Shown here: piece after piece, positions 1 to 64,000 of the stretch | Layout of the letters: every line of letters begins with the position of its first letter | Position numbering within the stretch: the first letter of the stretch is position 1 | DNA from: Pseudomonas fluorescens Q2-87 | GTDB lineage: Bacteria > Pseudomonadota > Gammaproteobacteria > Pseudomonadales > Pseudomonadaceae | Reading direction: 5' to 3' | Assembly (NCBI RefSeq): GCF_000281895.1 | Contig: NZ_CM001558.1 | Location: forward strand, 3,414,556 to 3,478,555 | Length of the DNA stretch: 64,000 nt | Made by a program: the position numbers and the translations under genes | Notes under the pieces: generated by a model | Told to the model about the DNA's origin: nothing | Databases searched by the model: none | What the model saw: only the letters and a program-made list of their open reading frames with translations

Positions 1-1
1 C

Positions 2-1228
2 GCCCACGCCGATGTGGTGCCGGTGACGCCGGAAAACTGGGTGCTGAAGGACGGCACCCGCCTCGACCCGTTCAAGGTGACCCTGGTGGGCGACCGCATG
101 TATGGCCGCGGTACCGAGGACGATAAGAACGGCATCGTGGTGGCGCTATATGCCATGAAAATCATCAAGGAAGAGAAGCTACCGCTGGCGCGCAACTTCA
201 AGTTGCTGGTCGATACCACCGAGGAAACCACTGGCGACGCAATCCCCTATTACTTCGAACACAACCCGACGCCCAACTACAACCTGGCGTTGGATGGCGG
301 CTACCCGGTAGTGATCGCCGAGAAAGGCTACGGCACCGTCATGGCCAACTTTGCCCGACGCAATGCCCAAGGCAAGGGCGCCGAAATCACCGCACTGACC
401 GGCGGCCTGGCGACCAATCAGATCCCGTCGACGTCGGTGGCCACTTTCATCGGCGACAAGCCCGCCGAATTGGCCGCCAGTCTGCTGAAGGCCGGCAACG
501 ACTACGCCAAGCGCAATGGCGGCAACTTCGAGGTCACCTCCAAGGTCGTCGGCAAAGATGTCCAGCTGACTTTCATCGGGGTCTCTGCGCACTCCTCCGA
601 GCCGGAGTCGGGCGTCAACCCTGTGGCAAGGATGCTGGACTTCATCAATGGCCTGGGCAGCAAGGTCGCGCTCAAGCATAACCACATCACCGACGCCGCC
701 CGCTACGCCGCCGATAACTGGGGCCTGGATTACCTGGGCAAGCAATTGGGGATCGGTTATTCCGACGCGTTCATGGGCCCGCTGACCGCCTCCCTGACTT
801 ACGTCGGGATGGATGAAAAGACCTTCAAGCTTGCGGTGAACCTGCGGGTGCCGGTGGGCAAGACCACTGAGGCGCTGAAGAAAGATATTGCCGACAAGCT
901 GGACGCCTGGAGCAAGAAGTCCCACGTCGCGGTGGCGTTCGACTACTCCATCGACGAGCCGATGTACCGCAACCCCGAGGGCGAGTGGGTCAAGGCGCTG
1001 CTGGCGGTCGCCACCGAAAACCTCGGCATGGAGCACAAGTACGGCACCTCGGCCGGCGCCACGTCGGTCCACGATCTGCCCAATGGCGTGCAGTTCGGCC
1101 TGGCCATGCCTGACGTGAAGTACACCGGTCATAACGACAACGAGTTCAAGACCGTGGAGCAATTCCTGCTGGACCTGCAGATCGTGACCGAGATGATGGG
1201 GCGGATCGGGCAGTTGCCGAAGTTGTGA
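2..1228 (+). CDS. M20 family dipeptidase (5'-truncated by window edge)
   Basis: The reading frame is open from the first bases of the window, so the N-terminus lies outside it and any start inside is not real. The first residues read A-H-A-D-V-V-P, the first metal-ligand His of M20/M28 zinc peptidases. GRGTEDDKNG follows with the bridging Asp, then DTTEETTG with the catalytic Glu pair and a later GHNDNE. About 408 residues are visible. The family hydrolyses dipeptides or N-acyl amino acids with two zinc ions. Substrate and cellular location cannot be told without the N-terminus. It runs toward the DUF3079 gene, with a REP doublet between them. Confidence 0.85.
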   Translation, partial: AHADVVPVTPENWVLKDGTRLDPFKVTLVGDRMYGRGTEDDKNGIVVALYAMKIIKEEKLPLARNFKLLVDTTEETTGDAIPYYFEHNPTPNYNLALDGGYPVVIAEKGYGTVMANFARRNAQGKGAEITALTGGLATNQIPSTSVATFIGDKPAELAASLLKAGNDYAKRNGGNFEVTSKVVGKDVQLTFIGVSAHSSEPESGVNPVARMLDFINGLGSKVALKHNHITDAARYAADNWGLDYLGKQLGIGYSDAFMGPLTASLTYVGMDEKTFKLAVNLRVPVGKTTEALKKDIADKLDAWSKKSHVAVAFDYSIDEPMYRNPEGEWVKALLAVATENLGMEHKYGTSAGATSVHDLPNGVQFGLAMPDVKYTGHNDNEFKTVEQFLLDLQIVTEMMGRIGQLPKL

Positions 1229-1320
1229 TTGTCCAAGCCATGCTTTGCACTTGAAGCTTGCTGGTCACTTGAGACTGCAAGTCCCCGAGGCCTGCCTGTC
1301 CCTGTGGCTAGCTTGATTCC

Positions 1321-1414
1321 TGTGGCGAGGGAGCTTGCTCCCGCTCGGGTGCGCAGCGCCCGCAAAATCTTGGGGTCGCTGCGCAACCCAGCGGGAGCAA
1401 GCTCCCTCGCCACG
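1321..1414. repeat. REPIN (REP doublet), family A
   Basis: Two inverted copies of a REP palindrome of the form GTGGCGAGGGAGCTTGCTCC...GGAGCAAGCTCCCTCGCCAC separated by a variable loop. It lies between the convergent dipeptidase and DUF3079 genes. The same family recurs at about 8.75, 23.1, 40.0, 44.0 and 51.2 kb. Confidence 0.85.
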
Positions 1415-1422
1415 GGGGCACT

Positions 1423-1650
1423 TCATTCCTTCAGATAAGTGGCGCTGGGATCGATGACCTTGGCGGTAATGTCGAGCAACTCCAGCCCCCAATCACCGTG
1501 CAGGTACCAGTCCTCGCCGATCATCTCGGCCGGGTGCATCGTTCGGTCGGCACCGTTGCCACAGGCCAAGGCATGGGTCGGACAATAACGATCACACCCC
1601 CAGCAAATGCGCTCGGGATGTTTGGGACTGATGGGAAACGGCTTTGCCAT
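1423..1650 (-). CDS. DUF3079 small Cys4 protein
   Basis: 75 residues beginning MAKPFPISPKHPERICWGC, which matches DUF3079, a proteobacterial family of unknown function. Four cysteines sit at about residues 16, 19, 23 and 30 (CxxCxxxC then C), a spacing that could bind a metal or an iron-sulfur cluster; this is inference. There is no signal peptide or membrane segment. A perfect ANR/FNR box (1711-1724) is centred about 67 bp upstream of the ATG, which would put a class II start point some 25 bp before the start codon. It may therefore be induced at low oxygen. It is divergent from the ferrous-iron operon. Confidence 0.75.
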   Translation of the reverse strand: MAKPFPISPKHPERICWGCDRYCPTHALACGNGADRTMHPAEMIGEDWYLHGDWGLELLDITAKVIDPSATYLKE

Positions 1651-1710
1651 GACGACCCCGCATAACGAGTGGGTGTACCCGCACCGTACCGCGTCGAGGC
1701 TCGGCAGCCC

Positions 1711-1724
1711 TTGATTCTGATCAA
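1711..1724. promoter_or_regulatory. ANR/FNR box, perfect consensus
   Basis: TTGATTCTGATCAA matches TTGAT-N4-ATCAA at all ten defined positions. It lies between the divergent DUF3079 and ftrA genes, at a distance from DUF3079 (67 bp) equal to that of other ANR-type boxes in this window. It could also act on ftrA, 133 bp away. Confidence 0.7.
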
Positions 1725-1780
1725 GAACAGCCCTGCCTGATCAATAAGTGTTGGCGTTCGCACATTCACGCTGAAAATTG

Positions 1781-1800
1781 ACAAGAATCATTATTATTCG
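1781..1800. promoter_or_regulatory. Possible Fur box upstream of ftrA
   Basis: The AT-rich stretch around ACAAGAATCATTATTATTCG resembles the NATWAT hexamer pattern of Fur boxes and stands out from the GC-rich surroundings. It is 50-70 bp upstream of an iron-uptake operon, where Fur control would be expected. The match to the 19-bp consensus is imperfect. Confidence 0.45.
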
Positions 1801-1850
1801 CAGCGAAGCCTCCTAGACTCGGCCATCTTTTATCCGTTTAGGAAGTCCTC

Positions 1851-2495
1851 ATGCGTACCCTCGCCCCCCTATCCCTCGCCCTGCTGTTTCTCGCACCGCT
1901 GGCCCAGGCCAAGGAATACCCCATCGGCGAACCTCAACTGTGCCCGGGGCTGGAAGTCGGCGCGGTGTATTTGCAGCCCATTGAAATGGCGCCGGCCGGA
2001 ATGATGCGCGCCACGGCCGATTCGGACGTGCACCTGGAAGCCGATATTCGTGCCACGGCGGACAGCAAGCAAGGCTTCCAGGAAGGCAGCTTCGTGCCTT
2101 ACCTCAACGTATCCTTCCAACTGAAAAAGCAAGGCGTCGACACCGAGCTCAAGGGCGACTTCCACGCCATGGTCGCCAATGACGGGCCGCACTACGGCGA
2201 CAACGTCAAGCTGCTCGGCCCCGGCAAATACCAACTGACCTTCACCATCCTGCCGCCTGGCGGCCATGCTTCCCTCGGTCGTCATACCGACAAGGAAACC
2301 GGCGTGGCGCCCTGGTTCGAGCGTTGCGAACTGCACTACGAATTCGTCTACGCCGGGATCGGTAAAAAGGTGGGTACTGACCATGGGCCAACCGACCCGT
2401 CGATCGCATCCCACGCGCCATCGATGCCTGGCCGGGTGCCTGCTGGCCGGCCTGGCCTTGCCTTCCATCGCCCAGGCCGAGCTACCGACTTATGA
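1851..2495 (+). CDS. ftrA: FtrA/P19-type periplasmic iron-binding protein, frameshifted C-terminus
   Basis: Signal peptide (about residues 1-20, ending LAQA) followed by a P19/Tpd/FetP domain: KEYPIGEP, GAVYLQPIEM, the HLEADI segment and GPHYGDNVKLLGPGKYQLTF with metal-site His and Met residues. These proteins bind iron or copper in the periplasm and feed an FTR1-type permease. Family members usually end KKGGY at about 175 residues. Here the reading runs on for about 37 extra residues overlapping ftrB, because one G appears to be missing near 2370: with one more G the frame would read K-K-G-G-Y-stop at 2378-2380. The tail is therefore probably an indel product (natural or sequencing). First gene of ftrABCD. 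Confidence 0.85.
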   Translation: MRTLAPLSLALLFLAPLAQAKEYPIGEPQLCPGLEVGAVYLQPIEMAPAGMMRATADSDVHLEADIRATADSKQGFQEGSFVPYLNVSFQLKKQGVDTELKGDFHAMVANDGPHYGDNVKLLGPGKYQLTFTILPPGGHASLGRHTDKETGVAPWFERCELHYEFVYAGIGKKVGTDHGPTDPSIASHAPSMPGRVPAGRPGLAFHRPGRATDL

Positions 2496-2745
2496 GTTGA
2501 GCATGCGCGATGGACGCTTCACCCCGGCGCAACTGGAGGTGGCGGCCGGGCAACGCTTCAAGATCGTGCTGAAGAACGACGGCCAGGGTCCGGCGGAGTT
2601 CGAGAGCACGCCGCTGCGCGTGGAAAAGGTCTTGTCGCCCGGCGTCACCACCTTCGTGGTGATTCATCCGCTTCGGCCTGGTCATTACCCGTTTTTCGAT
2701 GAATTCAATCCGCAACTGCCCGAAGGCAGCATCCTCGCCCGGTAA
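2383..2745 (+). CDS. ftrB: FtrB-like periplasmic cupredoxin
   Basis: 120 residues. The N-terminal region MGQPTRRSHPTRHRC...LALPSIAQA looks like a signal peptide with a basic start, followed by a cupredoxin-like domain (YELSMRDGRFTPAQLEVAAGQRFKI...). In FtrABCD ferrous-iron systems of Bordetella and Brucella the cupredoxin FtrB is proposed to oxidise or pass electrons from Fe(II) during uptake. The start ATG lies 3 bp after the expected (ancestral) ftrA stop, so the operon spacing is normal if the ftrA frameshift is ignored. Confidence 0.8.
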   Translation: MGQPTRRSHPTRHRCLAGCLLAGLALPSIAQAELPTYELSMRDGRFTPAQLEVAAGQRFKIVLKNDGQGPAEFESTPLRVEKVLSPGVTTFVVIHPLRPGHYPFFDEFNPQLPEGSILAR

Positions 2746-2767
2746 TCGTCCCGCAGGAGGCGTTTGC

Positions 2768-3622
2768 ATGACTCAATCGATGTTTATTGTCTGGCGCGAA
2801 AGCGTCGAGGCCTTGCTGGTCATCGGCATTCTCCAGGCCTGGGCCAGCCGCCAACAACAGGCCAGTCGACTGCTGCGCTATGTCTGGGCCGGCACGGCGC
2901 TGGGCTTGCTGCTCTCGGGCGTGCTGGCCGGCCTGATCGTATTGGCCGGCGAAACCATGAGCGGCGCGGCCAACGAATGGTTCCAGGCGTCACTGGCGTT
3001 GATCGCCAGCGTGCTGATCGTGCAGATGGTCAGCTGGATGCACCGCAACGCAAGGACGCTCAAGCACGACCTGACACGCGACGCCGACCAGCGCCTGAGC
3101 CGCCAGGGCGGCTTGGGACTGTTGGTGCTGGCATTGTTGGCGGTCAGCCGCGAAGGCAGCGAAACCGTGGTGTTCCTGTACGGCGCCGGTGCCCGTCTAC
3201 AAGGACCGTCACTGGGTCTGTTCGCCATCGGCGCGGCGGCCGGCCTGGTGCTGTCGCTGCTGACCGTCTACGTGCTGCATGGCAGCCGCCGGTTCATTTC
3301 ATGGCCACGGTTCTTTGCCATCAGCGAAGCGATTCTCCTGCTGTTGGGAGCGGCGTTGCTGGTCAGCGGCATCGAGCGCGTTGGCGGTCAACTGCTCGCG
3401 ATGGACTGGCCCGAGGCGGTGTATCGCGGCATTGGCGAAGGGCTGTGGGACAGCAGCACACTGCTCGACGACGGCCATGGCTTGGGCGGTTTCCTCGCCG
3501 ATTTCGCCGGGTATCGCGCCAGTCCCAGTGCGCTGACGTTGCTGGTGTGGCTCGGCTATTGGCTGGTCGTCGCCGGCTGGCTGCGTCCACGCAAGACGGA
3601 AAACCTGCCATGCCTTACCTGA
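2768..3622 (+). CDS. ftrC: FtrC, FTR1/EfeU-family iron permease
   Basis: 284 residues, start ATG preceded by a strong GCAGGAGG. It is a polytopic membrane protein with the FTR1-type acidic motifs: RESVEA in the first helix and SREGSETVVF in a later one (R-E-x-x-E in both), which carry iron in this family. It imports iron delivered by the periplasmic FtrA/FtrB pair. The end overlaps ftrD by 13 bp, indicating translational coupling. Confidence 0.88.
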   Translation: MTQSMFIVWRESVEALLVIGILQAWASRQQQASRLLRYVWAGTALGLLLSGVLAGLIVLAGETMSGAANEWFQASLALIASVLIVQMVSWMHRNARTLKHDLTRDADQRLSRQGGLGLLVLALLAVSREGSETVVFLYGAGARLQGPSLGLFAIGAAAGLVLSLLTVYVLHGSRRFISWPRFFAISEAILLLLGAALLVSGIERVGGQLLAMDWPEAVYRGIGEGLWDSSTLLDDGHGLGGFLADFAGYRASPSALTLLVWLGYWLVVAGWLRPRKTENLPCLT

Positions 3623-4977
3623 ACCCCTGGCTCCAGCGCCTGGGCGACGGCATGCGGCGCCACGGCGCGACCATTCGTGCCGTGCAATGGATGGTGGTGC
3701 TGTTCTACGTGGTGCTGCTGGTGGTGCCCGCGCTGCTGCCGTTGCCCAGCAGTCAGGCGCGGCTGCTGGATAACCTGACGTTGCTGGCACAGTTTCTGTT
3801 CTGGGGCTTGTGGTGGCCGTTCGTGCTGCTCTCCATCGTGCTGTTCGGTCGGCTCTGGTGCGGTGTGCTGTGTCCCGAAGGCGCGCTGAGCGAATGGGCC
3901 AGTCGCTACGGTAAGGGGCTGGGGATGCCGCGAGGCCTGCGCTGGGCCGGCTGGTCAACCCTGGCGTTCTGCCTGACGACGATTTACGGCCAACTCATCA
4001 GCGTCTACGACTATGCCCAGGCCGCGCTGCTGATCCTCGGCGGCTCGACCGTCGCGGCAGTCATCGTCGGCCTGCTGTTCGCCCGTGGCAAACGGGTGTG
4101 GTGCCGCTACCTGTGCCCGGTCAGTGGCGTCTTCGCCCTACTTGCGCGCCTGGCACCGCTGCACTTTCAGGTGGACGAACAACGCTGGCAGGAAAACCGC
4201 GCCCCGCGTCGCCCTCCCCCCAATTGCGCGCCCTTGTTGGATATCCGCCGAATGCGCGGCGCCGCCGATTGCCACGCCTGTGGCCGTTGCAGCGGCCAGC
4301 GCGATGCGGTGCGCCTGATCGCCCGCTCCAGCAGCGAGGAAATCCTCCAGGCCACGGCCGGCACGCTCTCGCCTTGGGATGCACGTCTGCTGTTGTTCGG
4401 TGTCATCGGCCTGGCCATGGGCGCCTTTCAATGGACCGTCAGTCCCTGGTTCATCGCCTTGAAGCAGGCATTGGCCCAATGGCTGGTGGCGCATGAGCTG
4501 CTCTGGCCGTTGCAAGACAACGCACCTTGGTGGCTATTGACGCACTATCCGCAACTCAACGACAGCTTCAGCTGGCTCGATGGCTTTTGCATCCTCGCCT
4601 ATCTCGGCTTGAGTGCCTTGCTGCTCGGCACTTCGCTGATGCTATTGATGCGCCTGGCGGCACGACTGGCGGGCAATCGCGCAGAATATTTGCCCCTGGC
4701 CATCACCCTGACGCCCATGGGTGGTGCGGGGCTGTTCCTCGGCCTGTCGGCCACTACCGTCAAACTGCTGCGCTATGAAGGGTTGTTGCTCGAGTGGGTG
4801 CAGCCGGCTCGGGCCGGGCTGTTGGTGGCGGCGATGGCCTGGAGCCTGTGGCTGGGTTGGAAACGGCTGGAACACAGCGCAGCATCACCCCTCCAGCGAC
4901 TACCCGCCCTCGCCTGCCTGACAGTGGCCAGCGGTTTGGTGGGTTATGGTTGGTGGTTGCAGTTTTGGGGGTGGTGA
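3610..4977 (+). CDS. ftrD: FtrD-like membrane polyferredoxin (NapH-type 4Fe-4S protein)
   Basis: 455 residues with several membrane helices and paired cysteine motifs on the cytoplasmic side (LWCGVLCPEGA and VWCRYLCP), typical of NapH/RdxA/NosR-like polyferredoxins. A further CHACGRCSGQ motif follows near residue 220. In FtrABCD systems FtrD is thought to accept or move electrons during Fe(II) uptake. It overlaps ftrC and is the last gene of the operon; a REPIN follows the stop. Confidence 0.82.
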   Translation: MPYLNPWLQRLGDGMRRHGATIRAVQWMVVLFYVVLLVVPALLPLPSSQARLLDNLTLLAQFLFWGLWWPFVLLSIVLFGRLWCGVLCPEGALSEWASRYGKGLGMPRGLRWAGWSTLAFCLTTIYGQLISVYDYAQAALLILGGSTVAAVIVGLLFARGKRVWCRYLCPVSGVFALLARLAPLHFQVDEQRWQENRAPRRPPPNCAPLLDIRRMRGAADCHACGRCSGQRDAVRLIARSSSEEILQATAGTLSPWDARLLLFGVIGLAMGAFQWTVSPWFIALKQALAQWLVAHELLWPLQDNAPWWLLTHYPQLNDSFSWLDGFCILAYLGLSALLLGTSLMLLMRLAARLAGNRAEYLPLAITLTPMGGAGLFLGLSATTVKLLRYEGLLLEWVQPARAGLLVAAMAWSLWLGWKRLEHSAASPLQRLPALACLTVASGLVGYGWWLQFWGW

Positions 4978-5035
4978 CACACTAAACCCTGTGGGAGCGG
5001 GTGCTCACAACATCTTGGTTCAACACGAAACCCTT

Positions 5036-5123
5036 GTGGGAGCGGGCTTGCTCGCGAAGGCGTTGGTACATCCAACATCATCGCAAACTGACCCACCGCT
5101 TTCGCGAGCAAGCCCGCTCCCAC
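5036..5123. repeat. REPIN (REP doublet), family C
   Basis: Inverted copies of TGTGGGAGCGGGCTTGCTCG and its complement around a 40-bp loop, between the convergent ends of ftrD and nrdG. A partial copy of the same head lies just upstream at about 4990-5005. Confidence 0.85.
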
Positions 5124-5160
5124 AGGGGTTTGGCGGGCAATCACTCAATCCAGCGTGCCC

Positions 5161-5856
5161 TCAACTGCGCAATACAAACGAAGAAAACAACTCACGCATC
5201 GCAGCCCAAAGCTCCGGTTGCAAGGCGTGTGCCGATACGCTGGAAAGATGCGGGTCGAGCATCCGCGCGGTGCGCACCAGTTGCACGGCAAACCGGCTGA
5301 CGCCCCGCTCGCTCAAGCGTTCGGCCAGGCTCAACAGGCGTTCGGGGTTGAACAGATGCCAATGCACCGTGGTGCGGCACTCATAATCCACGCCGCTGGC
5401 CAGCAGATGGTCGAGGCTGCGCCAGTTGGCGGCGCCGCTGCCTTCGACCCGGGTCACCTCCAGGGCATCTTCGGGCAAGGCCTTGATGTCGAAACCCACC
5501 CAGTCGGCCAGGCCAACCACCTTGGCGAACGCCGCCGGCTTGATGCCGGCGCTGTGCAGGCCGATGCGAAAGCCCATCTGCCGTACCTGCTCCATCGCCG
5601 AAGCCAAGCCGTCCTGCAAGGTCGGCTCGCCGCCGCTGAACACCACCGCATCGAGCAAGTCCTGGCGGCGTTGCAGGAACGCCAAGACCCGACACCAATC
5701 CACCTCTTCGCTACCACGAGGTGGGATCAGTTGCGGGTTATGGCAATAACGACAACGCCAGGCGCATCCCTGGCAAAACAATACGCACGCCAGTTGGCCC
5801 GGGTAATCGAGGGTGGTCAGGGGCACCATGCCCCCGACCCGCAGCACTCGACTCAT
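5161..5856 (-). CDS. nrdG: Anaerobic ribonucleotide reductase-activating protein NrdG
   Basis: 231 residues, radical-SAM protein with CAWRCRYC (CxxxCxxC, Cys 31, 35, 38) near the N-terminus and the SGGEPTLQ motif. It uses a 4Fe-4S cluster and S-adenosylmethionine to generate the glycyl radical on class III ribonucleotide reductase. Its ATG overlaps the stop of the small glycyl-radical gene (ATGA), so the three nrd genes form one unit behind an ANR box. Confidence 0.92.
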   Translation of the reverse strand: MSRVLRVGGMVPLTTLDYPGQLACVLFCQGCAWRCRYCHNPQLIPPRGSEEVDWCRVLAFLQRRQDLLDAVVFSGGEPTLQDGLASAMEQVRQMGFRIGLHSAGIKPAAFAKVVGLADWVGFDIKALPEDALEVTRVEGSGAANWRSLDHLLASGVDYECRTTVHWHLFNPERLLSLAERLSERGVSRFAVQLVRTARMLDPHLSSVSAHALQPELWAAMRELFSSFVLRS

Positions 5857-6014
5857 GGACGCCCGGCCGCGCTTTCGGTGAAGTGCACCCGCTCGCGGTG
5901 CTCGGACTGCTTGCCCGGGTTAAAGGCCGCCACCGGGCGGTGATAGCCCATCACGCGGGTCCAGACTTCGCAACGTTGACGCTGTGCTTGTGGAAGGCTT
6001 TGCGATGCATTCAT
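5853..6014 (-). CDS. nrdD: Glycyl-radical tail of NrdD as a separate small protein
   Basis: A 53-residue gene. Its core reads CEVWTRVMGYHRPVAAFN then PGKQSEHRER. This aligns by eye with the C-terminal glycyl-radical segment of class III ribonucleotide reductases (E. coli NrdD: R-V-C-G-Y...F-N-A-G-K), so the radical glycine would be Gly24 in RVMGY. The preceding gene ends in CPVHGYLAGEHEFCPKC, i.e. the part of NrdD that normally comes just before this tail. It has its own AAGGAG eight bases before the ATG, is in a different frame from the large gene, and starts 31 bp after its stop, so simple stop-codon readthrough would not join them. Its stop overlaps nrdG. Confidence 0.78.
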   Translation of the reverse strand: MNASQSLPQAQRQRCEVWTRVMGYHRPVAAFNPGKQSEHRERVHFTESAAGRP

Positions 6015-6045
6015 GGGTGAAGCTCCTTGCGGTCGATGGATCGGA

Positions 6046-8061
6046 TCAGTGGACGCTGCCAGCCAACTGCTGTTGCAGCAGCAAGGCCTCGTCGCATTTG
6101 GGGCAAAACTCGTGTTCGCCGGCCAGGTAGCCGTGCACCGGGCAGATGGAAAAGGTCGGCGTGATGGTCAGGTACGGCAGGCGGAAACGGCCCAGGGCCT
6201 TGCGCACCAATTGCTTGCAGGCCTGGGTCGAAGATATCTGCTCGGCCATGTACAGGTGCAACACGGTGCCGCCGGTGTATTTGCATTGCAGCTCGTCCTG
6301 CAACTCCAGGGCTTCGAATGGATCGTCGGTGAAGCCCACCGGCAGTTGCGACGAATTGGTGTAGTACGGTGCGACCGGGCTGCCGGCCTGCAAGATGTCG
6401 GGATAGCGCTTGAGGTCTTCCTTGGCGAAGCGGTATGTCGTGCCTTCGGCAGGCGTGGCTTCCAGGTTGTAGAGGTGGCCGGTTTCCTCCTGGAACCGCA
6501 GCAACGTGGCCCGCACGTGATCCAGCAATTTGAGGGCGAACGCCCGACCCTGCTCGGTATGCATGCCCTGCTGGTCATCGGTGAAATTGCGCAGCATTTC
6601 GTGCAGGCCATTCAAGCCAATGGTGGAGAAGTGATTGCGCAGTGTGCCCAGGTAGCGTTTGGTGTAGGGGTACAAACCGGCGTCCATATGATGCTGGATG
6701 ACCTTGCGCTTGACCTCCAGGCTCTCCATCGCCAGTTCCATCAGCGTATCGATGCGTTTCAGCAAAGCGCTGGTGTCGCCCTTGTACAAATGACCCAGGC
6801 GCGCGCAGTTGATCGTCACTACGCCAAGGGAGCCGGTCTGCTCCGCCGAACCGAACAGGCCGCCACCGCGCTTGAGCAACTCGCGCACATCCAGTTGCAG
6901 GCGACAGCACATCGAGCGCACCTGGTTGGGCTGCATGTCCGAGTTAAGGAAGTTCTGGAAATACGGCAGGCCGTAACGGGCGGTCATCTCGAACAGCCGG
7001 TCGGCGTTTTCGCTGTCCCATGGGAAGTCATGGGTGATGTTGTAGGTCGGGATCGGAAAGGTGAACACCCGCCCTTTCGCATCGCCGGCCTGCATCACCT
7101 CGATGTAGGCGCGGTTGATCAATTCCATCTCCGCTTGCAGGTCACCGTAGGCGAACGGCATTTCTTCGCCGCCGATTACCGGGATCTGTTCGCGCAAATC
7201 CTCCGGGCAGACCCAATCGAACGTGAGGTTAGTGAAGGGCGTTTGCGTGCCCCAGCGCGACGGGACGTTGAGGTTATAGATGAACTCCTGCAACGACTGG
7301 CGAACCTCGGCGTAACTGAGTTTGTCCTTGCGCAGGTAAGGCGCCAGGTAGGTGTCGAACGAGCTGAACGCCTGGGCCCCGGCCCATTCGTTTTGCAGGG
7401 TGCCGAGGAAGTTGACCATCTGCCCCAGGGCGCTGCTCAAATGCTTGGGCGGCCCGGCTTCGACCCGCCCCGGCACGCCGTTGAGACCTTCGTGCAACAA
7501 CGTGCGCAAGGACCAGCCGGCACAGTAGCCGGCGAGCATGTCCAAGTCATGGATATGCAAGTCAGCCTCGCGGTGCGCCTGGCCGATGGCCTGGCTGTAG
7601 ACCTCGTCGAGCCAGTAATTGGCGGTGACCTTGCCCGACACGTTCAAGATCAGCCCGCCGAGGGAATAACCCTGGTTGGCGTTGGCCTGCACGCGCCAGT
7701 CTTCGCGGTCCAGGTATTCGTTCATCGACGTGGCGACCTCTACCAGCGTGCGACGGTCGCGACGCAGGCGCCCGTGCTGCTCGCGGTAGACGATATAAGC
7801 GCGCATGGAAAGGAAGAATCCGGCATCCATCAACACCCGCTCGACACGGTCCTGGATCTGCTCGACGTTCAACCGGTTCTGCCCTTCCAACCGGACCAGC
7901 ACCGCCTCCAGCAACCCCTCGGCCTCGGCTTCGGCGTACTCGCCGGTGGCCTTGCCAGCGACGATCAGCGCCTGGCGAATCTTGTCCGCATCAAAGGCAA
8001 CCACACTGCCATCGCGCTTGTGCAAGCGGTTACACCCTACCGTGATCAACGTGCTCTGCAT
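6046..8061 (-). CDS. nrdD: Anaerobic ribonucleoside-triphosphate reductase, large polypeptide
   Basis: 671 residues from an ATG preceded by GGAGCC; an upstream start would add 16 unlikely residues. An N-terminal ATP-cone (VGCNRLHKRDGSVVAFDADKI) is followed by the class III catalytic barrel (for example NVPSRWGTQTPFTN and QVRSMCCRLQLD). The protein stops after CPKCDEALLLQQQLAGSVH, before the usual glycyl-radical loop, which is encoded by the next small gene. It reduces NTPs to dNTPs without oxygen. A perfect ANR box lies 93 bp upstream. Confidence 0.92.
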   Translation of the reverse strand: MQSTLITVGCNRLHKRDGSVVAFDADKIRQALIVAGKATGEYAEAEAEGLLEAVLVRLEGQNRLNVEQIQDRVERVLMDAGFFLSMRAYIVYREQHGRLRRDRRTLVEVATSMNEYLDREDWRVQANANQGYSLGGLILNVSGKVTANYWLDEVYSQAIGQAHREADLHIHDLDMLAGYCAGWSLRTLLHEGLNGVPGRVEAGPPKHLSSALGQMVNFLGTLQNEWAGAQAFSSFDTYLAPYLRKDKLSYAEVRQSLQEFIYNLNVPSRWGTQTPFTNLTFDWVCPEDLREQIPVIGGEEMPFAYGDLQAEMELINRAYIEVMQAGDAKGRVFTFPIPTYNITHDFPWDSENADRLFEMTARYGLPYFQNFLNSDMQPNQVRSMCCRLQLDVRELLKRGGGLFGSAEQTGSLGVVTINCARLGHLYKGDTSALLKRIDTLMELAMESLEVKRKVIQHHMDAGLYPYTKRYLGTLRNHFSTIGLNGLHEMLRNFTDDQQGMHTEQGRAFALKLLDHVRATLLRFQEETGHLYNLEATPAEGTTYRFAKEDLKRYPDILQAGSPVAPYYTNSSQLPVGFTDDPFEALELQDELQCKYTGGTVLHLYMAEQISSTQACKQLVRKALGRFRLPYLTITPTFSICPVHGYLAGEHEFCPKCDEALLLQQQLAGSVH

Positions 8062-8147
8062 TTTGGCTCCAGACACTACATATAGGCTTTTAAATTTAAA
8101 CGAACACAATATGCAGTGGAGGGTACGGACAAAAGGCAGGGTTGCAA

Positions 8148-8161
8148 TTGATCGATATCAA
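8148..8161. promoter_or_regulatory. ANR/FNR box upstream of nrdD
   Basis: TTGATCGATATCAA is a perfect TTGAT-N4-ATCAA palindrome centred about 93 bp before the nrdD ATG. It is the expected control site for an anaerobic reductase operon. Confidence 0.8.
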
Positions 8162-8222
8162 GAATCGGGGGCGACCGGCAAGCAGCGTCGGAGATGATTT
8201 TTCGAGACACCGGATATCCCCT

Positions 8223-8310
8223 GTGGGAGTGAGCTTGCTCGCGATAGCGGTGGATCAGTAGAGACAAATGTTGACTGGCGCGCCGCCTTCGCGAGCAAGC
8301 TCGCTCCCAC
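8223..8310. repeat. REPIN, family C
   Basis: Inverted pair GTGGGAGTGAGCTTGCTCGC ... GCGAGCAAGCTCGCTCCCAC upstream of the nrdD promoter region. It is followed at once by a partial tandem duplication leading into the dispersed repeat. Confidence 0.8.
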
Positions 8311-8351
8311 AGGGGATCGGGGCTCGACCGGGAGAGCCAGGTCGGCTGTCA

Positions 8352-8706
8352 GGCCGCCTTCGCGAGCAGGCTCGCTCCCACAGTTGGATCGGAGTACGAC
8401 CGTGGGAGCCAGGTCGGCTATAAGGCCGCCTCGCGGTGGACGTTGATTTCGGCGCCCCGTTAACCACGCTGGCCGAACGCAGGCGTTGCGTAGTGGGCAT
8501 CCCGGCATGGATGCCGGGATAGCTGCGCTGGGCCATGGATGGCCCTTCGCAGCGGGCCCACGGAGCAATGCCGGAGAGAGGGCATGCCGAGCCTAGGCGA
8601 GGCACCGAGTGGTGGGGCAAAAGCGTTTTGCTTACTTTTGCGCTTCTCAAAAGTGAGACGCCGTGAGGGCGGAACCCTAAGTAGCCGTTACCGCAGCAAC
8701 GGATAT
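8352..8706 (+). repeat. Dispersed repeat of about 350 bp, copy 1
   Basis: A REP family C arm followed by a core (from about 8411) running through GCCCCGTTAACCACGCTGGC, a hairpin CATCCCGGCATGGATGCCGG, and GGTGGGGCAAAAGCGTTTTG to ACGGATATG. The same core is found inverted at 29320-29615 and direct at 29997-30293. Short ORFs within it share no coding signature and are treated as non-coding. The 8162-8804 gap holds only this and REP sequences. Confidence 0.85.
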
Positions 8707-8746
8707 GCCCCCCCGCTCAACAAATCCCAGCGCTCAGAACAGAACA

Positions 8747-8787
8747 GGGCTGCTGCGCAGCCCAGCGGGAGCAAGCTCCCTCGCCAC
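8747..8787. repeat. Single REP, family A
   Basis: One REP palindrome arm (CCCAGCGGGAGCAAGCTCCC then TCGCCAC) just downstream of moaA, without its partner. It may be a remnant of a doublet. Confidence 0.7.
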
Positions 8788-8804
8788 GGGGTCGGTGCAA
8801 GCCT

Positions 8805-9797
8805 TTAACCTCCACTCATGTTCATGAACCGCACAATCTGCACCTCCCCACCAGGATTGAAGTCATGGCGCAGTGGCTTGCCGCGCAGTGCCTGCTGTAC
8901 CGCCTGAATCACGGGCTGATCATCCAATGGATAACGCCGCAACAAGCTTCGCAGGTCGAGAGAGTCCTCCTGCCCCAGGCACAACAGCAAGCGCCCCTCA
9001 ACCGTCATGCGTACCCGATTGCAACTGGCGCAGAAGTTGTGGGTGTTGGGGGAAATGAAACCGATCCGGGTATCCGGATGCTGCACCAGACGCACATAGC
9101 GCGCCGGCCCACCGCTACTCTCGGCACTGTCGAGCAACCGATGATGACCGGCGATCACAGCCCGGACTTCGTCGCTGGAACAGAACGACTCACCCCGGGA
9201 ACGCCCCACCTCCCCCAACGGCATCTCCTCGATGAAACTGATGTCGATGCGTTGATCGATGGCGTACTGCACCAACGCCGGGACTTCATCGAAGTTGCGT
9301 CCTTTCATGACCACGCAGTTGAGCTTGATCCGCTCGAACCCGGCCACTTTCGCCGCTTCGATACCCGCCAGCACCTGATCGAGATTGCCGTTGCGGGTAA
9401 TTGCCCGAAACCGCTCCCCGTCCAGGCTGTCGAGGCTGATGTTCATGCGCTTGACGCCGGCCTCCACCAGCGGCTGGGCCAGTCGCTCCAACTGCGAGCC
9501 GTTGCTGGTCATCACCAGTTCCCGCAGGCCGGGCATTGCCGCGATCTCGCGACACAACCCGACGATGCCCGGACGGATCAACGGCTCGCCACCGGTGAGG
9601 CGAATTTTCTTCACCCCCAGGCCGACGAACAGCCCCGCCAGGCGCTGCAGCTCTTCCAGGGTCAACACCTGCTGACGCGGCAGGAAGGTCATGTTTTTCG
9701 CCATGCAATACACACAGCGAAAATCACAACGATCGGTCACCGACATCCGCAAATAATCGATCTGGCGCCCAAACCCATCCTGCAACACCGCGCTCAT
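8805..9797 (-). CDS. moaA: GTP 3',8-cyclase MoaA
   Basis: 330 residues; start ATG preceded by GGGAG. An N-terminal radical-SAM motif CDFRCVYC (Cys 24, 28, 31) and a second C-terminal cluster CASCNRVR...C bind the two 4Fe-4S clusters, and the protein ends in Gly-Gly as MoaA proteins do. It makes the first molybdopterin intermediate from GTP. It is the last gene of the nar operon, as moaA1 is in P. aeruginosa, supplying cofactor for NarG. Confidence 0.93.
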
Positions 9798-9822
9798 GGA
9801 AATCTCCCGATTAAGCCGGCGC

Positions 9823-10794
9823 TCACTGCACCAGCGGCGAGTCGGCGCCCTGAAGAGCGATGCCGCGGATGTCCGCCGCACCGATCAGGGTTTGCAGGTA
9901 CTGCACCAGCGCTTTTTGCCATACGCCCTGCTGCAACTGGGTGCGGATCGCCGTCGCCACCGCCTCGTAAGGCAACGGCTGGCCCTCGATGCGCTGGTCG
10001 ATGCTGATCACGTGCCAGCCATAGCGACTTTCCAGCGGCTTGCCCGCCAGGCCCGCCGGCAGGGTGAACAGTTGGCGCTCCAGTTCAGGCACGGTCTGGC
10101 CCTTGCTGATTTGCCCCAGCGACCCGCCCTGCTCCTTGGACGGGCACGCCGAATACTTCAGCGCCAGCTCGGCGAAGCTGCCGGGGAACTGATCCAGCCG
10201 TTCCAGCAGCAACTCGGCCTGTACGTGAGCCAGGCTGCGGGCCTCGGCATCGTCCGGCGCGCATTCGAGCAAAATGTGCCGCACCGCCAGCAACGGTGCG
10301 CTGTGAAAACGCGCCCGATTGCTTTCGTAGTAACGCAGGCAGGTCGCCTCGTCACATTGCGGCACTTGCACCTCACGTTCGAGCAGCAGCCGCGTGGCCG
10401 CTTCCTCTTCGTTCTCGCCGGCGCCGACCTGCAACGCCAGGCCCAACTCGGCGATGCGTTGCTGGAGCAACTCACGGATCACCAACGCCCGCGCCGCCTG
10501 ATAGACCGCATCCTCGCGGCTTTCGGCCGGGTGATATTGCAGCTCCAACGCCATCGCCTGCGGGCTGATCGACACGTCGTTGACGCTGATGATCGGCCAC
10601 TCCTGCTCGCTGCTGGCGATCAATTGAGGCGCTGCTTCGTCGCCTGCCACCGGCCCGGCCTGGGCCGGTTCGAACTGCACCGCCCCGGCCGGTTCGACCC
10701 CGGCCACCGGCGCCATTACCGGCGCCGCCTTGGCCGAAGATCCACAACCGCCGCCACCGCCACCACCACCGCCACATCCGCATCCACTCGCCAT
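9823..10794 (-). CDS. PpiC-type peptidyl-prolyl isomerase of the nar operon
   Basis: 323 residues. The C-terminal half is a parvulin domain ([13 protein letters not shown]...[15 protein letters not shown]...YGWHVISID). The N-terminus is unusual: after MASGC comes a Gly/Cys-rich run (residues 3-18, nine glycines in a row), then an Ala/Pro-rich linker. There is no signal peptide, so it is probably cytoplasmic and may help NarGH folding; this is inference. The position between narI and moaA matches PA3871 of P. aeruginosa. Start preceded by GAGGAG. Confidence 0.88.
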
Positions 10795-10804
10795 GATCTT
10801 CTCC

Positions 10805-11485
10805 TCAAAACTTCTGCCGAACGATTTGATAACGACGCCCCAAGTACCAGACCGGCGCACTGATGATGTGCACGAGACGGGTGAACGGGAACAATACGAA
10901 CAGGGTCAGGCCCAGCAGCACATGGAGCTTGTAGACCAGGCCCACCGGTGCCATCGACGTGGCCGCTTCCACTGGACGCAGCAGCACGGTGTTCTGGGCC
11001 CAGTCGGCCAGCATCACCATCACCGAGCCGTCCATATGGGCGGTGGATGCGACGATGGTCATCAGCCCCAGCACCAGTTGCACCAGCAACACCACCAGCA
11101 CCAGGATGTCCGAGGGATTGGACGTGGCGCGGACCCGTGGGTCGGTCAGGCGGCGGTTGAGCAGCATCACCAGGCCGATCAGGCCGAGCACGCCGAAGAA
11201 ACCACCGGAGACCATCGCCAGCAGCTGCTTGTTCTCGGTGCTCAGCACATGGTGGTAGATCGCCGACGGCGTCAGCAGGCCGACGAAGTGGCCGGCCAGC
11301 ACGAACAGCACGCCGACGTGGAACAGGTTGCTCGCCACGCGCATGCCGCGCTTGTTGAGCATCTGGCTGGAACCGGCCTTCCAGGTGTACTGGGCCAAGT
11401 CAAACCGTGCCCAACTGCCGAGCAGGCAGATCGCCAGGGCGACGTAGGGGTAGACCCCGAACAACAACAGATCCCATTTAGACAT
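10805..11485 (-). CDS. narI: Respiratory nitrate reductase gamma subunit NarI
   Basis: 226 residues with five predicted membrane helices and the His residues that ligate two b hemes (for example FHVGVLFVLAGHFVG and YKLHVLLGL). It anchors NarGH to the membrane, oxidises quinol and passes electrons to NarH. The start overlaps the narJ end by 8 bp. Confidence 0.95.
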   Translation of the reverse strand: MSKWDLLLFGVYPYVALAICLLGSWARFDLAQYTWKAGSSQMLNKRGMRVASNLFHVGVLFVLAGHFVGLLTPSAIYHHVLSTENKQLLAMVSGGFFGVLGLIGLVMLLNRRLTDPRVRATSNPSDILVLVVLLVQLVLGLMTIVASTAHMDGSVMVMLADWAQNTVLLRPVEAATSMAPVGLVYKLHVLLGLTLFVLFPFTRLVHIISAPVWYLGRRYQIVRQKF

Positions 11486-12239
11486 TGCCCACCTCCGCGG
11501 CTGGCGCTGCGGCCAGCCCTTCATGCTGAAAATCCACCCAGTGCAACGGCACCGCACTTTCGTCCCGCGCCTTGCCTGGCGCGCTGGGCAGTGAACTGCA
11601 ACGGTCCTGTTGTTCGGCCTTCATGAAATCCACCTGCTCTTCTTCCCAGATCTTGTCCAGGGCTTCGAGGGAGTCGTCCCGTGGCTCGGCCTTGACCTGC
11701 TCGCGCAATTCGGCGACCGCGCCCTGGGGTTCGGCCCCGGCGATTTGCAACAAGGCCCGAAAGCAACTGGCGTAGGCGCTTTCACGCTCTTCCAGGCGCG
11801 CCGCAAGCAAGGCCAGCAAGTGCGCGACATCGGCCAGGCCCTCGCGGGCCTCGATGTCTTCGCGGGTGGAGAGAAACTCCAGGTACAGCGGGATGTAATC
11901 GGGCAGTTCCTTGACGCCGATCGCGAAACCAGCCTCTTCGTACTGGGCCATCATGTCCACCATGGCCTGGCCACGGTCGCGGGACTCACCGTGGACGTGT
12001 TCGAACAGCAACAGCGACAGCGAACGGCCCCGGCCGAACAGCGCGCCGTAGTGTTCCTGGCCGTCCATCAAGTCCTTGCCGCAGATCAGTTCCAGCAATT
12101 CGAACAAGCCGGCGCGCTGCTGGGGACTGATTTCCCGTGCCTGGAGAATCGCCTGTTCCAGCTCGTCACGACCGGCCACCAAGGTCTCAGTCGGGTAATC
12201 GAGCAGCAATGAAATCACCTTGAGAATGCGCATGTTCAT
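11478..12239 (-). CDS. narJ: Nitrate reductase assembly chaperone NarJ
   Basis: 253 residues, NarJ/TorD family (MNMRILKVISLLLDYP...FEHVHGESRDRGQAMVDM). It is a cytoplasmic chaperone that holds apo-NarGH until molybdenum cofactor is inserted and is not part of the final enzyme. The ATG overlaps the narH stop (ATGA) and the gene end overlaps narI. Confidence 0.94.
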   Translation of the reverse strand: MNMRILKVISLLLDYPTETLVAGRDELEQAILQAREISPQQRAGLFELLELICGKDLMDGQEHYGALFGRGRSLSLLLFEHVHGESRDRGQAMVDMMAQYEEAGFAIGVKELPDYIPLYLEFLSTREDIEAREGLADVAHLLALLAARLEERESAYASCFRALLQIAGAEPQGAVAELREQVKAEPRDDSLEALDKIWEEEQVDFMKAEQQDRCSSLPSAPGKARDESAVPLHWVDFQHEGLAAAPAAEVGNV

Positions 12240-13774
12240 TCCTCCCACAACTGCACGGTCTTGATCACGTCGCGGCGGTTGGCCTTCTTGCCACCGAACA
12301 TGTTGGTGTCGGAGCTGCCGCTGCAACCGCTGCCGAAGCTGAAACCACAACCGGAACGTTCGGCAAACGCATCGCTCATGGCGTCTTCGCGGTGAGCGCT
12401 TGGCACGACAAAACGGTCTTCGTAGTTGGCGATGGCCAGGTAGCGGTACATCTCTTCCACCTGGTTCACGCTCAAGCCGACGTCGGCCAGCACTTGCAGA
12501 TCCTGCACACCGTCGACCTGTTCGGAACGCTTGTAGGCGCGCATCGCCAGCAGACGCTTGAGGGCATGCTTGACCGGTTTTTCATCGCCGGCGGTGAGCA
12601 TGTTCGCCAGGTAACGCAGCGGGATGCGCAGGCTGTCGACATCCGGGATCACCCCGTTCATGCCCACGGTGCCGGCTTCGGCGGCGTTCTGGATTGGCGA
12701 CAGTGGCGGCACGTACCAAACCATTGGCAAGGTGCGGTATTCCGGGTGCAGCGGCAGCGCGAGTTTCCAGTCCACGGCCATTTTGTAGACCGGCGAGCGT
12801 TGCGCCGAATCGATCACCGACTGCGGCACGCCATCGGCCAGGGCCTGGCGAATCACCGCCGGATCGTTCGGGTCGAGGAAAATTTCCAGCTGCTTCTCGT
12901 ACAGGTCCTGCTCGTTGGGGGTACTCGCCACTTCGCTGATACGGTCGGCGTCATACAGCAACACGCCGAGGTAGCGAATGCGACCCACGCAGGTTTCCGC
13001 GCAAACGGTCGGCATGCCCGCTTCGATGCGCGGGTAGCAGAAAATGCATTTTTCCGACTTGCCGCTCTTCCAGTTGAAGTAGATCTTCTTGTACGGGCAG
13101 CCGCTGATGCACATGCGCCAGCCCCGGCACTTTTCCTGGTCGATCAGGACAATGCCGTCCTCCTCGCGCTTGTAGATCGCGCCGCTCGGGCACGATGCCG
13201 CGCACGTCGGGTTCAGGCAGTGCTCGCACAGGCGCGGCAGGTACATCATGAACGTGTTTTCGTACTCGCCGTAGATGTCCGCCTGGATCTGGTCGAAGTT
13301 CTTGTCCTTGCGGCGCTTGGCGAATTCAGTGCCCAGGATTTCTTCCCAGTTCGGGCCCCACTCGATCTTCTCCATGCGCTTGCCGGACACCACCGAACGC
13401 GGCCGCGCGGTGGGCTGGTGCTCACCCAGTGGCGCGGTGTGCAGGTGCTGGTAATCGAAGTCGAACGGTTCGTAGTAATCGTCCAGGCCTGGCAGGTCCG
13501 GGTTGGCGAAGATGTTCGCCAACACGCGGAACTTGCCGCCGATGCGCGGGTTGATCGACCCGTCGGCATTGCGAACCCAGCCGCCCTTCCACTTGTCCTG
13601 GTTTTCCCATTCTTTCGGATAGCCAATGCCGGGCTTGGATTCAACGTTGTTGAACCAGGCGTACTCCATACCTTCGCGGCTGGTCCAGACGTTTTTGCAG
13701 GTGATCGAGCAAGTGTGGCAGCCGATGCATTTGTCCAGGTTCAGGACCATGCCGATTTGTGAGCGAATCTTCAT
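12236..13774 (-). CDS. narH: Nitrate reductase beta subunit NarH
   Basis: 512 residues. Ferredoxin-like cysteine clusters are at CIGCHTCSITC (N-terminus), CEHCLNPTCAASCPSG, CRGWRMCISGCPYKK and CIFCYPRIE; the Trp in CRGW marks the 3Fe-4S site. It carries electrons from NarI to NarG. The C-terminal tail is Gly/Ser/Cys-rich (SGCGFSFGSGCSGSSD). The gene is one base from the end of narG. Confidence 0.96.
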   Translation of the reverse strand: MKIRSQIGMVLNLDKCIGCHTCSITCKNVWTSREGMEYAWFNNVESKPGIGYPKEWENQDKWKGGWVRNADGSINPRIGGKFRVLANIFANPDLPGLDDYYEPFDFDYQHLHTAPLGEHQPTARPRSVVSGKRMEKIEWGPNWEEILGTEFAKRRKDKNFDQIQADIYGEYENTFMMYLPRLCEHCLNPTCAASCPSGAIYKREEDGIVLIDQEKCRGWRMCISGCPYKKIYFNWKSGKSEKCIFCYPRIEAGMPTVCAETCVGRIRYLGVLLYDADRISEVASTPNEQDLYEKQLEIFLDPNDPAVIRQALADGVPQSVIDSAQRSPVYKMAVDWKLALPLHPEYRTLPMVWYVPPLSPIQNAAEAGTVGMNGVIPDVDSLRIPLRYLANMLTAGDEKPVKHALKRLLAMRAYKRSEQVDGVQDLQVLADVGLSVNQVEEMYRYLAIANYEDRFVVPSAHREDAMSDAFAERSGCGFSFGSGCSGSSDTNMFGGKKANRRDVIKTVQLWEE

Positions 13775-13775
13775 C

Positions 13776-16700
13776 TCAGTTCTCCTCGATGTCAGTCGGC
13801 AGTGGACGCGGCAGATCATCGCCACTGGAACCGTCGAGCCAGTCGACCTTGGCCATCTTGCGCACCACGACGAATTCATCGCGGTTGCAACCGACCGTGC
13901 CGTAATAGTTGAAGCCGTAGGCCTGTTGGGCGTAGCCGCCGATCATGTGGGTAGGCTTGAGCACCACGCGGGTCACCGAGTTGTGGTGGCCACCGCGGGT
14001 CTTGGTGGTTTCCGACCCCGGCACGTTCACGATCCGTTCCTGGGCGTGGTACATCATCACCATGCCTTCCTTGACCCGCTGGCTGACCACCGCCCGGGCG
14101 GTCAGCGCGCCGTTGACGTTGAAGCACTCGATCCAGTCGTTGTCCTCGATACCGGCGCGCTTGGCGTCGATTTCCGAGAGCCAGACAATCGGCCCGCCAC
14201 GGCTCAAGGTGAGCATCAGCAGGTTGTCGCTGTAGGTGCTGTGGATGCCCCATTTCTGGTGCGGAGTGATCCAGTTCAGGACGATCTCGGTCTCGCCATT
14301 GCTGCGCTTGCCCTTCACGCCGGCGATGGTGCGGGTGTTGACCGGTGGCCGGTAGCTCATCAACTGTTCGCCGAAGGCCTGCATCCACGGGTGATCCTGG
14401 TAGAACTGCTGGCGGCCGGTGATGGTGCGCCATGGAATCGCCTCGTGAACGTTGGTGTAGCCGGCGTTGTAGCTCACGTGATCGTCTTCCAGGCCGGACC
14501 AGGTCGGGCTGGAAATGATCTTGCGTGGCTGGGCCTGGATGTCGCGGAAACGAATGGCCTCGTGCTCCTTGGAGATGGCCAGGTGGCTGTGGTCGATGCC
14601 GGTGAACTCCGACAGCGCCGCCCAGGCTTTCACCGCGACATGGCCGTTGGTTTCCGGGGCCAGGGACAGGATCACCTCGGCAGCGTCGATCGCGCTGTCA
14701 ATCTTTGGCCGCCCTTGGCTGATGCCAGCCTCGACTTCCTTGTGGTTCAGTTCGCCGAGGAATTTGACTTCCGTCTCGGTGTTCCAGTTGATGCCCTTGC
14801 CGCCGTTGCCGAGCTTCTCGAGCATCGGGCCCAAGGAGGTGAACTGCTTGTAGATGTTCGGGTAGTCGCGCTCCACCACGTGCAGGTTCGGTGCGTTCTT
14901 GCCCGGGATCGGTGCCACACCGGCGCTTTTCCAGTCGGTGCCGCCAAACGGTTGGGCCAGCTCACCGACGCTGTCATGCATCAACGGCACGGTGACCAGG
15001 TCTTTCTCGACCCCCAGGTGCCCGACCGACATGGCCGAAAACGCTTTGGCGATGCCCTTGTAGATTTCCCAGTCCGAACGCGATTCCCAGGCCGGATCGA
15101 TGGCGGCCGACAATGGGTGGATGAACGGGTGCATGTCCGAGGTGTTCATGTCGTCTTTTTCGTACCAGGTCGCGGTCGGCAAGACGATGTCGGAATACAC
15201 GCAGGTCGAGGACATGCGGAAGTCCAGGGTGGTCACTAGGTCGAGCTTGCCAATGGCGCCCTCGTCGACCCATTCGGCTTCGGTGGGCTTGCATTCGCTG
15301 CCATGGCCGATGTCTTCGTTCATCACGCCATTCTTGGTGCCCAACAGGTACTTGAGCATGTACTCGTGGCCCTTGCCCGAGGAGCCCAGCAGGTTGGAGC
15401 GCCAGATGAACATGTTGCGCGGGAAGTTCACCGGGCTGTCGGGCTGCTCGCAGGCAAAGCGCAGGGAACCGTCCTGCAGCGACTTGACCACGTAGTCCTT
15501 GGGTTCCAGGCCCGCGGCGGCGGCATCGCGGCAGATGTGCAGCGGGTTGGTGTTGAGTTGCGGCGCGCTCGGCAACCAGCCGGCCCGTTCGGCGCGGATG
15601 TTGTAGTCCAGGGCGTGCTCGGGGAATTGTGATTTGTCGGCCAGGGGCGAGAGCACGTCGTGCATGCTCATCTTCTCGTGGCGCCATTGCGAACTGTGGC
15701 CGTAGAAGAAGCTGGTGCCGTTCATTTGCCGTGGCGGACGGTTCCAGTCCAGGCCAAAGGCCAGGGGCAGCCAACCACACTGCGGACGGAGTTTTTCCTG
15801 GCCGACATAGTGGGCCCAGCCACCGCCGGTCTGGCCGACGCAACCGCAGAGCATGAGCATGTTGATCAGCCCGCGGTAGTTCATGTCCATGTGGTACCAG
15901 TGGTTCATCGCCGCACCGACGATGATCATCGAGCGTCCACGGGTCTTGTCGGCGTTGTCGGCGAACTCCCGGGCGATCTGGATCGCCTTTTCGCGGCTCA
16001 CACCAGTGATTTGCTCCTGCCAGGCCGGGGTGCCAGGCACTGACGCGTCGTCGTAGTCCTTGGCGACATTGGCGCCGCCCAGGCCACGGTCGATGGCCAG
16101 GTTGGCGGCCGACAGGTCGAATACGGTGGCGACTTTCGCCACGCTGCCGTCGGCCAGCACCACGCTGTGCACCGGCACGCGGCGGAACTGCACCGCATCA
16201 CCGGCCACGTGCTGGAAGTACTCCTGGGCTTCGCCGGCGAAATACGGGAAGGCCACCTCAGCGACGTCACCGCCGATCAGGCTCAGCTTGAGGTCGATCT
16301 CACGTCCTTCGCCACCTTCACGGGGCAGGATGTTCCACTTGCCCTTCTCGCCCCAGCGATAGCCGATGGAGCCTTGGGGCGAAACCAGTTCGCCGGCGGC
16401 ATCCAGGGCGATGGTTTTCCATTCCGGATTGTTGTCCTGGCCGAGGTTGTCGGTCAGGTCGCTGGCCCGCAGGAAACGGTCGGGCTGGTAACCCGCGCCC
16501 GGCGCCGCGCCAAGCATCGGTTTGAGCATCACCAGCACCGGCAGGTCGGTGTAGCGCTTGGCGTATTCGGTGAAATAAGCGCTGGGCTTGTCCAGATGGA
16601 ATTCTTTGAAGATCACATGATTGAAAGCCTGGGCCAACGCGGCGTCGGTGCCTTGCTTGGGGTTGAGCCACAAGTCGGTGAGCTTGGCGACTTCCGAGTA

Positions 16701-17549
16701 GTCCGGGGTGATCGCCACGGTCTTGGTGCCCTTGTAGCGCACCTCGGTGAAGAAGTGTGCATCGGGGGTACGGGTCTGCGGGACGTTGGAGCCCCAGGCA
16801 ATGATGTAGTTGGAGTTGTACCAGTCGGCCGATTCCGGCACGTCGGTCTGCTCGCCCCAAACCATTGGCGAAGCAGGCGGCAAGTCGCAATACCAGTCAT
16901 AGAAGCTCAGGCACACGCCACCGATCAGCGACAGGTAGCGCGAGCCGGCAGCGTAGCTGACCATCGACATGGCTGGGATCGGCGAGAAGCCAACCACCCG
17001 GTCCGGGCCGTGTTCTTTGACGGTGTAGACGTTGGCGGCGGCGATGATCTCGTTGACTTCTTCCCAGTTGGAACGGATGAAGCCGCCCATGCCGCGCTTG
17101 CTTTTATAGGAGTCGGCCTTGACCTTGTCCTCGACGATGCTGGCCCAGGCCTCCACCGGCGGCAGGGTCTGCCGGGCTTCGCGCCAGAGTTTGAGCAATG
17201 GCTTGCGGATCTTCGGATACTTGAGCCGGTTGGCGCTGTAGATGTACCAGCTATAGCTCGCGCCGCGCGGGCAGCCGCGTGGCTCGTGGTTGGGCAAATC
17301 GTTACGGGTGCGCGGGTAGTCGGTCTGCTGGGTTTCCCAGGTGATCAGGCCGTTCTTGACGTAGATCTTCCACGAGCACGAGCCGGTGCAGTTCACCCCG
17401 TGGGTGGAACGCACGATCTTGTCGTACTGCCAGCGGGAGCGGTAGACGTTTTCCCAGTCGCGAGACTCTTTGCGGGTCTCGCCGTGCCCCTCGGAAAACT
17501 CGCCTTGCTTGCGGTTGAAAAACCGCAGTTGATCCAGTAAATGACTCAC
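13776..17549 (-). CDS. narG: Nitrate reductase alpha subunit NarG
   Basis: 1257 residues, normal for NarG. It starts with GTG preceded by AGAGGAA. HGVNCTGSCSW near residue 50 gives the His/Cys ligands of the FS0 cluster, and QTDVPESADWYNS holds the Asp that ligates molybdenum. It is the bis-MGD catalytic subunit that reduces nitrate to nitrite at the cytoplasmic face. First subunit gene of narGHJI, downstream of the two nitrate transporters. Confidence 0.97.
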   Translation of the reverse strand: MSHLLDQLRFFNRKQGEFSEGHGETRKESRDWENVYRSRWQYDKIVRSTHGVNCTGSCSWKIYVKNGLITWETQQTDYPRTRNDLPNHEPRGCPRGASYSWYIYSANRLKYPKIRKPLLKLWREARQTLPPVEAWASIVEDKVKADSYKSKRGMGGFIRSNWEEVNEIIAAANVYTVKEHGPDRVVGFSPIPAMSMVSYAAGSRYLSLIGGVCLSFYDWYCDLPPASPMVWGEQTDVPESADWYNSNYIIAWGSNVPQTRTPDAHFFTEVRYKGTKTVAITPDYSEVAKLTDLWLNPKQGTDAALAQAFNHVIFKEFHLDKPSAYFTEYAKRYTDLPVLVMLKPMLGAAPGAGYQPDRFLRASDLTDNLGQDNNPEWKTIALDAAGELVSPQGSIGYRWGEKGKWNILPREGGEGREIDLKLSLIGGDVAEVAFPYFAGEAQEYFQHVAGDAVQFRRVPVHSVVLADGSVAKVATVFDLSAANLAIDRGLGGANVAKDYDDASVPGTPAWQEQITGVSREKAIQIAREFADNADKTRGRSMIIVGAAMNHWYHMDMNYRGLINMLMLCGCVGQTGGGWAHYVGQEKLRPQCGWLPLAFGLDWNRPPRQMNGTSFFYGHSSQWRHEKMSMHDVLSPLADKSQFPEHALDYNIRAERAGWLPSAPQLNTNPLHICRDAAAAGLEPKDYVVKSLQDGSLRFACEQPDSPVNFPRNMFIWRSNLLGSSGKGHEYMLKYLLGTKNGVMNEDIGHGSECKPTEAEWVDEGAIGKLDLVTTLDFRMSSTCVYSDIVLPTATWYEKDDMNTSDMHPFIHPLSAAIDPAWESRSDWEIYKGIAKAFSAMSVGHLGVEKDLVTVPLMHDSVGELAQPFGGTDWKSAGVAPIPGKNAPNLHVVERDYPNIYKQFTSLGPMLEKLGNGGKGINWNTETEVKFLGELNHKEVEAGISQGRPKIDSAIDAAEVILSLAPETNGHVAVKAWAALSEFTGIDHSHLAISKEHEAIRFRDIQAQPRKIISSPTWSGLEDDHVSYNAGYTNVHEAIPWRTITGRQQFYQDHPWMQAFGEQLMSYRPPVNTRTIAGVKGKRSNGETEIVLNWITPHQKWGIHSTYSDNLLMLTLSRGGPIVWLSEIDAKRAGIEDNDWIECFNVNGALTARAVVSQRVKEGMVMMYHAQERIVNVPGSETTKTRGGHHNSVTRVVLKPTHMIGGYAQQAYGFNYYGTVGCNRDEFVVVRKMAKVDWLDGSSGDDLPRPLPTDIEEN

Positions 17550-17614
17550 AGTGTGTTCCTCTCAGGCTTGCTCCGCGGGGTCTGCGCCCCGCCCACGCAA
17601 TAGTTGAATTCGTC

Positions 17615-19012
17615 TTAGCAGGGTGTCGCCGCGCCTTTGCGGGCGTACCACCACCAGGTCACCACGATGCAGCTCAGGTAGAAGCCGACGAACATGTAGA
17701 AGGCCATCTCCGGGCTGCCGGTCAGGGCCATCGAAGTGCCGAAGGACTTGGGGATGAAGAACGCACCGAAGGCGCCCATGGCCGAGCTGAAACCCAGCAC
17801 CGCGGCGGACTCCTTGCCAGCGTTCTTGATCGCTTGCTCGCGCACCTCGGGCTTTTTGCCCAGGGCGGCTTTTTCATGCAGGGTGCGAAAGATCACCGGG
17901 ATCATGCGGAAGGTCGAACCGTTGCCCACGCCGGTGGTGATGAACAGCAACATGAACAGGCCCAGGAAGCCGTAGAAGCTGCCGCCCTGGCCGTTTTGCG
18001 GCAGAAAGTGAAGAACACCGAACACCATCACGATCATCAGCACGAAGTTCCACAAGGTGACTTTCGCGCCACCGAGCTTGTCCGCCAGCCAGCCGCCCAG
18101 CGGCCGTACCAGCGCGCCCACCAACGGGCCGAGGAAGGCGAATTTCAGGGCGATGACTTCCGGAAACGAGGTCTTGATCAGCAATGGGAACGCTGCGGAG
18201 AAGCCGATGAACGAACCGAAGGTAGCCAGGTATAACCAGCACATCAGCCAGTTGTGCTTGCGCTTGAAAATCACCGCCTGTTCGCTGAACGAGGCCCGGG
18301 CGCTGGACAAGTCGTTCATGCCGAACCAGGCAATCAAGGTCACGGCCAGGATGAACGGCACCCAGATGAAACCGGCGTTCTGCAGCCACAGCGAGCTGCC
18401 GTCAGCCAACACCTGTGGCTGGCCGCCCATGAAGCCGAACACGCCAAAGGAAATCACCAGCGGCACGCTGAACTGCATCACCGACACACCCAGGTTGCCG
18501 AGCCCGGCGTTCAGGCCCAGGGCCGTGCCTTGCTGAGACTTTGGATAGAAGAAGCTGATGTTGGACATGCTCGAGGCAAAGTTGCCGCCGCCAAAACCGC
18601 AGAGCAGCGCGATCAGCACGAACACGCTGTAGGGCGTGGCCGAATCCTGCACCGCGAAACCCATCCACAGCGCAGGTATCAGCAACGAGGCGGTGCTCAG
18701 GGCGGTCCAGCGCCGACCACCGAAGATCGGCACCATGAACGAGTAAAAGATGCGCAGAGTGGCACCGGACAACCCCGGCAGGGCCGCCAGCCAGAACAGC
18801 TGGTCGGTGGTGAAGCTGAAGCCGATGGCGTTAAGGCGCACGATCACCGTGCTCCAGACCATCCAGACCGCGAAGGCCAACAGCAGCGCAGGAATCGAGA
18901 TCCACAGGTTGCGCCGGGCGGTCAGCTTGCCGCTGCTGCCCCAGAACGCGGGGTCTTCCGGACGCCAGTCATGAATGACCGGGCCCTTTTCAGGCGTTTG
19001 CAGAACGGACAT
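17615..19012 (-). CDS. narK2: Nitrate/nitrite transporter NarK2
   Basis: 465 residues, major facilitator with 12 helices and the nitrate-porter signature regions (GFGGGNFASSMSNISFFYPK and FITTGVGNGSTFRMIPVIF), both glycine-rich. I chose the internal ATG because AAGGAG lies six bases before it; an upstream start would add six residues. It is likely the nitrate/nitrite antiporter of the pair, by order with P. aeruginosa. The start overlaps the narK1 end by 23 bp. Confidence 0.9.
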   Translation of the reverse strand: MSVLQTPEKGPVIHDWRPEDPAFWGSSGKLTARRNLWISIPALLLAFAVWMVWSTVIVRLNAIGFSFTTDQLFWLAALPGLSGATLRIFYSFMVPIFGGRRWTALSTASLLIPALWMGFAVQDSATPYSVFVLIALLCGFGGGNFASSMSNISFFYPKSQQGTALGLNAGLGNLGVSVMQFSVPLVISFGVFGFMGGQPQVLADGSSLWLQNAGFIWVPFILAVTLIAWFGMNDLSSARASFSEQAVIFKRKHNWLMCWLYLATFGSFIGFSAAFPLLIKTSFPEVIALKFAFLGPLVGALVRPLGGWLADKLGGAKVTLWNFVLMIVMVFGVLHFLPQNGQGGSFYGFLGLFMLLFITTGVGNGSTFRMIPVIFRTLHEKAALGKKPEVREQAIKNAGKESAAVLGFSSAMGAFGAFFIPKSFGTSMALTGSPEMAFYMFVGFYLSCIVVTWWWYARKGAATPC

Positions 19013-20291
19013 GTTCTTCTCCTTGGGCAATGCTGGAAAACGGGGATTGAGTGGCCGGCGGCTGTTTACCCAGCAGCGGGCGCCTGCGCATTTCGCTGAA
19101 GTACATCCAGGCCAGGGATACCCAGACCACGCCGTACATCAACATGAAGCAGGACGAGCGCACGCCGGTGAGGTCCACCAGGGCGCCGAACATGATCGGC
19201 AGCACGAAACCGCCCAGGCCGCCGGCCAGGCCGACGATGCCGGACACCGCGCCCATGTTCTTGGGGTAGTCGTTGGCGATGTATTTGAAGACCGAGGCCT
19301 TGCCGAACGCGAAGGCGATGCCCATCACGAACAGCAGCACGGTGAACAGCGTGGCGTTGAGGCCGATGTGGAAATCGACGATGCCGTTGACGGTCTGCAC
19401 TTGCAGTTGGGTCTGGGGGTAGGACAGCAGGAACAGGCAGATCCAGCTCACCCACAACACCCACCAGGTCACGCTCTGGGCGCCCCAGCGGTCGGACATC
19501 CAGCCACCGACGGCCCGCAGCACGCCGCCGGGCAGGGAGAAACAGGCCGCCAGCAACGCCGCGCTTTGCAGGCTGAAGCCGTATTCCTGCACGTAGTATT
19601 TGGTCATCCACAGCGCCAGGGCCACGTAGCCGCCGAACACGATCGAGTAGTACTGGCAGTAGCGCCACACGGCGGGCTCTTTCAGCGCCTGGAGTTGCTC
19701 GCGCAAGGTGGCGCCGCCGACGTTGCGGTGTTCTTTTTTCTCGGCAGTGAGAAACCAGAACAGCAACGCGGTAGTGAACAGGATGGCGCTGAACACTTTC
19801 GGCACCAGGTGCCAGGTGCCCAACGCGATCAGGGCCGGGGCCAGGAACTTGGTGACCGCAGCACCGGCGTTGCCGGCACCGAACACGCCCATGGCAAAAC
19901 CCTGGTTCTGCTTGTCGAACCATTTGGCGACGTAGGCGATGCCCACCGAAAACGACCCGCCGGCGAGGCCGACGAACAGGCCCAGCACCAGGAACTGCCA
20001 GAAAGCAGTCGCCAGGGTGATCAGATACAGCGGTAAGACGCAGGACAGCATCAGCAGGAAAAACACGATCCGCCCGCCGAAACGGTCAGTCAAAAGCCCC
20101 AGGGGCAAACGCACCAGCGAACCGGTCAGCACTGGCGTGGCGGCCAGCAGGCCGAATTGGGTTTCGTTGAGGGCCAGCAGTTCCTTGATCGGAACGCCGA
20201 GCACGGCGAACATCATCCAGACCATGAAGCACACGGTGAAGGCCAGGGTACTCATCCCCAGTACCAGCCCTTGTTGCACTTGCGCTCGCAT
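18990..20291 (-). CDS. narK1: Nitrate transporter NarK1
   Basis: 433 residues, major facilitator related to NarK2, with the nitrate signatures FVGLAGGSFSVGIAYVAKWF and FAFGKASVFKYIANDYPKNM. By family knowledge NarK1-type proteins import nitrate with protons. GTG-ATG tandem starts follow CGGAG; the ATG is used here, and the GTG would add one residue. First gene of the nar operon, 67 bp from the ANR-type box. Confidence 0.9.
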   Translation of the reverse strand: MRAQVQQGLVLGMSTLAFTVCFMVWMMFAVLGVPIKELLALNETQFGLLAATPVLTGSLVRLPLGLLTDRFGGRIVFFLLMLSCVLPLYLITLATAFWQFLVLGLFVGLAGGSFSVGIAYVAKWFDKQNQGFAMGVFGAGNAGAAVTKFLAPALIALGTWHLVPKVFSAILFTTALLFWFLTAEKKEHRNVGGATLREQLQALKEPAVWRYCQYYSIVFGGYVALALWMTKYYVQEYGFSLQSAALLAACFSLPGGVLRAVGGWMSDRWGAQSVTWWVLWVSWICLFLLSYPQTQLQVQTVNGIVDFHIGLNATLFTVLLFVMGIAFAFGKASVFKYIANDYPKNMGAVSGIVGLAGGLGGFVLPIMFGALVDLTGVRSSCFMLMYGVVWVSLAWMYFSEMRRRPLLGKQPPATQSPFSSIAQGEEHVRSANA

Positions 20292-20350
20292 CACGATGCA
20301 CTCCGTCAGTTCGATTGAGCGCAGCCTAGTGATGCGAACCCCGTGAAAAC

Positions 20351-20364
20351 TTGACCTGGGTCAA
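20351..20364. promoter_or_regulatory. ANR/DNR-type box for narK1 operon
   Basis: TTGACCTGGGTCAA is a symmetrical variant of TTGAT-N4-ATCAA (both outer bases changed, dyad kept), centred 66.5 bp before the narK1 ATG. The position fits a class II site at about -41.5. Confidence 0.68.
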
Positions 20365-20402
20365 CGTGCCCGGAAGGGGCAATGGCCTATGCTTGGCCCG
20401 TC

Positions 20403-20418
20403 TACCTCCAAGGAGGTA
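20403..20418. promoter_or_regulatory. NarL 7-2-7 binding palindrome
   Basis: TACCTCC-AA-GGAGGTA is a perfect 16-bp palindrome of two heptamers, each matching the NarL consensus TACYYMT at six of seven places. It lies between the divergent narK1 and narX, about 95 bp upstream of the inferred narK1 start point, where NarL acts in P. aeruginosa. Confidence 0.72.
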
Positions 20419-20446
20419 GATCCAGATATTGATAAAACCCTTTGTT

Positions 20447-20459
20447 TATCAATATTTTG
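20447..20459 (+). promoter_or_regulatory. IHF-type site in narK1-narX intergenic region
   Basis: TATCAATATTTTG matches the IHF consensus WATCAA-N4-TTR exactly. It is part of a longer AT-rich palindrome (arms 20426-20436 and 20445-20455) in an otherwise GC-rich region. IHF bending between NarL and ANR sites is known for this promoter in P. aeruginosa. Confidence 0.6.
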
Positions 20460-20599
20460 GCTAAGTCTGCCGACGCTTTTATGGAAACGGAGCGGCGGAC
20501 AACTCTTTAGAGGTAGTGCGCCCAGGATCGGCTGCTACATCACAGATCCAGGCGCCGCCCCATGTTCGGGTTCCAGATTTTCTTGCAGGGTCAGCCGCA

Positions 20600-22399
20600 A
20601 TGATGCGCTGGCTGCGCAGCTCCCTGCCCGCTCGCGCCGGGTTGGCGGTGATTCTTATCGCGATCCTGGCCCTGGCCAGCTCCTTGAGCGCCGGCCTGAT
20701 CGCCTGGTTCAGCCAGGGCGATGCCGCAGCCATCAATACCGCCGGCTCGGTGCGCATGGAAACCTACCACCTGAGCTGGAAACTCGCTGCCGGCGCCACC
20801 GATGATGTGCACGTCATCATCGACAGCCTGCAGCAGCGCCTCGACAGCCCCGCCCTGCGCGCCGTGCTGGAAGACGGGCCGGCGACCTCCCTGCACCAGA
20901 GCTATCGCAACCTGCTACAGCGCTGGAACCAGACCTTGCGCCCAGCCGTCGAGCGTGGCGATTCGGCGTTTTTCCAGGCCAGCGCCAACTCCTTCGTCGA
21001 TCAGCTGGACCAATTCGTCACCCTGTTGCAACGCCAGAGCGAGCACAAGCAAGGCTGGCAGCAAGTGATCCAGGGCATTGCACTGTTTACCACCATGATC
21101 ATTCTGCTGATCGGCCTGTATGAATTGCAGTACGGCGTGGTCGCGCCCTTGCAGGAACTGGTGGACGCCACCCAACGTTTTCGTCGTGGCGAGTTCCAGG
21201 TGCGAGTCAATCATCAATCCGAAGATGAGCTGGGTCAGTTGGCAACCAGTTTCAACGCCATGGCCGAGGCCATCGAGCAGTCCCATCGCACCCTGGAAAG
21301 CCAAGTCCAGCAAAAGACTCTGAACCTGCAACAGGCCAATGCCGCCTTGGAGCTGCTGTACCAGAGCAGCCGCAACCTGGCGACGCGACAGGCCAATGCC
21401 GAAGGCTTGGATGAGCTCATCCGAAGGTTCCAGCAACGCTTGCCCGGCCTGCGTCTGACGCTGTGCCTGCAAGGACAATTGCAGGCACCGGCCAAGCACT
21501 TGCTGGCATTGCATGGCGCCGCCAGCCGCCAGGTTTGCGCCAGCAGCGATTGCGCCAGTTGCCATAAACATAACGCCGCACGCCCGCAGGCCTTCAGCAT
21601 CAGCAACCAGGGCAACGAGCTGGGTGAACTCAAGGCGCATTTTGTCGACGGTCACGCGGCGCACCCCTGGGAAACCGCATTGATCCAGGCCCTGGCCAAC
21701 CTGATCGGCACCACCCTGTCACTCAAGCGCCAGCGCGAACAGGACCACCGCCTGCTGCTGCTCGATGAGCGCACGATCATTGCCCGGGAACTGCACGATT
21801 CCCTGGCCCAGGCCTTGTCATACATGAAGCTGCAAGTCAGCCGCATGCAGACCCTGATGCGCCGGGGCGAACCGGTACAAACCCTGGAAAACGTCACCGC
21901 AGAGCTGCGCGAAGGCCTGAACAACGCCTATCGCCAATTGCGCGAGTTGCTGACCACCTTCCGCTTGCAGATTCGTGACGACGGCCTCGTTCAGGAGCTC
22001 AAGGACACCGCTGAAGAGTTTTCCAACCGCGGCGATTTCCAGGTGCACCTGTTCATCGACACCCTGGCCTTCGAGCTGTCGGCCAGCGAGCAGATCCACA
22101 TCCTGCAGATCACCCGCGAGGCCTTGTCCAATTGCCTGCGCCATGCCCATGCAGAGAACGCTTGGCTCGAACTGCGCCAGGACGGCGAGACCGTGCAGCT
22201 GACGATCGAAGATGATGGTTGCGGCTTCAGCGGTGAGGTGGACACGCGCGAGCACCACGGCCTGAACATCATGAACGAACGGGCCCGCAGCCTGCGCGGC
22301 CAACTGAGCATTCTTTCCCGAATACCCCAGGGCACCCGTATCCAGGTGCTTTTCCAACCGGAATTCCTGGGTCAACCCACCGAAGGCATCGCAACATGA
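20600..22399 (+). CDS. narX: Nitrate sensor histidine kinase NarX
   Basis: 599 residues. N-terminal helix, a periplasmic four-helix sensor with a P-box-like segment (INTAGSVRMETYHLSW), a second helix, HAMP, a cysteine-bearing central domain (VCASSDCASCHKH), then a HisKA_3 box with the phospho-His in ARELHDSLAQ and an HATPase domain (NCLRHAHAE...DDGCGF). It senses nitrate and phosphorylates NarL. The start is one of two adjacent ATGs with a weak ribosome site, so the exact N-terminus is uncertain. Confidence 0.92.
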   Translation: MMRWLRSSLPARAGLAVILIAILALASSLSAGLIAWFSQGDAAAINTAGSVRMETYHLSWKLAAGATDDVHVIIDSLQQRLDSPALRAVLEDGPATSLHQSYRNLLQRWNQTLRPAVERGDSAFFQASANSFVDQLDQFVTLLQRQSEHKQGWQQVIQGIALFTTMIILLIGLYELQYGVVAPLQELVDATQRFRRGEFQVRVNHQSEDELGQLATSFNAMAEAIEQSHRTLESQVQQKTLNLQQANAALELLYQSSRNLATRQANAEGLDELIRRFQQRLPGLRLTLCLQGQLQAPAKHLLALHGAASRQVCASSDCASCHKHNAARPQAFSISNQGNELGELKAHFVDGHAAHPWETALIQALANLIGTTLSLKRQREQDHRLLLLDERTIIARELHDSLAQALSYMKLQVSRMQTLMRRGEPVQTLENVTAELREGLNNAYRQLRELLTTFRLQIRDDGLVQELKDTAEEFSNRGDFQVHLFIDTLAFELSASEQIHILQITREALSNCLRHAHAENAWLELRQDGETVQLTIEDDGCGFSGEVDTREHHGLNIMNERARSLRGQLSILSRIPQGTRIQVLFQPEFLGQPTEGIAT

Positions 22400-23043
22400 A
22401 CGCCCCTTTGCGCCACACCCTGCTGTTGGTCGACGATCATCCGATGATGCGTCGCGGGATCCGCCAGATGCTTGAGCTCGAAGACGACTTGCACATTGTC
22501 GGCGAAGCCAGCCACGGCGAAGAAGCCTTGACGCTGATCGAGCCGCTCAAGCCCGACCTGGTGCTGCTGGACAACAACATGCCGCAAATGAACGGCATCG
22601 AGACCCTGCGTCGGCTGCGCGCCATGCACTACACCGGCAAGGTTTTGCTGTTCACTGTCTCTGACGCCGAGGACGACATCCGCGATGCCCTGCGCCTGGA
22701 CGCCAACGGCTATTTGCTCAAGGACATGGAGCCTGAGTTGCTGATCCAGTACATCCGCGACGCCCTCAACGGCGCCCTGGTGATCAGCCCCGGCCTGACC
22801 CGCGTGATGGCCCAGGCCCTGCGCGCCGCACCGCGCCAGGCTGATGTCGAACTGACCGAGCGCGAACGCCAGGTGCTCAAGACCATCGCCGGCGGCTACA
22901 GCAACAAGGTCATCGGGCACAAACTGGGCATCACCGAAGGCACGGTCAAGGTTCATGTGAAGAACCTGCTGCACAAGCTTGGCTTGCGCTCGCGGGTGGA
23001 AGCGGCGGTGTGGGCAATGGAGCATTTGCGCGGGGCGGGCTAA
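22396..23043 (+). CDS. narL: Nitrate response regulator NarL
   Basis: 215 residues: receiver domain (VDDHPMMRRGIRQML, phospho-acceptor Asp in KPDLVLLDNNMPQMNG, which reads LLDN, conserved Lys in NGYLLKDME) and a LuxR-type helix-turn-helix (LTERERQVLKTIAGGYSNK). The start overlaps the narX stop (ATGA). Binding sites that fit it are seen at 20403-20418 and 28459-28474. Confidence 0.94.
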   Translation: MNAPLRHTLLLVDDHPMMRRGIRQMLELEDDLHIVGEASHGEEALTLIEPLKPDLVLLDNNMPQMNGIETLRRLRAMHYTGKVLLFTVSDAEDDIRDALRLDANGYLLKDMEPELLIQYIRDALNGALVISPGLTRVMAQALRAAPRQADVELTERERQVLKTIAGGYSNKVIGHKLGITEGTVKVHVKNLLHKLGLRSRVEAAVWAMEHLRGAG

Positions 23044-23080
23044 AGCAGGCGCGTAGATTTCCTGAGCGAACATAAATCCC

Positions 23081-23170
23081 GTGGCGAGGGAGCTTGCTCC
23101 CGCTGGGCTGCGTAGCAGCCCCAAAAACAGGGCCGCTGCGCGCCCCAGCGGGAGCAAGCTCCCTCGCCAC
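23081..23170. repeat. REPIN, family A
   Basis: Inverted REP pair between narL and the Crp/Fnr gene, with loop GGGCTGCGTAGCAGCCCC and similar stems. Confidence 0.85.
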
Positions 23171-23302
23171 AGGATCGGTGTTCGGCAGATACCGATTCGA
23201 CTGACTGCAATGACAATTCCCATCCCTCTTCCGAGGTAGGCCTGCCGAGGCATAGGCCGACGGCGCCTTGGGCTCTACCATGACGGCACGCGGAGGTACG
23301 CC

Positions 23303-23980
23303 ATGCTGACCCACCCTTCCATTGTTCTACTGTTGCGACGTCATCACCTGTTCAGCCAATTGCCCGAGCGGGTGTTCGAAGAAGTGTGCAGCCTGGCCGT
23401 GCTCAAGCGCCTGGCTTGCAACAGCACACTTATGCACCAGGGCGACCCGGCCAAACGGTTTTTCCTGCTGGTCAGTGGCCAGATCAAGCTGTTCCGGGTG
23501 ACCGGCGAAGGCCAGGAAAACCTGGTGGAGATCATCCAGCCCGGCCAGACCTTTGCCGAGGCCCTGCTGTTCAGCGAGGCCCGCTGCTACCCGGTCAGTG
23601 CATCGGCGATCAAGGACAGCGTGCTGGTGAGCATCGAGGGCACCCACTATCGCAAGGCTCTGGAAGACCAGCCCAAGGTGTGCCTGGCGATCCTGGCAAG
23701 CATGAGTATCCACCTGCACCAGCGCCTCAAGGACATCGACAACCTGACCTTGGCCAGCGCCAGCCGGCGGGTGATCAATTTCCTGTTGCAGGAACGCGAC
23801 CCGCGGGACGGCTTGGTGGTGTTGCAGGTGTCCAAACGGCTGGTGGCGTCCAAGCTGGGGATCCAGCCAGAGACCTTTTCGCGCATTCTGCATCGCCTGG
23901 TGGATGGCGGCCTGATCGCCATGGAGCGGCGCAACATCCACATCCTGGCTGAGGAAGAGTTGGAGGCGTACCAGCAATAA
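23303..23980 (+). CDS. Crp/Fnr-family regulator (DnrE-like)
   Basis: 225 residues: cyclic-nucleotide-type sensor barrel (MHQGDPAKRFFLLVSGQIKL), dimer helix, and a winged helix with the recognition segment LGIQPETFSRILHRL, the same E-T-F-S-R as in DNR (35081-35764), so it probably reads similar TTGAT/ATCAA half-sites. It lacks the N-terminal cysteine cluster of ANR/FNR. It lies directly after narXL, as I recall for P. stutzeri dnrE, but assignment to that subgroup is uncertain. The ATG follows GGAGGTACGCC. Confidence 0.82.
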   Translation: MLTHPSIVLLLRRHHLFSQLPERVFEEVCSLAVLKRLACNSTLMHQGDPAKRFFLLVSGQIKLFRVTGEGQENLVEIIQPGQTFAEALLFSEARCYPVSASAIKDSVLVSIEGTHYRKALEDQPKVCLAILASMSIHLHQRLKDIDNLTLASASRRVINFLLQERDPRDGLVVLQVSKRLVASKLGIQPETFSRILHRLVDGGLIAMERRNIHILAEEELEAYQQ

Positions 23981-24014
23981 TTGCAGCCCCTATATGACGG
24001 TCACCCCAGCCCCT

Positions 24015-24133
24015 GTGGCGAGGGGATTTATCCCCGCTGGGCTGCGAAGCAGCCCCAAAGCCTTAGCCCGCGGTGTATCAGGCGGTTGAAGGGGGGCGCT
24101 GCGCGCCCCAGCGGGGATAAATCCCCTCGCCAC
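24015..24133. repeat. REPIN, family B
   Basis: Inverted pair of GTGGCGAGGGGATTTATCCC and complement between the convergent regulator and ubiT genes. Family B differs from A in the GGATTTATCC core; others are at 37.8 and 52.8 kb. Confidence 0.85.
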
Positions 24134-24170
24134 AGGTAATACACGAGGGGCAGCAGCCTCGGTGCTGTCA

Positions 24171-24641
24171 TCACACGGTCGCCAAGCCCTTGCCCGCCCG
24201 TTCCAGATTGCGCCATAACCACGGCGGCAATACCTCCGGGTCGAGACTGTCGATCAGGTTCTTCAGCGCCAGTCCCAATTCCGTATCCCCCTCGATCACC
24301 AGCCGCCGCCGGAAGAACAACGTGTCGGGGTCTTCCTGACGGCTCGCCAGCAAGAGGAATTCGCGCCAGTTGCCGCTGATGGTGACCTGGGCTTCGGCCC
24401 GTTCGGCGATGCGCAGTCCATCCCGCGCCAGGGTCAGGTACCAGCACAACTTCAGGTCGGGCACCCGCAGGCACAGCCAGCGCCCCTGCAGCACGTCGAA
24501 ACCGCCATCGCGCAGCGGCTCGGCCAGGCAACGGTTGAGTGCCTGTTGCAACGCCAGGCGTTGCACCACAAACGGCACCTTGGCCACAAGCGGCAGCACC
24601 CGGTCAGCGCTTTTGAGCAACCATTTTTTTGGACTCAGCAC
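24171..24641 (-). CDS. ubiT: UbiT, SCP2-type lipid carrier for anaerobic ubiquinone synthesis
   Basis: 156 residues with an SCP2 sterol-carrier domain (LKLCWYLTLARDGLRI...VTISGNWREFLLLASRQEDPDTLFFRRRL). UbiT, UbiU and UbiV allow ubiquinone hydroxylation without oxygen; UbiT is thought to bind the prenylated intermediates. Overlaps ubiV by 7 bp, last in ubiUVT. The order matches PA3913-PA3911. Confidence 0.88.
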   Translation of the reverse strand: MLSPKKWLLKSADRVLPLVAKVPFVVQRLALQQALNRCLAEPLRDGGFDVLQGRWLCLRVPDLKLCWYLTLARDGLRIAERAEAQVTISGNWREFLLLASRQEDPDTLFFRRRLVIEGDTELGLALKNLIDSLDPEVLPPWLWRNLERAGKGLATV

Positions 24642-25525
24642 AGGCCCGCCTCCTCTACCTTCAACATGCCGGCATGGCCGTGCCAGTAACCGTTGCAGCC
24701 GTCCACGAACAACGGCGGCGCCTCGCCCTGGCGCACCTTGTCGAAGGCCGTGACCACGTCGGCCATGCCCTGGGCGCGCGGGCTCAGGCGCAACAGGTCA
24801 GCGCCGCTGGCCTTCAGCGCGCTGTAATCGGCGAGCAGGTTCGTCACCTCCCCGGACATCGTCTGGATGCCATTGAGGGTGAACAACTGCTGGCCTTCCT
24901 GGCTGCTCAAGGCCAGGCCGTCGGGATAGTTGATGCAACAGAACTGGCAGTCGTCCTTGGGTCGGTTCTCGGCGCGGGCGGTGAAGCAACGCGCCGAGTA
25001 CGCCAGGGGCAAATGGCCGTAGGCAAAAATTTCAACCTCAGGCACTTCACGGTCCATGTCCCGCACTTGCTCCAGCACATCGCCGATCAGCGCCGCTGAA
25101 CACTCTACCGGTGGCACCCACCGGGTCATGCCGCTGTCGAGCAATTGGCCCAGGGCGTGACCGTTGTACAAGTTCAACGCCGGACCGCCGACAAAGGGTA
25201 ACTTGCGCTCGGCCAGCAACTGCACCGCGCCCATGTCATTGGCTTCCACCAACAATTGGCCGTTGTCGCAGAGGCGGCGCAGCGACGACAGCTCCGAAGC
25301 CGCCTCGATCAACGTCAGGCTCGACAACACGATCTGCGCCTGGCTGCACGTTTGCAGCTCACGCGCCAGGCCCAGCCATTGGTCCAGAGAAAATGCCCGG
25401 CGCTTCGAACACACGGTTTCCCCCAGGTAAATCACGTCCAACGGCAGAGCCGACATCTCGGCGTAGAAATTTCCCAATTGTGTTTTGTCCCAGTAGAACA
25501 GGACCGGTCCCAGGCTGAGTTTCAT
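24635..25525 (-). CDS. ubiV: UbiV, U32-family Fe-S protein for O2-independent hydroxylation
   Basis: 296 residues, peptidase-U32-like fold. Cysteines include Cys39 in LGETVCSKRR and a cluster CQFCCINYPDG, which fits the 4Fe-4S site of UbiV. With UbiU it hydroxylates the ubiquinone ring under anoxia. The ATG follows GAGGGAGG, 10 bp after ubiU. Confidence 0.9.
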   Translation of the reverse strand: MKLSLGPVLFYWDKTQLGNFYAEMSALPLDVIYLGETVCSKRRAFSLDQWLGLARELQTCSQAQIVLSSLTLIEAASELSSLRRLCDNGQLLVEANDMGAVQLLAERKLPFVGGPALNLYNGHALGQLLDSGMTRWVPPVECSAALIGDVLEQVRDMDREVPEVEIFAYGHLPLAYSARCFTARAENRPKDDCQFCCINYPDGLALSSQEGQQLFTLNGIQTMSGEVTNLLADYSALKASGADLLRLSPRAQGMADVVTAFDKVRQGEAPPLFVDGCNGYWHGHAGMLKVEEAGLC

Positions 25526-25535
25526 CTGGCCTCCC

Positions 25536-26531
25536 TCATTGCCATGATCGATGGTAGGCACCCAGGGTGGTCTGGCTGCCCTCGGACAATCCGGCCAGCA
25601 CCTGGCGCCATTCTTCCCGCACCCGGAACCGTTGCGGTGCGGCCTGGTGTGCATCCAGCGCGGCGCGCCAGACCCGGGTGACTTGTTCAACGTAGGCCGG
25701 GCTGCGCTGGCGGCCTTCAATTTTCACGGCCTCGACACCGATGGCCGTCAGCTCTGGCAACAGGTCCAGGGTGTCGAGGCTGGTGGGTTCTTCCAGGGCA
25801 TGGAAGCGCTTGCCGCCCACCAGGAAGCGGCCCTTGCACAAGGTCGGGTAACCGGCCGGTTCTTCAGGGGTGTAGCGATCGATCAGCACCTCGCTGAGGC
25901 GTGCGCTCAGACCTTGGGCGTCCTCGCTCCAGCGCACCGCCTTGGCGGGCGAGCAAACCCCACACAGGTTCGGCGATTCGCCGGTGATGTACGAAGACAA
26001 GTGGCAACGGCCCTCGGCCATGATGCACAGGCTACCGAAGCCAAAGACTTCGATCGGCACCGAACTGGCCGCCGCCACTTGCCGCACTTGGGCCAGGGAC
26101 AGCACCCGTGGCAACACGGCGCGGCGGATGCCGTAGCGCTCGGCGTAAAAAGCCAGGGCCGCCGCGTGGGTCGCCGAACCCTGTACCGACAGGTGCAGGG
26201 CCAGTTGCGGATGGCGCTGACTGGCGTAGCTGAGCACACCGGGGTCGGCGGCAATCAGCGCGTCCACGCCGAAATCGGCAGCCCGGTCCACCGCCCGTTG
26301 CCAGCGTTCCCAACCCTTGGGTTGCGGGTAGGTATTGACCGCCACGTACAGCTTGCGTTGATTCTGGCGGATGTGCGCGACAGCGGCATCGAACTGCTTG
26401 TCGTCCATGTTCAGCCCGGCGAAATGCCGGGCATTGGTGTCATCGCGAAAGCCGACATAGACGGCATCGGCGCCTTGGCGCACCGCCGCTTTGAGGGCAG
26501 GCAGATTCCCTGCCGGGCAAACCAGTTGCAT
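25536..26531 (-). CDS. ubiU: UbiU, U32-family Fe-S protein for O2-independent hydroxylation
   Basis: 331 residues, U32 family (MQLVCPAGNLPALKAAVRQG). Cysteines in SLCIMAEGRC, NLCGVCSP and TLCKGRF fit the four ligands of a 4Fe-4S cluster. First gene of ubiUVT. An ANR-type box inside a perfect 24-bp palindrome is centred 68 bp upstream, so the three genes can be transcribed apart from moeA. Confidence 0.91.
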   Translation of the reverse strand: MQLVCPAGNLPALKAAVRQGADAVYVGFRDDTNARHFAGLNMDDKQFDAAVAHIRQNQRKLYVAVNTYPQPKGWERWQRAVDRAADFGVDALIAADPGVLSYASQRHPQLALHLSVQGSATHAAALAFYAERYGIRRAVLPRVLSLAQVRQVAAASSVPIEVFGFGSLCIMAEGRCHLSSYITGESPNLCGVCSPAKAVRWSEDAQGLSARLSEVLIDRYTPEEPAGYPTLCKGRFLVGGKRFHALEEPTSLDTLDLLPELTAIGVEAVKIEGRQRSPAYVEQVTRVWRAALDAHQAAPQRFRVREEWRQVLAGLSEGSQTTLGAYHRSWQ

Positions 26532-26592
26532 GGGGCATCCTCGTGAGAAAACTAAGGGCGCCGCCAGTCTAGCCAGCCCTCGGCCGGCGACC

Positions 26593-26616
26593 TTGACGGC
26601 AATCAATTGCCGTCAA
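26593..26616. promoter_or_regulatory. ANR-type box within a 24-bp palindrome upstream of ubiU
   Basis: TTGACGGCAATCAA (26593-26606) fits TTGAC-N4-ATCAA and is centred 68 bp before the ubiU ATG. The sequence continues so that arms TTGACGGCAAT and ATTGCCGTCAA form a perfect inverted repeat around CA. The right arm covers the moeA stop codon. Confidence 0.65.
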
Positions 26617-27848
26617 TGCATCAGCTCGGCGAATGGCAGGTACAGCACCCGGTCGTGCTTGTGCACCAGCGTCACACGCTCGACCACCGCCAAGCCGTCG
26701 GCCCAGCATGCGGCTGCCAACATCGCCGAGCTTTGCTGGGGGTGCAGTTCCACGCACAGGTGGCCTTCGGTGTCGGGGATCAGTTTGGCGCGCAGGTATT
26801 GCCGGCGCCGGTTGCGCTTGAGCCAGTCGAACCCGGCCGGCAGTTGCAACGGCACCGGCAGCACGTTGCTGATGCCTTGGGCCCGGAACAGGAATGGACG
26901 CACGACAATCAATGCGGTAACCAACGCCGCCGAAGGATTGCCCGGCAGACCGATCCATGGTTTGCCTTCCACATCGCCAAAGGCCAAGGGCTTGCCCGGC
27001 TGGATCGCCAGGCGCCAGAGATCGATGCTGCCCAGGCTTTCGATGGCATGCTTGAGATGGTCCTCTTCACCGACCGACACACCTCCGGAAGTCAGCAGCA
27101 CGTCGCATTCGGCGGCCGCCAGGCGCAGTGCCTGCCGGCTGGCGTGCAGTTGATCGGGCATGACGCCAAAGTCATGCACTTCCACGCCCCAGCCCCGCAA
27201 CAACGCGGCGAGGCTATGGCGATTGCTGTTGTAGATTTGCCCCGGCGCCAGAGGCTCGCCTGGTTCGCGCAGCTCATCGCCACTGCTGAGCAAGCCCACC
27301 TGCAAGGGGCGATGAACATCAACCTGAGCGACGCCGGCGCCGGCCAGCAGACCCAGCTCCTGGGCCCGCAGGCGCGTACCGGCCGCAAGCAGCCGATCAC
27401 CTCGACGCAACTCCTCACCTTCCTTGCGAACGTGGTCACCGTCATTGACCGACGGCAACCAGACCCGCTCGCCATCGACCCGGCAGCTTTCCTGTGGCAC
27501 CACCGTGTCGGCACCCGGCGGCAGCGGCGCGCCGGTGAAAATCCGCACGACTCGCCCGGGCTGCAGCGGCTCACCCGGTTCATCACCTGCGGCGATGCGC
27601 CCGGCCAACGCCAGATGGCCACCGTCAACCGGCAAGTCGGCCGCGCGCAGGGCATAGCCGTCCATCGCACTGTTGTCCCACGCCGGCAGATTCATCGGGC
27701 ACAGGATGTCGACAGCCAACACCCGGGCCAGGGCCTGGTCCAGGCCGACCCGTTGCACGGGCGGTGGCGGCGGCGCCTGGTCCAGCAGATGACGAATCGC
27801 CTCATCCACCGGCGTCAGCACGCCGCTGTCGCAGACCTTGCCGCTCAC
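26613..27848 (-). CDS. moeA: Molybdopterin molybdenumtransferase MoeA
   Basis: 411 residues from a GTG that overlaps the moaB stop (GTGA); longer upstream starts would run far into moaB. Typical MoeA motifs: NSAMDGYALRA, FTGAPLPPGADTVV, LLSSGDEL, TSGGVSVGEEDH and GLPGNPSAALVT. It inserts molybdate into adenylylated molybdopterin. This copy sits in the anaerobic cluster as moeA1 does in P. aeruginosa. Confidence 0.93.
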   Translation of the reverse strand: MSGKVCDSGVLTPVDEAIRHLLDQAPPPPPVQRVGLDQALARVLAVDILCPMNLPAWDNSAMDGYALRAADLPVDGGHLALAGRIAAGDEPGEPLQPGRVVRIFTGAPLPPGADTVVPQESCRVDGERVWLPSVNDGDHVRKEGEELRRGDRLLAAGTRLRAQELGLLAGAGVAQVDVHRPLQVGLLSSGDELREPGEPLAPGQIYNSNRHSLAALLRGWGVEVHDFGVMPDQLHASRQALRLAAAECDVLLTSGGVSVGEEDHLKHAIESLGSIDLWRLAIQPGKPLAFGDVEGKPWIGLPGNPSAALVTALIVVRPFLFRAQGISNVLPVPLQLPAGFDWLKRNRRRQYLRAKLIPDTEGHLCVELHPQQSSAMLAAACWADGLAVVERVTLVHKHDRVLYLPFAELMH

Positions 27849-28399
27849 GAGCGAGTCTCGCAGGCTGTCGGGGCAATGCCGGCCTGGGGCTTGAGGTGCG
27901 GAGTGAAATTGCATGGGCCGGTGCGGCTGTCCAATTGCCCGGCGAGGATCTGTTCCCAACCGGTCCGACAGGCGCCTGGCGAGCCCGGCAGGCAGCAGAT
28001 CAGCACGCCGTTGCTCATGCCCGCCACCGCGCGCGATTGCAGGCTGGACATACCGATTTCGGCCAGGGAGACCTGACGGAACAATTCGCCGAAACCGTCC
28101 ACCTGTTTGTCCAGCAATGGCAGTACCGCTTGAGGGGTGTTATCGCGCGGGGTGAAACCGGTGCCGCCGGTCATCAACACCACCTGCACCTTGGGGTCGG
28201 CGATCCACTGTGATACTTGGGCGCGGATCTGGTAGATATCGTCTTTCACCAGACCACGGTCGATCAGCACATGACCGGCGGTTTGCAGCAGGTCCGCGAG
28301 GGTCTGGCCCGAGGTGTCGGTGTCGAAACTGCGGGTATCGCTGATGGTGAGGACCGCGATGTTCAGCGGTTGGAAGAGGCGTTGCTTCAGATGGGCCAT
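27845..28399 (-). CDS. moaB: Molybdenum cofactor protein MoaB (molybdopterin adenylyltransferase family)
   Basis: 184 residues, MogA/MoaB fold with [15 protein letters not shown] and [17 protein letters not shown] substrate-binding motifs. It is likely to adenylylate molybdopterin before MoeA. A NarL-type palindrome is centred 67 bp upstream. It probably follows pdxH in transcription. Confidence 0.9.
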
Positions 28400-28458
28400 G
28401 ATCAGCCGTCCTGTCAGAAAAGATGGCCCAGCCTGAACCGCATTCGATGCCGGGCCTA

Positions 28459-28474
28459 TTCCTCCATGGAGGTA
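28459..28474. promoter_or_regulatory. NarL-like 7-2-7 palindrome upstream of moaB
   Basis: TTCCTCC-AT-GGAGGTA has the same heptamers as the narK1 site with one base changed in one arm. It lies between pdxH and moaB, suggesting nitrate control of cofactor synthesis. A further TACCTCC overlaps at 28473-28479. Confidence 0.55.
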
Positions 28475-28486
28475 CCTCCCTCGGCC

Positions 28487-29134
28487 TCAGGGCGCCAGAC
28501 GCCTGCGCTGCCAAGCGCCCCCTTGCAGGCGGTAGTCGAGGCGATCATGCAAACGGTCGGCACGGCCTTGCCAGAATTCCAGCCGTTCGGGGCGCAGGCA
28601 ATAACCGCCCCAATGCGCGGGACGTGGCACGGCTTGATCGGCGAAGCGTTCTTCAGTTTGTGCGAGCAAGGTTTCGAGGGCCGCGCGGTTTTCCAGCGAA
28701 CGGCTTTGTGGCGATGCCCAGGCGCCCAGCCGACTGGCAACCGAACGAGACTCGAAGTACGCGTCGGACAAGCCGGGATCGAGCTTGCTGACCTGCCCTT
28801 CGATGCGCACTTGCCGCTCCAGCCCCGGCCAGAAAAACGTCATGGCCGCCCAGGGATTGGCCGCCAGATCCTGTCCCTTGCCGCTGTCGTAGTTGCCGAA
28901 GAATGAAAAACCTTCTTCGCTGAAGCCCTTGAGCAACAGCACTCGGCAATGGGGCCGCCCCTGTTCGTCCACGGTGGCCAGGGCCATGCTGTTGGCTTCC
29001 ACCGGGGGGCTTTCGGTGTCGCGGGCTTGTTGCATCCAGAGGCTGAACAGCGCCAGCGGGTTGTCTGGCGCTTGGGTTTCGTCCAGGCCATCGAGGGTGT
29101 ATTGGCGGCGCATTTTGGCCAGGGAGAGGGGCAT
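28487..29134 (-). CDS. pdxH: Pyridoxine/pyridoxamine 5'-phosphate oxidase
   Basis: 215 residues; [56 protein letters not shown] and the C-terminal [13 protein letters not shown] match PdxH. This FMN enzyme normally uses O2 to make pyridoxal 5'-phosphate. The inner ATG is preferred over a GTG five codons upstream because family members start there. Its place beside moaB-moeA-ubiUVT and behind an ANR-type box is odd for an O2-using enzyme; a second housekeeping copy may exist elsewhere. Confidence 0.9.
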
Positions 29135-29190
29135 GGCGGTGATCTTCACTAGGGTTTGGCCCAGTGTGGGTTTTGCGGGGTTGGCTGGCC

Positions 29191-29204
29191 TTGATCGTTG
29201 TCAA
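29191..29204. promoter_or_regulatory. ANR/DNR-type box upstream of pdxH
   Basis: TTGATCGTTGTCAA matches TTGAT-N4-ATCAA except one base, the same half-site pair as the nirS box. It is centred 63 bp before the pdxH ATG, like the other boxes here, and may drive pdxH-moaB-moeA. Confidence 0.6.
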
Positions 29205-29319
29205 TGCTGATGCCTTCGCTGGATGTGCGGGCCTCTTTGGTCTAATGCTGTTCAGTAAAGAGAACGGTGCTTCTTCCTGACGTGAACGCGCCGCTTTTTT
29301 GGGCTTGTGGTTTGTGTGT

Positions 29320-29670
29320 ATATCCGTTGCTGCGGTAATGGCGACTTAGGGTTCCGCCCTGACGGCGGCTCACTTTCGAAGAGCGCGAAAGTAAGCAAAG
29401 CGCTTTATGCCCCACCACTTGGTGCCTCGCTAGTGCTCGGCATGCCCTCACTCCGGCATTGCTCCGTGGGCCCGCCGCGAAGGGTCATCCATGACCCAGC
29501 GCGGCTATCCCGGCATCCATGCCGGGATGCCCACTGCGCAATGCCTGCGTTCGGCCAGCGTGGTTAACGGGGCCCCAGATCAAAAGCCTTGGCGAGGCGG
29601 CCTTATAGCCGACCTGTTTCTTGGGCCGTACCCCAATCCAACTGTGGGAGCGGGCTTGCTTGCGAAGGCG
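29320..29670 (-). repeat. Dispersed repeat of about 350 bp, copy 2 (inverted)
   Basis: Reverse complement of the copy at 8352-8706, from ATATCCGTTGCTGCGG through the CATCCATGCCGGGATG hairpin and GGTTAACGGGGC to a REP family C arm ending GCGAAGGCG. It faces copy 3 across about 280 bp. Confidence 0.85.
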
Positions 29671-29714
29671 ACCTTGTTGCCGACTCATTTCTCCCGGCTG
29701 TACGTTGATCGAAT

Positions 29715-29743
29715 TGTGGGAGCGAGCCTGCTCGCGAAGGCGG
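29715..29743. repeat. Single REP, family C
   Basis: GTGGGAGCGAGCCTGCTCGC-type half between the two inverted copies of the dispersed repeat. No gene is supported in 29671-29945; ORFs there are short and without family features. Confidence 0.65.
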
Positions 29744-29945
29744 CCGTATGAACACCCACATAGGTTACAAATCAGTTCACGCACATAGGTGACAGTTTTG
29801 CTGGCAATTGTTGATTCGGAGGGCCTGACCATGCCGTGGCGAGAGCTGAAACCTATGGATTTGATGTGATATTCATTGCGGATTACCTGCCTAGTCAGCT
29901 CAGCTCCAGCCAATTCTGTGCGGCTCGTAGCATCAGCCTCAAGAC

Positions 29946-30293
29946 AGCCATCGCGAGCTTGCTCGCTCCCACAGGGGAACACATTCGCAGAGAAACAGGT
30001 CGGCCGTTAGGCCGCCTCGTCGCGGACGTTGATCTCGAGGCGCCCCGTTAACCACGCTGGCCGAACGCAGGCATTGCGCAGTGGGCACCTCGGCATGGAT
30101 GCCGAGGTAGTCGCGCTGGGTCATGGATGGCCCTTCGCGGCGGCCCACGGAGCAATGCCGGAGAGAGGGCATGCCGAGCCTAGGCGAGGCACCAAGTGGT
30201 GGGGCAAAAGCGTTTTGCTTACTTTTGCGCTTCTCAAAAGTGAGCCGCCGTCAGGGCGGAACCTTAAGCTGCCGTCACCAAAAAAACGGATAT
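29946..30293 (+). repeat. Dispersed repeat of about 350 bp, copy 3
   Basis: Same orientation as copy 1: REP family C arm, then AGGTCGGCCGTTAGGCCGCC, GCCCCGTTAACCACGCTGGC, GGTGGGGCAAAAGCGTTTTG and ACGGATATACA. With copy 2 it forms an inverted pair next to norR. Confidence 0.85.
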
Positions 30294-30322
30294 ACACACC
30301 AACTATGAAGCGAAGCCCCCTC

Positions 30323-31855
<1,533 letters not shown>

Positions 31856-31912
31856 GGTAGTGATGACCCTCCAGGGTTCGTATGACCCTTGGCAACCAGG
31901 GTGACAATCACC
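31856..31912 (+). promoter_or_regulatory. Three NorR-type GGT-N7-ACC boxes upstream of ytfE
   Basis: GGT-N7-ACC occurs at 31856-31868, 31875-31887 and 31900-31912 (spacings 19 and 25 bp), the form reported for NorR of Ralstonia. The outer two nearest the promoter extend to AGGGT-N7-ACCCT. They start one base outside the norR ATG. Confidence 0.78.
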
Positions 31913-31951
31913 CTGGCGAAATTTTTATGCTTGATTTTCAGTCAGTTACAT

Positions 31952-31968
31952 TTGGCACGTCGGCTGCA
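31952..31968 (+). promoter_or_regulatory. Sigma-54 promoter of ytfE
   Basis: TTGGCACGTCGGCTGCA has GG at 31954-31955 and GC at 31966-31967, exactly ten bases apart, as in the -24/-12 consensus TGGCAC-N5-TTGCW. It lies 41 bases past the third NorR box and about 44 bases before the ytfE start. Confidence 0.82.
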
Positions 31969-32011
31969 AAACCTACTCATCTGTCCCTGCCGGGATTCAA
32001 CCCAAGGAAAC

Positions 32012-32689
32012 ATGATGAGCCTCGATCTGCTGGAACAAAGCCTCGGCCAACTGGCCTGCGACATTCCCGGTGCCACCCGTACCTTCCATCATTACAACCT
32101 CGACTTCTGTTGCGGCGGACAAAAATCCCTGCGCGAAGCCGCCCTGGTTAAAGGCCTGAACCCGCTGCTGATCGCCGATGCCCTGCGCACCCTGCAAGCC
32201 GCTGGAGAGTTGGGCCATGACTGGCGCGACGAGCCCCAGGCATTGCTGATCAGCCACATCCTGGAACGCTACCACGCCCGCCATCGCGAACAACTGCCGG
32301 AACTCATCCGCCTGGCCCGTCGCGTCGAGCAGGTCCATGGTGCGCGGGCCAGTTGCCCGAACGGCCTGGCCGATCACCTGCAGGACATGTATCAGGAACT
32401 CGAAGGCCACATGCTCAAGGAAGAACAGGTGCTGTTCCCGATGCTGCAACAGGGTCTCGGCGAACGGGCCTCGGCGCCGATCCAGGTGCTGCGTTTCGAG
32501 CACGACCAGCACGGTGAAGCGCTGGAAACCATGCTCACCCTCACCGACCAGATCACCCCGCCCTCCGACGCCTGCAACACCTGGCGTGCCCTGTATCGCG
32601 GGCTGGTGGAGTTCCGTGATGACCTGATGCAGCACATCCACCTGGAAAACAATGTGCTGTTCGTCAATGCGATGAAGCCTGCCCGCTAA
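32012..32689 (+). CDS. ytfE: YtfE/RIC (DnrN-like) di-iron repair protein
   Basis: 225 residues. The N-terminal ScdA-type segment has FCCGGQKSL (Cys pair) and the C-terminal hemerythrin domain has the di-iron His and Glu residues (ILERYHARHREQLPEL, HMLKEEQVLFPM, FEHDQHGEAL, HIHLENNVLF). It repairs iron-sulfur clusters damaged by nitric oxide. Two ATGs in tandem follow AAGGAAAC; the first is used. Its promoter carries NorR boxes and a sigma-54 element. Confidence 0.93.
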   Translation: MMSLDLLEQSLGQLACDIPGATRTFHHYNLDFCCGGQKSLREAALVKGLNPLLIADALRTLQAAGELGHDWRDEPQALLISHILERYHARHREQLPELIRLARRVEQVHGARASCPNGLADHLQDMYQELEGHMLKEEQVLFPMLQQGLGERASAPIQVLRFEHDQHGEALETMLTLTDQITPPSDACNTWRALYRGLVEFRDDLMQHIHLENNVLFVNAMKPAR

Positions 32690-32697
32690 CCCTCAAG

Positions 32698-32740
32698 CAC
32701 TGCCCGCTCCCATAGGGGTGGGCAGTGTTCCCATTTTTTT
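32698..32740 (+). terminator. Rho-independent terminator after ytfE
   Basis: Stem CACTGCCC/GGGCAGTG with a 14-base loop begins 9 bp after the ytfE stop and is followed by TTCCCATTTTTTT. Confidence 0.65.
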
Positions 32741-32758
32741 GCATCACCTCGGTTCAGT

Positions 32759-32846
32759 GTGGGAGCGGGCTTGCTCGCGAAAGCGTCGTGTCAGGCGACA
32801 TCAATGCCGGCTGAACCACCGCTTTCGCGAGCAAGCCCGCTCCCAC
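32759..32846. repeat. REPIN, family C
   Basis: Inverted GTGGGAGCGGGCTTGCTCGC pair with a 40-bp loop between the convergent ytfE and CopD-like genes. Confidence 0.85.
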
Positions 32847-32870
32847 AGGATTGGTGGGGTCTGCTCTTAC

Positions 32871-33308
32871 TCAAAACTGCCAATAGAACATCGCCTTGGC
32901 CAAAACCACGATCAGCACCATATGCCCGAGAATACTGCGCCGCAGCCAGCAGGCCCGGCCGGGTGTCAGGCGCCCGCTCTTGAGCCAGTACGCCAGCCAC
33001 AGGTAATGGCCAATGATGCTCAGGGCCAGCAGGATCTTCAGGCTGAGCAACAAGCCGAAGCTGTTGCTCAACGGTTGGCTCAACGCCCCGCGATGCTGCC
33101 AGGCCAGGGCGATGCCGGCGCCGTACAGCAGCAGCACCACGGCGTGCAGCACACGCCGCGAACGCTGGGCGATCGCTTGCTCGGCGGGCTCCCTGACGCC
33201 CTGGGCCAGGGGCCGGCGGGCGGCATGCCAGATGAACACCTCGAAAAACAGCGTACCAATGAAAGCGATGGCCGCCAGCAGATGGGTGACCAGCAGGATC
33301 CCGTACAT
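32871..33308 (-). CDS. CopD-like small integral membrane protein
   Basis: 145 residues with four hydrophobic helices (LLVTHLLAAIAFIGTLFFEVF; VLHAVVLLLYGAGIALAW; LLLSLKILLALSIIGHYLWL; ILGHMVLIVVLAKAMFYW), several bearing His residues. It resembles CopD/DUF-type membrane proteins and, by its position beside nnrS, PA2663 of P. aeruginosa. The role is unknown; heme or copper binding would be inference. TTG and ATG starts follow GGAGGTAAGCG; the ATG is used. Confidence 0.7.
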   Translation of the reverse strand: MYGILLVTHLLAAIAFIGTLFFEVFIWHAARRPLAQGVREPAEQAIAQRSRRVLHAVVLLLYGAGIALAWQHRGALSQPLSNSFGLLLSLKILLALSIIGHYLWLAYWLKSGRLTPGRACWLRRSILGHMVLIVVLAKAMFYWQF

Positions 33309-33333
33309 CAACGCTTACCTCCGTCCCGGTGAA

Positions 33334-34521
33334 TCATCCCGGATGCCCGTCCACCCGGGCCCGTACCAACATCGGCGCGTAGCGCCAGGCGTAGAGCCCG
33401 AAGGCCAGGATCCAGCACAGCCCCGCCAGCCACAGCGCGGCCAATGGAAATACCAGAACCAGCCACACGCGGCTCAGGCACGCGAGGTTCAGCAGGATAA
33501 ACGCCTGGGTCATCCCCCGTGGCGGCTCCAGGGACCGGCCGGTATGGCCCAGCGTCACCCGGGCAATCATCGCCAGGATCAGCCCGGACATGGCCCCGAT
33601 GGTCAGGCTGTGCACCGCCAGGCTTGGATTCAGCGGCACACCCAAGTGCCACAGCGCCATGCCCAGGCAGGCCAAGGCAAGCCAGGCGTAGGCCAGGTGC
33701 AACGACCACAGCAGCGGCACTCGCCACACGCCCCGGTCATGCCAGCGCACCAGCCGAATCCCGTGCCCCACCGTCAGCGCGGCGAACAGCAGGCCGACCC
33801 AGGCGTTGGCCGACAGCGCCGTACCGAAGGCATACAACAACGCCACCAGTGCCGATCCTGCCAGCAATAACCGATCGAGCCACGGCCACGGCGCAACGCC
33901 CTCGACCCGACCAAGACCGCGCTGAGTGAAGAACGGAATCACCCGCCCGCCGATCAGCCCCATCATCGCCGCCACCAGCCACAGGCCAGTGAGCACGCTT
34001 TGGCGCTGCAAACCCTCGTTGTGCTGCAGCAGGCCGTACACCGACAACCCGTCGGCAGCGGCGAGCAACAGCAATACCAGCACAATCGGGTAATTGCGTT
34101 TTTGCCGCACACGCCACAAGGTCACGCCCATCAACGCAGCCACCGCCAGGGCGAAGCCCAACTCCAGCGTGGCCAGCAGCGGCCAGGGCGCGTCGACCAA
34201 CCAGGCCAGCCGCGCGCCCAGCCACAACAGCGCCAGTGCCGCGAGGCGCTTGCCGCTGAGCCCCGGGGTGCCCGTCCAGGTCTGCACCGCCGTCAGCAGG
34301 AACCCGGCGATGATCGCCAGGCCAAAACCGAACAACAGTTCGTGACGGTGCCAGGCCAACCAGCCGCCTGCCGGCTGCCAGGCCGAGCGCCCCGTGAATG
34401 CCAGCAGCCAAAGGGGGATGGTCAACAGCGCCAAGACACAGCCTGCCAGGAAGAACGGCCGAAACGCCAGGCGCCACAGCGGCAGGATGGCCATGGCCTT
34501 GCGACGGTCAAGCACTTGCAT
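33334..34521 (-). CDS. nnrS: NnrS family heme-copper membrane protein
   Basis: 395 residues, about 12 helices, NnrS family (WRLAFRPFFLAGCVLALL, AWHRHELLFGFGLAIIAGFLLTA, GGRVIPFFTQRG, ARVTLGHTGR). NnrS proteins occur with denitrification genes and protect cells from NO stress; the mechanism is not settled. The internal ATG is chosen for its AAAGGAG. A likely operon with the CopD-like gene 25 bp downstream; an ANR/DNR-like box is 92 bp upstream. Confidence 0.9.
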   Translation of the reverse strand: MQVLDRRKAMAILPLWRLAFRPFFLAGCVLALLTIPLWLLAFTGRSAWQPAGGWLAWHRHELLFGFGLAIIAGFLLTAVQTWTGTPGLSGKRLAALALLWLGARLAWLVDAPWPLLATLELGFALAVAALMGVTLWRVRQKRNYPIVLVLLLLAAADGLSVYGLLQHNEGLQRQSVLTGLWLVAAMMGLIGGRVIPFFTQRGLGRVEGVAPWPWLDRLLLAGSALVALLYAFGTALSANAWVGLLFAALTVGHGIRLVRWHDRGVWRVPLLWSLHLAYAWLALACLGMALWHLGVPLNPSLAVHSLTIGAMSGLILAMIARVTLGHTGRSLEPPRGMTQAFILLNLACLSRVWLVLVFPLAALWLAGLCWILAFGLYAWRYAPMLVRARVDGHPG

Positions 34522-34606
34522 ACACCACTCCTTTGCCCTCATCTGGCTCGCCAGCGAGGTACGACAAATCAGGGTTCGAATGATCGGCTATCGGCGCTGG
34601 CGAACC

Positions 34607-34620
34607 TTGTCTCAGATCAA
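34607..34620. promoter_or_regulatory. Weak ANR/DNR-like box upstream of nnrS
   Basis: TTGTCTCAGATCAA keeps a perfect right half-site and three of five bases on the left. The position between nnrS and the dnr locus makes regulation of nnrS plausible. Confidence 0.45.
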
Positions 34621-34708
34621 GCCAGCCGGCCTCGGACAGACACTTGCAAAGGGCCTGCCGGAACGGCTTGGAGCTGGGTACCGTTTTTCAACCCTCCCCT
34701 TTTTCCTT

Positions 34709-34796
34709 GTGGGAGCGGGCTTGCTCGCGAATGCGGTGGCACACCCAATAGCGATGCAAGCTGACACACCGCCTTCGCGAGCAAGCCCGCTCCCAC
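34709..34796. repeat. REPIN, family C
   Basis: Inverted REP pair in the nnrS-dnr intergenic region, ending 10 bp before the first NorR-type box of the dnr promoter. Confidence 0.85.
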
Positions 34797-34805
34797 AAGA
34801 TTCAG

Positions 34806-34862
34806 GGTCTTTTTACCCTTTCATGGTTTTTATTACCCTAGCAGATCAGGGTCATTTATACC
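34806..34862 (+). promoter_or_regulatory. Three NorR-type boxes upstream of the dnr locus
   Basis: GGT-N7-ACC at 34825-34837 and 34850-34862, and a one-base variant GGT-N7-CCC at 34806-34818 (within AGGGTCTTTTTACCCT). Spacings of 19 and 25 bp are identical to the ytfE array at 31856-31912. Confidence 0.72.
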
Positions 34863-34901
34863 CTGAGGCCCGGCAACCCTCGAAATACAAGGTCCGCCGC
34901 C

Positions 34902-34918
34902 CTGGCCCGGCTCTTGCT
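34902..34918 (+). promoter_or_regulatory. Sigma-54 promoter of the dnr locus
   Basis: CTGGCCCGGCTCTTGCT has GG at 34904-34905 and GC at 34916-34917, ten bases apart, and fits TGGCAC-N5-TTGCW with one change. It is 41 bases past the third box, exactly as before ytfE. Confidence 0.76.
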
Positions 34919-34954
34919 CAGGCAGGGCACAGACTTTCTCCGCCGGGGTTCCCC

Positions 34955-35044
34955 ATGAAACACGTCGCGCTGCCCTTCACCTGGTTCGTCCTGCTCTCCT
35001 GCGTTGTCGCGCTCGCCAGCAGCCTGTCCCTGAGCCTGGTCTGA
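34955..35044 (+). CDS. 29-residue hydrophobic ORF upstream of dnr
   Basis: ATG to TGA, 29 residues: a short MKHVALPFTW start then a hydrophobic stretch (FVLLSCVVALASSLSLSLV), so a single membrane helix or leader. It is the first ORF after the inferred sigma-54 start point (about 34929) and ends 36 bp before the dnr ATG. The ribosome site is poor. It may be a real small membrane protein, a leader peptide or chance; I know no family for it. Confidence 0.4.
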   Translation: MKHVALPFTWFVLLSCVVALASSLSLSLV

Positions 35045-35080
35045 CCCTTTTCCTATTCCTGCCAACACAAGGACCGTCCC

Positions 35081-35764
35081 ATGGTGCTCCACCGTGTCCA
35101 TCACCAGATTCTGCGCAGCCATCACCTGTTCGAGCCGTTGAACGAAGAACAGCTCGACGAACTGATGAGCAACAGCCAACTGCTGAACATCGACAAGGGC
35201 GACCCGCTTTTCCGTCAGGGCGAGCCGGCCCAGGCGTTTTATTTCGTGATTTCCGGGGCCGTGAAAATCTACCGGCTGACCCCGGACGGCCAGGAAAAAG
35301 TCTTCGAGGTGATCGGCGAGCGCCAGACGTTCGCCGAAGCGATGATGTTGATGGACACGCCCAACTACGTGGCATCCGCCGAAGCCGTCGGGCCCAGCCA
35401 GGTGTATCGCCTGTCCAATGCCACCTACATGCGCCTGCTGCAAAGCAACAGCCGGTTGACGTTTGCCCTGCTCGGCAAGCTGTGCGTGCGCCTGCACCAG
35501 CGGGTCAATGAGATTGAAACCCTGTCGCTGAAAAACGCCACCCACCGCGTGGTGCGCTACTTACTGACGCAACTGGTGCGCCTGCAAACCGTGGACAGCC
35601 AGTTCGAACTGCCGATGGCCAAGCAATTGATTGCCGGACACCTGTCGATCCAACCGGAAACCTTCTCGCGGATCATCCGCCGCCTGATCGATGAAAAGAT
35701 CATCACCCAGGACGGCCGCCAAATTGCCATTCTTGATCGCCTGCGCCTGGAGCAATTCGAATGA
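35081..35764 (+). CDS. dnr: NO-responsive Crp/Fnr-family regulator DNR
   Basis: 227 residues closely resembling P. aeruginosa DNR by eye (VHHQILRSHHLFEPL, SGAVKIYRLTPDGQEKVFEV, MLMDTPNYVASAEAV, HRVVRYLLTQ and LSIQPETFSRIIRRL). It has no Fe-S cysteines; DNR senses NO through heme and activates nir and nor from TTGAT/ATCAA boxes such as those at 39916 and 41835. The ATG follows AAGGACCGTCCC. It overlaps dnrP (ATGA) and lies behind a NorR/sigma-54 promoter. Confidence 0.94.
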   Translation: MVLHRVHHQILRSHHLFEPLNEEQLDELMSNSQLLNIDKGDPLFRQGEPAQAFYFVISGAVKIYRLTPDGQEKVFEVIGERQTFAEAMMLMDTPNYVASAEAVGPSQVYRLSNATYMRLLQSNSRLTFALLGKLCVRLHQRVNEIETLSLKNATHRVVRYLLTQLVRLQTVDSQFELPMAKQLIAGHLSIQPETFSRIIRRLIDEKIITQDGRQIAILDRLRLEQFE

Positions 35765-35961
35765 GCGCGCAATCCCTTTGCCTGTACTGCCAACGCGCCA
35801 GCCCCGCCGATGAAACCGAATGCAGCCAATGCGGCATGCCGTTGCCCGCCGAAGCGGCGCTGGCCGGTGAACGTCGGTTGCGGCGCTTCACCTGGTTCTG
35901 TGTGGGGCTGACGATTTTCTGCATCGGCATGTTTTTCTGGTTGCCCCGCAGCATCGTTTGA
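35761..35961 (+). CDS. dnrP: DnrP-like zinc-ribbon membrane protein
   Basis: 66 residues: a CLYCQRA...CSQCGMPLP zinc ribbon (CxxC-x14-CxxC) followed by one membrane helix (TWFCVGLTIFCIGMFFWL). Similar small proteins next to dnr are named DnrP; their function is unknown. It overlaps the dnr stop by 4 bp. The convergent norD ends 4 bp away. Confidence 0.75.
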   Translation: MSAQSLCLYCQRASPADETECSQCGMPLPAEAALAGERRLRRFTWFCVGLTIFCIGMFFWLPRSIV

Positions 35962-35965
35962 GCCC

Positions 35966-37804
35966 TCAGTCTTGTGTCAACTGGCGGTACAACTGTGGCA
36001 GCCGCAACGGCAGCTGTTCGGGCTGGCGGATCAAGGTGTAGCCGTTGGCCCCAAACATGTACGGCAAATAATCCCCCGCTTCACGGTCAATGGTGATGCA
36101 AAACGGCGTCAGCCCCTGGCGCCGTGCCTCCAGCACCGCTTGGCGAGTGTCCTCCACGCCATAGCGCCCTTCGTAAAGGTCCAGGTCATTGGGCTTGCCA
36201 TCGCTGAGCAGCAACAACAATTTGCGCCGCCGCTTGCAGCCTTGCAGCCGCTGCGTGGCCTGGCGGATCGCCGCGCCCATGCGGGTGTAATAACCGGGCT
36301 TGAGCCCTTGGATCCGGCCTCGGGTGTGATCGTCATAGCGCTGGCCGAAGGCCTTGAGTTCATGCATCCGCACCTGCTGGCGCCGCAGTGAAGAGAACCC
36401 GTACAAGGCGAAATCATCCCCCAGCACCGCCAGGGTTTCACCGAACAGCAGCAGGCTGTCGCGAATCACGTCGATGACGCGATGCTCATCATTGAGGTGG
36501 GCGTCGGTGGACATCGACAGATCGGCCAACAGCAAGCAGGCCAAGTCGCGGCGAGTCTGGCGTTGCTCCATGAACAGGCCGCGTTCGCTGCACTGGCCGT
36601 GCTGGCGTTCGACGTGAAAATCCAGCCAGGCTTGCAGGTCCAGTTCCGAACCCTGGGTTTGCTGGCGCAGCCATTGGCGATCATTGCGCAGGTGTTCGAA
36701 CTGGCGGCGCAGGCGCTGGGCCGAGCTGCGCAGGCGTGCGGGCAATGGCTGAGGCTGACAATCGCGGGGGACAAACGTCTGCACGCTGACGAAATCGTCC
36801 TGCAGTCGTTGCTTGCGGTAGTCCCATTCCGGCAAGTGGATGCCCTCGCCCAAGGGGATGTCATCGACATCGGCCGGCGGCAGGTCCAGGTGCAGCTTCA
36901 AGCCGCCGCCCTTGCGCAGGCGGGTGCGCGACAAGGTCAACTGGTCCAGGTCTTCGGCGACGCGGGCGGCGTCCGGGTCTTCGCTGTCGTCCGCCCAGCG
37001 ATCCAGGTCCACGTGTTCGGTCCAGCTGAACAGGTTCTCCAGGCGCACGATCAACAATCCACCGTCGCGGGTGGTTTCGTCGATGCGTTCAGCGCGCTTG
37101 CGACCGCCCTGCTGCTCACCCGGCGGTGTCGCCAGGTACTGTTCGGATTCCTCCAGGTCCGCGGCCTGGGGGTTGGCGAGATGTTGGGGTGGGTATAGCC
37201 ACAACGGCAACGGCCAGGCCGCCCGCTCGCTGCGCGAGAAATGCTCGACACTGCCCGGCTCGCGTAGCGCTTGGCACAGCGCGCGCTCCAGAGCCGCTTC
37301 GGCCGGGTTGAGGGTGGCTGGGTCAGGGCGCAGGGACAGGTGCGCGTCCACCAGCCGCCGATAACGAGGGCGCATGGCCGGGTAGCGGTGCAGCACGGTT
37401 TGGGTCCACCGTTGATTGTCCCGCCCCCAGTGCGTCATCGGGCCAGACTGTGCGGCCAGCAACGCCAGCCAGCGATACAACTCTGCGTTGAGATCGACAT
37501 CGGGAAACGCCGCCAGGCTCGCCGGCAGGCGCAGGTTATCGGCATCGCACCAGGCCAAGGGCACTTGCTTGCAGGTGCCGGCGATCTGCTGCAGCAGGTT
37601 GCGGCGCAACAACAGGTCGCGGTCGCTGACCGCTTCCACCCCCAGGTGAGGCGCACCGCCAGTGGCGCGAAACAGCACCTGCAATGAGCGTTGCCGGGGC
37701 ACCAGCTCGACCCGGGCCTCAGGAAAATCAGCACTGGCCCGGCGGGTGATGAAACGGTGCCAGACACTGCCGACCCATTCTTCCAGCTCCAGGGTGAATG
37801 CCAT
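35966..37804 (-). CDS. norD: NO reductase activation protein NorD
   Basis: 612 residues. The C-terminal von Willebrand A domain has a MIDAS motif in LLLADLSMSTDA (DxSxS) and a later LLLLLSDGKPND; the N-terminal part is typical of NorD. It works with the MoxR-type ATPase NirQ/NorQ to mature NorCB. Separated from norB by a REPIN; the ATG has a TAAGAGGAGAATAACC-type ribosome site upstream. Confidence 0.93.
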   Translation of the reverse strand: MAFTLELEEWVGSVWHRFITRRASADFPEARVELVPRQRSLQVLFRATGGAPHLGVEAVSDRDLLLRRNLLQQIAGTCKQVPLAWCDADNLRLPASLAAFPDVDLNAELYRWLALLAAQSGPMTHWGRDNQRWTQTVLHRYPAMRPRYRRLVDAHLSLRPDPATLNPAEAALERALCQALREPGSVEHFSRSERAAWPLPLWLYPPQHLANPQAADLEESEQYLATPPGEQQGGRKRAERIDETTRDGGLLIVRLENLFSWTEHVDLDRWADDSEDPDAARVAEDLDQLTLSRTRLRKGGGLKLHLDLPPADVDDIPLGEGIHLPEWDYRKQRLQDDFVSVQTFVPRDCQPQPLPARLRSSAQRLRRQFEHLRNDRQWLRQQTQGSELDLQAWLDFHVERQHGQCSERGLFMEQRQTRRDLACLLLADLSMSTDAHLNDEHRVIDVIRDSLLLFGETLAVLGDDFALYGFSSLRRQQVRMHELKAFGQRYDDHTRGRIQGLKPGYYTRMGAAIRQATQRLQGCKRRRKLLLLLSDGKPNDLDLYEGRYGVEDTRQAVLEARRQGLTPFCITIDREAGDYLPYMFGANGYTLIRQPEQLPLRLPQLYRQLTQD

Positions 37805-37833
37805 GGTTATTCTCCTCTTAAGCCGAACCCATT

Positions 37834-37956
37834 GTGGCGAGGGGATTTATCCCCGCTGGGCTGCGAAACAGCCCCAATATGTCCGCTACTGCGGTGTATC
37901 AGACAGGATGTAGGGGGCCCGCTTCGCGCCCCAACGGGGATAAATCCCCTCACCAC
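37834..37956. repeat. REPIN, family B
   Basis: Inverted GTGGCGAGGGGATTTATCCC pair within the norCB-norD transcription unit, between norB and norD. Confidence 0.85.
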
Positions 37957-37986
37957 AAATGAGTTCGGCTCAGTCGCTGTGGTGAC

Positions 37987-39417
<1,431 letters not shown>

Positions 39418-39858
39418 TCAGCCCTCCTTGTTTGGCGGCCAGCCATTGGTGTTGATTTTCGAGCTCCACTTGAGGAACTCGGCGATGTCGTCGACTTCCT
39501 GCTCGCTCAGGTTGAACTGCGGCATGGCCCGACGGCCCGGAACGTTCAACGGCTGCATTTTCATCCAGGCGTGCAGGAACGGTTTGAAGGCTTCCTCGCC
39601 GCCACGGCGGTTGACCACGTTGCCCAGCTCCGGCGCAAAGTAAGCGCCCTCGCCCAGCAGCGTGTGGCAGCCGATGCAGTTGTTACGCTCCCAGACGCCC
39701 TTGCCGCGAATCACCGACTCGGTCAATTGCGCCTGGTTGCTGCGTTCCGGAAAGGTCTGTTCCGTGTGGTAGGTCAGGGCCAGGAATATCAGGAAAAAGA
39801 AGATGCTTCCCCCGAAATAAATATTCCTGGCCATGCCTTTGGTGAAGGTATCTGACAT
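39418..39858 (-). CDS. norC: Nitric oxide reductase cytochrome c subunit NorC
   Basis: 146 residues: N-terminal membrane anchor (IYFGGSIFFFLIFLAL) and one heme c site CIGCH (Cys61, Cys64, His65), with axial Met in the C-terminal part. It passes electrons from periplasmic cytochromes to NorB. First gene of norCB; a perfect ANR/DNR box is centred 64 bp upstream. Confidence 0.95.
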   Translation of the reverse strand: MSDTFTKGMARNIYFGGSIFFFLIFLALTYHTEQTFPERSNQAQLTESVIRGKGVWERNNCIGCHTLLGEGAYFAPELGNVVNRRGGEEAFKPFLHAWMKMQPLNVPGRRAMPQFNLSEQEVDDIAEFLKWSSKINTNGWPPNKEG

Positions 39859-39915
39859 GGTCACTTCCTCATTGCTTGGCGTGTCCATTCTAGGAAGCGA
39901 GGGGTCCGGAACCGC

Positions 39916-39929
39916 TTGATGGCGATCAA
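39916..39929. promoter_or_regulatory. DNR/ANR box upstream of norC
   Basis: TTGATGGCGATCAA is a perfect TTGAT-N4-ATCAA centred 64 bp before the norC ATG, the expected control site of NO reductase by DNR. Confidence 0.82.
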
Positions 39930-39976
39930 GAATCTCCGATGGTTTTGCTGGGTTGTTCCTGCAGCACCGATCCCCC

Positions 39977-40107
39977 GTGGCGAGGGAGCTTGCTCCCGCT
40001 GGGGCGCGAAGCACCCTCAAAACCTGCCGGCACGGTATTTCAGGTAAAAGGAGGTTGTTGCGGTTGGGGCTGCTGCGCAGCCCAGCGGGAGCAAGCTCCC
40101 TCGCCAC
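39977..40107. repeat. REPIN, family A
   Basis: Inverted REP pair between the norF stop and the norC promoter, a possible end for the nirQ-norEF transcript. Confidence 0.85.
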
Positions 40108-40110
40108 CGG

Positions 40111-40368
40111 TTATGTGCCTGACAGGAGTGCCGAGGCAATCAGTACCGCCAGCAGCACCGCCCAGCTCAAAACCAGCCCGCGCCACAAGCGCGGCGCGTG
40201 ACGCAGTTCCATGAAGCCGTCGGCGATCAGCCAGGCCTTGGTCACCGCGACCGTCAATATGGCTATGGAAATCAACTCCGTGCCCGCGACCCGCCCCAGC
40301 GCCACGGTGCCCGTACTGAGCAGTGTCAACGCCGCCCAGCAGACGATCAGGAGATGGGAAACCGACAT
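40111..40368 (-). CDS. norF: NorF-like small membrane protein (cytochrome oxidase subunit IV type)
   Basis: 85 residues from an ATG behind GAGG, with three helices and the AVTKAWLIADGFMELRHAP motif of the NorF/NirP family, related to cytochrome oxidase subunit IV. It follows norE by 12 bp and supports NO reductase activity without being in the purified enzyme. Confidence 0.85.
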   Translation of the reverse strand: MSVSHLLIVCWAALTLLSTGTVALGRVAGTELISIAILTVAVTKAWLIADGFMELRHAPRLWRGLVLSWAVLLAVLIASALLSGT

Positions 40369-40380
40369 GCGCACCTCAGC

Positions 40381-43630
<3,250 letters not shown>

Positions 43631-43654
43631 GCCCCATCAATAAGAGGAAAAACC

Positions 43655-43963
43655 ATGAAGCCTATTCTGATCGCCTTGGCCCTGACGGCTGCCTACAGCC
43701 TACCGGCGCTGGCACAAGACGGCCCGACGCTGTTCAAGAGCAAGCCCTGCGCGGCCTGTCACTCCATCGATACCAAGGTCGTTGGCCCGGCGCTCAAGGA
43801 CGTCGCGGCGAAAAACGCCAGTGTCCCTGGTGCACAGGATTTACTCGCCAAGCACATCAAGGAAGGTACGCAAGGCAACTGGGGTCCGATGCCGATGCCG
43901 GCCAACCCCGTGACGGAAGAAGAAGCCAAGATCCTCGCGGCGTGGGTCTTGACCCTTAAATAA
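43655..43963 (+). CDS. nirM: Cytochrome c551 NirM
   Basis: 102 residues: signal peptide ending ALA (about residue 20) and a small class I cytochrome c with CAACH (Cys32, Cys35, His36) and the axial Met in [10 protein letters not shown]. It gives electrons to NirS. It is 24 bp after nirS with its own GAGG. Confidence 0.95.
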
Positions 43964-43994
43964 ACCCAGGCAGGACCTGCCTGACACAAACCCC

Positions 43995-44117
43995 GTGGCG
44001 AGGGAGCTTGCTCCCGCTGGGCTGCGCAGCAGCCCCCTGGTTTTGCCTGACACACTGAGTCGTCAGGTTGCTATTGGGACTGCTTCGCAGCCCAGCGGGA
44101 GCAAGCTCCCTCGCCAC
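43995..44117. repeat. REPIN, family A, inside the nir operon
   Basis: Inverted REP pair between nirM and nirC, where it could limit or stabilise the abundant nirSM message relative to the downstream synthesis genes. Confidence 0.85.
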
Positions 44118-44150
44118 AGGACCGCGCAGCACTTTGATTCAGGAGGCGTC

Positions 44151-44480
44151 ATGGAACGACACAGCTCAACAACCTTGATGACGGCCCTCCTCCTCGTCTT
44201 TTCGTCCTGCGTGCTGGCCGCTCCCGGCCACCAGCGCCAGGCCCAACTGCAACACCTGCTCGAACAGGACTGTGGCGCCTGCCACGGCCTGCACATGACC
44301 GGCGGCCTCGGCCCACCCCTGACCTTTGACGCCCTCGCCGGAAAATCCCGCGACAGCCTCATCGCCACCGTCACCCTCGGGCGGCCCGGCAGCGCCATGC
44401 CCGGTTGGGCGCCGCTGCTCGATCCCGACGATATCCGCTGGCTGGTGGACCGGCTCCTTCAAGGAAAACCCGCCTCATGA
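44151..44480 (+). CDS. nirC: Periplasmic cytochrome c NirC
   Basis: 109 residues with a signal peptide and CGACH (Cys41, Cys44, His45). It can pass electrons to NirS or to heme d1 maturation, the role being debated. The ATG has AGGAGGCGTC before it; the stop overlaps nirF. Confidence 0.92.
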   Translation: MERHSSTTLMTALLLVFSSCVLAAPGHQRQAQLQHLLEQDCGACHGLHMTGGLGPPLTFDALAGKSRDSLIATVTLGRPGSAMPGWAPLLDPDDIRWLVDRLLQGKPAS

Positions 44481-45655
44481 TCCGCTCTATCCTGTCCTGT
44501 ACCGCCATCGCCCTGTTGCTGTCGGCGTGTGCGCAAACACCGCTACGTGGCACCGGTGACCTGGGTGTCGTGGTGGAACGCGCCACCGGCAGCCTGCAAA
44601 TCATCGAAAGCGACAACCGCACCGCCCTGGCCCGTGTCGAAGGGTTGGGCGACCTGTCCCACGCTTCGGTGGTGTTCTCCCGCGACCAGCGCTACGCCTA
44701 TGTGTTTGGCCGCGACGGTGGCTTGAGCAAGGTCGACTTGCTGACGGCGCGCATCGAACGGCGCATCCTCCAGGGCGGCAACAGCATCGGCGGTGCGATC
44801 AGCCAGGACGGCAAGCTGATCGCCGTGTCCAACTACGAGCCCGGCGGCGTCAAGGTGTTCGATGCCCAGAGCCTGGATCAGGTCGCCGACATCCCCGCCA
44901 CACCATTGCCCGACGGCCAGAAACGTTCACGGGTGGTGGGTCTGGTGGATGCGCCGGGACAACGCTTCGTGTTCAGCCTGTTCGATACCGGTGAGATCTG
45001 GACCGCCGACTTCAGCCAAGGCCACACACCGCGCATCGACCGTTTCACCGGCATCGGCCAGCAACCCTATGACGCGCTGATCACCCCGGACGGACGCTAT
45101 TACATGGCTGGGCTGTTTGGCGAAGACGGCATGGCGCAACTCGACCTCTGGCACCCGGAGCGTGGCGTGAAACGCGTGCTCGGGCATTACGGACGCGGCC
45201 AGGCCAGGCTTCCGGTGTACAAGATGCCCCATCTGGAAGGCTGGGCCCTGGCCGATGAGCAAGCCTTCGTCCCTGCGGTCGGCCACCACCAGGTATTGGT
45301 GATGAACGCTCGCACCTGGCAACTGACTGACGCCATCGCCGTGGCCGGCCAGCCGGTATTCGTCACCGCGCGCCCGGATGGCCGGCAGCTGTGGGTCAAC
45401 TTCGCCTACCCGGATAACGACCGCGTCCAGGTCATCGACACGCAAACCCACGCCATCGTCGCGGACCTGCGACCCGGGCCGGCGGTGTTGCACATGGAGT
45501 TCACCGCACGAGGCGACCAGCTATGGCTGTCGGCCCGGGACGGCGGCGAAGTCCAGGTCTGGGATCCCTACACCCTCAAGTGCCTGGGCAGACTCCCGGC
45601 CATGAGCCCCAGCGGCATTTTCTTCAGCAGCCGTGCGCACAAACCGGGGTACTGA
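44477..45655 (+). CDS. nirF: Heme d1 biosynthesis lipoprotein NirF
   Basis: 392 residues, propeller related to NirN and the d1 domain of NirS. The N-terminus has a lipobox-like LLSAC (Cys18), so it is probably anchored at the outer face of the membrane. It acts late in d1 synthesis, likely as an oxidoreductase on a precursor. Overlaps nirC by 4 bp. Confidence 0.93.
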
Positions 45656-45657
45656 CC

Positions 45658-46116
45658 ATGACCGCAAGCTCGCTGGCCCGCCGCCTGATCGATCAATTCC
45701 AGCACGGCATGCCGCTGTGCGTCGAACCCTACCGGGTCATGGCCGATGCGTTGGGTTGCAGCGAAGCCCAGGTGCTCGACTGTCTGCAACATCTGCAGGT
45801 GGCCGGGACCCTGTCGCGAGTCGGCCCGGTGTTCGAGCACACCCGGGCCGGTTCCAGCACCCTGGCTGCCCTGGCGGTGCCCGAGGAGCGCTTGCATCAA
45901 GTGGCGGCGCGCGTCAGCCAGTACCCGGAAGTCAATCACAACTATGCCCGCGAACATCGCTACAACCTCTGGTTCGTGTTGACCGGCCCCAACCGCGCCC
46001 ACCTGGACGCCATTCTCCAGGAGCTGGAACACGACACCGGCCTCACACCGCTGGACCTGCCCATGCTGACGGCCTATCGCATCGACCTGGGCTTTGCCCT
46101 GGAGCCCACCCCATGA
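45658..46116 (+). CDS. nirD: Siroheme decarboxylase subunit NirD
   Basis: 152 residues, Lrp/AsnC-like fold (winged helix near the N-terminus, then the [16 protein letters not shown] segment with the catalytic His-Tyr region). NirDLGH jointly decarboxylate siroheme to didecarboxysiroheme. Placed as D by order and length (P. aeruginosa nirFDLGHJEN). Confidence 0.88.
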
Positions 46117-46625
46117 ACATCGCCCTGAGTGAACAACAATCCCTGGCACTGCGCCGGCTGCTGGAGGCAGGCCTGCCCCTGGCGCCTCGCCCCTTCCAGG
46201 TCCTGGCCGAGCAGATCGATGCCAGCGAACCGCAGGTGCTGGAGCAGGTTCGGCTCTGGCAGGAACAGGGACTGTTCCGCCGCGTCGGCCTGGTGGTCAA
46301 TCATCGCGCGCTGGGGTTTGCCGCCAACGCCATGCTGGTGCTGGACGTGCCGGATGCCCTGGTCGATGAAGTCGGCCGCCGTCTCGGCCAGGCCCCGGGC
46401 ATCAGCCTTTGCTACCAACGCCCGCGACGTTTGCCTCAGTGGCAATTCAACCTGTTCTGCATGATCCACGGCCGCCAGCGTGACCGCGTCGAAGCCCAGG
46501 TCCAGGAACTGCTCGAACAGCATTTGCTCGATGACCTGCCCCACCAATTGCTGTTCAGCACGCATTTGTTCAAGCAATGCGGCGGACGCTTCGCCCCACC
46601 GACCGGAGCCCGCGTTCATGGATGA
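46113..46625 (+). CDS. nirL: Siroheme decarboxylase subunit NirL
   Basis: 170 residues, AsnC-like. [21 protein letters not shown] is the counterpart of the substrate region in NirH (CYRRPRR). Overlaps nirD by 4 bp and nirG by 8 bp. Confidence 0.88.
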
Positions 46626-47061
46626 TCTCGACCGACGCCTGATCAATCGCCTGCAACTGGGCCTGCCATTGGTACGTCAGCCTTGGCAGGCGTTGGCCGA
46701 AGAACTGGACAGCAACAGTAGCGACCTGCTCGACCGCCTGCATGAGCTGCTCAACGACGGCGTGCTCACCCGCTTCGGCCCGATGTTCGACATCGACCGC
46801 CTCGGCGGCGCGTTCACCCTGGCGGCGCTGGCCGTGCCCGAACCGTGTTTCGAGGCCGTCGCCGAGCAGCTCGCGGACATGCCCGAGGTGGCCCACAACT
46901 ACCGCCGCGAGCACGCTTGGAACATGTGGTTCGTACTCGCCTGCCCCAGCGAACAGGCGATCAGCGACACCTTGCTGCGCATCGAACGGCTGACTGGCCT
47001 GGTGCCGCTGAACCTGCCCAAAGAGGAGACCTACCATGTCGGCCTGTATTTCCCTGTCTGA
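46618..47061 (+). CDS. nirG: Siroheme decarboxylase subunit NirG
   Basis: 147 residues, the same length as recalled for P. aeruginosa NirG. It is most like NirD here ([17 protein letters not shown]), which suggests the four genes arose as two pairs: D/G and L/H. The start lies inside the nirL end and the tail overlaps nirH by 26 bp. Confidence 0.88.
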
Positions 47062-47569
47062 GCCTTTGCCGCAAGCGCCGGCGCCGGAGGAAACGTCCCT
47101 GGCACTGCGGCTGATCGAACTGACCCAGGCCGGCCTGCCCTTGCTCGAGGATCCCTGGGCCTGGCTCGGCGAACAACTGGACCTGAGCGTGGAGTCGACC
47201 CTCGACCTGCTCAAGCGCTTGCAGGCCGAAGGCGCGATCCGTCGTATCGCCGCCATCCCCAACCATTATCGCCTCGGCTATCGCCACAACGGCATGACGG
47301 TCTGGGACGTGACCGACGCCGACATGCCGCGCCTCGGCGCCCTGCTCGGCGCGCAGCCCTTCGTCAGCCATTGCTATCGGCGTCCGCGCCGGCCTGGCTG
47401 GCGCTACAACCTGTTCGCCATGGTCCATGGCCGCAGCCGCGAAGAGATCGACTGCTATCGCGAACACCTGCGTTACCTGCTGGGGGACGCCTGCGCCGCC
47501 GAAGACATGCTGGTGAGCAGCCGCATCCTGAAAAAAACCGGCCTGCGCCTGTCGCCATCCTTGCGCTGA
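47036..47569 (+). CDS. nirH: Siroheme decarboxylase subunit NirH
   Basis: 177 residues, AsnC-like, most like NirL (CYRRPRRPGWRYNLFAMVHG). It forms the decarboxylase with NirD, NirL and NirG. Ends 27 bp before nirJ. Confidence 0.88.
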   Translation: MSACISLSEPLPQAPAPEETSLALRLIELTQAGLPLLEDPWAWLGEQLDLSVESTLDLLKRLQAEGAIRRIAAIPNHYRLGYRHNGMTVWDVTDADMPRLGALLGAQPFVSHCYRRPRRPGWRYNLFAMVHGRSREEIDCYREHLRYLLGDACAAEDMLVSSRILKKTGLRLSPSLR

Positions 47570-47596
47570 ACCGCACGCCGACCGAAGGAGCGCTTT

Positions 47597-48778
47597 ATGT
47601 TGAGGATCAGCCACTACCTGCGAGCCCTGGCCGGCCATTGCCCCGCCCCGCGCGTCGCGCCACCGGGCAGCACACGGCCACCCGTGGTGATCTGGAACCT
47701 GCTCAGGCGTTGCAACCTGACCTGCAAGCACTGCTACGCCACCTCGGCCGACAGCGTGTTTCGCGACGAACTGGACACACCGGCGGCGCTTCAAGTCATC
47801 GACGATTTGTATGACGCCGGGGTGCGCGTGCTGATCCTGTCCGGCGGCGAACCGTTGCTGCGCGAGGACCTGTTCCAGCTCAGCGCCCATGCCCGTGACA
47901 AAGGCTTTTTCCTCGCCTTGTCCACCAACGGCACGCTGATCGACACGAGCAACATCGCGCAGATCGACGCAGCCCGCTTTGACTACGTGGGCATCAGCAT
48001 CGATGGCCTGGAGGCGACCCACGACGCGTTCCGGCAGCTCAAGGGCAGTTTCGCCAGCTCCATGGCGGCCATCCGGCTCTGCCGCGAGCGAGGGATTCGC
48101 GTCGGCTTGCGCACCACCCTCACCCAGCAGAACCATGCCCAGTTGCCACAGTTGCTGGACTTGATGACTGAATACGATGTGCAGAAATTCTATCTGTCGC
48201 ACCTCAACTACAGCGGCCGTGGCAAGCGCAGTCGCAAGCTCGATGCTCACCAGCAGATGAGCCGCGAGGCCATGAACCTGATTTTCGAGCGGGCCTGGCA
48301 CGACATCGAACAGGGCCGCGACAGTGATTTCGTCAGCGGCAACAACGACGCCGATGCGATCTTGCTGCTGCAATGGGTCGCCCGCCGATTGCCCCAACAC
48401 TACGCCGCATTGGAGCAGATGCTGCGCGCCTGGGGCGGCAATGCTTCGGGCAGCGGCATCGCCAACATCGACAACACCGGCGAGGTCCACCCCGACACCT
48501 ATTGGTGGCAGCACTCGGTGGGCAATGTCCGCCGGACCCCGTTCAAGACCCTCTGGCTGGAGCGCCCCGACGCCCTGCTGCAAAAACTGCGTGAACACCC
48601 ACGGGCCGTGAACGGCCGCTGTGGTCAATGCCGCTGGTTGGCGATCTGTAACGGCAACACCCGCACCCGAGCCTGGGCCGACGGCGATCTCTGGGGCCAG
48701 GATCCCGGCTGTCACCTCAGCGATGAAGAGATTGGCTTGCACGCGATCACCAGCGTTGCAGTGCCCTGTGCCCGCTAA
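47597..48778 (+). CDS. nirJ: Heme d1 biosynthesis radical SAM protein NirJ
   Basis: 393 residues. CNLTCKHC (Cys39, 43, 46) is the radical-SAM cluster and the C-terminal GRCGQCRWLAICNGN...GCHL is a SPASM-type second cluster. It replaces two propionates by oxo groups on the d1 ring precursor. Start has a GAAGGAG ribosome site. Confidence 0.95.
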   Translation: MLRISHYLRALAGHCPAPRVAPPGSTRPPVVIWNLLRRCNLTCKHCYATSADSVFRDELDTPAALQVIDDLYDAGVRVLILSGGEPLLREDLFQLSAHARDKGFFLALSTNGTLIDTSNIAQIDAARFDYVGISIDGLEATHDAFRQLKGSFASSMAAIRLCRERGIRVGLRTTLTQQNHAQLPQLLDLMTEYDVQKFYLSHLNYSGRGKRSRKLDAHQQMSREAMNLIFERAWHDIEQGRDSDFVSGNNDADAILLLQWVARRLPQHYAALEQMLRAWGGNASGSGIANIDNTGEVHPDTYWWQHSVGNVRRTPFKTLWLERPDALLQKLREHPRAVNGRCGQCRWLAICNGNTRTRAWADGDLWGQDPGCHLSDEEIGLHAITSVAVPCAR

Positions 48779-48814
48779 CCGACGGTGAATCTGATCCCGA
48801 ACCAAGGAAGCCCC

Positions 48815-49657
48815 ATGCCTGCCCCTCTCGTTTTGCCCGCTGCCCTGCAATCATCTTTAAGACCGGGTGAAGTCGCCTTGGTCGGTGCCGGCCCCGGTGA
48901 TCCGGGCCTGCTGACATTGCGCGCCTGGAGCCTGTTGGTGCAGGCCGATGCGGTGGTCTACGACCGCTTGATCAGCCCGCAATTGCTTAGCCTGATTCCG
49001 CTGACGTGCGCCCGGCATTACGTCGGCAAGGCCGCTGGTTGCCACAGCCTGCCCCAGCCACAAATCAATGAACTCTTGGCCGACCTGGCCGACCTGGGGC
49101 AACGGGTGGTGCGGCTCAAGGGCGGCGATCCGTTCATTTTCGGCCGTGGCGCTGAAGAACTGGAGTATCTACTGGCTCGCGGCATCGATTGCCAAGTGGT
49201 GCCCGGCATCACCGCCGCAGCCGGTTGCAGCACTTATGCGGGCATTCCCCTGACCCATCGTGACCTGGTCAATTCCTGTCGGTTCATCACCGGTCATCTG
49301 CAACGCGAAGGCGACTTGAGCTTGCCGTGGCAAAGCCTGGCGGATGACAGCCAAACCCTGGTGTTCTACATGGGGCTGTCGAACCTGGGCACCATTGCTG
49401 CGCGGCTGATGGAAGCGGGCCTGGCCGCGGATACCCCGGCGGCGTTGATCAGCAACGGCACACGTCCCGACCAGCAGGTGCTGCGTGGCACCCTCGAACA
49501 CCTGACGGACATGGCACGGGCATGCCCCGAGGGCCTGCCGACCTTGACCGTGATTGGCAAGGTGGTCGGTTTGTTCGCCGATCAGGCGCTGCAACATCCC
49601 GCGCGGCTGCATGCCACCGTCCAGGCCCAACCTGGAATCTCGAAGGTGGCGTCATGA
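48815..49657 (+). CDS. nirE: Uroporphyrinogen-III C-methyltransferase NirE
   Basis: 280 residues, SUMT family (VALVGAGPGDPGLLTLRAW, VVYDRLISPQLL, LKGGDPFIFGRGAEE, PGITAAAGCSTYAGIPLTHR). It makes precorrin-2 for heme d1. The inner ATG follows AAGGAAGCCCC; an upstream GTG would add ten residues. The stop overlaps nirN by 4 bp. Confidence 0.94.
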   Translation: MPAPLVLPAALQSSLRPGEVALVGAGPGDPGLLTLRAWSLLVQADAVVYDRLISPQLLSLIPLTCARHYVGKAAGCHSLPQPQINELLADLADLGQRVVRLKGGDPFIFGRGAEELEYLLARGIDCQVVPGITAAAGCSTYAGIPLTHRDLVNSCRFITGHLQREGDLSLPWQSLADDSQTLVFYMGLSNLGTIAARLMEAGLAADTPAALISNGTRPDQQVLRGTLEHLTDMARACPEGLPTLTVIGKVVGLFADQALQHPARLHATVQAQPGISKVAS

Positions 49658-51150
49658 GGCGCTGGTGGTTCACTCCGTTTTTGTGGATCTGCACTGTGCA
49701 GGGTGCCGTGGCGACAACGCCCGACCCGGACCTTGCCGAGCGCGACTACCAGCAACACTGCCAGCAATGCCATGGCGTCAACCGTATCGGCGGCACCGGC
49801 CCGGCGCTGTTGCCCCAGAGCCTGAGCAGGATCAAGCCTGCCGAAGTCCGCCAGGTGATCGAAAACGGTCGGCCAGCCAGTCAGATGGCGGCGTTCGGCG
49901 CGGTGCTTGAGCCCGCGCAGATCGATGCGCTGGCGTTGTACTTGCAGCGTCCCCTTGCCGTCGAGCCGACCTGGGATGAAGACGACATTCGCCACAGTCA
50001 TCGTGTGTTGGCGGATGTCGCCACCCTGCCCGACACCCCCCAGCACACCGCCGATCCGCTGAACCTGTTCGTGGTGGTGGAGGCTGGCGATCATCACATC
50101 GATGTCGTCGACGGCGACCGCTTCGAGGTGATCGCGCGGTTCGCCTCGCATTTCGCGGTGCATGGTGGGCCGAAGTTTTCACCGGACGGGCGCTTCGTCT
50201 ACCTGGCCTCCCGGGATGGCTGGATCAGCCTGTACGACTTGCACAACCTCAAGCTCATCGCCGAAGTGCGGGCCGGCCTCAACACCCGCAACCTGGCGGT
50301 GAGCAAGGACGGCCGCTGGGTGTTGGTGGGCAATTACCTGCCCGGCAACCTGGCGGTGCTGGATGCCCGTGATCTGTCGCTGGTCAAGACCATCGCGACG
50401 GTGGGCCAGGACGGCCAGGCTTCGCGGGTCAGTGCGGTGTATACCGCGCCGCCGCGCAACAGCTTTATCGTCGCGCTGAAGGACGTCAAGGAGGTCTGGG
50501 AACTGTCCACCGTGCCGAACCCGGACTTCGTGCCGAGGCGAATCGAGGCCGAGGACTACCTCGATGATTTTTCCTTCTCGCCGGATTATCGACAGCTGCT
50601 CGCGACCTCGCGCAAGGCCCAGGGCGGGCAAGTGATCGACCTCGACAGCGGGCGAATCGTCACCGACATCGCGCTGCCGGGTATGCCCCACCTGGGCTCC
50701 GGTACTTACTGGAAGCGCGACGGACACTGGGTGTTCGCAACGCCGAATATCAGCAAGGGGCTGATCTCGGTGATCGACTTCAATACGTGGAAAGTCATCA
50801 AGCAGATCCCCACGCTCGGCCCGGGGTTCTTCCTGCGCAGCCACGTCAACTCCCGCTACGCCTGGACCGACGTGTTTTTTGGCCCGGACAATGATGCCAT
50901 CCACCTGATCGACAAACAGACCCTGGAAATCGCCCACACCCTGCGCCCCATGCCCGGTAAGACCGCCGCCCACGTCGAGTTCACTCGGGATGGCCGCTAC
51001 CTGTTGCTGAGCATCTGGGACACTGACGGCGCATTGATCGTCTACGACAGCAATACCCTTGAGGAGATCAAGCGCCTGCCCATGAACAAGCCTTCGGGCA
51101 AGTACAACGTCGGGAACAAGATCGAGTTCGCCGAGGGGACGTCACACTGA
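49654..51150 (+). CDS. nirN: NirN, dihydro-heme d1 dehydrogenase
   Basis: 498 residues: signal peptide, heme c site CQQCH (Cys36, Cys39, His40) and a d1-type propeller like NirS but shorter. NirN carries out the last oxidation to heme d1 and hands it to NirS in the periplasm. Last gene of the nir operon. Confidence 0.93.
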   Translation: MRRWWFTPFLWICTVQGAVATTPDPDLAERDYQQHCQQCHGVNRIGGTGPALLPQSLSRIKPAEVRQVIENGRPASQMAAFGAVLEPAQIDALALYLQRPLAVEPTWDEDDIRHSHRVLADVATLPDTPQHTADPLNLFVVVEAGDHHIDVVDGDRFEVIARFASHFAVHGGPKFSPDGRFVYLASRDGWISLYDLHNLKLIAEVRAGLNTRNLAVSKDGRWVLVGNYLPGNLAVLDARDLSLVKTIATVGQDGQASRVSAVYTAPPRNSFIVALKDVKEVWELSTVPNPDFVPRRIEAEDYLDDFSFSPDYRQLLATSRKAQGGQVIDLDSGRIVTDIALPGMPHLGSGTYWKRDGHWVFATPNISKGLISVIDFNTWKVIKQIPTLGPGFFLRSHVNSRYAWTDVFFGPDNDAIHLIDKQTLEIAHTLRPMPGKTAAHVEFTRDGRYLLLSIWDTDGALIVYDSNTLEEIKRLPMNKPSGKYNVGNKIEFAEGTSH

Positions 51151-51174
51151 AAAAAGGGGCTGATGCGCAGCCCC
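51150..51174 (-). terminator. Terminator for the porin transcript, at the nirN stop
   Basis: Stem GGGGCTG/CAGCCCC with a five-base loop (51156-51174) is preceded on the + strand by AAAAAA, i.e. followed by TTTTTT on the minus strand. It would end the leftward porin message just at the end of nirN. Confidence 0.65.
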
Positions 51175-51192
51175 CAATATCAAATCAGTCTC

Positions 51193-51317
51193 GGGGCCGC
51201 TTCGCGCCCCAGCGGGAGCAAGCTCCCTCGCCACAGGATTGCATCCGTACTCAAAAATGAAGTCGAACACTGCCCTCGTGGCGAGGGAGCTTGCTCCCGC
51301 TGGGTTGCGCAGCAGCT
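51193..51317. repeat. REP pair, family A, tail-to-tail arrangement
   Basis: Here the two REPs lie in the opposite order from the other doublets: the CCCTCGCCAC arm comes first, then GTGGCGAGGG after 43 bp. The region separates the convergent nirN and porin genes. Confidence 0.75.
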
Positions 51318-51359
51318 CCAAAAACCGACCTGACACGCCTCAGTTGAAGGGGGTCACCG

Positions 51360-52544
51360 TTACCAGGTGAGCACCGCCCCCACCGCGAAGGTATCGGTGT
51401 CTTCATTCTGGGCGCTGGTATCGTGGCCGTTGATTTCGAACTGGTTGTACTCGGCCACGAGCTTGAGGTTGTCGTTGACGTCATGGAACAGCGCGATGCC
51501 ACGGGTTTCATAATCGGCACCACTGCCCACCACGCCGTTGCCGTCGTCATCGGTCTTGCCGTAGGACAGCGCCAGGCGGTTCTTGCCCAGCTTGTACGAA
51601 CCCTGCAGCAGGTAGCCCTTGCTGTCGACATTGCGCAACGTCGCTTCCCCGGCGTTGTTGGTAAAGAACGGGTTGATGCCCTTGGCCTGGAACCCGGAGC
51701 CGGTGAGCGACAGCCCGCCCATCTTCGCCTGCACGCCATAACCGAGGCCTTTGGACGTTACCGATTCAACCGTGGAGTCGGTGTTGTCCGAGGTCTGGTA
51801 GCTGCCGTTCAGCCAGCTGTAGATCTTCGCCCCGCCCAGGTCGAACTGGTAGGTGATCTCGCTCTCCGTGCGCGGATTTTCCTGGTAGGCCTTGCCGGTG
51901 GCGCTGTTGTCGTTGGTGTCCACCGGGTCCATGATCCCCACCGCCACGCGCAAGCCGTCCATCACGGGCGTGCGATAGGTGATTTGCGAGGTGGGGAACG
52001 GATACGGATAACCGCTGCCAATGTTGCCGAACGAGACACCTCCGCCGTCCACCAACCCCAGGGTGTCGCTGACCTGACCGTAACCGGCCAGCAATTCGTC
52101 AAGCAGGATGTTGGAGCGAGCGAACAGGCCGAAGTCCTTACCGATCAGCACCTCGCCCCACTCCGGGTTGGCAACGGTGCCGTAGAACTGCCGCACGTCG
52201 ATGGCCGTGTCGGTGCCATTGGTTTCGCTGTCGTTGATGGTCACCCAGAACGAGGCCCGGGCGCCGAGCTTGAGGTCATCGACCTGCTTGCCCATGTTGA
52301 AGCCCAGGTAGTTGGGCAAGAACCCCATCTTCACCCGTGCCTGCCGGCGGTCGTACTGCTCCCCGGCCCGGTCCACATCGCTGTTGACGTAGAAGGCGTT
52401 GATATAGCCGTCGGTGGAAAAGGTGGTCTGGTCCTTGTCGTACAGCATGATTTCGGCGTGGGCCCAAGGCGTCACGCCCAGGGTTGAAAGACTGGCGATG
52501 ACCGCAGGCAAAAGAAGCTGGCGGGTATTTTTATTGTTGTGCAT
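51360..52544 (-). CDS. Gram-negative general porin
   Basis: 394 residues: signal peptide ending AHA (about residue 30), then a 16-strand type porin sequence (IMLYDKDQTTFSTDGYINAFYV, RQFYGTVANPEWGEVLIGKDFGLFARSNILLDELL) ending in a C-terminal aromatic (VLTW). It forms a diffusion channel in the outer membrane; the solute is unknown. GGAG lies six bases before the ATG. Its nearness to nir genes may be chance. Confidence 0.87.
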   Translation of the reverse strand: MHNNKNTRQLLLPAVIASLSTLGVTPWAHAEIMLYDKDQTTFSTDGYINAFYVNSDVDRAGEQYDRRQARVKMGFLPNYLGFNMGKQVDDLKLGARASFWVTINDSETNGTDTAIDVRQFYGTVANPEWGEVLIGKDFGLFARSNILLDELLAGYGQVSDTLGLVDGGGVSFGNIGSGYPYPFPTSQITYRTPVMDGLRVAVGIMDPVDTNDNSATGKAYQENPRTESEITYQFDLGGAKIYSWLNGSYQTSDNTDSTVESVTSKGLGYGVQAKMGGLSLTGSGFQAKGINPFFTNNAGEATLRNVDSKGYLLQGSYKLGKNRLALSYGKTDDDGNGVVGSGADYETRGIALFHDVNDNLKLVAEYNQFEINGHDTSAQNEDTDTFAVGAVLTW

Positions 52545-52756
52545 GGCGCGCTCCGCAACAGGGGACGGGATGTCGGAGGCGATTATCGAAAGGTGCCCGG
52601 GCACGTCATACGCTGCCTTGGGGGCAATTGGCGGATGCTTTGGAAGCGCCGGGCCGGCGCGGCAGTTTGGGTGTACGACGGCGAGGCCGACGGGTGCGGT
52701 ACTTTGGGTGTGGGCCGCAGGGGGCCTGGGGAATATAGGCTAGGTATCACTGATTT

Positions 52757-52920
52757 GTGGCGAGGGGATTTATCCCCGCTGGGCTGCGAAGCAGCCCTGA
52801 AACCAGATAACTCCGTGTATCAGTCTGATTGAGTGGGAAGCTTATGGGGGCTGCTTCGCAGCCCAACGGGGATAAATCCCCTCGCCACAGGAGCTTGCTC
52901 CCGCTGGCCTGCGCAGCAGG
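52757..52920. repeat. REPIN family B joined to a family A fragment
   Basis: A complete family B doublet (52757-52888) runs directly into AGGAGCTTGCTCCCGCTGGC, part of a family A REP, before the glucarate-type gene. The rest of the 52545-52756 gap shows no ORF or site I can support. Confidence 0.75.
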
Positions 52921-52935
52921 CCCCTTGCCTTCGCC

Positions 52936-54210
52936 TCAAAACCTGGGCTTGACGGTTTTCCAGTCCGGCCGGTAGCGCTGCATCTGCTGCACGTCGTCAC
53001 GCTGGCGGATGCCGCAACGCAGGAACTGCTCATGCAGCATGCCCAACTGATCCCGGTCCAGCTCCAGCCCGAGGCCAGGCGCCCGGGTGATCTTCACGCA
53101 GCCGTCGACAATCGGCAGCTTGCCGCCCTTGATCACCTCTTCATCCGGCTCCTGCCACGGGTAATGGGTGTCGCAGGCATAGTCCAGGTTTGGCACAGCG
53201 GCCGCCACATGGGCCATCGCCATCAGGCTGATGCCCAAATGTGAGTTGGAATGCATCGACACGCCCAGGCCGAAGGTGCTGCACATTTTCGCCAGCGCCT
53301 GGGTGTCCCGCAGGCCGCCCCAATAATGATGGTCGGCCAACACGATCTGCACGCTGTTCAGCGCCACGCTGCGGCGGAACTCGTCGAAATCGGTGACCAC
53401 CATATTGGTCGCCAACGGCAGCCCCGTGCGTTTGTGCAGCTCGGCCATTCCCTCCAGTCCCGGCGTCGGGTCTTCGTAGTACTGCAGGTCGTCACCCAGC
53501 AATTGGGCCATGCGAATCGAGGTGTCCAGGGACCAGTTGGCGTTGGGGTCGATGCGCAACGGATAGCCGGGAAACGCCCGTTTCAAGGCCTTGATGCACG
53601 CCACTTCGTGCTCGGGCTCGAGGGCACCGGCCTTGAGCTTGATGCTCTTGAAGCCATAGTCCTGGATCATCCGCCGGGCCTGGGCAACGATCTGCTCTTC
53701 GTTGAGCGCCTCGCCCCAACTGTCCGGCGGGTACGGTGAATCGATGTGCTCGGCATACTTGAAAAACAGGTACGCGCTGAACGGAATCTCGTCACGAATC
53801 GCCCCACCCAACAGGTCTACCAGCGGCACGTTGAGGTAGTGGGCCTGCAAATCCAGGCAGGCCACTTCGAACGCCGAATAAGCATTGCTGACCGCCTTGC
53901 TCGCATGGGAACCCGGCGCCAGTTCGGCACCGGCGACACTGGCCGGCCGCTGGGCGGCCACGGTGGCCTGGACGATGCTGCGCAACTGATTGAGGTTGAA
54001 CGGGTCCAGGCCAATCAGCTGGTCCTGCAGTTGCAACTGGATCGCCAGGGCCGGCGCATCGCCGTAGCTCTCCCCAAGGCCGATGTATCCGTTGTCGCTC
54101 TCGATCTCGATGATCGAGCGCAACGCGAACGGCTCGTGGATGCCGCTGGCGTTGAGCAAGGGCGGGTCGCGAAAAGCAATCGGTGTGACAGTGACGCGTT
54201 TGATCTTCAT
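52936..54210 (-). CDS. Glucarate dehydratase-like enolase-superfamily enzyme
   Basis: 424 residues, mandelate racemase/glucarate dehydratase group. Expected catalytic residues are visible: KSIKLKAG (KxK pair), RIDPNANW (Asp), EDPTPG (Glu), ATNMVV (Asn), LADHHYWGG (Asp) and SMHSNSHLG (His). The likely reaction is dehydration of D-glucarate or a related sugar acid to the 5-keto-4-deoxy product. Overlaps the MFS gene (ATGA), so the transporter brings in its substrate. Exact substrate is not proven. Confidence 0.86.
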   Translation of the reverse strand: MKIKRVTVTPIAFRDPPLLNASGIHEPFALRSIIEIESDNGYIGLGESYGDAPALAIQLQLQDQLIGLDPFNLNQLRSIVQATVAAQRPASVAGAELAPGSHASKAVSNAYSAFEVACLDLQAHYLNVPLVDLLGGAIRDEIPFSAYLFFKYAEHIDSPYPPDSWGEALNEEQIVAQARRMIQDYGFKSIKLKAGALEPEHEVACIKALKRAFPGYPLRIDPNANWSLDTSIRMAQLLGDDLQYYEDPTPGLEGMAELHKRTGLPLATNMVVTDFDEFRRSVALNSVQIVLADHHYWGGLRDTQALAKMCSTFGLGVSMHSNSHLGISLMAMAHVAAAVPNLDYACDTHYPWQEPDEEVIKGGKLPIVDGCVKITRAPGLGLELDRDQLGMLHEQFLRCGIRQRDDVQQMQRYRPDWKTVKPRF

Positions 54211-55610
54211 ACAGCGGCTCCCGATGGGCCAGGGTTCAAGGCTTGGGGTTTTTCTGGTTGGTCGGCAACAGTGACCGCAACGGTTTCAGGTCGGCCGGAA
54301 AGTGAGTTCGGCGTATCGCGCCCGGGTTTGGTCCGGGCAAAAAAGATCACCACGGCGGCAATCAGCGAAGTAATCGCTAACCCGTACAGGCCGCCTTCGA
54401 TGGAGCCGGTAGTCTGCTCCAGGAAACCGAACGCCGTGGGCGCGACGAAGCCGCCGAGGTTGCCAATGGAGTTGATCAGGGCGATCACCGCCGCCGCGAT
54501 GCGCGCATCCAGGTAACCCTGGGGAATCGGCCAGAACAGCGCCGACGCGGCCTTGAAGCCGATGGCTGCAAAACAGATCGCCACGAAGGCGAAGATTGGC
54601 CCACCCGTGGTGGACATGAACATGCCGAACGCGGCAATCACCAGCGTCACCGCGACCCAGGCCTGCTGGAACTTCCATTTGCCGGCCAGGGCGGCGAAGC
54701 CGTACATCGCGATGATGGAAATGATCCACGGGATGGAATTGAGCAAGCCGACCTGAAAGTCTCCCAGGTTGCCCATTTTCTTGATCATGCTGGGCAGCCA
54801 GAACGTGGCGCCGTAGATGGTCAGGGCGATGGAAAAATAGATGAAGCAGAACAGTGCGATCTGCCGGTCGGCCAACAGCTTGAACATTGACGGCTTGACC
54901 ACTTGGGCCGCTTCCCGAGCCCGTTGTTCTTCGGCAATGGCGGCAATCAGCACGGTTTTCTCTTGCGCCGTCAGCCATTTCGCCTGGCTCGGGTGCGATT
55001 GCAGCCAGAACCAGACAAACCCGCACAACACGATGGAAGCGAAGCCTTCGATCAGGAACATCCATTGCCAGCCATGCAGGCCCAATCCGCTGATGTGCAG
55101 CAACGCCCCGGACACCGGGCCGGAGATCACCGAGGCGATGGCCGAGCCGCTGAGGAAAATCGCCATTGCCTTGCCGCGCTCGTTGGCCGGCAGCCATTGG
55201 GTGAAGTAGTAGATGATGCCGGGAAAGAAGCCCGCCTCCGCCGCGCCGAGGATGAAGCGCAGCACATAGAAGCTGGTTTCACCGCGCACAAAGGCCATGG
55301 CCATGGCCGCTGCGCCCCAGGTGAACATGATGCGCGTCAGCCAGGCCCGAGCGCCGTAGCGTTGCAGGAGCATGTTGGACGGGACTTCGAACAGCGCGTA
55401 ACCGACGAAGAACAGCCCGGCACCGAGCCCATAGGCGGCGGCGCCAATGCCCAGGTCGGTTTCCATATGGCTGCGCACGAAGCCGATGTTGACCCGGTCG
55501 ATGTAGTTGACGATGAACATCACCACTACCAGGGGCAGTACATGACGTTTGACCTTGGCGGCGGCGAGCGCCAGGGTGCTGTCATGGGTGGAGTCCGGTA
55601 CGTTATTCAA
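54207..55610 (-). CDS. MFS sugar-acid transporter (anion:cation symporter family, GudP-like)
   Basis: 467 residues from a TTG with GGGAGG five bases upstream; longer in-frame starts lie inside the intergenic region and the LysR gene. Twelve helices with NYIDRVNIGF, ALFEVPSNMLLQRYGARAWLTRI and FILGAAEAGFFPGIIYY, typical of the ACS family that carries glucarate and galactarate. Cotranscribed with the dehydratase. Confidence 0.87.
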   Translation of the reverse strand: MNNVPDSTHDSTLALAAAKVKRHVLPLVVVMFIVNYIDRVNIGFVRSHMETDLGIGAAAYGLGAGLFFVGYALFEVPSNMLLQRYGARAWLTRIMFTWGAAAMAMAFVRGETSFYVLRFILGAAEAGFFPGIIYYFTQWLPANERGKAMAIFLSGSAIASVISGPVSGALLHISGLGLHGWQWMFLIEGFASIVLCGFVWFWLQSHPSQAKWLTAQEKTVLIAAIAEEQRAREAAQVVKPSMFKLLADRQIALFCFIYFSIALTIYGATFWLPSMIKKMGNLGDFQVGLLNSIPWIISIIAMYGFAALAGKWKFQQAWVAVTLVIAAFGMFMSTTGGPIFAFVAICFAAIGFKAASALFWPIPQGYLDARIAAAVIALINSIGNLGGFVAPTAFGFLEQTTGSIEGGLYGLAITSLIAAVVIFFARTKPGRDTPNSLSGRPETVAVTVADQPEKPQALNPGPSGAAV

Positions 55611-55695
55611 GGGTGCCTCCCGATCATTTTGTTTTTGTGGGGAACGGGACGATGATGGACGCGGCGGATTGTTCCCGTCTAATCTAACTTGGCAC

Positions 55696-55720
55696 TTGAT
55701 TGATACCTGGATTGAATCAA
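55696..55720. promoter_or_regulatory. Candidate LysR-type operator
   Basis: Inverted repeat TTGATT-N13-AATCAA between the divergent MFS and LysR genes, touching the LysR start codon. Position and symmetry suit autoregulation with control of the divergent operon. Confidence 0.45.
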
Positions 55721-56616
55721 TGTTTGAACTGGCCCAACTGCGCTGCTTCACCACCGTGGCGACTGAACTGAACTTTCGTCGAGCCGCCGAACGGCTGAAC
55801 ATGACCCAGCCACCGCTGAGCCGGCAGATCCAGTTGCTGGAGCATCACCTGGGCGTCGAATTGTTCACCCGCAGCACCCGCAGCGTTGCACTCACCGCGG
55901 CGGGTCGGGCCTTTTTCGTCGAAGCGCAGAACCTGCTGCAGCAGGCCCAGCAAGCCGCCGAGGCCGCCAAGCGCTTCGCCCAGGGCGACATCGGCACGGT
56001 CACCATCAGCTTCGTCGGCAGCGCGGTGTACGAGTTCCTGCCCAAGGTCATCGCCGAAGCCCGGCTGAAACAACCCCAGGTCAAGATCGTCCTGGCGGAA
56101 ATGAACACCTACCTGCAACACGAAGCCCTGCGCGCCCGGCGCATCGACTTGGGCATCGTCCGCTCGCCGCTGCTGGAAACCGGCTACGCCACTGAATGCC
56201 TGGTGCGCGAGCCCTTCGTGCTGGCGGTACCGGCCGGACATCCGCTGGCCAGCGCCGAAACCGTGAGCGTCCAGGACCTGGATGCGCAACCGTTCCTCAT
56301 GTACTCCCACTCCGCCTACCCGCCCTTCAACGAACTGCTCACCGGCATGCTCCGCTCAGCCCGGGTCGCGCCGCAATTCGTGCAGTGGCTGGGCTCGTCG
56401 CTGACGATCCTGGCCCTGGTCAATGCCGGCATGGGCCTGGCGCTGGTACCGCGTTGCGCCACCAGCGTGGTGTTCAAGCAGGTGGTATTTCGTGAGATCG
56501 ACCTGGGCGAAGGGGTGCAGAGCGAATTGCATCTGGTGTGGCGCGAGGACAACGACAACCCGGCATTCACCATGTTGCTGGAGGGGATTCGAGGGGCGGT
56601 TCGGGACGGGTTGTAA
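55720..56616 (+). CDS. LysR-family regulator of the sugar-acid operon
   Basis: 298 residues: N-terminal helix-turn-helix (MFELAQLRCFTTVATELNFRRAAERLNMTQPPLSRQIQLLE) and a LysR substrate-binding domain. Divergent from the MFS-dehydratase operon by 109 bp, the usual arrangement for a regulator of its neighbour. The ligand is unknown. Confidence 0.87.
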   Translation: MFELAQLRCFTTVATELNFRRAAERLNMTQPPLSRQIQLLEHHLGVELFTRSTRSVALTAAGRAFFVEAQNLLQQAQQAAEAAKRFAQGDIGTVTISFVGSAVYEFLPKVIAEARLKQPQVKIVLAEMNTYLQHEALRARRIDLGIVRSPLLETGYATECLVREPFVLAVPAGHPLASAETVSVQDLDAQPFLMYSHSAYPPFNELLTGMLRSARVAPQFVQWLGSSLTILALVNAGMGLALVPRCATSVVFKQVVFREIDLGEGVQSELHLVWREDNDNPAFTMLLEGIRGAVRDGL

Positions 56617-56807
56617 ACACGACACCACGGCTAGAAAAAGGCCCTCACCCCATGACCCCGCTCGGGCTGCCAATACTTGACCGCCGGCAATTTAGCGCGC
56701 GAACAGACCGTTGAACTATTCCCGTTGCCCTCGGCAAGTTGTACGATGACCGACGAGCATGGCGCTCGTCCGTTCCAAATACCTACAAAAACAAGGAAAA
56801 CACCCCC

Positions 56808-57242
56808 ATGAAAAAAGCGACATTGATCGTTAGCTTTCTGTGCCTGTTCAGCGGCTACGCTGCGGCAGCCACGTCATCGCCAGAACAGGACGTGGCCAAG
56901 GCCGTCGATCAGCTGACCCAGGCCATGCTGCACAAGGACATCCCACAACTCCAGGCACTGGCTTCCGAGAAACTGACCTACGGGCATTCCAGCGGCAATA
57001 TCCAAGATAAAAAAGCGTTCATCGCCGACATCGAAACCGGCAAGAGCGCGTTCAAGACCCTGGAAATGCAAAACCAGAAAATCACCTTGTCGGGCGATGT
57101 AGCGCTGGTGCGCAACCACTTCTCGGCGCAAGCGCTCAAGGGCACTGAGGTGGTGCCGACGGAAATCGAGAACTTCCAGATCTGGCAAAAGCAGAAAGAC
57201 GGCAAATGGCTGCTGATCGGTCGCCAAGCGTTCCGCTTCTGA
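56808..57242 (+). CDS. Secreted NTF2/SnoaL-like protein
   Basis: 144 residues: signal peptide (about 1-21, ending YAAAA) and a DUF4440/NTF2-like domain (VAKAVDQLTQAMLHKDIPQLQALASEKLTYGHSSG...NFQIWQKQKDGKWLLIGRQ). Such domains are periplasmic binding or catalytic cones of unknown substrate. AAGGAAAA precedes the ATG. Stands alone; the 190 bp upstream show no clear site. Confidence 0.78.
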   Translation: MKKATLIVSFLCLFSGYAAAATSSPEQDVAKAVDQLTQAMLHKDIPQLQALASEKLTYGHSSGNIQDKKAFIADIETGKSAFKTLEMQNQKITLSGDVALVRNHFSAQALKGTEVVPTEIENFQIWQKQKDGKWLLIGRQAFRF

Positions 57243-57352
57243 TCGCCGACTGAATAAGGCGTTTTCTGTGGCAAGCCTGGGGGCGCGCATCGCCCCTTGG
57301 TTGGAAGCTAGCTTTCACGCCGCAGGAAACGCTTGGCTGAAGGATGTTCCCG

Positions 57353-58276
57353 TCAGTTCCCGGCCCACTGCTGCCGGTGCTCCAGCAAGAAGTCGACGAA
57401 AGCACGAACCCGTTGCGGCACATAGCGGCCGTGGGGGTACAGCAAGGTGAAGGGCCGAGACCGGCCACTGAACGGCCGCAGCACTTCCACCAGGCGTCCA
57501 TCCGCCAGTTCCTGTTCGACGATGAACCGATACGTCTGGAACAACCCCGCGCCATGCTTGGCCAACGTCACCCCGCCCAGCACATCATCCGAGCAGCTAT
57601 AGCTGCCCTGGCCGAAGACCTCCTGTTCCTTGCCATCGACAGTGAACAACCAGGAAATTCGCCGGCCGCTGCTGGGCAATTCGAATTGAATGCATTGGTG
57701 ATCGTTCAGGTCTTCCAGGGTCTGCGGCGTGCCGGCCTGGCGCAGATATTCCGGGGTCGCGACCACCACCAGCTTCGCGTCTTCCAGCAGACGGGCGATC
57801 ATCGAAGAGTCCGGCTGGGCCCGCACGCGGATCGCCAAGTCATATCCTTCGTCGACGAAATCGATGTTTCGATTGCCCAGGTGAATGTCTACGCTGACTT
57901 GCGGGTACAGCGCCCGGAACGCCGGCAGCAATGGCAGGATCCGGTGATGACCGTAGGTGGTCGGCAGGCTGATGCGCAGCTGACCGGACGGCACCGATTG
58001 AGCGCCCATCACTTCCTGTTGCGCCTCGACCAGTTGCGTCAGGGCCTGGCGACATTGCTCGAAATAGGTCCGGCCTGCTTCGGTGAGTCGGATGCTGCGG
58101 GTGGTGCGCACGAAAAGCCGCGAGCCCAGGCGCTCCTCCAGACGGAAGATCGAGCGGCTCACCGCTGCTGGCGTCACACCTGCCAAATTCGCCGCCGCCG
58201 TGAAACTGCCCGCCTCCGCCGCCATGCAAAACAGCTCTATGCTGCCTAACTGCAGATCTTCGAAATGTCGCTTCAT
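57353..58276 (-). CDS. LysR-family transcriptional regulator
   Basis: 307 residues: helix-turn-helix (LFCMAAEAGSFTAAANLAGVTPAAVSRSIFRLE) and a LysR effector domain of the AaeR/CrgA-like type. Divergent from the tautomerase gene 123 bp away, which it may control. Confidence 0.85.
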   Translation of the reverse strand: MKRHFEDLQLGSIELFCMAAEAGSFTAAANLAGVTPAAVSRSIFRLEERLGSRLFVRTTRSIRLTEAGRTYFEQCRQALTQLVEAQQEVMGAQSVPSGQLRISLPTTYGHHRILPLLPAFRALYPQVSVDIHLGNRNIDFVDEGYDLAIRVRAQPDSSMIARLLEDAKLVVVATPEYLRQAGTPQTLEDLNDHQCIQFELPSSGRRISWLFTVDGKEQEVFGQGSYSCSDDVLGGVTLAKHGAGLFQTYRFIVEQELADGRLVEVLRPFSGRSRPFTLLYPHGRYVPQRVRAFVDFLLEHRQQWAGN

Positions 58277-58399
58277 GATTCGTTACGCCGCGTATCGACT
58301 GGAGTATGCAGATGCCTGTTTATCAGCCTGTGGCGTATAAATACAGTCTTTGCTTGCCCGGGAATCCTCCCGCGCATTTTTTATCAGCTGGAGTGCAGC

Positions 58400-58606
58400 A
58401 TGCCTTTCGTCAATGTTCGTATCACTCGCGACGGGGTTACCCGTGAGCAGAAAGCCCAGGTTATTTCTGAAATTACTGAGACGTTGCAGCGGGTGCTGGG
58501 TAAGGATCCGCATCTGACCCATATCGTGATCGAGGAGGTTGATACGGATAATTGGGGGTATGCGGGGATGACGGCTACTGAGGCTCGAAGTCAGCCCAAG
58601 CAGTAG
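58400..58606 (+). CDS. 4-oxalocrotonate tautomerase-family protein
   Basis: 68 residues; after the initiator Met comes Pro, the catalytic N-terminal base of this family (MPFVNVRITRDGVTREQKAQVI). GGAG lies before the ATG; longer in-frame starts would hide the Pro and are rejected. It tautomerises small keto-acids, substrate unknown; divergent LysR neighbour suggests inducible use. Confidence 0.85.
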   Translation: MPFVNVRITRDGVTREQKAQVISEITETLQRVLGKDPHLTHIVIEEVDTDNWGYAGMTATEARSQPKQ

Positions 58607-58639
58607 TGGCGTGGGCTTAGTTGGGGTCGCGTCTTCCCT

Positions 58640-58727
58640 GTGGGAACGGGCTTGCTCGCGAAGACGGTGGCACTGCCAGCGCTGATGCAAGCTGATCCAC
58701 CGCTTTCGCGAGCAAGCCCGCTCCCAG
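58640..58727. repeat. REPIN, family C
   Basis: Inverted pair GTGGGAACGGGCTTGCTCGC ... GCGAGCAAGCCCGCTCCCAG between the convergent tautomerase and TonB receptor genes; both outer ends carry single changes. Confidence 0.8.
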
Positions 58728-58802
58728 AGGGACTTTGCAACGGCCACAAATCTGCCTATCGATACACCTGGCTTGCTCGCACCGCTCCTGTTTTATTGAG
58801 CC

Positions 58803-60944
58803 TCAAAGCGAGTAGGAAATACCGGCCTGTACGGTTCGTGGTGCGCCGGGGTAGGCGTAGACGTTACCGAATGCGCCTTCTTCGTAGTCGGCGTCGAACA
58901 GGTTTTTCAGGTCCAGGTTGAGGCGGATACGTTCGTTGACCTTGTAGTAACCGAGCAGGTCCACGACGGTGTAGCTGTCCATGGAGAATGCACTGGCCGC
59001 CGTCTGGCCGGCCCGCTCGTCCACGTACTTGGCACCGACACCCAGGCCCAGGCCCTTGAGGCCGCCGTCTTGGAATTCGTAGACGTTGAGCAGGCTGAAA
59101 GAATTCCTGGGCACGTTGAGCAGTCGGGTGCCGGTGGGGATGTTGATGTCCTTGGTGACTTGCGCATCGACATAGGCGTAGCCACCTATCACGCGCCATT
59201 GCGGCGTCAGGTTGCCTGCCACGTTCAGGTCAAAACCTCGGCTGCGCACTTCGCCAGCGGCCACGCTGAAGGTCGAATCCACCGGGTCAGTGGTGAGCAC
59301 GTTACGTTTTTCGATCTGATACACCGCCGCATCGACGCTCAACTGACCGTCCAGGGCTTCCCACTTGACCCCCATCTCATAGGACTTGCCCTCCTCCGGC
59401 TTGAACCCGCCACCCGCCCGGCTGGCACCGTTGTTGGGCTTGAAGGAACGGGCCGTGTTGGCATAGACCGCGACGGTGTCGCTCAGGTCGTAGATCAGCC
59501 CCAATCGCGGAGTGACGGCATTGTGGCTGGTGTCCCAATTTCTGCTGCCGGGTGGATTCTGCGGCACGAAGCTCTCGTATTCATGTTCGAACCGCTCGAA
59601 ACGCGCACCGGCCAACAATTTCAAACGTTCGGTGAGCGCCACCTGGTCCTGGACGAACATCCCGAATGTCTTGAGGTTTTCCTGGTCGTCGGTGGGTGTG
59701 CGCGTCAGCGCGGGGCGGGGCTGCCCATACACCGGATCGAAGATGTCGATCGGGTAGGCACCGGTCCCGGCAGCCGAACGCTGGATGATGGATTGGTAGT
59801 CGTAGTCTTCATACTCGATGCCGGTCAGCAACGTGTGTTCGAACCCACCGGTGGAGAAATGTCCGGTGAGGTTGAGCTGGGTGTCCCGGTCGGTCCATTC
59901 CAACTTGCGATAGTTGAAGTTGCGTCCCAGAGTGCGCCCATCCGCCGCGATGCCATTGCCTTCAATGGCATTGCCCTGCAACGAGCCCTCCAGCCATTGG
60001 GTACCGCCGGCCAGGGTCCAGTCGTCGTTGAGCATGTGCTCGAAACGCACCTGCAGCATGTTGTTGTCGTTGTGCAATTTACCGGCGTCTTTTTCACCGA
60101 AGAAGGTATCGCGCGAAGCGCTGCCGCGCTGGCCGGCATAATGGGTCAAACCCCGGTCCAGCGGCGCATTGTTGCGCATGAAGTCGCCTTCGAAAGTCAG
60201 GCGCGTGGTGTCGTTGACCTGCCAGGTCACCACCGGCGCAATGCCGTAACGCTCAGTCTCGACGTGGTCGCGAAACGTGTCGCCACCCTCGCCCACCACA
60301 TTCAAGCGATAGGCCAGGTTGCCTTCCTGATCCAACGGCCCGGAGGCATCCAGCGTACCGCGACGCATCCCCTGATCGCTGACTTGGCTACCGAGGGTCA
60401 CCGTGCGCTCGGCCAACGGCTGTTTGGACACCACATTGAAAGTACCGCCCGGATCACCACGCCCATAGAGCATGGTCGCCGGACCACGCAGCACTTCCAG
60501 CCGCTCGATGGTGTTGGCGTCCGGCATGTTCGGGTAGCCACGGTTGATCGGGAAACCGTTGCGGTAGAACTCCCCGGTGGTGAAGCCGCGTACCGTGAAA
60601 GTGGTCAGACCCTGACCGCCAAAATTATTGGCCCGGCCTACGCCTCCGGCGTAATCGAGGGCGTCCTGTAGGCGCGTGGCGCCGAGGTCTTCGACCACGT
60701 CACGGGACACTACGGAAATGGATTGTGGGGTTTCATGGATCGCCGTGTCGGTACGGGTGGCGCTGGCTGAACGGGTGGCGTGGTAGCCCTTCACCGGTCC
60801 CTGTGCTGATTCATAGTCTGAAACGCCGACGATATCCGTGGCTTGCAGCTCAAGGGTCGCCGGGGTGGCAGGCATTGACTCTTCTGCCCAGGTGGAAACG
60901 GAGTAAGCCTGGAGCACACACAGTGAAACGAGAATCCGACGCAT
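58803..60944 (-). CDS. TonB-dependent siderophore receptor
   Basis: 713 residues: signal peptide, TonB-box region, plug domain (TPQSISVVSRDVVEDLGATRLQDAL, ERLEVLRGPATMLYGRGDPGGTFNVVSK) and a 22-strand barrel (LKNLFDADYEEGAF, YPGAPRTVQAGISYSL). It has no N-terminal signalling domain, so it is not a FecA-type transducer. The substrate is probably a ferric siderophore. It ends in Leu instead of the common terminal aromatic residue. No confident Fur box seen upstream. Confidence 0.9.
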   Translation of the reverse strand: MRRILVSLCVLQAYSVSTWAEESMPATPATLELQATDIVGVSDYESAQGPVKGYHATRSASATRTDTAIHETPQSISVVSRDVVEDLGATRLQDALDYAGGVGRANNFGGQGLTTFTVRGFTTGEFYRNGFPINRGYPNMPDANTIERLEVLRGPATMLYGRGDPGGTFNVVSKQPLAERTVTLGSQVSDQGMRRGTLDASGPLDQEGNLAYRLNVVGEGGDTFRDHVETERYGIAPVVTWQVNDTTRLTFEGDFMRNNAPLDRGLTHYAGQRGSASRDTFFGEKDAGKLHNDNNMLQVRFEHMLNDDWTLAGGTQWLEGSLQGNAIEGNGIAADGRTLGRNFNYRKLEWTDRDTQLNLTGHFSTGGFEHTLLTGIEYEDYDYQSIIQRSAAGTGAYPIDIFDPVYGQPRPALTRTPTDDQENLKTFGMFVQDQVALTERLKLLAGARFERFEHEYESFVPQNPPGSRNWDTSHNAVTPRLGLIYDLSDTVAVYANTARSFKPNNGASRAGGGFKPEEGKSYEMGVKWEALDGQLSVDAAVYQIEKRNVLTTDPVDSTFSVAAGEVRSRGFDLNVAGNLTPQWRVIGGYAYVDAQVTKDINIPTGTRLLNVPRNSFSLLNVYEFQDGGLKGLGLGVGAKYVDERAGQTAASAFSMDSYTVVDLLGYYKVNERIRLNLDLKNLFDADYEEGAFGNVYAYPGAPRTVQAGISYSL

Positions 60945-61090
60945 CGATGCACAATCCTAATGGAAAAAAGCCACCACATTTGGAGGCTGACAAGAATGTG
61001 TCGCGAAAGATACAACAACTCATTCCTGTTTGATATTTATTCCCATTAACGCTGGGTGTTTTTGTGACTGCTTAGTCAGCCAAAAGCAGA

Positions 61091-62488
61091 CTAAACCGCC
61101 GCAATCGACTCCTGCTCCACCCGCTGGAAGAACACCTGCGCACGATGATCCTGGGTATAAGCCACGTTCAACCGCAACCAATCGCACGCCTCGCCCTGGG
61201 GCAGGAACGTCGAGCCCTGGGACAGTTGGATTTGCAGCTCCCGGGCGATCTGCTGCGCCCGTTGTGCCGCCAGCCACCGCGGCCTGGCCCAGACGAACAG
61301 GCCCCCCATCGGCTCGGCAAACACCTCCCAATGGGCGGGGTCCAATTGCCGAAGCGTGCTCGCCATCCGCTTGTTCAGGCGCTGGCGCAAGCGCTGGATC
61401 AGCTTGCGATAAGCGCCATTGGCCAACAACGTCGCCACCACATTTTCAGCCAGCAGCGAGCAGCCGATGCCAGTCACCATCTTGACCTCGGCCAGGCGCT
61501 GGATGATTTCGGGTTGGGCAACCACATAACCGATGCGCAGCGAACTGGACAGCGTCTTGGAAAAACTCGCCAGGTAAATCACCCGGTCCAGGGCATCCAG
61601 GGACGCCAGTCGCGACGTCGGGCCATTCTGGAAGTCGGCGTAGATGTCGTCCTCGATAAGACGAAAGTCATGTGCCGTTGCCAGTTGCAGCAGCCGATAA
61701 GCCACGCTGGGGGCCAGGCTGGTGCCGGTGGGGTTTTGGTACATGCTGTTGATGAAGAAATACGACGGCTTGTGCTCACCGAGCAACTGCTCCATCTGGG
61801 CGATGTCGGGGCCTTGGGCTGTTCGCGGCACTGCCAGGGTCTTGACCCCATGCAATTTCAGCAGGTTGAAAAGGTTGTAATAGCCGGGGCTTTCCACCAG
61901 CACCAGGTCACCTGGCTTGAGCAGGGTTCGCACCAGCAGGTCAAGGCCCTGGCTGGCGCCTTGGGTGGTGATGATTTGCGCCGGGTCGACGTGAATGTCG
62001 ATCAGGCCCAAGCGTTTTTGGATGTGCAGGCGCAGCTGAGGCGAGCCCAACGGGGTGCTGTAGTTGAACAGGGCGTGGTTGTCGCTGCGCACCACTTGGC
62101 GGATCGCCTGGCCCAGGTCGGTGTCGTCGCGCCAGGCGTCGGGAAGCCAGCCACAACCGAGCTTGAGCTGCGTCGATGCATTATCGAACAACCGCCACGC
62201 CTCATTATCGGCTTCAGGTGCCGGCTCCATCGGCCGGGGCAACTGCTGCGCGACAAAAAAACCCGCGCCATGCCGGGACTCCAGCACGCCGCAGGCCACC
62301 AATTGATCGTAGGCCTTGATCACGCTCGACAGGCTCAGGTCATTTTCCCGGGCCAACTGGCGAATGGACGGCATTCGCGCCCCGGGGCGAATGCCATGGG
62401 CGGCTATCCAACCCTCGATGTGAGCCACGAGCTGCCGGATCAAGGGTTCGGTAACGTTGCGATCAATCTTCAGATCCACGGCTGGCAC
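61091..62488 (-). CDS. MocR-type regulator (GntR helix-turn-helix fused to aminotransferase-like domain)
   Basis: 465 residues: GntR winged helix (PSIRQLARENDLSLSSVIKAYDQL) then a fold-type I PLP domain with the PLP lysine in SFSKTLSSSLRIGY and GASQGLDLL. MocR proteins use PLP adducts as signals. Starts with GTG (a second GTG is three codons in). Divergent from the MFS gene, which it likely controls. Confidence 0.87.
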   Translation of the reverse strand: MPAVDLKIDRNVTEPLIRQLVAHIEGWIAAHGIRPGARMPSIRQLARENDLSLSSVIKAYDQLVACGVLESRHGAGFFVAQQLPRPMEPAPEADNEAWRLFDNASTQLKLGCGWLPDAWRDDTDLGQAIRQVVRSDNHALFNYSTPLGSPQLRLHIQKRLGLIDIHVDPAQIITTQGASQGLDLLVRTLLKPGDLVLVESPGYYNLFNLLKLHGVKTLAVPRTAQGPDIAQMEQLLGEHKPSYFFINSMYQNPTGTSLAPSVAYRLLQLATAHDFRLIEDDIYADFQNGPTSRLASLDALDRVIYLASFSKTLSSSLRIGYVVAQPEIIQRLAEVKMVTGIGCSLLAENVVATLLANGAYRKLIQRLRQRLNKRMASTLRQLDPAHWEVFAEPMGGLFVWARPRWLAAQRAQQIARELQIQLSQGSTFLPQGEACDWLRLNVAYTQDHRAQVFFQRVEQESIAAV

Positions 62489-62615
62489 CCTTGACTAAGT
62501 GTTTTCTAATTTCGAGCGAACAGTTAAGCATAAATGGCCTGGGTCTGTTCCTTGTTTACGTTGTGCCCGGAAGTGATAGTCCCCGGGACTTCATGCGCAC
62601 ACTTAAGGAAAACCC

Positions 62616-63824
62616 TTGAACCCACAGCATCGACATTCCTGGGGACTGGCTTTCGGCCTTTGCCTGATCACCCTGGCGGTCAACCTGCAAGCGCCGCTGT
62701 ACACCACTTACGCGCAGTTATCCGGTTACGGTGCCGGCGCCACGGCAGTGGCGTTTTCCGGTTACGTGCTGGGAGTGCTGCCGGTGCTGCTGGCCTTCGG
62801 CGGTCTGGCCGACCGGGTGGGACGCAAACCGTTGATCCTGGTCGCCCTCGTGCTGTCGATGCTGGCAACCGTGGTGACGTTGCTCTGGCCGAGCCTGGTG
62901 GCGCTGGGCGTGGCGCGATTGATGATGGGGGTCGGGACGGGGCTGGCCTCGGCCACGTCGACCGCCTATATGGCCGAACTCATGGCAACCGCCGACACCC
63001 GCGCGCCGGCCAACCGGGTCACGGCCAGCACGTCCCTGGGGTTTGGCCTGGGTGCGGCGCTGACCAGCCTGTTTTTGTACGCTCATCACAGCGTCACGCC
63101 CGGCAGTTTCTGGATGCAGTTGATGCTGGCCGCCAGCGCTATCGTCGTCGTGTGGCGGCTTCCCGACCCGGCGATAAAGAATCAAAACGCCCCCTTGCTG
63201 CGACTGCCGTTATTTCCGCGCGGCAGCCTGCCCTACAGCTTTTCCATGTTGCTGGCCTGGGCAACCTCGGGGTTGGTCATCGCCATCTTGCCGTCGGTGC
63301 TGGCGACCCATGACTTGCAGGGTTGGTCGGGCCTGTCGACCTTCACGGTGATCAGTTGCGGGCTGCTCTTCCAGCCCTGGGTTCGACGCATCTCTGCGGC
63401 CAAGGCCACGGCATTGGGGCTGGTGATCTTACCGTTGAGCTACGCCTTGCTGGCTTGGGGGGCGAGTGTCGGTTCGTTGACCGCCGTGCTGCTCGGCGCG
63501 CTGGGCGCCAGCAGTGCGTGTTATGGCTTTCTGTACCTGGGCGGGCTCTCAGCGGTCACGGCGATGGCCGGTGTCGAAAAGGCACGAGTCACCGCTGGAT
63601 TTTTCCTGTTTGCCTATATCGGTTTCAGCATTCCGGTGGTGGTGACCGGATGGCTGGCGGATTATTTCGGCGCAGACGCGGCATTGGTCCTGTTTGGCCT
63701 GGCCTTGGCTGCCGGGGCGTGTGGTACGGGACTTATCATCGTTCGGACACAGGCCTACGTGACGCATCTGTCCCACGGCTTAACCAGGATTTCTGTGGCG
63801 AGGGATCGACCCGACCACTCATAG
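62616..63824 (+). CDS. MFS transporter
   Basis: 402 residues, 12 helices, with the MFS motif GGLADRVGRKPLILV. Starts with TTG six bases after AAGGA. Substrate unknown, possibly drug or amino-acid export given the divergent MocR. The last dozen codons run into a sequence beginning TGTGGCGAGGGA, identical to the head of a family A REP, so the C-terminal tail may be REP-derived. Confidence 0.85.
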   Translation: MNPQHRHSWGLAFGLCLITLAVNLQAPLYTTYAQLSGYGAGATAVAFSGYVLGVLPVLLAFGGLADRVGRKPLILVALVLSMLATVVTLLWPSLVALGVARLMMGVGTGLASATSTAYMAELMATADTRAPANRVTASTSLGFGLGAALTSLFLYAHHSVTPGSFWMQLMLAASAIVVVWRLPDPAIKNQNAPLLRLPLFPRGSLPYSFSMLLAWATSGLVIAILPSVLATHDLQGWSGLSTFTVISCGLLFQPWVRRISAAKATALGLVILPLSYALLAWGASVGSLTAVLLGALGASSACYGFLYLGGLSAVTAMAGVEKARVTAGFFLFAYIGFSIPVVVTGWLADYFGADAALVLFGLALAAGACGTGLIIVRTQAYVTHLSHGLTRISVARDRPDHS

Positions 63825-63888
63825 CCCCAACGACCATCCCGGCAAAGTCGTATACCATATCCGCATCTCAGCCGAACGATCCGCCGCC

Positions 63889-64000
63889 GTGACTTTATCC
63901 AAGTTCAACCTGCCCGACCTGGGCAATACCCCCTCCACTTCGGAGATCATCACCCGTCACCTGCGCGATGCCATCGTCGCCGGGCATTTTGCCGAAGACG
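63889..64000 (+). CDS. GntR-family regulator, N-terminal fragment (cut by window edge)
   Basis: From GTG (63889) the frame is open to the end: 37 residues, with ITRHLRDAIVAGHFAED resembling the first helix of GntR/FadR-type winged-helix regulators. GTATACCATAT about 40 bp upstream resembles a GntR operator. The identification rests on a short stretch. Confidence 0.6.
   Translation, partial: MTLSKFNLPDLGNTPSTSEIITRHLRDAIVAGHFAED

Follow-up and report, generated by a model that had tools for sequence, protein, structure and literature searches.

A predicted NorR-dependent sigma-54 promoter of dnr in Pseudomonas fluorescens Q2-87 and its conservation in the genus

Which regulator switches on dnr in Pseudomonas fluorescens Q2-87? 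The product DNR is itself responsive to nitric oxide (NO), and the initial annotation of the window (the whole stretch of 64,000 nucleotides that was analysed) read the region upstream of dnr as a NorR/sigma-54 promoter with its spacing copied from the ytfE promoter. By comparison, direct NorR/sigma-54 control of dnr is supported as the best explanation. We consider it very probable from the sequences that positions 34806 to 34918 are a NorR-dependent sigma-54 promoter of dnr, which would give a two-step NO relay from NorR to DNR.

The locus is a nitric oxide and denitrification cluster in which norR is followed by ytfE, a CopD-like gene, nnrS, a mini-ORF, dnr, a gene for 66 amino acids, norD, norB, norC and the nirS region. 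Nitrate reductase genes are found further upstream, as are genes for a sensor kinase and its response regulator that we read as narXL. The features are:

30323 to 31855, minus strand: norR, sigma-54 activator with GAF and AAA+ domains (NCBIfam NF003451 NorR, 688.6 bits, cut-off 476; Pfam GAF and Sigma54_activat)
31856 to 31912, no strand: three NorR-type boxes of ytfE (starting at 31856, 31875 and 31900), exact GGT-N7-ACC
31953 to 31968, plus strand: sigma-54 -24/-12 element of ytfE, TGGCACGTCGGCTGCA
32012 to 32689, plus strand: ytfE/dnrN, di-iron Fe-S cluster repair protein (NCBIfam NF008221, 328.5 bits, cut-off 254)
33334 to 34542, minus strand: nnrS, divergent from dnr (Pfam NnrS, 362.6 bits)
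34806 to 34818, no strand: NorR-type box 1 of dnr, one base short, AGGGT-N6-ACCCT
34825 to 34837, no strand: NorR-type box 2 of dnr, exact GGT-N7-ACC, GGTTTTTATTACC
34850 to 34862, no strand: NorR-type box 3 of dnr, exact GGT-N7-ACC, GGTCATTTATACC
34903 to 34918, plus strand: sigma-54 -24/-12 element of dnr, TGGCCCGGCTCTTGCT
34955 to 35044, plus strand: hydrophobic mini-ORF of 29 amino acids between promoter and dnr
35081 to 35764, plus strand: dnr, Crp/Fnr-family regulator DNR (Pfam cNMP_binding and HTH_Crp_2)
35761 to 35961, plus strand: small protein of 66 amino acids with CxxC pairs, overlapping the dnr stop, matched beside dnr in named loci
35966 to 39858, minus strand: norD, norB and norC (Pfam VWA, COX1 and cytochrome c; the norC start is the likely one)

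Among solved structures, the dnr product is closest to 3dkw (molecule 'DNR protein', E 3.1e-95, residues 3 to 227), which we take to be P. aeruginosa DNR. A C-terminal HTH was not among the Pfam matches of the norR product, the gene between ytfE/dnrN and nnrS is weakly CopD-like below Pfam's cut-off, and the 66-residue protein has no Pfam match. The mini-ORF is recognised in 74 of 81 loci, with exactly 29 amino acids in 67, and 57% of the counted differences fall on codon position 3. It forms the start of a longer protein in L072 (181 amino acids), and a similar start is seen in L158, from a genus outside Pseudomonas (g15), in a protein of 171 amino acids between ytfE and dnr.

Reading of the sequence and pattern scans confirmed the boxes and -24/-12 elements before ytfE and dnr at the positions first assigned to them. 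Box 1 of dnr deviates by one mismatch from GGT-N7-ACC and is better read as AGGGT-N6-ACCCT. In the nearest relatives of the window (L001 to L016), the box 1 position holds an exact GGT-N7-ACC and three exact boxes precede dnr. The region before dnr of the window contains tandem GT-N7-AC sites, two exact and one a base short, and norR is linked. Each of the two -24/-12 elements, starting at 31953 and 34903, is one base off TGGCAC-N5-TTGCW, which we assumed as the sigma-54 consensus for scoring. In the dnr element, GG and GC are ten bases apart, as for NorR-dependent sigma-54 promoters, and transcription would start near 34929. Just upstream of box 1, at 34706 to 34798, lies a REP-like inverted repeat.

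A lone GGT-N7-ACC is frequent: the window holds 34, where 14.3 would be expected. When up to two mismatches are tolerated, the -24/-12 consensus is not overrepresented either (55 against 47.7), so the signal rests in the arrangement. This was matched in none of 40,000 dinucleotide shuffles of 34543 to 35080, where a match had boxes 2 and 3 exact, at most one mismatch each in box 1 and the -24/-12 element, and spacings within a few bases.

The spacings of 19, 25 and 54 bases (the last from the start of box 3 to the GG) are identical at ytfE and dnr in the window, and to this extent the claim of a base-for-base copy holds. The copying itself does not, as relatives space the two promoters differently. 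Among the 69 scored promoters of the window and 80 named loci, 19/25/54 is found before dnr in the window and L078 only; the commonest class is 20/24/54 (35/69), followed by 20/25/55 in 10 and 20/25/54 in 9, and the ytfE promoter is spaced 19/25/54 in 46/60. The identity in the window arises because dnr box 1 is one base short, and it is a coincidence, not a sign of copying. We also rejected the dnr promoter as a duplicate of the ytfE promoter: with box 2 in register, 74 of 171 positions are alike, and the spacing classes of relatives differ.

The motif scan that had been proposed as a check finds the promoter conserved. A strict pattern occurs in 58 of 398 Pseudomonas genomes and its reversed control in 0 of 398. 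All strict matches except one (57/58) precede dnr in the same orientation, at a distance of 38 to 187 bp in 55 genomes and of 375 and 712 bp in two. Orthologs of dnr are present in 87 of the 398 genomes; for the 30 of these without a strict match the sequence was read, and a relaxed class was assigned by eye and checked by one rule. Most of the dnr-bearing Pseudomonas genomes sampled share this wiring, which is not peculiar to this strain. The named loci are the best 80 of 158 dnr relatives, and since the 398-genome sample overlaps with them the two sets are not independent. From the 69 scored promoters, 65 stand before dnr or mini-ORF-dnr, two before a ytfE-dnr run (L055, L057) and two are decayed (L063, L065). 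No promoter precedes dnr in nine loci (L020, L052, L053, L054, L058, L060, L062, L068, L069). Loss of the promoter was considered and rejected for L061, L075 and L077, where the three boxes are intact and a REP-like repeat separates them from the -24/-12 element (seen in the sequence of L061 and L075 and in the box positions of the L077 genome). The displaced boxes of L061 and L075 constitute a natural test of enhancer distance.

Conservation is also seen column by column in 31 of the 80 loci, a set picked by the GGT half-sites and the -24/-12 pattern, in which the ACC halves are invariant though they were no part of the selection. Information content in these loci is 0.89 to 1.35 bits per column in the spacers inside boxes, 0.67 to 0.95 in the gaps between boxes and 0.79 from box 3 to -24, and falls to 0.35 before box 1 and 0.41 after -12. 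Two further arrangements were seen. L149 (G032) keeps norR, nnrS and a dnr-type promoter, with no match to dnr, ytfE, norD or norB in its 13-kb stretch. In L143, L144 and L145, as judged by eye, the stretch directly upstream of dnr resembles the 3' part of another Crp/Fnr-type regulator gene and holds no NorR boxes.

The presence of the promoter follows that of the cluster NorR. We counted as NorR ortholog a match of at least 78% identity over at least residues 1 to 438, a class that is called full-length and includes three shorter matches (G272, 1 to 473; G222, 1 to 487; G052, 1 to 438); matches were ranked by E-value, with all full-length ones of at least 64% identity among the matches listed. 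Of the 398 genomes, 75 hold such an ortholog; 71 of these belong to the 87 dnr genomes, and in 71/71 a promoter stands before dnr or a ytfE-dnr run: 57 are strict, 10 relaxed (all with at most three mismatches in total by one rule), two have boxes displaced by a repeat (G169, G006) and two lie before ytfE-dnr (G239, G257). Without the ortholog, 15 dnr genomes lack an intact promoter and 1/16 has one, namely G303, with a ytfE-dnr promoter beside a NorR without GAF domain. G004 and G101 have a NorR without GAF domain and no promoter before dnr, and four of the 16 (G013, G054, G247, G316) have a NorR relative of 64 to 68% identity. The association has a Fisher p of 6e-16, inflated by kinship. The tree of 81 loci contains three independent NorR losses, and with so few the contrast of 71/71 against 1/16 is overstated through kinship; on this tree NorR loss was accompanied by promoter loss in about 2.8 of 3 pairings, with no case in the opposite direction (sign test p 0.25).

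Individual genomes add detail. G015 has intact boxes although norR-ytfE is missing at the locus; its norR is found at another place in the genome. A genome-wide check of 24 named genomes agrees with the association, and eight genomes with neither promoter nor norR at the locus have only a 52 to 54% paralog. L063 and L065 have only a 51% NorR paralog and one mismatch in every box; G069, outside the 81 loci, has decayed boxes and a decayed -24/-12 element and no such NorR ortholog. Box mismatches despite NorR occur in L022 (two in box 1), L073 and G114 (one in each of two boxes), and single ones are seen, among others, in L029, L030, L033, L037, L072, L076 and L079. Counted regardless of NorR status, L154 (G567) carries one mismatch in every one of its three boxes. 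The NorR orthologs of L055, L057, L068 and L121 (73 to 77% identity) match only from about residue 175 to 180, the GAF domain being missing, and in the first three of these loci three exact NorR boxes still precede ytfE. The promoter is conserved, follows the NorR ortholog and, where a dnr genome lacks this ortholog, is in most cases decayed or missing. The comparison supports NorR/sigma-54 control, and with it the initial proposal that NorR would directly switch on dnr.

In the mechanism we propose, NO would activate NorR bound at the three predicted boxes before dnr, and NorR would enable RNA polymerase-sigma-54 to form the open complex at the -24/-12 element. The transcript would cover the mini-ORF, dnr and probably the 66-residue gene, and DNR would then act at FNR-type boxes before norCBD and nirS, perhaps also nnrS. 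Both steps of the relay would need NO. NorR binding, sigma-54 dependence, an NO response in the source strain, co-transcription and DNR action at its boxes are the inferred parts of this model, in which norD, norB and norC are candidate DNR targets. The candidate boxes for the second step are:

34607 to 34620, no strand: FNR/DNR-type box with two mismatches, TTGTCTCAGATCAA, 65 bp before nnrS and 474 bp from dnr
39916 to 39929, no strand: exact FNR/DNR-type box, TTGATGGCGATCAA, upstream of the likely norC start (39858)
41835 to 41848, no strand: FNR/DNR-type box with one mismatch, TTGATCGCCGTCAA, upstream of the likely nirS start (41951)

Of 72 loci, 66 have such a site, with no more than two mismatches, no farther than 200 bp from nnrS.

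Expression data come from RNA-seq of P. donghuensis P482 with tomato exudate, where the available parts of PMC10256816 give log2 fold changes of 3.23 for dnr, 6.36 for ytfE, 6.13 for hmp, 4.99 for nnrS and 4.18 to 4.44 for norDBC. The nir genes were not raised, norR changed by -1.67, and with maize dnr changed by 0.31. The joint rise of dnr, ytfE, hmp and the nor genes agrees with induction of dnr by NO. NO stress in P482 is an inference of those authors, and the parts of their paper at hand contain no discussion of the dnr promoter. The promoter locus we examined belongs to strain HYS of the same species (L071). There, dnr is preceded by three perfect boxes and a -24/-12 element, the promoter lying 71 bp from the gene, and the nor/nir region has two FNR-type boxes as in the window. 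Against the reading of a NorR-DNR relay, norR itself falls, nir is not induced in P482 although nirS has an FNR-type box, and nnrS is up, yet there is no FNR-type box before nnrS of HYS. For the cascade from NorR through DNR to nir and nor, as first put forward, the boxes before norC and nirS are favourable and the nir response of P482 is not.

The strongest rival explanation is that dnr is driven mainly by ANR or DNR, as in P. aeruginosa, with the NorR boxes minor or vestigial. There the orthologous DNR is likewise the second tier over nor and nir genes, and the first tier is the low-oxygen regulator Anr, which regulates Dnr (PMC12403760, as far as its available text goes). The window differs in that it carries predicted boxes for the NO sensor NorR and, within 900 bp upstream of dnr, no FNR/ANR box with at most one mismatch and hence no ANR-type dnr promoter; the nearest candidate is the imperfect box beside nnrS. 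An arrangement of the P. aeruginosa kind may exist in L121, L128, L129 and L139, which have no NorR promoter and carry an imperfect CTTGTC-N4-ATCAAG or close variant about 200 bp before dnr; the NorR-type promoter is absent where such an FNR-type arrangement is seen. In the window's relatives, box halves and -24/-12 element are held far above the flanks, which is not expected of vestiges. We regard this explanation as improbable for the window.

Outside the genus, a search of the family matched 68 of 198 genomes, and upstream sequence was covered for 30 loci (L152 to L181) and 13 fetched stretches, with G546 and G577 in both. In the genus coded g15, presumably Stutzerimonas, ytfE lies upstream of dnr in 25 of 26 loci, and in 6/26 an FNR-type box, exact or with a single mismatch, is placed at about -95 to -100 relative to dnr. 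NorR boxes and a -24/-12 element precede ytfE in 8/26 (including G546 and G577), most of the other stretches ending too near. That g15 loci lack NorR control was therefore rejected, as boxes and element are found wherever the stretch reaches far enough. These norR-ytfE-...-dnr clusters likewise have NorR boxes and a -24/-12 element before a gene run ending in dnr, and differ in that the promoter lies before ytfE, more than 1 kb upstream of dnr, and is not dedicated to it. Among the 13 stretches, NorR boxes precede ytfE-dnr in three (G427, G546, G577), FNR-type boxes without NorR boxes precede ytfE-dnr in four (G507, G560, G496, G548), an FNR-type box stands before dnr in two (G422, and G577 as well as its NorR boxes), and five have neither type (G400, G412, G511, G419, G457).

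A second rival keeps the sigma-54 promoter and has its boxes used by a different activator, whether the NorR paralog linked to hmp or some other protein. Of 398 genomes, 383 contain one or more NorR-like matches, the source genome has a second one, and NorR-family sites share a GT-N7-AC core (PMC1274295, in the portion available). The hmp-linked paralog, however, occurs irrespective of the dnr promoter, whose presence follows the dnr-cluster NorR. The hmp-like gene, the only globin-family match in its own genome, has AGTC-N5-GACT repeats upstream (L195), not GGT-N7-ACC, which suggests that the two NorR paralogs may differ in DNA specificity. With GGT-N7-ACC common to dnr and ytfE and absent at the hmp-like gene, the cluster NorR is the likelier partner, and we think use of the boxes by another protein very unlikely. 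That the promoter mainly serves the 29-residue mini-protein, with dnr made from elsewhere, is hardly credible: the mini-ORF is the first reading frame past the promoter and looks selected as a protein, and G032 has the promoter with no dnr match, but P. donghuensis HYS has the promoter close to dnr with no mini-ORF recognised, and a scan of 34500 to 35100 turned up neither a sigma-70-like promoter nor a terminator-like site.

The predicted direct NorR/sigma-54 control of dnr resembles known systems in its sites and differs in its target. In the available parts of PMC1274295 (Rodionov et al. 2005), tandem GT-N7-AC upstream of a -24/-12 element with NorR as activator is given for norVW of E. coli and norAB of R. 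eutropha, and sites are predicted before hmp and dnrN of P. stutzeri; for this species those parts name hmp and dnrN, not dnr. All of these are genes for detoxification or repair enzymes, whereas here the target would be another NO-responsive regulator. Two published statements count against the reading: P. stutzeri ric/dnrN is credited to DnrD in the accessible part of a review (PMC9268430), and a paper on P. aeruginosa, as partly available (PMC9600465), describes RpoN in its discussion as a repressor of nirS, norC and nosR. We found no report of NorR acting on dnr in the part of the open-access literature that was covered, where PMC13086519 makes no mention of NorR, and the novelty is provisional.

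It is possible, and we put it forward tentatively, that NorR control of dnr, through a shared norR-ytfE-dnr or a dedicated promoter, is ancestral in much of the Pseudomonadaceae and that oxygen-sensor control in P. aeruginosa is derived; the result would be a coherent NO feed-forward loop with both tiers sensing NO, which also yields a conserved 29-residue membrane peptide. DNR sets the time at which NO and nitrite reductases are produced in a denitrifier, and hence how much NO and N2O escapes. Lineages that lost the cluster norR represent natural controls. Should dnr be switched on by NorR, these soil pseudomonads would commit themselves to removing NO as soon as it appears, even in air, and would not wait for falling oxygen. 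P. aeruginosa would then be a poor model of its genus.
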